Positions 1 through 32,978 of a stretch of DNA of 32,978 bases are shown here, one piece after another (the first letter of the stretch is position 1; the number at the start of each line of letters is the position of its first letter). The notes below the pieces were generated by a model. That model was not told the origin of the DNA and did no database searches. It saw only the letters and a list, made by a program, of their open reading frames with translations. This DNA comes from an uncultured Clostridia bacterium (GTDB lineage: Bacteria; Bacillota; Clostridia; Oscillospirales; Acutalibacteraceae), in the NCBI GenBank assembly GCA_944376265.1, contig CALWCD010000022.1, forward strand, positions 1-32,978, written 5' to 3'. The position numbers were made by a program, and so were the translations under genes.

Positions 1-347
1 TCCAGGGTGCCGCGGATGATGTGATACCGCACGCCGGGCAGGTCGCGCACACGGCCGCCGCGGATCATCACCACGCTGTGCTCCTGCAGGTTGTGCCCCA
101 CGCCGGGGATATAGGCCGTGACTTCAATCCCGTTGGAAAGCCGGACTCTGGCGATCTTCCGCAGAGCGGAGTTAGGCTTCTTGGGGGTCTGGGTCTTCAC
201 GGTCGTGCACACACCGCGCTTTTGGGGGGAGTCCTGGTCAATGGCGGTTCTCTTCTTGGAGTTCCAGCCCTTGAGCAGGGCAGGCGCTTTGCTCTTCTTT
301 TCCGCAACGGAACGGCCGTTGTGGATCAGCTGATTAAAGGTTGGCAT
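1..347 (-). CDS. rpsL: 30S ribosomal protein S12, C-terminal end beyond the window
   Basis: Ribosomal protein S12 of the small-subunit decoding centre. The reading frame starts at ATG 345-347 (MPTFNQLI...) and runs off the window after 115 complete codons, ending in RGTL, so roughly the last 20-25 residues are missing. The S12 hallmarks are visible: the [11 protein letters not shown] segment, the site of classical streptomycin-resistance changes (the Lys in KKPN is unmodified), and the [11 protein letters not shown] and [11 protein letters not shown] segments. A near-perfect Shine-Dalgarno AAGGAGGTG lies 5 nt before the start. It is the first gene of the expected str operon (rpsL-rpsG-fusA), whose other members would lie left of the window. 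It follows rpoC but has its own promoter and a structured leader. Confidence 0.97.
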
Positions 348-547
348 ATTGCACCTCCTTACAAAAAATGTTTTTTCTATGTGCTGGCTTTCGCCTTGGC
401 ACCCACGTTATCCGGCGGTTTTTCCAGAAAACAGGAAGCGCCCCGGCGGTTCTGCCGGAGCGCGGTTTCCCATTTTTACTAGAATCTATCTCTCTTTTCC
501 CCCATCCTTTGGAGGAAAAGAGCAGAAACTACCTGAAAACCGCTCAG
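348..547 (-). promoter_or_regulatory. Structured 5' leader of rpsL (candidate cis-regulatory RNA)
   Basis: About 200 nt lie between the predicted rpsL start of transcription (near 547) and the start codon. Read on the minus strand they hold: a 9-bp hairpin (CTCTTTTCC at 522-514 with GGAAAAGAG at 500-492); a GC-rich terminator-like hairpin (470-434); a second copy of its 3' arm (GCCGGA, 416-411) that could pair with the 5' arm instead; a GGC-GAAA-GCC tetraloop hairpin extended by GTGC/GCAC near 383-405; and an A6/T6 pairing just before the Shine-Dalgarno. The arrangement suggests attenuation or ribosomal-protein feedback. I do not recognise it as a named leader family, and the pairings were found by eye. 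Confidence 0.45.
434..470 (-). terminator. GC-rich terminator-like hairpin between rpoC and rpsL
   Basis: On the minus strand: GGAA, then GCGC-T-CCGGC, loop AGAACC, GCCGG-G-GCGC, TTCC, followed by a broken T tract (TGTTTTCT). It can end rpoBC transcription, but it also lies downstream of the rpsL promoter and so could act as an attenuator. The U tract is imperfect. Confidence 0.55.
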
Positions 548-553
548 TTATTT

Positions 554-583
554 ATTATAGCACTTGGTTTTCAGATTTGTCAA
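554..583 (-). promoter_or_regulatory. Sigma-A promoter of rpsL
   Basis: Minus strand: consensus -35 TTGACA (583-578), an 18-bp spacer and consensus -10 TATAAT (559-554). It lies about 44 bp beyond the rpoC stop codon and points into rpsL. Confidence 0.85.
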
Positions 584-626
584 GGGATTTCCTGCTTTTT
601 CGAGACTTCCCACTGGCGGGAAACGA

Positions 627-4316
<3,690 letters not shown>

Positions 4317-4334
4317 ATCTGTGTTTCTCCCTTC

Positions 4335-7300
4335 TTAAATCAAATCGTCGTCGTCACCGCTGCCGAAGTCGAAATCGTCGTCCTCATAGCCGTCGTCCTC
4401 ATCCTCCAGCAGGGGCTCGCCGTCGGCGTCTTCCATGGAATACCCGTCCAGATCGTCGGCCACGTTCTGTTCGTCGAACACGCCGTCGTCATGGTGGAAG
4501 CCCATATCGTCATCGTCGTCGAAGTTCTGTTTCAGGTCGATCTCCTGGTTGTCCTTATCCAGCACCTTCACATCCAGGCCCAAGGACTGGAGTTCCTTAA
4601 TGAGCACCTTGAAGGACTCGGGGATGCCGGGCTTGGGAATGTTCTGGCCCTTGACGATAGCCTCGTAGGTCTTGACACGGCCCACCACGTCGTCGGACTT
4701 GACCGTGAGGATCTCCTGCAGGGTGTAGGCAGCGCCGTAGGCCTCCAGGGCCCACACTTCCATTTCGCCGAAACGCTGGCCGCCGAACTGGGCCTTGCCG
4801 CCCAGAGGCTGCTGGGTGACCAAGGAGTAGGGGCCGGTGGAACGGGCGTGGATCTTATCATCCACCAGGTGGTGGAGCTTCAGGTAGTACATGTAGCCCA
4901 CCGTGACAGGGTTGTCAAAATACTCGCCGGTGCGGCCGTCCCGCAGCCAGAACTTGCCGTCCTCATGGAGGCCGCCCATACGGAAGGCCTCCCGGATGTC
5001 GGCTTCGTGAGCGCCGTCGAACACGGGGGTCATAATCTTCCAGCCCAGGGTCTTGGCGGCCATGCCCAGATGGACCTCCAGCACCTGACCGATGTTCATA
5101 CGGGAAGGCACGCCCAGGGGGTTGAGCACAATGTCCAGGGGAGTGCCGTCGGGCAGGAAGGGCATCTCCTCTTCCGGCAGAATCCGGGACACAACACCCT
5201 TGTTGCCGTGGCGGCCGGCCATCTTGTCGCCCACGGAGATCTTCCGCTTCTGGGCAATGTAGCAGCGCACCACTTTGTTGACGCCGGGAGACAGCTCGTC
5301 GTGGCTGTTCTCTCTGGTGAACACCTTCACGTCCACCACCACGCCGTACTCGCCATGGGGCACCCGGAGGGAGGTGTCACGGACTTCCCGGGCCTTCTCG
5401 CCGAAGATGGCCCGCAGCAGCCGCTCTTCCGCAGTGAGCTCCGTCTCGCCCTTGGGGGTGACCTTGCCCACCAGGATGTCACCGGCACGGACGTCGGCGC
5501 CCACCCGGATGATGCCCCGGTCGTCCAGGTCCTTCAAAAGCTCCTCGTTCACGTTGGGGATGTCGCGGGTAATCTCTTCCGGCCCCAGCTTGGTGTCACG
5601 GGCCTCGATCTCGTACTCCTCAATGTGGATGGAGGTATACACGTCGTTGCGCACGATCTTCTCGTTGAGCAGAACAGCGTCCTCGTAGTTGTAGCCTTCC
5701 CAGGTCATAAAGCCGATAAGGGCGTTTTTGCCCAGACTGATCTCGCCGTTCTTGATGGCGGGGCCGTCGGCGATGACATCGTCCTTCTCCACACGGTCGC
5801 CCACGCTGACCACAGGCACCTGGTTGATGCAGGTGCTCTGGTTGGAGCGCATGAACTTGATGATCTCGTAGTCGTCGATGTCGCCGTTATCCGCGGTGAC
5901 CCGCACCAGGTTGGCGCTGACGGACTTCACCACGCCGGCCCGCTTAGCCAGCACGCACACGCCGGAGTCCACGCCGGCCTTGTATTCCATACCGGTACCC
6001 ACAATGGGGCTCTCGGTGCGCAGCAGCGGCACAGCCTGCTTCTGCATGTTGGAGCCCATCAGGGCGCGGTTGGCGTCGTCGTTCTCCAGGAAGGGGATCA
6101 TGGCCGTGGCCACGGAAACCACCATACGGGGAGAGATATCCATATAGTCGGCCTTGGAGGCGGGCACTTCCACAAACTCGTCCTTGTGACGGCCCACCAC
6201 CTTGCTGTTGATGAAATGGCCTTCCTCGTCCAGGGGCTCGTTGGCCTGAGCCACAATGAATTCGTCCTCCATGTCGGCGGTCATGTAGACCACTTCCTTG
6301 GTGACGCGGCCGGTCTCCTTGTCCACCTTCCGGTAGGGGGCCTCAATAAAGCCGTACTCGTTGATCCGGGCAAAGGTGGCCAGGTAGGAAATCAGACCGA
6401 TGTTGGGACCTTCGGGAGTCTCAATGGGGCACATGCGGCCGTAATGGGTGTAGTGCACGTCACGGACTTCGAAGGAGGCGCGGTCACGGGACAGGCCGCC
6501 GGGGCCCAGAGCGGACAGACGCCGCTTGTGGGTCAGCTCGGACAGGGGGTTGGTCTGGTCCATGAACTGGGACAGAGGCGAGGAGCCGAAGAACTCCTTG
6601 ATGGCCGCCACCACAGGCCGGATGTTGATCAGGCTGTGGGGGGTGAGGGTCTCCAGGTCCTGAGCCTGCAGGGTCATCCGCTCCCGAATGACACGCTCCA
6701 AACGGGAGAAGCCGATGCGGAACTGGTTCTGGAGCAGTTCGCCCACGGAACGGATGCGCCGGTTGCCCAGGTGGTCGATGTCGTCGGTGGTGCCCAGGCC
6801 CACGGCCAGGCAGTTCATATAGTTGATGGAGGCGAAAATGTCGTCCACCGTAATGTGGTTGGGGATCAAATCCGCATAGCGGGCACGGAGCGCATCCTTC
6901 AGCTCCTCCTGGCTCTGGGCGGACTCCAGAATCTCGGAGAGCACCCGGTAGCACACACGCTCGTTGATGCCACACTCGGCCTTGGCGTCGAAATCCACAT
7001 ACTTCTGGATGTCCACCATGCCGTTGGAAATGATCTTCACTTCTTTGTCGTTGAGGGTGACCACGGCCTCCATCACGCCGGCGTCGTCCATGGCGTCGGC
7101 CATTTCCTTGGTGACGGTGGTACCGGCGTCGGCCATCAGCTCACCGGTGGTGGGGTTGGCCACGGGACGGGCCAGCACCTGGCCTACCAGGCGGCCTTCC
7201 AGGCGCAGCTTCTTGTTGTACTTGTAACGGCCCACACGGGACAGGTCGTACCGGCGGGGGTCGAAGAACAGGCCGTGGATGTGAGCCTGGGCGCTCTCAA

Positions 7301-8045
7301 TGGTGGGAGGCTCGCTGGGGCGCAGCTTGCGGTAGATCTCGAACAGCGCCTCTTCCATGGTTTTACAGGTATCTTTCTCGATGGTGGCGCGCATCCTATC
7401 GTCATCGCCGAAGAACTCCAGAATTTCCGTGTCGGTGCCAAGGCCCAGGCAGCGGATAAACACAGTGATGGGGATCTTCCGGTTTTTGTCGATGCGCACG
7501 TAGAACACATCGTTCACGTCGTTTTCATACTCCAGCCAGGCGCCCCGGTTGGGGATGATGGTGGAGGAAAACAGCTCTTTGCCAGAGCGGTCGTAGTCCA
7601 TCTTGAAGTACACGCCGGGGGAACGCACCAACTGAGAGACAATCACTCGCTCGGCGCCGTTGATGACAAAGGTGCCGCTGGGAGTCATCAGGGGGAAGTC
7701 GCCCATGAACACCTCGGACTCCTTGATCTCCCCGGTCTCCTTGTTCAGCAGCCGCGCGGTCACCCGAAGGGCCGCCGCGTAAGTGGCATCTCGCTCCTTG
7801 CACTCGGACACGCTGTAATTGGGCTTATCGTCAAGCTTGTAGTCCACAAAATCGAGCACCAGATTGTTGTTGAAGTCCGTAATGCCCGAAACGTCCTTAA
7901 AAACCTCTTTCAGACCTTCCGTAAGGAACCACTCGTACGAGTTTTTCTGGATCTCAATGAGGTTTGGCATTTTCAAGACTTCCTCGATCTTGCCAAAGCT
8001 CATTCGAGTATTCTTGCCCAATTGAACCGGTTTTACATTCACCAT
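4335..8045 (-). CDS. rpoB: DNA-directed RNA polymerase subunit beta
   Basis: Beta subunit of RNA polymerase, 1236 aa from the start chosen here ([17 protein letters not shown]...), which matches family N-termini. The frame stays open for another 48 codons upstream, but that part lacks a ribosome site and family similarity. The rifampicin pocket is intact: Q493, D496, H506 and S511 correspond to E. coli Q513, D516, H526 and S531, so rifampicin sensitivity is expected (inference). The [13 protein letters not shown] and [12 protein letters not shown] segments are present. The C-terminus is a run of Asp/Glu, as in beta'. The Shine-Dalgarno is poor: GGAG lies about 12 nt from the ATG. rplJ-rplL, which precede rpoB in most bacteria, are not upstream. 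Confidence 0.97.
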
Positions 8046-8241
8046 TTGGTTCAGCCACTCCAATCCTTTTAGTTTTGAATTGCCCACGGCCCCGCCGTTG
8101 CCGGCAGCCGCTTCCCAACTTCCAGGGAAAGAGCATTTTCCACAAAAAATCACATTTTTACATTCTGCACTTGATTCTTTACGAACCATGTGCTATACTT
8201 TAAAAAATGCTTTTGGGATACTCCTACCCATGATGATGCAG
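8046..8241 (-). promoter_or_regulatory. Leader of the rpoBC transcript
   Basis: About 195 nt between the predicted transcription start (near 8241) and the rpoB ATG. On the minus strand it holds a short GGGTA/TATCCC hairpin near the 5' end and a GCCG-GCAA-CGGC tetraloop hairpin about 55 nt before the start codon. It also contains the in-frame 48-codon extension with a CxxC pair. No known leader family is recognised, and function is unproven. Together with the promoter and the terminators that follow the Rrf2 gene, it fills the gene-free stretch 8046-8364. Confidence 0.4.
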
Positions 8242-8247
8242 TATATT

Positions 8248-8276
8248 AGTATAATGCAACTCTTTTCCTTTGTCAA
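8248..8276 (-). promoter_or_regulatory. Sigma-A promoter of rpoBC
   Basis: Minus strand: -35 TTGACA (8276-8271), a 17-bp spacer and -10 TATACT (8253-8248). It lies downstream of the Rrf2 terminator, so rpoBC is transcribed independently here. Confidence 0.85.
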
Positions 8277-8327
8277 GTGGCTTTTGTAAAGTTTTCCGCC
8301 TTTGGGGCGGATTTTTTCTTTAAAAAA

Positions 8328-8357
8328 GGACCTCTCCCCGTTTCTGGGGAAAGGTCC
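8328..8357. terminator. Bidirectional terminator after the Rrf2 gene
   Basis: Stem GGACC-(T/C-rich)-CCCC with GGGG-(A-rich)-GGTCC, flanked by T7 on the plus strand and T6 on the minus strand. It begins within 10 nt of the Rrf2 stop codon. A second small hairpin, CCGCC-CCAAA-GGCGG on the minus strand, follows at about 8296-8310. It insulates rpoBC from the upstream gene. Confidence 0.85.
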
Positions 8358-8364
8358 CGTTTTT

Positions 8365-8799
8365 TTATGTTGTCTCTCCCCCGTCCCCGTTACCGCAGGA
8401 ACAGGGCGTTTGGGCGCAGATCATGGCAAAGGTGTAGGAATCCAGCTCCCGCCGCACATCCTGAGAGATCTTCTCGTAAATGGTGTGCAGGCGGCAGTGC
8501 TCCCGGCCGCAGCTGTACTCCTCCTTCTGGCAGCGGCTGAGCATGTAAGGGCCCTCCACCAGCTCAATCACCTGCCGGAGGGTGATCTCCTCCGGAGGTT
8601 TGGCCAGAGTGTACCCGCCCTTCGCCCCTTTGAAAGAGCAGACAAAGCCCTCCGCCACCAGCTCCCGCAGGATCTTCAGGGAGAACCGCAGGGGGATCTG
8701 GGTTTCCTCCGAGATGCGGCGGGCGTCCCGGCGCTCCGGGTGCTTGGTCAGGTATTCCACGATCCGAACCGCGTAATCCGCCTCCAATGTCATTACCAT
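8365..8799 (-). CDS. Rrf2-family transcriptional regulator with cysteine cluster
   Basis: 144-aa Rrf2-family protein. Residues 1-75 form the winged helix (EADYAVRIVEYL; LRFSLKILRELVAEGFV; the wing signature KGAKGGYTLA). A cysteine cluster follows, C90-X6-C97-X4-C102, where IscR/NsrR/RsrR relatives hold an iron-sulfur cluster. C54, C128, C133 and C135 are additional. An Fe-S or redox-sensing regulator is likely, but its ligand and targets cannot be read from the sequence; no isc/suf operon is adjacent. The start is ATG 8799 with GGAG 11 nt upstream; the ATG two codons later is the alternative. It lies between rpoD and rpoB, and no separate promoter is obvious, so it may be read from the dgt-dnaG-rpoD transcript. 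Confidence 0.9.
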   Translation of the reverse strand: MVMTLEADYAVRIVEYLTKHPERRDARRISEETQIPLRFSLKILRELVAEGFVCSFKGAKGGYTLAKPPEEITLRQVIELVEGPYMLSRCQKEEYSCGREHCRLHTIYEKISQDVRRELDSYTFAMICAQTPCSCGNGDGGETT

Positions 8800-8824
8800 A
8801 GCATTCCAAACTCCACTGTTTTAA

Positions 8825-8843
8825 GGACGGCGTCCTGCCGCCC
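8825..8843 (-). terminator. Weak hairpin after rpoD
   Basis: Minus strand GGGCGGC-AGGAC-GCCGTCC followed by TTAAAAC. The 7-bp stem includes one G-U pair and the T tract is poor, so it may only partly separate rpoD from the Rrf2 gene. Confidence 0.4.
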
Positions 8844-8871
8844 GGTGCCTTTCTTCGTACCCGGGACCAAC

Positions 8872-9966
8872 TCAGTCCAGGAAGTCCTTCAGCTTCTTGC
8901 TGCGGCTGGGATGGCGCAGCTTCCGCAGGGCTTTCGCCTCGATCTGCCGAATGCGCTCTCGGGTGACGTTAAACTCCTTGCCCACCTCTTCCAGGGTGCG
9001 GGTGCGGCCGTCCTCCAGGCCGAAGCGCAGGCGCAGCACCTTCTCCTCACGGGGAGTGAGAGAGTCCAGCACGCTGCTGAGAGTCTCCTTGAGCAAGGTG
9101 TGGGAGGCGGCGTCCGCCGGGGCGGGGGCGTCGTCATCGGGGATGAAGTCGCCCAGATGGCTGTCCTCCTCCTCGCCGATAGGGGTCTCCAGGGACACGG
9201 GCTCCTGGGCTACCCGCATGATCTCCCGCACCTTTTCCACGGGCATATCCAGCTCCTCGGCGATCTCCTCGGCGCTGGGCTCCCGGCCGTTGGCGTGGAG
9301 CAGCTGAGAGGAGACCTTCTTCACCTTGTTGATGGTCTCCACCATGTGCACGGGAATGCGGATGGTCCGGGCCTGGTCGGCAATGGCCCGGGTGATGGCC
9401 TGACGGATCCACCAGGTGGCATAGGTGGAGAACTTGAATCCCTTGGTGTAGTCGAACTTCTCCACAGCTTTAATCAGACCCAGGTTGCCTTCCTGGATCA
9501 GGTCCAAAAACTGCATGCCCCGGCCCAGGTAGCGCTTGGCAATGCTCACCACCAGACGGAGGTTGGCTTCCGACAGGCGCTTTTTGGCGGCGTCGTCCCC
9601 GTTGGAGATCCGCACAGCCAGGTCGATCTCCTCTTCCGGCGTGAGCAGGGGCACCCGGCCGATCTCCTTCAGGTAGACCTTCACCGGGTCGTCGATGGAC
9701 ACGCCGTCGGTGCCCAGGCCCGGCTCCAGGGAGTCGATCCCCTCGGCTTTCACCAGCTCCTCATCGTCGATGGTGATGTCGTCAAAGTCCTCCACAATCT
9801 CCACGCCCTGGGACTCCAGGGTGTCGTAGAATTTCTCGATCTGCTCCGGGTCGAAATCCAGTTCGCCCAAAGCGTCCAGAATCTCCTTGGTGCTCAGCTG
9901 GCCCTTGCTCTTGCCCAGTTCCAGAAGATCCTTGATCACGGTCCGCTTATCCGGTTGTGCCGCCAT
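8872..9966 (-). CDS. rpoD: RNA polymerase primary sigma factor (sigma-70/SigA)
   Basis: Housekeeping sigma factor, 364 aa, close to B. subtilis SigA (371). Domains in order: region 1.1 (acidic, residues 1-85), region 1.2 ([17 protein letters not shown]), regions 2.1-2.4 ending in [17 protein letters not shown], region 3, and the region 4.2 helix-turn-helix ([22 protein letters not shown]). ATG 9966 is preferred because AAGGA lies about 12 nt upstream; the ATG at 9978 directly abuts that site. It ends the dgt-dnaG-rpoD cluster. The many TTGACA/TATAAT promoters in this window are what this factor should recognise. Confidence 0.96.
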
Positions 9967-10011
9967 AGTCTTAACCATTCCTTTCTTGTCTAGCGCCCTG
10001 TCTAATTTCCC

Positions 10012-11772
10012 TTATTTTCGGCGTTTCAATTCTTCCAAATATCGTTTCAGGTCGTCGTGAGAAGCCTCCCGGATCTTCTCCGGGTCGGAAAATCCCCCTT
10101 CGTCCTGGATGATCCTGCAATATTCCTCCACGTCCTCCCAGGCGGGGGGCACCTCCCGGCGCTCCGCCAGCACCCGTGTCAGCTCGGAGAGCTCCTCGGA
10201 GCTCAGCTCCCCTGCCAGGTCCGACAGCGTGATCTCGCCGTGATTAGTCTTGCCCAGCAGAAGGGCATATACTCTGCGCCCCCAGGGGGTGACCCACTTT
10301 TCCGGAGGCAGACGCTCTTCCAGCAGCCGAATCTTGTCCTGGTGCCGGAACAGGTAGCAGAGGATTCCCTCCTCCGCCAACGCGGCCCGCATGTGGCGTT
10401 TCTTGTCCGGGTTGGCCACCGTTCGGGCTGCCACCACCTCTCCCTGGGCTTTCAGCTCTTCCTTTTTCCGCTGCTTCCCCTGGATGGCAGCGGCCCGTCT
10501 GGCCGAGGCCAGGATGCTCTCCTTCCCCACGCCGGTCTCTTCCGCCAGCTTCCCGGCATACACGTCTCGCTCGATGCTGTCCCGAATGGGGGCCAGCACC
10601 TGGACCACCGCCTCCTGAAGATACCGCTTTTTCCCGTCCTCCGTGGAAAGGTCGTACTTGTCCCGGGTGACGCTCAGCCGGTACTCCGTGTCGTTGCCGC
10701 TCTCCTGGATCAGCTTTTTGAACCGGAGGGGGCCGTCCTGGGGGTCTGCCCGGAAGAACTCGTCCGGGTCTTTTCCTCCCGGCACGGTGATGACCCGCAC
10801 CAGAAGCCCGGCGTTTTTCAAAATGGGGATGGCGCGCTGGGTCGCCCGCCTGCCCGCCTCGTCGGAGTCGTAGCAGATCACCGCCTCGTCTGCGTACCGG
10901 CGGATAACTCTGGCCTGCTCCTCCGTCAGCGACGTCCCCAGGGAGGCGATGGCGTTGGTGAAGCCCGCCCGGTGCAGGGCGATCACATCCATATAGCCCT
11001 CCGCCAGGATCAGCTGCCGGGAGCCGGAGTCCTTGGCGAAATTCATGGCGAACAGGCCGCTGCTCTTGTGGTACACGGGGGTGTCGGAGGTGTTCAGGTA
11101 CTTGGGCTTCTCGTCGGTGAGGATCCGCCCGCCGAAGGCCACCACGTTCCCCCGCAGGTCGAAGATGGGGAACATCACCCGGCCCCGGTACCGGTCGTAG
11201 AGATTGCCCTTTTGGGAGCGCCGCACCATGTCGGACTGGAGCAGCTCCTCCTGGGAAAAGCCCAGCTTTTTCAGGTGGTTCACCAGGGCGAACCCGCTGT
11301 CCGGAGCGTACCCCAGGCCAAAGTGGCGGATGGTCTTAGGGTCCAGACCCCGGCGCTTCAAATAGTCCAGCCCGGGCTTTCCCTCCGGGGTGGAAAGGAC
11401 CCCGAAAAAGAACCTGCCCGACTCCCGGTTGATTTCCAGAATCCTGGTGCGCAGCCGGGACATGCTCAGGTCGGCTCCCTCTTCGGGAAGGGCCATCCCC
11501 GCCCGCTGGGCCAGGAACTTCACCGCCTCGGCAAAGTCCAGGTTCTCCACGCCCATGATGAAGGAGATAATGTCCCCGCCCTTGTTGCACCCGAAGCAGT
11601 AAAAGGAATTGTTTTCCGGGTACACACAGAAGGAGGGGGTCTTTTCGTTGTGGAAGGGGCACAGGCCCACCAGGTTTTTCCCCCGCCTGCGCAAGTTTAC
11701 ATAAGATGGAGCGATATCCTCAATCCGGCTCCGCTCTCCCAGTTCCCGCAGGAATTCCGGGGGAAACGCCAT
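10012..11772 (-). CDS. dnaG: DNA primase
   Basis: Primase that makes RNA primers at the replication fork, 586 aa, a normal length. The N-terminal CHC2 zinc finger has C38, H41, C59 and C62. The TOPRIM catalytic domain shows EGYMD (E258, D262) and DSDEAG (D302, D304). The C-terminal 150 residues match the helicase-binding region. ATG 11772 has GGAGGG at good spacing. It sits between dgt and rpoD, the macromolecular-synthesis arrangement of many Clostridia, with short gaps and no terminator, so co-transcription with both is expected. Confidence 0.97.
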   Translation of the reverse strand: MAFPPEFLRELGERSRIEDIAPSYVNLRRRGKNLVGLCPFHNEKTPSFCVYPENNSFYCFGCNKGGDIISFIMGVENLDFAEAVKFLAQRAGMALPEEGADLSMSRLRTRILEINRESGRFFFGVLSTPEGKPGLDYLKRRGLDPKTIRHFGLGYAPDSGFALVNHLKKLGFSQEELLQSDMVRRSQKGNLYDRYRGRVMFPIFDLRGNVVAFGGRILTDEKPKYLNTSDTPVYHKSSGLFAMNFAKDSGSRQLILAEGYMDVIALHRAGFTNAIASLGTSLTEEQARVIRRYADEAVICYDSDEAGRRATQRAIPILKNAGLLVRVITVPGGKDPDEFFRADPQDGPLRFKKLIQESGNDTEYRLSVTRDKYDLSTEDGKKRYLQEAVVQVLAPIRDSIERDVYAGKLAEETGVGKESILASARRAAAIQGKQRKKEELKAQGEVVAARTVANPDKKRHMRAALAEEGILCYLFRHQDKIRLLEERLPPEKWVTPWGRRVYALLLGKTNHGEITLSDLAGELSSEELSELTRVLAERREVPPAWEDVEEYCRIIQDEGGFSDPEKIREASHDDLKRYLEELKRRK

Positions 11773-11819
11773 GGTTCCAATCCCTCCTTTTCACACTGGG
11801 GCCTTCAGGCCCGCCCAGT

Positions 11820-12827
11820 TCAAGTTCCAATTCCCAAATTCCAGGCTTTGGGGATGAACAGTTCCTGATAACACGCCACCGCGTAGTGGTCCGTCATGCC
11901 GGCCACGTAGTCGCAGGAGGCGGTGTCCTCCCCTTCCTCCTCTGCGATCCGCTTCATGTAATCCGGCAGGTTGTCCGGGTTGCGGAAATGGAGGAACAAA
12001 CTCTGGATAATGTGGGGCACCTTCCGCTCCTCCTTTTTGGCGTACTCGTTCAGGTACACCGCCTGGTACATGAAGTCGCTCAGCTCCTCGTAGGCACGGT
12101 AGGTGACCGGGTCCATCTGAATGTCCCCCTCCCGGCTGCTCTCCACCACGGAACGGATCAGCGCGGTGATGCGCTTTGTCTTGGAGTTGCCCAGCACCTG
12201 GGTGATGGACTGGGGAATGTCCTCCTCCCGGAGCACCCCAGCCCGGATGGCGTCGTCAATGTCGTGGTTCATGTAGGCGATCTTGTCCGCCCAGCGGATC
12301 ACCCGGCCCTCGGCGGTCTCCGCCTCCAGGCCCGTGGTGTGGCACAGGACGCCGTTGCGCACCTCGTATGTAAGGTTCAGGCCCTGGCCGTCCTTTTCCA
12401 GCCGCTCCACCACCCGAACGCTCTGCTCGTAGTGGCGGAACCCGTGGGGCAGCAGGGCGTTCAACGCCCGTTCCCCCGCGTGGCCGAAGGGGGTGTGTCC
12501 CAGGTCGTGGGCCAAAGCCACCGCCTCGGTCAGGTCCTCGTTAAGGCGCAGCGCCCTGGCAATGGTCCGGGCAATCTGAGACACCTCCAGGGTGTGAGTC
12601 AGCCGGGTGCGGTAGTGGTCCCCTTCCGGAGAGAGGAACACTTGAGTCTTGTGCTTCAGGCGGCGAAACGACTTGCAGTGAATGATCCTGTCCCTGTCCC
12701 GCTGGTAGGGGGTGCGCATCTCGCACTCCTCCTCGGGACGCTGACGGCCTTTCGTCTCTTCGGAAAACGCGGCGTACGGGGCCAGAATTTCCCGTTCCAG
12801 TTGTTGGGTCTGCTCTCGGATGGTCAT
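11820..12827 (-). CDS. dgt: HD-domain dGTP triphosphohydrolase-like protein
   Basis: 335-aa HD-superfamily hydrolase of the deoxyguanosine triphosphate triphosphohydrolase-like family, which removes tripolyphosphate from dNTPs and so trims the dNTP pool. The metal site is seen as RLTHTLEV (H78) and LAHDLGHTPFGH (H107, D108). It is much shorter than E. coli Dgt (505 aa) and fits the short dGTPase-like subfamily found beside dnaG in Clostridia. ATG 12827 has GGA/AAAGGG purines upstream; an overlapping ATG 5 nt earlier is out of frame and meets a stop after two codons. No convincing promoter was found in the 139-bp gap upstream. Exact substrate preference is not readable. Confidence 0.92.
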   Translation of the reverse strand: MTIREQTQQLEREILAPYAAFSEETKGRQRPEEECEMRTPYQRDRDRIIHCKSFRRLKHKTQVFLSPEGDHYRTRLTHTLEVSQIARTIARALRLNEDLTEAVALAHDLGHTPFGHAGERALNALLPHGFRHYEQSVRVVERLEKDGQGLNLTYEVRNGVLCHTTGLEAETAEGRVIRWADKIAYMNHDIDDAIRAGVLREEDIPQSITQVLGNSKTKRITALIRSVVESSREGDIQMDPVTYRAYEELSDFMYQAVYLNEYAKKEERKVPHIIQSLFLHFRNPDNLPDYMKRIAEEEGEDTASCDYVAGMTDHYAVACYQELFIPKAWNLGIGT

Positions 12828-12966
12828 ACCATTTCCACACCCTTTCCTTATGCGGTTGTCCCAGTTGTTTCTCGGTCCTCCTCTTAAAAAGCCACAACAG
12901 CTTCTGTTACTATATACGCATATCCCGAGAAAAATACTTGTCCCGGAAGGAAAAATTTTTGAAAAA

Positions 12967-13587
12967 TCAGTCGAAGGGGAAAAACCGCTTTCCCTCCTCC
13001 GTCACGGCACACCGGCCGCTGGTGGCGTCTGCCAGGCGTTTTTCCAGGGCGGGCAGCAGCGCCGGGTCCATGTGGAACCCAAGCCGCACCCGCTCCAGGA
13101 ACTCCGTGTCGTCCACCACGCCCCCGCATTCCGGCACCAGGGCCGCCACCTTCCCGTAGGCGGAGTAGTCGCAGGAAAGGCTGAGCAGCAGGCACTCCCG
13201 CATGGTGATCTTCTTTGCCGCCGCCAAGGCGATGGACGCGGTATGGGAGTAGGCTCGGATCAGCCCGCCCCCTCCCAGCAGAATGCCGCCGAAATAACGG
13301 GTGGCCACCACCACCGCGTCCACCACGCCGGCCTTCTTCAGGGTGTCGATCAACGGGATGCCCGCCGTGCCCTGAGGCTCGCCGTCGTCGGAGAACCGCT
13401 GGATATTCCCCTCCCGCAGGATGTAGGCGTACACGTTGTGGCTGGCGTCCCAGTACCGGGACCTGAGCCGGCCGATGAATTCCAACGCTTCCTCCTCGGT
13501 TTTCACCGGCCGGCAGGAGCCGATAAACCGGGACTTCTTTTCGATGAACTCGTCGGCGGCTTCTCTTTCCACGGTGACGTATTCCAT
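12967..13587 (-). CDS. YigZ/IMPACT (UPF0029) family protein
   Basis: 206-aa YigZ family protein. Signature segments are KSRFIG, DGEPQGTAGIP and VVATRYFGGILLGGGGLIRAYS in the N-terminal ribosomal-S5-like domain, followed by a smaller C-terminal domain. The eukaryotic relative IMPACT acts in translational control; the bacterial role is not settled. ATG 13587 is chosen because AAAGGGG lies 8 nt upstream and family similarity begins there; the 35 open codons before it overlap the rpmE terminator. It probably depends on read-through from rpmE or an undetected promoter. Confidence 0.92.
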   Translation of the reverse strand: MEYVTVEREAADEFIEKKSRFIGSCRPVKTEEEALEFIGRLRSRYWDASHNVYAYILREGNIQRFSDDGEPQGTAGIPLIDTLKKAGVVDAVVVATRYFGGILLGGGGLIRAYSHTASIALAAAKKITMRECLLLSLSCDYSAYGKVAALVPECGGVVDDTEFLERVRLGFHMDPALLPALEKRLADATSGRCAVTEEGKRFFPFD

Positions 13588-13621
13588 AGTGTTTCCCCTT
13601 TCCGCTGTGAAAACAAAGACA

Positions 13622-13642
13622 GGCGGTGCATATCGCACCGCC
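13622..13642 (-). terminator. Terminator after rpmE
   Basis: Minus strand: perfect 8-bp stem GGCGGTGC-GATAT-GCACCGCC followed by TGTCTTTGTTTTC. It lies 57 nt beyond the rpmE stop codon and 35 nt before yigZ. Confidence 0.75.
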
Positions 13643-13698
13643 CATCCTGGGGCACAAGGCCCGGTATTTCGCCAGTGAACGCTAGGCCACAAGCAAGC

Positions 13699-13902
13699 TT
13701 ACTTGTCCAGGCCGTAGCGCTTCTTGAACATATCCACGCGGCCGCTGGTGTCCACCAGCTTCTGCTTGCCCGTAAAGAACGGGTGGCACTTCGAACATAT
13801 TTCGACTTTGATATCCTTCTTGGTAGACCGGGTCTTGATCACATTGCCGCAGGCACAGGTGATGGTGGTCTCCTGGTAGTCGGGATGTATATTCTGCTTC
13901 AT
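13699..13902 (-). CDS. rpmE: 50S ribosomal protein L31 (zinc-binding type)
   Basis: 67-aa ribosomal protein L31. C16, C18, C36 and C39 give the CxC...CxxC zinc ribbon of the zinc-containing paralogue, so this is the zinc-replete form; no zinc-independent copy is in the window. The conserved HPFFTGKQK and [11 protein letters not shown] segments are present. ATG 13902 (MKQNIHPDY) is chosen over an upstream in-frame codon because GAGGTG precedes it by 9 nt and the family begins here. It has its own promoter (13954-13982). Confidence 0.97.
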
Positions 13903-13953
13903 CTTCGATTTCACCTCTTTACGGTTGGGATGCTTGAAACTCAATCGCAAGAT

Positions 13954-13982
13954 ATTGTATCACATGTTCTTTTAAAATGCAA
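13954..13982 (-). promoter_or_regulatory. Promoter of rpmE
   Basis: Minus strand: -35 TTGCAT (13982-13977), a 17-bp spacer and -10 TACAAT (13959-13954), about 50 nt before the rpmE start codon. Confidence 0.7.
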
Positions 13983-14010
13983 GGGAAAGTTTTATTTTTC
14001 CAAAAACCTC

Positions 14011-14898
14011 TCACTGGCTGTTCAGGTAGCTGATATACTCCTCCAAACACAAGGAGCGCTGCTGCATGGCGGTGGCATTGTCACTGCCCACGTAGCGGAT
14101 CACGGTATAATCCTCCGAGCATCCGGTGTAGTCGTCCTTTCCCTCTGGGTAGCGGAACACAAAACCGTATTTGCCCATGTTGGACCGAAGCCAGGTAAAG
14201 GTGCGGGACTCTTTAAAGGTTTCCACGTCCCCCTGAATCCGCACGCACATGCCGGTCTGCTGGTCGCTCTCCCCCGCCACGGGCACCACCAGCTTGGCCT
14301 GGGTGCGGGCCATCACCGTGGTGAGGCCCTCGGTCTCCATCAGCTGGGTCACTTTCTCATTGTACCGCTGCTCCTGCTCCTGGTAGGAGACGTACCCCTC
14401 GGTGAACACCAGGGCCAGGCCGTCGGCTTTGGCGGCTTCGGAAAGCATTTCCAGCGAGCTGGCAATATGGGCTTCCACCTGGACGCCGCAGGCCTCCACT
14501 GTGTTGGGCACATAGGTCTCGTCCTGGGGGGAGTTCTGGTTGATGACAAACAGGCTCACCTCGTTGGAATAGAGGGGCAGGCCCATGTCGTCGTAGGTGG
14601 GGATCTCCACCGAGCTGACCTGGGAACCGCTGGCGGTTCCGGAGGTGCTGGAGCTGTCCAGGATCATCTCGCTTTGAAAATAGGGCACCATATAAAGCGC
14701 CACAAACAGGCCCACGCCTGCGGCCACCACCAGGGCGGCAAGCACCATGACAAACCGCATCCACAGCTGGATGCGCCGTGCCTGCCGGGACTGGAGCTGC
14801 TTGTCCCGGGAAATGAACAGGTTCCGGCCCGCCGGGCCGATGTTGATGCGGTGGTCGGTGCGATCCAGCACCACTCGTTTCGTACGCTTGTTCCGCAA
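14011..14898 (-). CDS. Membrane-anchored VanY-like (M15B) protein lacking catalytic residues
   Basis: 295 aa: a basic cytoplasmic segment (1-46), one membrane helix (about 47-73), a Ser-rich linker and an extracytoplasmic domain (about 105-295) of the D,D-carboxypeptidase VanY type. Fold motifs are clear: GYVSYQEQ (168-175), SDQQTGMCVR (211-220), WLRSNMGKYGFVFRYPEGK (236-254) and IRYVG (267-271). Active members have SxHxxGxAxD and ExWHxRYVG; here the zinc ligands His, Asp and His are Q213, R220 and V266, and the catalytic Glu is D263. I therefore infer a non-catalytic protein that may bind cell-wall peptides. The start is TTG 14898 with GAGGG 6 nt upstream. The frame is intact, which argues against a decaying gene. 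Confidence 0.85.
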   Translation of the reverse strand: MRNKRTKRVVLDRTDHRINIGPAGRNLFISRDKQLQSRQARRIQLWMRFVMVLAALVVAAGVGLFVALYMVPYFQSEMILDSSSTSGTASGSQVSSVEIPTYDDMGLPLYSNEVSLFVINQNSPQDETYVPNTVEACGVQVEAHIASSLEMLSEAAKADGLALVFTEGYVSYQEQEQRYNEKVTQLMETEGLTTVMARTQAKLVVPVAGESDQQTGMCVRIQGDVETFKESRTFTWLRSNMGKYGFVFRYPEGKDDYTGCSEDYTVIRYVGSDNATAMQQRSLCLEEYISYLNSQ

Positions 14899-14926
14899 AG
14901 GAGTCCCTCACAATCTATCTCAAAAA

Positions 14927-14940
14927 AGCCGAATCCGGCT
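14927..14940 (-). terminator. Small terminator-like hairpin in the leader of the VanY-like gene
   Basis: Minus strand AGCCG-GATT-CGGCT followed by TTTTTT. The only gene upstream is divergent (uraA), so there is no minus-strand transcript to end except one heading into the VanY-like gene. Attenuation is possible. The stem is only 5 bp. Confidence 0.45.
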
Positions 14941-14962
14941 GCCGCAATGGGTGAACTAAATT

Positions 14963-14968
14963 ATTATA
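14963..14968 (-). promoter_or_regulatory. Possible -10 box for the VanY-like gene
   Basis: Perfect TATAAT on the minus strand, about 65 nt before the TTG start, but the matching -35 (TTTCTT, 17-bp spacing) is poor. It was found by eye only. Confidence 0.4.
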
Positions 14969-15023
14969 CACAAGTTCCCGGAAAAAAGAAACGGTAAAAA
15001 AGAAAAAAGCGTCTCTTTCTGTC

Positions 15024-15052
15024 TGGACTTTTCCCCACCGCGATGCTAGAAT
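15024..15052 (+). promoter_or_regulatory. Candidate promoter of the uracil permease gene
   Basis: -35 TGGACT (15024-15029), a 17-bp spacer and -10 TAGAAT (15047-15052), giving a leader of about 35 nt. No PyrR-type attenuator or purine riboswitch is visible between it and the gene. Confidence 0.45.
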
Positions 15053-15092
15053 GGGTAAGAATTTTATCAAAATCCGCATTGGAGGAACCCGA

Positions 15093-16514
15093 ATGAACAT
15101 CTTTTCCAAAATCAACCGCTTCCTCTTCCCCTATTCTGGGGAATATGAGAAGCTGGGCGCCAAGCGCGCCCTGGCACTGGGCTTCCAGCATGCTTTCGCC
15201 ATGAGCTGCGCCACCATCCTGGTGCCCCTGCTCACCGGTTTGGACGTGGGCGTGGCCCTGTTCTGCGCCGGCGTTGGCACCCTGATCTTCCACCTGTGCA
15301 CCGGCGGCCGGATGCCCACCTTCCTGGGCAGCTCCTTCGCCTTTATCTCCGCCCTGGCGGGGGTCATCGGCAACAACGCCTTCGGCGCCACCAAGGACGA
15401 GCAGATCTCCGCGGCCATGGGCGGCATCATTGTGGCAGGCGCCTTTTACCTGGTGCTGGCCCTCGTGATCAGGATCTTCGGCAAGGGCCTGATCGACAAG
15501 CTGTTTCCCCCGGTGGTCCGGGGCGTGGGCATCACCCTCATCGGTCTGAACCTGTCCAGCAGCGCCATCAGCAACATCCAGACTCAGTACGGTCCGGACG
15601 GAAGCACCCTGGCCCTGTTTGGAGAAGGCTTCTCCATGAGCGCTTACGTGTGGGCCTGGGTCATCGCTGGGATTGTGTGCCTGCTGGCGGTGTTCCTCTC
15701 CAGCTGCGGCAAGGGCATGGTGAAGATGTCCTCCATCGTCATCGCCCTGGTTACCGGCTATCTGTTCACCCTGCTGGTGACCAAAACCGGCCTGGCCCCC
15801 GCCTCCCTGATGGACACCGGGGTCATCGCCACCTACAACTGGCTGCAGGTGCCCCACTTTGTGCTCCCCAGCTTTAACATCACCGCCATCGGCATGATCG
15901 CTCCCATCGCCATTGTCACCTGCGTGGAGCATGTGGGCGATGTGTACGCAAACGGCGCCGTGGTGGGCAAGAAGTTCACCCGGAAGCCCGGCCTCCACCG
16001 CACCATGCTGGGCGACGGCCTGGCCACTGTGTTCGCCGGCCTGGTGGGCGGCCCCGCCAACACCACCTACTCCGAGAACACCGCCGTGCTGGCCGCCACC
16101 GGAAACTACAACCCCGCCTCCCTGCGGATCGCCGCGCTGATCGCCATTGTGGTCAGCTTCTTCGGCAAGGCCATCGGCGTTATTCAGTCTGTGCCCAACT
16201 GCGTGCTGGGCGGCGCCTGCATTGTGCTCTACGGCATGATCGCTTCCGTGGGCCTGCGGACGCTGGTGGAGAACCATGTGGACTTCACCAAGAACCGGAA
16301 CCTGTGCATCGCCGCAGTGATGCTGGTGCTGGCGATTGGCGGCGCTGCCATTGGCAACGCGGTGTTCAGCTTCTCCAACATCGGCCTTGGCATCATCGTG
16401 GGCATCATCCTGAACCTGATCATCCCCGGCGGCGAGACCGGCGGCAAGGGCATGGTCTCCCACACGGTGGAGGCCCAGGAAGTCTCCCCCGAACGCAGCG
16501 ACATGAACGACTGA
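15093..16514 (+). CDS. uraA: Uracil permease / NCS2 nucleobase transporter
   Basis: 473-aa inner-membrane transporter of the NCS2 (nucleobase-cation symport 2) family with about 14 hydrophobic segments. Family hallmarks: QH at 32-33 in the first helix, TCVEHVGD with E279 (equivalent to substrate-binding E241 of E. coli UraA) and GGPANTTYSENTAV with E328 (UraA E290). The TTYSEN form resembles uracil rather than xanthine/urate carriers, but substrate assignment is inference. ATG 15093 is preferred because GGAGGAAC lies just upstream; 14 open codons precede it. It is a single gene, divergent from the VanY-like gene and convergent with the aminopeptidase. Confidence 0.92.
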   Translation: MNIFSKINRFLFPYSGEYEKLGAKRALALGFQHAFAMSCATILVPLLTGLDVGVALFCAGVGTLIFHLCTGGRMPTFLGSSFAFISALAGVIGNNAFGATKDEQISAAMGGIIVAGAFYLVLALVIRIFGKGLIDKLFPPVVRGVGITLIGLNLSSSAISNIQTQYGPDGSTLALFGEGFSMSAYVWAWVIAGIVCLLAVFLSSCGKGMVKMSSIVIALVTGYLFTLLVTKTGLAPASLMDTGVIATYNWLQVPHFVLPSFNITAIGMIAPIAIVTCVEHVGDVYANGAVVGKKFTRKPGLHRTMLGDGLATVFAGLVGGPANTTYSENTAVLAATGNYNPASLRIAALIAIVVSFFGKAIGVIQSVPNCVLGGACIVLYGMIASVGLRTLVENHVDFTKNRNLCIAAVMLVLAIGGAAIGNAVFSFSNIGLGIIVGIILNLIIPGGETGGKGMVSHTVEAQEVSPERSDMND

Positions 16515-16542
16515 TCTCCCCAAACCATTCTGCGCCTGCGCA

Positions 16543-16575
16543 AAAGGGCCCCCGGCAAAACGCCGAGGGCCCTTT
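16543..16575. terminator. Shared bidirectional terminator
   Basis: Stem AAAGGGCCC-C-CGGC, loop AAAAC, GCCG-A-GGGCCCTTT. It lies between the convergent uracil permease and aminopeptidase genes and can serve both. Confidence 0.85.
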
Positions 16576-16592
16576 CTCTATGCCAATGAGTT

Positions 16593-18005
16593 TTATTCCG
16601 CCTCGAAGTAGGCTTTGAAAGCCTTGTAGGCCATATACACGTCCAGCTTGGAGACCACCTCGAAGGGAGCGTGCATGGACAGCACGGGCACGCCCACGTC
16701 GATCACGTCCGCATTCATCCGGGAGATGTCCAAAGCCACGGTGCCGCCGCCGCCCTGGTCCACCTTGCCCAGCTCGCCAATCTGCCACAGCACGTCGTTG
16801 TCCTCAAAGACACGGCGCACAAAGCCCACGAACTCGGCGTTGGCGTCGTTGCTGCCGCCCTTGCCGGCCCGGCCGGTGTACTTGGCCACGCCCACGCCAC
16901 GGTTCAGGTAGCAGGAGTTTCCAGGCTCGTAGGCAGAGGCGTAGGTGGGATCGTAAGCGGCAGTCACGTCCGCGGAAAGGCAGGTGGACTTGGAATACAC
17001 GTGGCGGGCCTCCAGGCCCTCCGCGGCAGCCAGATCCGCCACAAAGTAGTTCAGGAACTCGGAGGCCAGGCCCGTGTTGCCCACGCTGCCGATCTCCTCC
17101 TTGTCCGCCAGCACGGTGATGGAGGTGTACTCAGGGGTCTTGCACTTGAAGATGGCTTCCAGGGCGGGATAAGCGCAGACACGGTCATCGTGGCCGTAGG
17201 CGCCGATCATGCTCCGGTCAAAGCCGATGTCCACCGCTTTGAAAGCGGGCACAAACTCAATCTCCGCGGAGATCAGGTCGCTCTCCACAATGCCGTACTG
17301 CTGATGCAGGATGTTCATAATGTTCAGCTTGAACAGCTGCTCCCCTTCCCCGTCGGCGAGGGGCAGGCTGCCCACCAGCACGTTCAGGTCCTCGCCGGTG
17401 AAGGCCTCCCCCAGCTTCTTGCCCAGCTGGTCCTTGCCCAGGTGGGGCAGGATGTCAGTGATGCAGAACTGGGGATCCTCCGGCTTTTCTCCCACGTTCA
17501 CGGTGATCTCGGAGCCGTCCCTGCGGACGATTTTCCCGTGCATGGACAGGGGAATGGCGGTCCACTGGTACTTCTTGATGCCCCCGTAGTAATGGGTCTT
17601 CAGCAGAGCCAGCTCATTTGCCTCGTACAGGGGGATGGGCTTCAGATCCACCCGAGGGCTGTCGATGTGGGCGGCGGCGATGCGCACGCCCTTCTTGGCG
17701 CCCTTCTTGCCGATGACCGCCAGGCACATGGCCTTGCCCCGGTTGTTGTAGTAGACCTTGTCGCCGGCCTGGTACTTCTTCTCGGGATCAAAGGGCACGA
17801 AGCCGGCTTCCTCGGCGGCTTTCACAGCCCAGGAAACCGTTTCCCGCTCGGTCTTGGCGGCGTTCAGGAACGCCTTGTAGCCCTCGGCGAACTTGTCGGC
17901 CTTGCCCAGCTCCTTGGCGCCCACTTTAACAGCGCCGTGGGTCCGGTCGTTGAGAAGCTCTTTCGCCAGCTCCTTGGCGTCGATCTTTTCCTCTTTCTTG
18001 GACAT
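16593..18005 (-). CDS. M18-family zinc aminopeptidase
   Basis: 470-aa cytosolic metallo-aminopeptidase of family M18 (aspartyl aminopeptidase/LAP4 relatives), which removes N-terminal residues from peptides, in this family often acidic ones. Di-zinc site segments are visible: AAHIDSPR (H113, D115), DKEEIGSVG, YGHDDR and, near the end, SMHAPFE. ATG 18005 (MSKKEEKID) follows AGGAGG by about 10 nt; the 33 open codons upstream lie across the promoter. It is a single-gene unit with its own promoter and a shared terminator. Substrate range is not readable. Confidence 0.94.
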   Translation of the reverse strand: MSKKEEKIDAKELAKELLNDRTHGAVKVGAKELGKADKFAEGYKAFLNAAKTERETVSWAVKAAEEAGFVPFDPEKKYQAGDKVYYNNRGKAMCLAVIGKKGAKKGVRIAAAHIDSPRVDLKPIPLYEANELALLKTHYYGGIKKYQWTAIPLSMHGKIVRRDGSEITVNVGEKPEDPQFCITDILPHLGKDQLGKKLGEAFTGEDLNVLVGSLPLADGEGEQLFKLNIMNILHQQYGIVESDLISAEIEFVPAFKAVDIGFDRSMIGAYGHDDRVCAYPALEAIFKCKTPEYTSITVLADKEEIGSVGNTGLASEFLNYFVADLAAAEGLEARHVYSKSTCLSADVTAAYDPTYASAYEPGNSCYLNRGVGVAKYTGRAGKGGSNDANAEFVGFVRRVFEDNDVLWQIGELGKVDQGGGGTVALDISRMNADVIDVGVPVLSMHAPFEVVSKLDVYMAYKAFKAYFEAE

Positions 18006-18075
18006 TTCTAGTTGACCTCCTATTGTTTGGGGTGATTCCCTGGTCTTATTGAGAAGGGACGGTCCTTTCCAGACC

Positions 18076-18104
18076 ACTGTATCATGAAATCCCGGAGAAA
18101 GCAA
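18076..18104 (-). promoter_or_regulatory. Promoter of the aminopeptidase gene
   Basis: Minus strand: -35 TTGCTT (18104-18099), a 17-bp spacer and extended -10 TGA-TACAGT (18084-18076). It begins 12 bp beyond the transglycosylase stop codon. Confidence 0.55.
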
Positions 18105-18115
18105 CCGGTTTTCTC

Positions 18116-18673
18116 CTAGGGGTACAGCTTTTGATAGAGTTCATACGCCCGCAGCACCTTTTTCACATAGGCGTCGGTCTCCGGGTAAGGGATGGTGTGA
18201 AGGGTTTCCCCGTCGTGGGAATAATCCCCGCTTTGAAGCCAGTCCGACACATTGCCCATGCCCGCGTTGTAGGCCGCCAGGGCCACCTCCACGCTGCCGT
18301 ACTGATCCAGCAGCAAGCGCAGCAGGGCGCAGCCGCAGTGGACGTTGGCCTTGGGATCGTACACCCCGGCGGAGGGATCCTCCAGGGGATACAGGGAGAC
18401 AATCCAGTCAAAGGTGCCCTGGGTCAGCTGCATCAGGCCCATGGCGTCGGCGCTGGAGCGAGCCTCCGGGTCAAAGCCGCTTTCGGTGTTGATCACGGCG
18501 TACACCAGGTCCGGGTCCAGGTTGAACTCCCGGGCCTCCTGCTCCACCAGCTGGGAATAGGACTTGGGATACAGCAGCTTCAGTCCGGCTTCCGCCAGCC
18601 GCGGCCCGAACAGCACCACCGCCCCCACCAGAACCAAGGTCAGGACCACGCCTGCAAGACAACCTTTCCTCAT
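18116..18673 (-). CDS. Lytic transglycosylase (SLT domain)
   Basis: 185-aa membrane-anchored or secreted peptidoglycan lytic transglycosylase. Residues 1-25 form an N-terminal signal anchor after MRKGC. The SLT fold covers about 45-180, with the catalytic Glu in NTESGF (E64), GLMQLT (79-84) and AYNAGMGNV. It cleaves MurNAc-GlcNAc bonds with formation of 1,6-anhydro ends. Its ATG overlaps the TGA of the upstream tsaC-coaE gene in an ATGA, so translation is probably coupled; a TTG two codons earlier is an alternative start. It is the last gene of the DUF951-prfA-tsaC/coaE operon. Confidence 0.93.
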   Translation of the reverse strand: MRKGCLAGVVLTLVLVGAVVLFGPRLAEAGLKLLYPKSYSQLVEQEAREFNLDPDLVYAVINTESGFDPEARSSADAMGLMQLTQGTFDWIVSLYPLEDPSAGVYDPKANVHCGCALLRLLLDQYGSVEVALAAYNAGMGNVSDWLQSGDYSHDGETLHTIPYPETDAYVKKVLRAYELYQKLYP

Positions 18674-20295
18674 AGGCAAGTGTTCTCCCTTTCTTCCAGC
18701 AGATCTCTCAGCAGAGTCTCCACCGCGGAATTCACCTCCGCACCGGGGCCGTTCTCCACCACCCAGTCGGCTTTAGAAGTGTAAAAGTCCGGGGAGGGCT
18801 GGGCTTCCAGCCGGCTGAGGGCAGCCTCTTTGGTCAGGCCGTCCCGCCGGAGAATCCGTGCCAGCCGCTCCTCCTTGGGAGCATCCACCACCAGAATCCG
18901 GGAGCAGGCGCTGTCCAGTCCGGACTCGAACAGGGTGGGGGCATCCAGCACCAGGATCTTGAACCCCTGGGCTCTCCCCTCCTCCAAAAGCTGCCGCACC
19001 CGGCGGATAATCCGAGGGAAGGTGATCTCTCCCAGCCGGTTTCTTGCCTCCTCGGAGGCAAAGGCACGCTTGGCCAGCTCCGCCCGGTTCAGTACCCCGC
19101 AGGGACAGACCTCCGGGCCAAAGGCGCCGGAAAGCTCCTCCAGGCAGGCGGAATCGTACACCTGGGCGCTGCGGGTGACCTGGTCGCAGTCGATCACATA
19201 GCAGCCCCGCTCCCGCAGAACCTTCCCCACGGTGGATTTCCCCGCGCCTGTGGGACCTGTAAGCCCCACCACCTGCACCCCGGTGGGATTGACCACCTGA
19301 AAGGCGGCCGCACGGATCAGCCGGTTGAACACCGCCAGACCCACCCCCCGCTTGGAGGGCATGCGGGCGTAGGCTTTTTTCGCCCCCACCTGGTCCAGGC
19401 AGTGCAGGGCGTCAAACAGGCGGTGGGCCTGGGCGCTGCTGTCGTATCGGGAGCCGTAGGGCACGGTGGGCACCTGGAGGAAGGGAACGTCCTCCTCAAA
19501 GCACAGGGCCCATCCGTCCCCCTTCCGGTTCACAAAGCTCACATATTCCTCGGGGGAGGCGTCCACAATCACCACGTCCGCGGCGGGGGAGTAGTGTTTG
19601 TACTTCATCCCCGGGGAGGCGGCCCGCCTGCCCTCCTCCAGCTGGTGGACCACTGCCGGGTCCACTTCCACCTCTCCCAGCACGGAGCGGAGCTGGGAAA
19701 GGGTGACTCCGCCGGGACGAAGGATTCTGGGAGTCCCTTGGGCCAGGGTCAGCACGGTGGACTCCACCCCCACCGCGCAGTCGCCCCCGTCCAGCAGGGC
19801 GTCCACCCGGCCGGTCAAGTCCTCCTGCACATGGCAGAAGGTGGTGGGACTGGGCCGTCCGGACAGGTTGGCGGAGGGCGCCGCCAAGGGCACCCCCGCC
19901 GCGTCGATCACCGCCCGGGCCGTGGGATGGGAGGGGCAGCGCACCGCCACAGTATCCAGCCCGCCGCTGGTGGTGCGGGGCACCAGGTCCGACTTGGGCA
20001 GAATCATGGTGAGAGGTCCCGGCCAGAACACCGCCGCCAGCCGCTTCGCGGCCTCCGGCACTTCCCGCACCAGGGGGGCAAGCTGGGACACATGGCTGAT
20101 GTGGACAATCAGGGGGTTGTCGGAGGGGCGCCCCTTGGCCCGATAAATCCCTTTCACCGCTTCCTCGTCCAGAGCGTTGGCGGCAAGGCCGTACACCGTC
20201 TCCGTGGGAATGGCCACCAGGCCTCCCCGGCGGAGGATCTCTCCCGCCCGGGAAATGTCACCGGCACACCGGTCGCTCAACAATAACGTTTCCAT
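18670..20295 (-). CDS. Fusion: threonylcarbamoyl-AMP synthase (TsaC/Sua5) - dephospho-CoA kinase (CoaE)
   Basis: 541-aa two-enzyme protein. Residues 1-205 are the YrdC/TsaC domain, which makes threonylcarbamoyl-AMP for tRNA t6A37 (KGRPSDNPL, SANLSG). Residues 227-335 give the Sua5 linker (PGMKYKHYSP) and C-terminal Sua5 domain. Residues 340-541 are CoaE, the last step of CoA synthesis, with P-loop GPTGAGKS (347-354), VIDCDQVTR, DAPTLFESGL and RRDGLTKEAAL. The frame is continuous with no stop or strong internal Shine-Dalgarno at the junction, though GTG codons near 337-343 could allow internal initiation. In CoaE the usual ITHP motif reads ITFP. GGAGGG precedes ATG 20295. It follows prfA by 12 nt. 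Confidence 0.92.
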   Translation of the reverse strand: METLLLSDRCAGDISRAGEILRRGGLVAIPTETVYGLAANALDEEAVKGIYRAKGRPSDNPLIVHISHVSQLAPLVREVPEAAKRLAAVFWPGPLTMILPKSDLVPRTTSGGLDTVAVRCPSHPTARAVIDAAGVPLAAPSANLSGRPSPTTFCHVQEDLTGRVDALLDGGDCAVGVESTVLTLAQGTPRILRPGGVTLSQLRSVLGEVEVDPAVVHQLEEGRRAASPGMKYKHYSPAADVVIVDASPEEYVSFVNRKGDGWALCFEEDVPFLQVPTVPYGSRYDSSAQAHRLFDALHCLDQVGAKKAYARMPSKRGVGLAVFNRLIRAAAFQVVNPTGVQVVGLTGPTGAGKSTVGKVLRERGCYVIDCDQVTRSAQVYDSACLEELSGAFGPEVCPCGVLNRAELAKRAFASEEARNRLGEITFPRIIRRVRQLLEEGRAQGFKILVLDAPTLFESGLDSACSRILVVDAPKEERLARILRRDGLTKEAALSRLEAQPSPDFYTSKADWVVENGPGAEVNSAVETLLRDLLEERENTCL

Positions 20296-20307
20296 GTGGT
20301 TCCCTCC

Positions 20308-21375
20308 TTATCCCTGGGACGCTTCCAGCTGAGCAGCCCGGTCCGCTGCCGCCAGGCTGTCGATAATCTCATCCAGGGCGCCCCCCACAATCTCATCCAG
20401 CTTGTAAAGGGTCAGCCCAATGCGGTGGTCCGTCACCCGGCCCTGGGGGAAGTTGTAGGTGCGGATCCGTTCGGACCGGTCCCCGGTGCCCACCTGGCTT
20501 CGCCGCTCCTGGGCCACCTGGTCGCTGGCCTTTTTCCGCTCCTGGTCCAGCAGGCGCGCCCGGAGCACCTTCAGGGCCTTCTCCTTGTTCTTGTACTGAC
20601 TCCGCTCGTCCTGGCACTCCACCACCATGCCTGTGGGCAGGTGGGTCACCCGAATGGCGGAGGAGGTCTTGTTGATGTGCTGGCCGCCGGCGCCGCTGGA
20701 GCGGAAGGTGTCGATCTGCAGGTCTTTGGGGTCGATGTCCACGTCCACCTCTTCCGCTTCCGGCAGCACCGCCACCGTGGCCGTGGAAGTGTGGATGCGG
20801 CCCTGGGCTTCCGTCTCCGGCACCCGCTGCACCCGGTGGACGCCGCTTTCATACTTCAGCCTGGAGTAGGCCCCTTCCCCGTCGATGAGGAAGCTCACTT
20901 CCTTAAAGCCACCCAGCTCCGTCTCGTTCAAGCCCACAATCTCCGTCTTCCAGCCCTTTTTCTCGGCATACATGGTGTACATCCGGTACAGGGTGTAGGC
21001 GAACAGGGCGGCCTCTTCCCCGCCGGCGCCGCCCCGGATCTCCACAATGACGTTTTTCTCGTCGTTGGGGTCCTTGGGCAGCAGCAGCAGCTTCAGCTCT
21101 TCCTCCAGCCGGGAAAGCTCTTCCCCCTTTTCCCGGATCTCCTGCTGGGCCATTTCCCGAAGCTCCCGCTGGCCTTCCTCCAGAAGCTCCCTGGCTCCCG
21201 CCAGGTCCTCCTGGCACCGGCAGTAGGCCCGGTACGTCTCCACAATGGGCTCCAGCTCCTTGTGCTCCTTCATCAGGGAGGCGTACAGGTCCCGCTGGGC
21301 CGCGGTGGCAGGGTCGTACAGTTTCAAATTCAATTCTTCGTAGCGGTTTTCAAACACCCGCAGATTTTCAAACAA
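20308..21375 (-). CDS. prfA: Peptide chain release factor 1
   Basis: RF1, about 355 aa, which releases peptides at UAA/UAG. The codon-recognition tripeptide is PET (186-188 from this start; the PxT form marks RF1, not RF2) in [18 protein letters not shown]. The catalytic GGQ (230-232) is in [15 protein letters not shown]. The start is ambiguous: GTG 21384 is only 2 nt from GGAAAGG, whereas TTG 21375 is 10 nt away and aligns with the family N-terminus ([15 protein letters not shown]), so I chose TTG. prmC (RF methylase), often next to prfA, is absent here. It is co-transcribed with the DUF951 gene upstream and tsaC-coaE downstream. Confidence 0.96.
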
Positions 21376-21424
21376 AGCAAACACAGCCTTTCCAGAAACG
21401 TGATCTCCCCTTTGGAACAGCCGC

Positions 21425-21616
21425 CTACTCCGTTCCCTCCGGGCGAAGGATCTTCCTCACGTTCTTCTCGCACTTCAGCCGGGGGATCATCACCTCCCGG
21501 CCGCAGCCGTTGCACCGGATTTTAAAATCCATGCCCACCCGCAGCACGGTAAATTCCAAACTGCCGCAGGGATGAGGCTTCTTCATCCGGAGCACATCGC
21601 CCACCTGGATGTCCAT
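21425..21616 (-). CDS. DUF951 family protein
   Basis: 63-aa conserved Firmicute protein of unknown function: [19 protein letters not shown] followed by [15 protein letters not shown]17, C35 and C38 with the CxxC pair suggest a small zinc-binding, SH3-like fold, but no role is established. ATG 21616 is chosen because GGGAAAGG lies 9 nt upstream; the ATG at 21625 touches that site. It is the first gene of the operon with prfA, behind the promoter at 21687-21715. Confidence 0.9.
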
Positions 21617-21686
21617 ATGTCTCATCCTTTCCCATTTGTCTCCCCGCCGCGGCGGCCCGCAGCCTCCGGGCGAAAACTAATTTATT

Positions 21687-21715
21687 ATTATACACCCTTT
21701 CCCGGACATTTGCAA
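21687..21715 (-). promoter_or_regulatory. Promoter of the DUF951-prfA-tsaC/coaE-SLT operon
   Basis: Minus strand: -35 TTGCAA (21715-21710), a 17-bp spacer and -10 TATAAT (21692-21687). It lies between the cdaR terminator and the DUF951 gene. Confidence 0.65.
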
Positions 21716-21719
21716 AGAA

Positions 21720-21757
21720 AAGAGCGTCTCCGGAGAAAAAATCCGGGAGACGCTCTT
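21720..21757 (-). terminator. Terminator after cdaR
   Basis: Minus strand: stem AAGAGCGTCTCC(C)GGA, loop TTTTTTC, TCCGGAGACGCTCTT, followed by TTCTTTG. Its arms of about 15 bp are among the strongest in the window. It starts 26 nt beyond the cdaR stop codon. Confidence 0.85.
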
Positions 21758-21782
21758 GAAAAACTCCATTTCGCTGGTTCGG

Positions 21783-23210
21783 CTAGTCCTGAGGAGTGGC
21801 CGCGAAGGTTTCGTCCTCCTCTTCGCTGTTGGAGGCTCTGGTGATGCGCGCGGCTGTGGTCTCCAAGGCGGAGGAGATGGTCACCGACACGGTGTACTCC
21901 CCTGTCACCCAGCAGGAATCCGCTGCGCTGCCGATGAGGGACACGGTGGCAGGCACGTCCACCGTACCGGTCTGGTCCTGGAAGTTGGACAGGTTCACCT
22001 GGACTGCCACAGAGTCCCCGGTGAGCTTCTTCACCTGAGCTTCCGGACCCACCACCGTCACCGACAGGGAATTGGTGGCCAGGTCCACATTCATGCCGTC
22101 GGGCTTGTTGGTGATCTGGATATTGGAGGAGCTCACCTGCACAGGCGCTTCCTCGTAGCCATTCAGGTTGATGGTCACCGTTGCCTGACTGGTGGTCTCA
22201 CCCACGCTGCTGATGTTCCTCACACCCGAGGGCAGGGGGATGTCCGTGGTGATGGTATTGGTGGTGCCCGCTTTCAGCCGGGCAAAGTCGATAACCTCGT
22301 CCAGCTGGATCTCACTGATGCCGGACAGCACCTCCGAGGACCCGGCAATGGTGATCTCCGCGGGGTCGATGGTGATCCTGTCCTGAAGGAACCCATCGGG
22401 CTGGTGGAGGGTGGTGGCAGCCAGCTTCACCGTCTTGACGGGAATGACGGGAATGGTGACATCCACTGTTTCCACATTCATGGTCAGGTACAGGCTGGAG
22501 GTGTCGTTGATGATCTGGTTGTTCTTGTCATAGAAAATCAGGGGGCAGGAAAAGCTGGTCTCCTCTTTCAGGGGGGAGTCCAGCGTGCGGCTTACCGCCA
22601 CCTTGCTGATCCGGGCCACGGAGGATTCCGGTCCGGAGATGGTCACGTTGTCGGCGGAGAGGATGGGGGTGGAGGCGTAATAGCCGTCCCCGGACCTGCA
22701 CTGGATATTGCTTTCAATGGGCAGGTTCACTTCCTTGGAGCGGTCGTACTCCAGAGTGACTTCCTCCGGGCTGATCCGGGTGATCTCGAAATTGGCCAGG
22801 GAGTTGTTCTTCACGGCCCGCACCTGTGCCGTAAGCTTCTGCAGGGTGTTCCCCGTGACAGAAGTGGAGGTGGGGTTCAGGGTGACTGTCACCATAAAGT
22901 CGGAAGCGGTGAGCTGGCTGGTGAGCATGGTGTTTCCCGTAACCTGGAGATCCACGGTGTTGCTGGACATGTGGAATACCTGGAGCCCCTCCTCTTCCGC
23001 AGCGGAGGAATACCGGATCTCGATGGGCACGTCCTCCACCACCACGCCCAGGTCGGAGCTGTTGGCGTACATGAGGAACCAGCTTACCAAAGCCACCACG
23101 AAGGAAAACACCAGCACAAAGGTGTTGTGGTAAAAGATCTTCCCCAGGGAGAAGCGCTTCTTTTGGGAGTCCCCTTTGGACTCTTCCGGACGCTTTTTCT
23201 CTTCGTTCAT
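21783..23210 (-). CDS. cdaR: YbbR-domain protein, CdaA regulator
   Basis: 475-aa YbbR-family protein. A cytoplasmic N-terminus (1-28) and one membrane helix (about 30-48, FVLVFSFVVALVSWFLMY) are followed by an extracytoplasmic part built from about four YbbR repeats, with recurring 'V-P-V...' strands ending in SLSVTVVGPEAQV-type segments. The C-terminal 20 residues are acidic. In B. subtilis and relatives the partner CdaR binds and tunes the membrane diadenylate cyclase CdaA. Its ATG lies 3 nt after the cdaA stop codon with GGGGGAG 6 nt upstream, so the two are coupled. glmM, the usual third gene of this operon, does not follow; a strong terminator does. Confidence 0.92.
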   Translation of the reverse strand: MNEEKKRPEESKGDSQKKRFSLGKIFYHNTFVLVFSFVVALVSWFLMYANSSDLGVVVEDVPIEIRYSSAAEEEGLQVFHMSSNTVDLQVTGNTMLTSQLTASDFMVTVTLNPTSTSVTGNTLQKLTAQVRAVKNNSLANFEITRISPEEVTLEYDRSKEVNLPIESNIQCRSGDGYYASTPILSADNVTISGPESSVARISKVAVSRTLDSPLKEETSFSCPLIFYDKNNQIINDTSSLYLTMNVETVDVTIPVIPVKTVKLAATTLHQPDGFLQDRITIDPAEITIAGSSEVLSGISEIQLDEVIDFARLKAGTTNTITTDIPLPSGVRNISSVGETTSQATVTINLNGYEEAPVQVSSSNIQITNKPDGMNVDLATNSLSVTVVGPEAQVKKLTGDSVAVQVNLSNFQDQTGTVDVPATVSLIGSAADSCWVTGEYTVSVTISSALETTAARITRASNSEEEDETFAATPQD

Positions 23211-23213
23211 CCG

Positions 23214-24116
23214 TCACTCCCCCTTTCTGGCGGCGCGGTCACCGAAGCCCAGCTTGCCCAGGATCCGCTTTCCGTTGGAAGCCTCTTCCGAAGCGCCCAT
23301 CAGTTCTCTCTCCAGCACTTCCCGCAGGGTGACCCGGTTGTAGTTGCGGGTGAGTTTCCCCTCGGAAGCGATGGAGATCTGACCGGTCTCTTCAGAGACC
23401 ACCACCACCAGCGCGTCGGAGTTTTCGCTGATGCCCAAAGCCGCCCGGTGGCGGGTGCCCAGCTCGGCGCTGACGTTCTCGTTGCTGGTCAGGGGCAGGA
23501 TGCACCCGGCGGCGTAAACCTGCCCTTCCCGAATGATCATGGCCCCGTCGTGAAGGGGAGCCTTGTTGAAAAAGATATTGGCGATCAGCTGGCTGGAGGG
23601 GGCCGCCTCCACCACGGTGCCGGTGGCCACAATCTCCCCCAGCTTGGTCTGGCGCTCAAACACGATCAGGGCGCCCATGCGCAGCTGCTGGAGAATCTGG
23701 GTGGCATCCACCACGCCCTCAATGGCTTTCCGGGTCTTGGCTCTGTCCTCCCGGTCCTTCACAGCCACCGCGCTGACCAGGGACTGGGCCACTTTGCTGT
23801 GCCCCACCTGCTCCAGGGCTTTGCGGATCTCAGGCTGAAACAGGATGACCACTATGGCAATACCGGATTGGAGGAATGCCCGCAGAATGGCGTTGAGCAT
23901 CAAAAGGTCCATTTCCGAGGAGATCACGAAGAGGACCACCAGCAGAATAATGCCCTTTACCAGCTGTCCCGCCCGGGTCTCCCGCACCAGTTTGATGACG
24001 CTGTACAGCAGCACCGTCACGATAGCCACATCCAGTGCGTCCTTCAGGGTAAACTCCCGGGCCAGGCTGAGGATGAGCTGTCCCGTTTGGGAGATATATT
24101 CCATGGCGGACTCCAT
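23214..24116 (-). CDS. cdaA: Diadenylate cyclase (c-di-AMP synthase)
   Basis: 300-aa membrane diadenylate cyclase, which joins two ATP into c-di-AMP, a second messenger for potassium/osmotic and cell-wall homeostasis. Three N-terminal hydrophobic segments (about 29-47, 55-68, 80-93) precede the DAC domain. Catalytic motifs DGA (190-192, in PLHDGAMII) and RHR (222-224, in GTRHRAALG) are intact. ATG 24116 is preferred because family similarity begins there and a GGGG-rich site precedes it; the frame is open for 27 more codons across the leader hairpin. It is the first gene of a two-gene operon with cdaR. Confidence 0.96.
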   Translation of the reverse strand: MESAMEYISQTGQLILSLAREFTLKDALDVAIVTVLLYSVIKLVRETRAGQLVKGIILLVVLFVISSEMDLLMLNAILRAFLQSGIAIVVILFQPEIRKALEQVGHSKVAQSLVSAVAVKDREDRAKTRKAIEGVVDATQILQQLRMGALIVFERQTKLGEIVATGTVVEAAPSSQLIANIFFNKAPLHDGAMIIREGQVYAAGCILPLTSNENVSAELGTRHRAALGISENSDALVVVVSEETGQISIASEGKLTRNYNRVTLREVLERELMGASEEASNGKRILGKLGFGDRAARKGE

Positions 24117-24156
24117 GGCCACCACCCCTTTCCTTTGTACTTCTTTGAAAACAGCG

Positions 24157-24190
24157 GAAATGCCGTGGGGCAGAAACCCCGCGGCATTTC
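24157..24190 (-). terminator. Strong hairpin in front of cdaA (terminator or attenuator)
   Basis: Minus strand: a 14-bp stem (one G-U pair) from GAAATGCCGCGGGG and CCCCACGGCATTTC, loop TTTCTG, followed by CGCTGTTTTC. It could end the cysteine desulfurase transcript. It also lies downstream of a candidate cdaA promoter and so could act as an attenuator. The T tract is weak. Confidence 0.6.
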
Positions 24191-24212
24191 GCGGCAAGCC
24201 TTTCCAGAATTC

Positions 24213-24221
24213 ATTTTAGCA
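24213..24221 (-). promoter_or_regulatory. Candidate extended -10 promoter of cdaA
   Basis: Minus strand TGC-TAAAAT (24221-24213), an extended -10 element; the -35 region (TTTTAT at 17-bp spacing) is poor. It lies about 97 nt before the cdaA start. Confidence 0.45.
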
Positions 24222-24266
24222 TAAACAGCCCGCAAATAAAAGAAGTTTTTAGAGATTCCCCAGAAA

Positions 24267-25409
24267 TTATTCCCGCCAGTGGGAAAGGCGCAGAACCAGG
24301 GCGTCCAGATCTTCCTTCCGTGTGAACGCCGAGGGGGAAACCCGCACAGTGCCCGTTTCCAAGGTGCCCATCTTCTCGTGGGCCAGGGGAGCGCAGTGAA
24401 GTCCGCACCGCACAGCGATGCCTCCCTTCGCCAGAAATTCCCCCACCCGCTCGCTGGGGACCCCTTCCAGGTTAAAGGAGAGCACCGGCACAGACCAGCG
24501 CTCCTCCGGGGAAGGGGTGTACAGGACCACCCGGCGCATCCGGGACAGGCGGTCGTACAGGTGGTGGAGCTTTTGCAGCTCCTCCCGGCAGATCCGCTCC
24601 GGGCCCCGGCGGCGGACGAACTGAATTCCCGCCTCCAGTCCCAGAATGCCGGGCACGTTCTGGGTGCCGCTCTCATACCGCTCCGGAAGCTCCTCCGGCT
24701 GCTGGAGGTTTCGAGACTGGGTGCCGGTGCCCCCTTCCACCAGGGTGCCCAGCAGTTCTTCCGGCTCCCGGAGCACCAGAAGCCCCGTGCCCATAGGACC
24801 ATACAGTCCTTTGTGTCCGGCGCAGCACAGGTAGTCGATGCCGCTTTCCCCCATGTGGATGGGGATGAGCCCCGCTCCCTGGGCGGCGTCCACACACAGC
24901 TTTACCCCGTACTGGTGGACCAGGGCGGCAATTCGCTCTACCGGCACCCGAATGCCGAACACGTTGGAGGCCATGGTGCACACCGCCAGTTTCGTTTTGG
25001 GCCCCAGGGCCTTTCGGAACGCTTCCAGGGTGGCGTCGCTGTCCCCGGGGGTCACTTTGGCCACCGTATAGGTAATCCCCCGGCCAGCCAGCGCTGCCAG
25101 GGGACGCATCACCGCGTTGTGTTCCAGGTCCGAGACCACCACGTGGTCTCCCTCTTTCAAAGTCCCTTTGAGCACCAGGTTCAGCGCCTGGGTGCAGCTG
25201 GGCTGGAACAGCACGCATTCCGGCCCCGGGGCACCAAAGAACTCCGCCGCCAGACTGCGGCAGTCGTACACCGCCTGGGTGGTGCGCAGACACATCCGGT
25301 ACCCGCTTCGGCCTGGGTTTGCCCCGTGTTCCACCAGCGCCCGCTGCATTGCCTGCCGCACTCCCTGGGGTTTGGGGTAGGTGGTGGCGCTGTTGTCCAG
25401 GTAGATCAT
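24267..25409 (-). CDS. Cysteine desulfurase-like class V aminotransferase
   Basis: 380-aa PLP enzyme of the cysteine desulfurase/selenocysteine lyase group. PLP-binding residues: H97 (LEHN), D174 and Q177 (VDAAQGAG) and the Schiff-base Lys K200 (AGHKGLYGP). The likely sulfur-accepting cysteine is C339 in RCGLHCAP, like the C-terminal Cys of SufS-type enzymes; C335 is nearby. No iscU/sufU scaffold is adjacent. Instead its ATG overlaps the stop codon of a DUF3343 (putative Se/S carrier) gene by 4 nt, suggesting sulfur or selenium delivery to that small protein. Whether it acts on cysteine or selenocysteine cannot be told from sequence. Confidence 0.92.
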   Translation of the reverse strand: MIYLDNSATTYPKPQGVRQAMQRALVEHGANPGRSGYRMCLRTTQAVYDCRSLAAEFFGAPGPECVLFQPSCTQALNLVLKGTLKEGDHVVVSDLEHNAVMRPLAALAGRGITYTVAKVTPGDSDATLEAFRKALGPKTKLAVCTMASNVFGIRVPVERIAALVHQYGVKLCVDAAQGAGLIPIHMGESGIDYLCCAGHKGLYGPMGTGLLVLREPEELLGTLVEGGTGTQSRNLQQPEELPERYESGTQNVPGILGLEAGIQFVRRRGPERICREELQKLHHLYDRLSRMRRVVLYTPSPEERWSVPVLSFNLEGVPSERVGEFLAKGGIAVRCGLHCAPLAHEKMGTLETGTVRVSPSAFTRKEDLDALVLRLSHWRE

Positions 25410-25636
25410 GGCAGGTCACCGTCCTGTTCCATGCGCCGCAGCACCCGGATGTGATTTTCCCGCAAAATGCGTTCCGCCGCGTCCGATCCCTGGGGAACAT
25501 AGATGCCGTACCCGCAGCCGGTCTCCTGGGTTCTGGGAATGCGCTCCACATAGCCCCGGATCCCGTGGCGGAACAGCAGGTCACGGCCTTTCATGGCATA
25601 GGTCACCGAACTGACCACAATCAAAGGCTTGCCCAT
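25406..25636 (-). CDS. DUF3343 family protein (putative Se/S carrier-like)
   Basis: 76-aa protein of the DUF3343 family, described as putative selenium/sulfur carrier-like. It has a small alpha/beta fold with SVTYAMKGRDLL and a conserved single Cys, C41, in ETGCGYGIYV, the candidate persulfide/selenide carrier. Start: ATG 25636, 5 nt after GAGGTG; the ATG at 25639 is the alternative. Its TGA overlaps the next gene's ATG, so it is translationally coupled to the cysteine desulfurase, which could load C41. The family role remains a proposal. Confidence 0.85.
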   Translation of the reverse strand: MGKPLIVVSSVTYAMKGRDLLFRHGIRGYVERIPRTQETGCGYGIYVPQGSDAAERILRENHIRVLRRMEQDGDLP

Positions 25637-25678
25637 CATATCACCTCATACCTTTTCCACGAAATGAAATCTCAATTC

Positions 25679-25707
25679 ATTCTATGCGGGAAGGCTGTTC
25701 CGGTGAA
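25679..25707 (-). promoter_or_regulatory. Candidate promoter of the DUF3343-desulfurase operon
   Basis: Minus strand: -35 TTCACC (25707-25702), a 17-bp spacer and -10 TAGAAT (25684-25679). The -35 lies inside a perfect CTGTTC-N4-GAACAG inverted repeat (25694-25709) that might be an operator; its orientation differs from a LexA box. Confidence 0.4.
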
Positions 25708-25729
25708 CAGTTCCGAAAGGCAAAAAAAG

Positions 25730-25749
25730 AAGGCCCCCCAGGGAGCCTT
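25730..25749 (-). terminator. Terminator after ispDF
   Basis: Minus strand AAGGC-T-CCC, loop TGG, GGG-GCCTT, followed by CTTTTTTTG. It lies within 5 nt of the ispDF stop codon. Confidence 0.8.
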
Positions 25750-25753
25750 TCTC

Positions 25754-26923
25754 TCACTGTTCCAGCAGACACACCGCCGAGGCCGCCATGCCCTGGCCGG
25801 TGCCGGTAAAGCCCAGGCCCTCCTCTGTGGTGGCCTTCACGCTGACCCGGGAGACTTCCACTCCGCAGGCCTTCGCCAGGTTCTCCCGCATGGAGAGGAT
25901 AAAGGGCGCCAGTTTGGGCCGCTGGGCAATCACCGTGGCGTCGATGCTGCCAATGGAATACCCTTTCTCCCGCAGCAAGGCGCACACCTGCTCCAGCAGC
26001 ACCAGGCTGTCTGCCCCCTCGTAGGCAGGGTCGTTGTCGGGAAACAGCTTGCCGATGTCCCCCAGGGCGGCCGCCCCCAGCAGGGCGTCGGAAATGGCGT
26101 GGGCCAGCACATCCGCGTCGGAGTGGCCCAGGAGCCCCTTCTCATAGGGCACCTCCACCCCGCCCAGAATCAGCTTTCGGCCTTCCACCAGCTTGTGTAC
26201 GTCGTATCCGTATCCCACGCGCATGGAGCGTTCCCCCTTTCCAAGATAGGCCCGGGCAGCCAAACGGTCCTCCGGGGTGGTGAGCTTGATGTTCCGATAG
26301 TCCCCCGGGCTGAACCGCACCCGGCCCCCCGCCGCCTCAATGAGCTGGCAGTCGTCGGTGTAAGTGCACCCGGCGCTCTGGGCTTTCCGAACCGCGTAAA
26401 GGTACATCTCCCGCTCGAAGGCCTGAGGCGTCTGGACGGCCATCAGCCGGTCCCGGGGCGGAGTGGACCCCACAAAGCCCTGACCGTCGGACAGCTTGCA
26501 GGTATCCTTGGAGGGCACCGCCGCCGTGGCGGCCCCATAGGCCACCGCGTCTTTGCACACTGCGTCGGCCATTTCCGGGGTGACAAAAGGACGGGCTCCG
26601 TCGTGGATGAGCAGGTAGGAGCACTCCGGGGACAGGGCGTCCACACCGGCCAGGACAGAGTCCTGCCGCTCTTTGCCTCCGGGGACCACTGTCACAGGCT
26701 TGTCCGTTTTCCCGCTGACCAGCTCCTGGATCAGCTGCCGGTCCTCTTCCCGGCACACCACGCACAGCTCTTCCACCCAGGGGCACTGGGCCAGCACTTC
26801 AAAGGAGTAGAGCAGCACCGGTTTGCCGCCCAGGTCCTCCAGCACCTTGGAGCCGGTTCCTCCCATGCGGGTGGAATTTCCCGCCGCCACAATCACCGCG
26901 CCAAACCGTCCGTCCACTGCCAT
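25754..26923 (-). CDS. ispDF: Bifunctional IspD-IspF (MEP isoprenoid pathway)
   Basis: 389-aa bifunctional enzyme. Residues 1-230 are IspD, which makes CDP-methylerythritol ([25 protein letters not shown]). Residues 234-389 are IspF, which forms the 2,4-cyclodiphosphate ([10 protein letters not shown] with zinc ligands D241 and H243; [21 protein letters not shown]). ATG 26923 has AAGGAGG only 1 nt away; a GTG two codons on (26917) has 7-nt spacing and may be the true start. The frame is open further upstream but crosses the promoter. IspE and IspG are not nearby. Such fusions are known in several bacterial groups. Confidence 0.95.
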
Positions 26924-26965
26924 TCCTCCTTCCGCGCCATCCCTGAGGAAACGCGCTTTGGTTCC

Positions 26966-26994
26966 ATTATAGTGGGACAGCTTTCTCAAGTCAA
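26966..26994 (-). promoter_or_regulatory. Promoter of ispDF
   Basis: Minus strand: -35 TTGACT (26994-26989), a 17-bp spacer and consensus -10 TATAAT (26971-26966), about 43 nt before the gene. This supports the downstream start codon. Confidence 0.8.
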
Positions 26995-27021
26995 CGCTTT
27001 CCGAAGATTCCTCTCACAGGG

Positions 27022-27915
27022 TCACACCTTCCCCAGCAGCTTCAGGAAAGCCCCTTCCGGCAGAATGGCGGGGCCGCCCTGTTTCCCGGGAAGCGCCTTG
27101 TCTCCCGGCACGGCCACCACCAAAAAGTCGGTTTTCCCAGAGACCTCTTTCTCCACCCTGCCCCCGGCACGCAGGACCAGCTCCGCCGCCTTTGCCCGGG
27201 GAAGGGATTTCAGCTCCCCCGCAAAGGCCAGCCGCTTTTTATAGAAGGGGTGGCCGGGGACGCCGGGGTACTTGGGCGGCCGCTTTTTCTCAAACAGCCG
27301 GAGGAAGTCCTCCTCCGTGCCCTGAGAAAGGGCTTTCTCCCGAAGCTTCTCGTAGCAGCGGTAGGTGATCCAGCAGTCGGCCAGGGCACGGTGGGCACCC
27401 TGATAGGAGACCCCCAAAGCTTCCGCCACGTCCCCCAGCCGATGGTGGGGCATTTCCGGCAGCAGCTTTTTGGCGATGCGGAGATGGTCCAGAGAGTCGT
27501 TTTTGCAGGGCCGGCCCAGGTATTTCTGAAAGGAATCGTAGAGGAAGGCCATGTCGAACCCCACGTTGTGGCCCAGGATCAAGTCCTCCCCCAAAAACGC
27601 CTCCACCTGGGGCAGAGCGTCCTCCGGCAGAGGGGCGTTCTCCAGCATCTCGTCATCGATGCCCGTAAGGTTCTGAATAAAGTCATCCACGTAGCCCTCG
27701 GTCCACTCCCCGCCCCGCAGCACCTCCCGCCAGGGGGGACGGATCAGGGTGGAAAAGGTGTCGGTCACCTGTCCGCTGCGCACCCGCAGAGCTCCCACCT
27801 CGATGAGCCCGCAGGTCTCGCTGGAAAGGCCGGTGGTTTCCGTGTCCACCACCGTGTAGTCCCGGGGAAGGCACAGCCGGCTTTCCCCCTTTCCGGGACG
27901 GTCCACTTTTCCCAT
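27022..27915 (-). CDS. DEDDh 3'-5' exonuclease with C-terminal BRCT domain
   Basis: 297-aa protein. Residues 18-195 are a DnaQ/epsilon-type exonuclease: VVDTETTGL (D24, E26), GHNVGFDMAFL (D121) and GAHRALADC (H175, D180), i.e. all DEDDh residues present. Residues about 226-297 resemble a BRCT domain (KRLAFAGELKSLPRAKAAELVLRAGGRVEKEVSGKT). It is not the PolC-embedded proofreading domain and has no helicase part, so a repair or recombination exonuclease recruited through BRCT is likely. ATG 27915 has GAAGGG 5 nt upstream. It lies between the ispDF promoter and the HMA-gene terminator as a single gene. Confidence 0.88.
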   Translation of the reverse strand: MGKVDRPGKGESRLCLPRDYTVVDTETTGLSSETCGLIEVGALRVRSGQVTDTFSTLIRPPWREVLRGGEWTEGYVDDFIQNLTGIDDEMLENAPLPEDALPQVEAFLGEDLILGHNVGFDMAFLYDSFQKYLGRPCKNDSLDHLRIAKKLLPEMPHHRLGDVAEALGVSYQGAHRALADCWITYRCYEKLREKALSQGTEEDFLRLFEKKRPPKYPGVPGHPFYKKRLAFAGELKSLPRAKAAELVLRAGGRVEKEVSGKTDFLVVAVPGDKALPGKQGGPAILPEGAFLKLLGKV

Positions 27916-27982
27916 GAGCACCCTTCTTCCACCTGTTTTCCCCTATTGTACCTCCTTTCCCTCCGGGACGCAAGGCGAAAAA

Positions 27983-28010
27983 AGACGCTCCCGTCTCCCG
28001 GAAAGCGTCT
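27983..28010 (-). terminator. Terminator after the HMA-domain gene
   Basis: Minus strand AGACGC-(TTTCCGGGAGACGGGA)-GCGTCT followed by TTTTTC, with an inner CCG/CGG pairing. It lies 19 nt beyond the stop codon. Confidence 0.75.
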
Positions 28011-28029
28011 AAAGGCTTTGGCCTGCCTC

Positions 28030-28413
28030 TCATTTTTTAAGGGGCTCCACACTTACGGGACTGTACCCCAGTTTCCGCACCGTCTGTTTCAGTTCCTCAT
28101 CGGGAACCTCCTGCTTGGAGCGCACCAGGGCCGTTCCCTTGGCAAGGTCTGCCTTGACGTAAAACCCTTCCCGAGCATGGAACGCATTCTCCACCCGTTT
28201 TACGCAGTTCTGGCAGTGCATTCCCTCAATGCGCACCACTTTGGCACAGGGATAGTGGGACTTGTCCCCGTCAACGGGACGCACCCGCTTCACCTCATCA
28301 CCACCGGAGCCGCAGCAGCCTGTCTTCAGTTTTTTCAGATAGCTGCGCACTCCCAGCACACAGATCACTCCCAGCGCCAAACAGATGACAATGGTGGGTC
28401 CCATCCCTTCCAT
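28030..28413 (-). CDS. Membrane protein with heavy-metal-associated (HMA) domain
   Basis: 127 aa. One N-terminal membrane helix (about 5-22), a basic stop KKLK, then CC (33-34) and a Gly stretch, resembling the small FeoB-associated Cys-rich membrane proteins. A cytoplasmic HMA domain follows (about 57-125) with the metal-binding motif GMHCQNC (C67, C70). HMA domains pass Cu(I) or other soft metals; the metal here is not readable. ATG 28413 has AGGGG 6 nt upstream. A strong promoter with an 18-bp palindrome at its transcription start lies upstream; the same palindrome controls the DUF2325 operon. The two-part architecture (Feo-type anchor plus HMA) is notable. Confidence 0.85.
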   Translation of the reverse strand: MEGMGPTIVICLALGVICVLGVRSYLKKLKTGCCGSGGDEVKRVRPVDGDKSHYPCAKVVRIEGMHCQNCVKRVENAFHAREGFYVKADLAKGTALVRSKQEVPDEELKQTVRKLGYSPVSVEPLKK

Positions 28414-28447
28414 CTGAATCCCCTTCTTTCTCCATGTTCCAAAATGC

Positions 28448-28465
28448 AGTTAGATATTGCTAACT
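28448..28465. promoter_or_regulatory. Palindromic operator, copy C (HMA gene)
   Basis: AGTTAG-ATATTG-CTAACT on the plus strand: perfect 6-bp arms with a 6-bp centre. It starts exactly 6 bp downstream of the -10 box of the HMA promoter, over the transcription start, as expected of a repressor site. Confidence 0.75.
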
Positions 28466-28471
28466 ACCGTA

Positions 28472-28500
28472 ATCATATCACGGGTCTTCCCTTGTGTCAA
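28472..28500 (-). promoter_or_regulatory. Promoter of the HMA-domain gene
   Basis: Minus strand: -35 TTGACA (28500-28495), a 17-bp spacer and -10 TATGAT (28477-28472), followed by operator copy C. Confidence 0.8.
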
Positions 28501-28523
28501 TGCCTTTCCGCCTGAAAAGCAAA

Positions 28524-28549
28524 GGGACGAGGCTCTTCTGCCCCGTCCC
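28524..28549 (-). terminator. Terminator after the flavodoxin gene
   Basis: Minus strand GGGACG-G-GGC, loop AGAAGA, GCC-T-CGTCCC, then TTTGCTTTTC. It closes the DUF2325-DUF3793-flavodoxin operon. Confidence 0.75.
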
Positions 28550-28583
28550 CGCCGGCATGCTTCCCACAGGAGGAAAAGAAGCG

Positions 28584-29006
28584 TTACGCCAGCGCTTTTC
28601 CCAAGGCCTGGCAGGCGGCTTCCCCGTCGCTGTCAGGCGCCTCGTTGCAAATAACGCCTTCGCTGACCAGGTTGGCACCGTCTCCACGGCAGGTATCTTC
28701 CCAGGTGCGCATCCATTCACCGTCTCCCCATCCGTAGGAACCAAACAGGCCGATTTTCTTCCCGGAGAGCTTTTCCTCGCAGGCCTGGAACATGGGCTCG
28801 AACTCCCCTTCTTCCAACTGCTCCGCCCCCATGGAGGGGCAGCCGAACGCAATGGCGTCGAACTGGTCCATCAAGTCCGGGGAGAATTCCGCCGCGGTGA
28901 ACACCACCACTTCCGCCCCCGCCTCTTTGGCGCCTTCCGCCACCATAGCTGCCATGGCCTCCGTGTTGCCTGTTCCGCTCCAGTACACTACCGCGATTTT
29001 ACTCAT
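28584..29006 (-). CDS. Flavodoxin
   Basis: 140-aa short-chain flavodoxin, an FMN electron carrier that commonly replaces ferredoxin when iron is short. The phosphate loop WSGTGNTE (residues 9-16), the FMN loop around PSMGAEQLEEGEF and the second loop GSYGWGDGEW are intact. ATG 29006 has AAAGGA about 12 nt upstream. It is the last gene of an operon after DUF2325 and DUF3793 (38-nt gap), behind a promoter with two palindromic operators. The context fits induction under metal limitation (inference). Confidence 0.95.
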   Translation of the reverse strand: MSKIAVVYWSGTGNTEAMAAMVAEGAKEAGAEVVVFTAAEFSPDLMDQFDAIAFGCPSMGAEQLEEGEFEPMFQACEEKLSGKKIGLFGSYGWGDGEWMRTWEDTCRGDGANLVSEGVICNEAPDSDGEAACQALGKALA

Positions 29007-29044
29007 GGTGCAAACATCCTTTCGTCTTTAAAAATACTTCTTTG

Positions 29045-29590
29045 TCAGGCGGCTACCGTCAGCTGCCAAACCGTTCTGCCCTGGCTCCACAGCCGGGTGT
29101 ACACCTCCCGACATTTCCGAAATCGGGCAAACCGTTTCTGGGCTTCCAGCTCGTTGCAGTAAACCTTCCAGCAGCCGCTGCACTTGCAGTTTCGGCCCTG
29201 GTTTTGGATAAACCCGGTCACATCCCCCAGAGGATAACCCAAAAACAGACCTACCTCATGGGGAAACCTCTGAGTCTCACCCAGACGGGCCCGGAGTCTG
29301 GACAGGGCTCTATCCGGCTGCATGCTCTCGTAGCCACGGTCCGCCAAAAACGCCTTCACTCCCGGCTCTTCTAGGTCCCGGGCAAGCTGGGAGGGCCTGT
29401 AAAGGTACAGCAGCGCCCGCCCGTTCTGCCGCCGCAGCACCGTAAGTGAAAGGCCCTTCTGCGCCAGTCGCCTGTTCCACAGCGCTGTCTCCGTCTCCCA
29501 GTCCTCTTCAAGAGGGACACAGAACATGCTGGCTGTTTTCAGCCCCGCCAGGGTGGGAGACCCGTGTTGGATCAGATACCGCTCCACCAT
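29045..29590 (-). CDS. DUF3793 family protein
   Basis: 181-aa member of the DUF3793 family. Its C-terminal half carries the family signature HEVGLFLGYPLGDVTGFI, then CKCSGCWKVYCNE with C-x-C-xx-C-x4-C cysteines, and ends in an aromatic/basic helix. No function is established. The cysteine cluster could bind a metal or be redox active (inference). Its ATG follows the DUF2325 stop codon by 1 nt (TGAGATG), so the two are translationally coupled, and flavodoxin follows. I recall similar gene neighbourhoods with iron-transport genes in gut Clostridia, but could not check this. Confidence 0.88.
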   Translation of the reverse strand: MVERYLIQHGSPTLAGLKTASMFCVPLEEDWETETALWNRRLAQKGLSLTVLRRQNGRALLYLYRPSQLARDLEEPGVKAFLADRGYESMQPDRALSRLRARLGETQRFPHEVGLFLGYPLGDVTGFIQNQGRNCKCSGCWKVYCNELEAQKRFARFRKCREVYTRLWSQGRTVWQLTVAA

Positions 29591-29591
29591 C

Positions 29592-29876
29592 TCAGCCCAC
29601 CGTCCACTCCGCCAAGGCCGCGCGAAGGGCCGTGGCGCTGCTGGTATGGACCCTTGCCACAGGGATCTGGTTCTTTTTGGCCTCCTGGGTCACGCTGATG
29701 ACCATCTTGTGGGACACCGTGCTGATAAACAGGATCAGCAGGTCCGGGGTTCCCAGTTTCCGCTTTAAGGACCCGTTTTCCTTGGTGAACACCTTGGCCT
29801 TGCAGCCGTGTTCCCTGCAGATACCCTCATACTGGGCCGCCATCCGTTCGTTCCCTCCCACAATCACAACGCTCAT
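29592..29876 (-). CDS. DUF2325 family protein
   Basis: 94-aa DUF2325 protein: MSVVIVGGNERM, a Rossmann-like start, then DLLILFISTVSHKMV and ARVHTSSATALRAAL, the conserved family core with Cys 20 and 25 (ICREHGC). It may be a small nucleotide- or metal-binding domain; no function is established. ATG 29876 follows AAAAGGAG by about 8 nt. It is the first gene of the DUF2325-DUF3793-flavodoxin operon, with a leader of about 157 nt that contains a second operator copy and a 7-bp hairpin (29921-29945). Confidence 0.88.
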   Translation of the reverse strand: MSVVIVGGNERMAAQYEGICREHGCKAKVFTKENGSLKRKLGTPDLLILFISTVSHKMVISVTQEAKKNQIPVARVHTSSATALRAALAEWTVG

Positions 29877-29954
29877 AGGCTCGCTCCTTTTTTTGTCATC
29901 CCTGTTTAGGATCTTCCCGTCCTGTTCCAGGCTCCCCAGAACAGGCTGTCTCTA

Positions 29955-29972
29955 AGTTAGCTTAAACTAACT
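29955..29972. promoter_or_regulatory. Palindromic operator, copy B (DUF2325 leader)
   Basis: AGTTAG-CTTAAA-CTAACT on the plus strand: perfect 6-bp arms. It is centred 61 bp downstream of copy A, inside the transcribed leader, about 79 bp before the DUF2325 start. It may act with copy A by cooperative binding or as a roadblock. Confidence 0.7.
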
Positions 29973-30015
29973 ACAAAGGGAGAAAAATGCGCCATGCCGG
30001 CGCTTGTATTTCAAG

Positions 30016-30033
30016 TGTTAGTTTAAACTAACT
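30016..30033. promoter_or_regulatory. Palindromic operator, copy A (DUF2325 operon promoter)
   Basis: TGTTAG-TTTAAA-CTAACT on the plus strand, a 16-bp perfect palindrome inside the 18-bp site. It begins exactly 6 bp downstream of the -10 box, the same geometry as copy C. With copy B, the promoter and the divergent ACT-like promoter it fills the gene-free stretch 29877-30194. Confidence 0.8.
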
Positions 30034-30039
30034 GAGCCT

Positions 30040-30068
30040 ATTGTACAGGAAATTTTCTCTCCCGTCAA
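30040..30068 (-). promoter_or_regulatory. Promoter of the DUF2325-DUF3793-flavodoxin operon
   Basis: Minus strand: -35 TTGACG (30068-30063), a 17-bp spacer and -10 TACAAT (30045-30040), followed by operator copy A. Confidence 0.78.
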
Positions 30069-30116
30069 GAGGAAACCGAAAAAACTTTCAGCCCCGTCAT
30101 TCCTTCGGCAGTTCCC

Positions 30117-30145
30117 TTGTATCTTCCGGGAAAAAATGGTATACT
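30117..30145 (+). promoter_or_regulatory. Promoter of the ACT-like gene
   Basis: -35 TTGTAT (30117-30122), a 17-bp spacer and -10 TATACT (30140-30145). It is divergent from the DUF2325 promoter, with about 50 bp between the two -35 boxes. No palindrome copy overlaps it. Confidence 0.65.
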
Positions 30146-30194
30146 AGTTTCACAGCCGGACCAGCCCGGCACATTAATGAAACGAGGGATTGCC

Positions 30195-30449
30195 ATGAAC
30201 AGCTACTATATCATCGGCCTGCGGGTGGATCACCGCCACGCCAACGCTTTGAACCTCCAGAAGGCTCTCACCGAATTTGGCTGCAACATCAAGCTGCGGG
30301 TGGGGCTCCACGAAACCGGGGAGAACTTCTGCTCCGATGACGGGGTCATTATGCTGCAAGCCTGCGGCGACCAGGAGACCATCAACCGGATGGTGGAGGC
30401 TTTCAACGGTCTGGAAGGCGTTACCGCCAAGCTGCTGGACCTGAACTGA
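30195..30449 (+). CDS. Small ACT-like protein (TM1266/iron-hydrogenase-regulator-like)
   Basis: 84-aa protein with the beta-alpha-beta-beta-alpha-beta pattern of a ferredoxin-fold/ACT domain: YYIIGLRVDHRHANALNLQKAL, then CNIKLRVGLHE, DDGVIMLQACG and a final GVTAKLLDL strand. It resembles in outline the TM1266 family, sometimes labelled iron-only hydrogenase system regulator. This is a fold-level guess, not a firm family call, and ligand and role are unknown. ATG 30195 has GAGGG 6 nt upstream; earlier in-frame codons have no ribosome site. It is a single gene with its own promoter and a strong terminator, divergent from the DUF2325 operon. Confidence 0.8.
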   Translation: MNSYYIIGLRVDHRHANALNLQKALTEFGCNIKLRVGLHETGENFCSDDGVIMLQACGDQETINRMVEAFNGLEGVTAKLLDLN

Positions 30450-30460
30450 GCCGCACAGTC

Positions 30461-30496
30461 AAAGGGCTCCCCGGCGAAGCGCTTGGGGAGCCCTTT
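30461..30496 (+). terminator. Terminator after the ACT-like gene
   Basis: Perfect 12-bp stem AAAGGGCTCCCC / GGGGAGCCCTTT with a 12-nt loop, then TTCTTTC. It lies 11 nt beyond the stop codon. Confidence 0.9.
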
Positions 30497-30520
30497 TCTT
30501 TCACGGAAAGGAACTTTGCC

Positions 30521-31237
30521 ATGGATATCCCATTTTCCCAGCAAACGCTGGATTTTCTCTTTGAGAACCGGCTCCAGGACAGCCGCATCTGGTTTGGAGA
30601 GCACAAAACGGAGTACCAGTCCCTGGTGATCCAGCCCCTGCGCCAGCTGGTGGTGGACCTGACTCCCACCATGCTGGAACTGGACCCGGAGTTTCAGACA
30701 GAGCCCCGGGTGGACAAGACCATCTGCCGCATCTGGCGGGACACCCGCTACACCAAGGACCCTTCCCTCTACCGGGACCACATGTGGATCATCTTCAAGC
30801 GGGGCGGCCGGATGCACGGCACCGATTACCCCGGGGTCTACTTTGAGATCAGCCTGGACGGCTTCTCCTACGGCTGCGGGTTTTACCACGCCTCCACCGC
30901 CTACATGAACAACCTGCGGGCCCGGATTCTTGCAGGCGACCAGGAATTCCAGGCCGCCCAGAAAGCCTACCTGGGGCAGAAGGTGTTTACCATGGAAGGG
31001 GACTGTTTCAAGCGGCCCCGGTACGGCCATCGGACGCCCGAGGAGCAGATCTGGCTGGAACGGAGGAACATTGGCTTTTCCGCCGACAGCCACGACTTCC
31101 CCCTGCTCTTTTCCAAGGACCTGCCTCAAAAGCTGGCCCAGGACCTGCGGCTGCTGTTCCCGGTGTACCGGTTTCTGGCCTCCACAGCGGAGGAGACCCT
31201 TCGGAAGCAGACGGAACAGGAGCTTTCCCAGCGGTGA
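30521..31237 (+). CDS. DUF2461 family protein
   Basis: 238-aa protein of the DUF2461 (TIGR02453) family, function unknown. Family features: an N-terminal FLFENRLQDSRIWFGEHKTEY helix-turn, a central ICRIWRDTRYTKDPSLYRDH motif and YPGVYFEISLDGFSYGCGFYH. It looks soluble, with no signal peptide or membrane segment. ATG 30521 has AAAGGA 10 nt upstream. The terminator of the preceding gene lies 25 nt before it and no distinct promoter was found between them, so expression may rely on read-through. It is convergent with the Gfo/Idh/MocA gene. Confidence 0.88.
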   Translation: MDIPFSQQTLDFLFENRLQDSRIWFGEHKTEYQSLVIQPLRQLVVDLTPTMLELDPEFQTEPRVDKTICRIWRDTRYTKDPSLYRDHMWIIFKRGGRMHGTDYPGVYFEISLDGFSYGCGFYHASTAYMNNLRARILAGDQEFQAAQKAYLGQKVFTMEGDCFKRPRYGHRTPEEQIWLERRNIGFSADSHDFPLLFSKDLPQKLAQDLRLLFPVYRFLASTAEETLRKQTEQELSQR

Positions 31238-31244
31238 CAACGCA

Positions 31245-31276
31245 AAAAGACCGAGAGGATTCCCTCCCGGTCTTTT
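31245..31276. terminator. Shared bidirectional terminator
   Basis: AAAAGACCG-A-GAGG, small loop, CCTC-C-CGGTCTTTT with extra T residues. It serves the convergent DUF2461 and Gfo/Idh/MocA genes. Confidence 0.85.
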
Positions 31277-31280
31277 TTTA

Positions 31281-32564
31281 TCACTGTGCCTTAAACGTCT
31301 CCAGGTGGATGACTTTGCCTCCCGCCAGCCGGGACTCCTCTGCCGCCAGGGCGATGAAATGGCTCTCCATGGAATGCTCCAGGGTGGTGGTCCGCTGGTT
31401 GGGCTGGGAATCGGTGAGAAGCATGTTCAGGAAATCCTCCACGATGCCGCTGTCTCCGCCGCCGTGGCCCTTCAGGTCGGAGGAGAGCTTGCCCACGTCG
31501 ATGATCTCCTCCTCTTGCCCGAACACCCGCACATGGATCAGGTTGGACTTCATGTCCGCCTCGATCTCCCCTTTGGTGCCCATGGCCTTGAACGTGCGGT
31601 AGCAGTTCTCGGTAAAGGCGCACATGGTAAAGCTGATGGTGGAGCCGTCCTCCATGAGCAAATTGGTCTGCTGGTGGTCCACCACGTCGTTGTCGCAGTG
31701 GTAGACGCAGCGGCCGTAGGGACCTTCCCGAAGGGCCTTGTAGGTACTTTCCAGGGTGTGCTCTACGCTGAGCACAGAGCTGATCCAGCTGTCCCCTGTG
31801 GCAAGGCCCGTCTTAGGGCTGGTGATGTAGATCTTCTCCGCGTCAAAGGGGCAGGTGTCCTTCACCTTGCAGCCGTCCAGACAGCGCAGGGCGGCGCCTT
31901 CCGGCGCCCGTTCCGGCTTGAACAGCTGGGTGCTGCCGAAAGAGGACACCGCCTTGCACCTCTTCCCCAGCAGCCAGGTGAGGATGTCCATGTCGTGGCA
32001 GGACTTTTGCAGAATCATGGGGCTGGTCTGGGTGGAGTTGCGCCAGTTGCCCCGGACAAAGGAATGGGCCTGGTGCCAGTAGCCCACGTTCTCGTTGGCG
32101 CAGATGGCAACCACGTCCCCGATGCGTCCCCTTTGGATCAAATCTTTCAGGGTGTTGTAAAACACCGTGTACCGCAGCACGTGGCAGACAATGATCTTCC
32201 CGGGGCATTGGGAAGCCACCTCCAACAGCTCCCGGCACTTGGAAAGCTCCGGGGAAATGGGCTTTTCCAGCAGGATGTGATACCCCTTCCGCAGAGCAGG
32301 AATGGCGTGGCCCACATGCTGCCGGTCCATGGTGGAGACCACCATCACGTCCGCGAGCCGGTCCTGTTCCAGCATTTCCTCGGCGCTGGAAAAGCAGTTC
32401 TCTTCCGGGATCTGGTAGAGGTTTCTGGCTTTTTCCACCTTGGCCGGGTCCAGGTCCGCCACGGCCACCACTTTCATCTTGTCTGGGAACTGCTTTTCCA
32501 TGGAGGCATAGGTGCTGCCCCGGTCGCCGAAACCGGCAATGGCAAAGGTCACAGGCGCTTTCAT
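31281..32564 (-). CDS. Gfo/Idh/MocA family oxidoreductase
   Basis: 427-aa NAD(P)-dependent oxidoreductase. The Rossmann domain (1-125) has the dinucleotide loop AGFGDRG (10-16), an acidic ADLD for the ribose and the EKP motif (E100, K101, P102) that supplies the conserved Lys. The C-terminal domain has the active-site segment CHDMDILTWLLG (H190, D193). A cysteine-rich stretch, C228-X3-C232-X5-C238, may be a small metal knuckle seen in some members. Substrates in this family are sugars, inositols or amino sugars; none can be assigned here. The start is ATG 32564, 5 nt after GAGGGAG; the preceding TTG is unlikely. Transport and sugar genes are not adjacent. Confidence 0.92.
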   Translation of the reverse strand: MKAPVTFAIAGFGDRGSTYASMEKQFPDKMKVVAVADLDPAKVEKARNLYQIPEENCFSSAEEMLEQDRLADVMVVSTMDRQHVGHAIPALRKGYHILLEKPISPELSKCRELLEVASQCPGKIIVCHVLRYTVFYNTLKDLIQRGRIGDVVAICANENVGYWHQAHSFVRGNWRNSTQTSPMILQKSCHDMDILTWLLGKRCKAVSSFGSTQLFKPERAPEGAALRCLDGCKVKDTCPFDAEKIYITSPKTGLATGDSWISSVLSVEHTLESTYKALREGPYGRCVYHCDNDVVDHQQTNLLMEDGSTISFTMCAFTENCYRTFKAMGTKGEIEADMKSNLIHVRVFGQEEEIIDVGKLSSDLKGHGGGDSGIVEDFLNMLLTDSQPNQRTTTLEHSMESHFIALAAEESRLAGGKVIHLETFKAQ

Positions 32565-32629
32565 CAAAACTCCCTCTTTCTCTCGTTGTTCTTGGGGTGC
32601 GGCAGGACAGCGCCTCCCGCGAAAAAGAA

Positions 32630-32657
32630 AACGGGAAAGAGCCTTCCCTTTCCCGTT
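32630..32657 (-). terminator. Terminator after the acyl-CoA synthetase gene
   Basis: Minus strand: perfect 10-bp stem AACGGGAAAG / CTTTCCCGTT with an 8-nt loop, followed by TTCTTTTTC. It lies 24 nt beyond the stop codon. Confidence 0.85.
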
Positions 32658-32681
32658 CCCATTGGATTTACAAAAAATCTC

Positions 32682-32978
32682 TTACGCGGTGACAATGGAA
32701 TCCGCCTTTTGCAGCTTCAGCAGCTCCACAGCGTTCTCCCGCATCTTGTACTTCAAAATCTTGCCGGCGGCGTTCATGGGGAACTCCTCCACAAAGGTCA
32801 CGTACCGGGGCACTTTGTGCTTGGCCATGTGGCTGAGCACATACTCCTTGATCTCCTCCTCCGAAGAGGTCTCCCCCTCCTTGAGGATGACGCAGGCCAT
32901 GATCTCCTCGCCGTACTGCTCATCGGGCACGCCGATGACCTGCACGTCCCGGACCTTGGGATGGGTGTAGATGAAGTC
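32682..32978 (-). CDS. AMP-binding (acyl-CoA synthetase-type) enzyme, C-terminal fragment
   Basis: Last 98 residues of a gene that begins beyond the right edge. This is the mobile C-terminal domain of the ANL superfamily (AMP-binding_C): VRDVQVIGVPDEQYGEEIMACVILKEG, then NAAGKILKYKMRE, where K73 of the fragment is the conserved Lys of the adenylation step. The best match in style is a medium/long-chain fatty acyl-CoA synthetase, but other acyl-activating enzymes share this domain. The acyl substrate cannot be judged without the N-terminal part. Confidence 0.9.
   Translation of the reverse strand, partial: DFIYTHPKVRDVQVIGVPDEQYGEEIMACVILKEGETSSEEEIKEYVLSHMAKHKVPRYVTFVEEFPMNAAGKILKYKMRENAVELLKLQKADSIVTA

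Follow-up and report, generated by a model that had tools for sequence, protein, structure and literature searches.

The palindrome AGTTAG-N6-CTAACT is, judging from the sequence, very probably the operator for a DtxR/MntR-family repressor, a short protein (131 aa) that is encoded on C55 of the same genome and represses iron-uptake and iron-sparing genes, with Fe2+ as its most likely metal. The DUF2325 leader and some of the feo operons carry an additional operator about 16 nt behind a terminator-like hairpin, and of this arrangement we are nearly certain. The best explanation as a whole, and one that we consider reasonably probable, is a DtxR-type iron regulon combined with termination that is gated by the bound repressor.

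Within the window (the whole stretch of DNA that was analysed, 32,978 nucleotides), the motif occurs exactly at 28448-28465 and 29955-29972 and, with one mismatch in the outer base, at 30016-30033. A scan at up to 2 mismatches found no further AGTTAG-N6-CTAACT site in the window. When the window was shuffled 100 times, the mean was 0.30 motif sites, and three or more sites occurred in 1 of the 100 shuffles. The sites were observed directly, as were the promoters and gene contexts in which they lie:

28472 to 28500, minus strand: HMA gene promoter, TTGACA-17-TATGAT (11/12 consensus matches)
28448 to 28465, minus strand: operator over the expected HMA transcript start, 6 bp after the -10 box (exact motif)
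28030 to 28413, minus strand: HMA-domain protein, 127 aa (PF00403, 48.2 bits)
30040 to 30068, minus strand: DUF2325 operon promoter, TTGACG-17-TACAAT (10/12 consensus matches)
30016 to 30033, minus strand: DUF2325 operon operator 1, 6 bp after the -10 box (one mismatch)
29979 to 30003, minus strand: predicted terminator-like hairpin GCGCC-GGCAT-GGCGC (30003-29989) with tail ATTTTTCTCC (29988-29979)
29955 to 29972, minus strand: operator 2, which starts 16 nt after the hairpin stem (exact motif; d=16)
29592 to 29876, minus strand: DUF2325 protein, 94 aa (PF10087, 110.8 bits)
29045 to 29590, minus strand: DUF3793 protein, 181 aa (PF12672, 202.4 bits)
28584 to 29006, minus strand: flavodoxin, 140 aa (PF00258, 69 bits; TIGR01753, 145.9 bits, cut-off 123)

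Three promoter-like sites were found between 28000 and 30200, where 0.6 were expected, and two of them are the HMA and DUF2325 promoters. Each of these minus-strand promoters is followed by exactly 6 bp and then by a palindrome. An earlier note on this DNA had reported the three copies and no other in the window, had placed the second copy of the DUF2325 operon 61 bp beyond the first, and had read the sites 6 bp after the -10 boxes as operators. All of this was borne out by the rescan, by the 61 bp that separate the two DUF2325 sites, and by the near-consensus promoters. The promoter geometry, which the note called identical, is so for two of the sites and not for the third, which is preceded by a hairpin and has no promoter. 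The note had also stated that no regulator gene is adjacent; our scan of eight neighbouring proteins in the window showed none, and a DtxR-family gene is present elsewhere in the genome (C55:1220-1612).

The genome assembly to which the window belongs (2.37 Mb, 116 contigs, 96% complete) contains nine sites at up to 1 mismatch, and the reversed control gave none. By our reading of the frames all nine are intergenic; the longest-frame rule placed some sites in frames on the opposite strand, which we took to be shadows of real genes. Besides the three sites in the window, two lie on C30 upstream of feoA, two beside ABC-transporter genes on C70 (one reaches as far as the first base of a mechanically called frame), one on C9 before a methyltransferase-like gene, and one on C11 ahead of a beta-galactosidase-like gene, the last two genes being named by eye. 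The C11 site may be a chance occurrence. Without its outer bases, the 10-base core has nine exact genomic copies, including two on C30 that are outside the nine-site list; one of these two sits between the second feoA and feoB. When 1 mismatch was allowed, the core was found 20 times against 15 in the control, which is barely above it, and such sites were therefore counted only where they had other support. Further copies at feo genes, which the earlier note had predicted, were thus found, as were copies at the ABC-transporter operons; its readings of operator placement at promoters and of a metal or iron regulon are supported.

In relatives, sites at up to 1 mismatch were present in 28/30 DUF3793 loci (control 1), 16/30 FeoB loci (control 1), 9/30 DtxR loci (control 0), and 1/8 Fur-gene loci (control 0). 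We also took the best 80 of at least 582 relatives of DUF3793, chosen by protein similarity alone, and found a site within 1200 bp upstream in 75 of these 80 loci, with 143 sites in all against 3 for the reversed motif. They come from genera that include Blautia, Roseburia, Fusicatenibacter, and Lacrimispora, and also Gemmiger, Gallibacter, and Candidatus Allochristensenella. G occupies position 2 in 97% and position 6 in 99% of 192 sites, which had themselves been selected with the AGTTAG motif. In 90 loci selected by similarity to a DtxR-type protein, DUF3793, or FeoB, the exact core GTTAG/CTAAC was found 94 times with a 6 bp spacer (control 2), a count that includes some sites twice because loci from different searches overlap; it was found 2 times with a 5 bp spacer and not at all with any other spacer from 0 to 15 bp. 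An operator of the DtxR/IdeR type with a 1 bp spacer, the figure given in the earlier note, was rejected, with 0 copies in the same 90 loci.

A PF01325 scan of the window's own genome returned two proteins over the cut-off, on C55 and C62. The C55 protein scores 37.6-38.8 bits (cut-off 26) and carries the metal-binding and dimerisation domain PF02742 (54.9 bits, cut-off 27), and the C62 protein (28.8 bits) is MarR-like by eye. In other genera, the genes for C55 homologues often adjoin feoB, mostly in divergent orientation. Of 21 DtxR-type genes near feoB (loci L138-L227), 20 are preceded by a site at a distance of no more than 400 bp (reversed control 0); the figure is 19/20 when the motif-picked locus L173 is excluded and 4/4 for loci ranked by search alone. 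Forty of the FeoB loci were picked by hand with the site and DtxR lists in view, and they therefore lean toward feo operons with an adjacent DtxR gene. With up to 2 mismatches allowed, a site was present in 11 of the best 30 DtxR loci (control 4); the 19 loci without one include that of the own DtxR gene on C55.

In 150 genomes of the family, the exact motif was present in 76/133 genomes with a DtxR homologue and absent from the other 57, as compared with 2/17 genomes without a homologue (Fisher p 0.0005), a contrast that is fed in part by small or incomplete genomes. The corresponding figures for Fur were 63/120 with and 15/30 without (p 0.84), and given this lack of association we rejected Fur as the reader of the motif. 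The wider possibility that the operator is read by a Fur-family or some as yet unrecognised regulator, with the DtxR gene as a regulated passenger of the feo locus, seems to us improbable: half of the genomes without Fur have the motif, it stands upstream of nearly all DtxR-type genes near feoB, Fur-gene loci have sites at up to 2 mismatches no more often than the control (1/8 in both), and the 6-6-6 geometry fits SloR (see below). Such a regulator would nevertheless account for two genomes that have sites and in which no DtxR homologue was found, and the own genome does encode 2 Fur-family proteins. The first of the two, G047 (99% complete), is the only one of 8 genomes at least 90% complete and without DtxR to have the motif; it contains 14 sites at up to 1 mismatch (control 2), including sites at feo and DUF3793, and neither a sequence search nor a PF02742 search found a DtxR homologue in it. 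The second, G026 (72% complete), has 6 sites (control 1). G125, of the same genus as G047, encodes a 70% identical DtxR protein and has no exact site, and at 1 mismatch it has 2 sites against 2 in the control. G047 is the best evidence against the DtxR assignment.

The DtxR/MntR-family assignment is the one that we prefer, and the C55 protein itself offers further clues. Among 43 distinct homologues, E18 and H84 are present in 43/43, and C106, E109, and H110 in 42/43, with one gap; position 15 is N in 31, M in 11, and D in 1. These five conserved residues presumably correspond to metal ligands of DtxR/IdeR. With DtxR/IdeR the C55 protein has its domains in common, and the operator has the arms GTTAG/CTAAC; the protein also has the Cys-x-x-Glu-His pattern, which we take to be the DtxR/IdeR metal site and whose residues we assume to play the same role. 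The best matches among solved structures are the MntR proteins of Escherichia coli and Bacillus subtilis (2h09, E 1.4e-15; 1on1, E 5.8e-11), which are likewise short two-domain members of the DtxR family. Both aligned MntR proteins have Glu where the C55 protein has Cys106, and the gene set here, unlike that of MntR, is one of iron uptake. Identification of the C55 protein as MntR was rejected, with NCBIfam scores of 92 bits against a cut-off of 153 and 67.9 against 138. Cys106 and the gene set favour iron over manganese as the metal, although they are not proof. The regulator is thus likely, by its sequence, to be a new member of the DtxR/MntR family. We infer both its binding to the palindrome and the identity of its metal; in its metal-loaded form it would silence feoAAB, the ABC transporters, the HMA gene, and the DUF2325-DUF3793-flavodoxin operon.

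The nearest parallel for the operator is SloR of Streptococcus mutans, a metal-dependent repressor of the DtxR family that, in the available part of its description, binds 6-6-6 inverted repeats, several per promoter (PMC12096823). The geometry is that of the operator described here, and the sequence of the C55 protein resembles that of SloR (5cvi, E 6e-9). The arms differ (AATTAA/TTAATT in SloR, AGTTAG/CTAACT here), as do the lengths of the proteins (215 residues in the SloR chain, 131 aa in the C55 protein), the gene set, which is centred here on feo and DUF3793, and the terminator-operator module described below. The earlier note had held the 6 bp spacer against a DtxR-type regulator. That objection falls, because SloR uses a 6-6-6 arrangement (PMC12096823, as far as the accessible text goes) and because the motif lies upstream of DtxR/MntR-type genes in relatives.

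The earlier note had overlooked a hairpin that separates operators 1 and 2 of the DUF2325 leader; read along the transcript, it is GCGCC-GGCAT-GGCGC with ATTTTTC behind it. The fold of 30034-29973, which includes operator 1, has a z of -2.59, and 1/200 shuffles was as stable. Taken alone, the window hairpin does not reach significance as a terminator (2.6 terminator-like sites were expected and 3 were seen). Between genera the hairpin sequences differ wholly, and the distance before the second operator is the same. In a discovery set of 60 loci and 89 sites, with the window locus included, 31 sites had a hairpin and T-rich tail within 60 nt upstream, and in 24 the distance was 13-18 nt, a range fixed after this set had been seen. 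The reverse direction gave 17 sites with a hairpin and 5 at 13-18 nt, and shifted positions gave 0.4, 0.7, and 0.8 per 89 sites in the three 3-nt bins that cover 12 to 20. In the best-80 DUF3793 loci, 56/143 sites had a hairpin; 30 were at 13-18 nt, and in 23 of these the hairpin was not an operator. The reverse direction gave 34, 5, and 0, respectively, and shifted positions 1.9. Strict counts, for which the 5/80 loci that share a 40-mer with discovery loci were dropped, left 75 loci with 27/136 sites at 13-18 nt, of which 21, in 21/75 loci, were non-operator hairpins, as compared with 5 and 0 in reverse. By the strict hairpin rule, a hairpin at 13-18 nt is found in a minority of loci. A measure that requires no hairpin detection gave a sharper separation: at least 5 T occurred at -16..-9 in 35/41 downstream sites versus 5/41 upstream sites, counted in the 41 pairs of operators 40-80 bp apart in the 75 loci that share no 40-mer with the discovery set. 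In some leaders an upstream operator would, once transcribed, form the hairpin itself.

Across both sets (discovery and DUF3793), 58 operator pairs occur in 55/110 loci, and a promoter with at least 9/12 consensus matches precedes 52/58 of their upstream sites versus 3/58 of their downstream sites. An internal promoter before operator 2 was rejected on this count.

It is possible, if rather unlikely, that the terminator and operator 2 work separately, with the hairpin doing no more than cut leaky expression, operator 2 serving as a plain roadblock or an aid to cooperative binding, and the fixed spacing having some other cause. In the best-80 DUF3793 loci, however, operator 2 keeps a far steadier distance from the hairpin than from operator 1, the latter distance ranging from 22 to more than 140 bp, and hairpins that are not operators keep the spacing too (23/143 sites, reverse 0). 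Independence would be in keeping with the natural repressor roadblocks without terminators that are described in the available parts of PMC10310618 and PMC4132739, and with the 34 bp that separate some tandem operators (7 successive pairs in the same best-80 loci), as cooperative binding might require. We regard as very improbable a second alternative, in which the short stretch transcribed between operator 1 and the hairpin serves as a small regulatory RNA and DUF2325 depends on readthrough for its expression. A short RNA would indeed be expected from a strong promoter with a terminator about 60 nt away, but the hairpins at this place differ wholly in sequence between genera, an Rfam search of 27900-30300 gave no RNA-family match up to E=1, and the same module lies between feoA and feoB with no promoter directly before it.

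The module is frequent in DUF3793 leaders and in one kind of feo operon, and it is not general. In the own genome it occurs at 3/10 sites on C30, C70, and C9, with the window site (d=16) as the fourth: one module is between feoA and feoB (d=14), one is at C70:8890 (d=17), and in the one before feoA (d=14) the hairpin is an operator. Among FeoB loci, a module with a non-operator hairpin was found in 3/30 that were ranked by search, 10/40 that were picked by hand, and 0/20 others (13/90 in total). At the sites of the 20 remaining loci it occurred in 0/21 forward and in 3 in reverse, 2 of them with non-operator hairpins. The 29 sites of motif-picked loci gave 1 per strand at 13-18 nt versus 0.5 at shifted positions. 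We therefore rejected the module as a property of every operator, on the basis of these motif-picked loci and the 20 remaining FeoB loci.

Repressors bound downstream of a promoter can halt polymerase, according to the parts of PMC10310618 and PMC4132739 available to us. When EcoRI serves as the roadblock, polymerase stops with its active site 12-13 nt short of the EcoRI site (PMC3913778, available in part). The first base of operator 2 is the 17th after the stem, and the EcoRI halt distance would thus place the expected halt 4-5 nt into the T-run. In the accessible text of PMC8060035, weak terminators of B. subtilis benefit from NusG-dependent pausing close to the point of release, and for one B. 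subtilis terminator this point lies 9-11 nt after the hairpin. As the expected halt lies within the T-run and pausing aids weak terminators, we propose that a bound repressor would help the hairpin to release polymerase. In the presence of iron, repressor on operator 1 would block initiation, and any polymerase that escaped would be stopped by the repressor on operator 2 with its active site in the T-run, so that the weak terminator would release it; without iron, operator 2 would be empty and polymerase would read through. For repressor-gated termination as the mechanism, whose direction of effect on termination we infer from this analysis, we judge the case to be evenly balanced.

The reported release point is beyond the expected halt, and hindered release or mere additivity are thus live rivals. 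If the bound repressor blocked the forward movement of polymerase and so hindered release of the RNA, the complex would be held rather than terminated. The stall point expected upstream of the reported release point (PMC8060035, in its available part) would suit this alternative, as would forward translocation, one model of release in the accessible text of PMC3913778. We nevertheless think it quite improbable, since stalled polymerases would stay on the operon in iron-rich cells and the hairpin would be left without a clear use.

Release aided by the repressor, as we propose it, would extend two known kinds of control. Roadblock repression by LacI, CcpA, and CodY likewise places a repressor site downstream of the promoter, in the path of polymerase (parts of PMC10310618 and PMC4132739); the site described here differs in lying at a fixed distance behind a terminator-like hairpin. 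NusG-dependent pausing and TRAP attenuation likewise involve a weak leader terminator whose efficiency depends on a protein (parts of PMC8060035 and PMC3913778), whereas the proposed switch here is a DNA-bound repressor ahead of polymerase and not an RNA-binding or polymerase-bound factor. The module extends roadblock repression and attenuation and is not a new category. In the literature that we searched, which was largely without subscription journals, we found no description of the motif for iron genes, no mention of DUF3793 in bacterial iron control, and no repressor site placed behind a terminator. We advance only tentatively, at somewhat less than even confidence, the general proposition that in many Clostridia a DNA-bound, iron-loaded DtxR-type repressor, and not an RNA ligand, switches an intrinsic terminator in the leader of DUF3793/flavodoxin and within some of the feo operons.

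These results provide an operator code and a likely sensor for an iron regulon shared by a broad range of gut Clostridia, and they tie DUF2325 and DUF3793, two families of unknown function, to that regulon. If the module works as proposed, a repressor would control an intrinsic terminator from the DNA side, which would be a new way of attenuation; it would also be a usable part for gene circuits and would be simple to test.

The DtxR-type gene of the window's own genome (131 aa; contig C55, 1220-1612; locus L039, 17-3110), a candidate reader of the AGTTAG-N6-CTAACT palindrome that we take as a predicted repressor operator, lies apart from feo. By eye, it is flanked by a thioredoxin/CcdA-like gene on one side and a TrkH-like gene on the other, and no operator site was found in its locus. 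We found no DtxR-family gene in G047, a family genome that is 99% complete and that carries 14 sites at no more than one mismatch (loci L240-L243); a gene that appears by eye to be of the MarR type lies close to its feo operon.

The protein behind an operator-bearing promoter of the window (28030-28413, minus strand) has HMA as its sole Pfam match (E up to 0.001). At its N-terminus, a membrane-like helix and the residues CCGSGG give it, by eye, a resemblance to Cys-rich, FeoB-associated proteins that carry a fused HMA domain. Elsewhere in the window, long frames of 1229 and 1284 aa stand side by side (627-8189, minus strand).

At five loci (L122, L126, L130, L262, and L301), the hairpin that precedes an operator is formed by another operator palindrome. 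There, one sequence could serve as a DNA operator and, after transcription, as a terminator stem. On contig C70 of the own genome, upstream of an LCM-family methyltransferase gene, TTGACT and TATAAT stand 17 bp apart, and an operator fills the spacer (L030, 7104-7135).

Genome G125, of the same genus as the own genome, contains no exact operator site. Its FeoB match is preceded, at a distance of ~180 bp, by a site with one mismatch (AGTTAGGCTTGCCTAACG; contig C21, 302104-302121); the operator may thus have drifted in G125.
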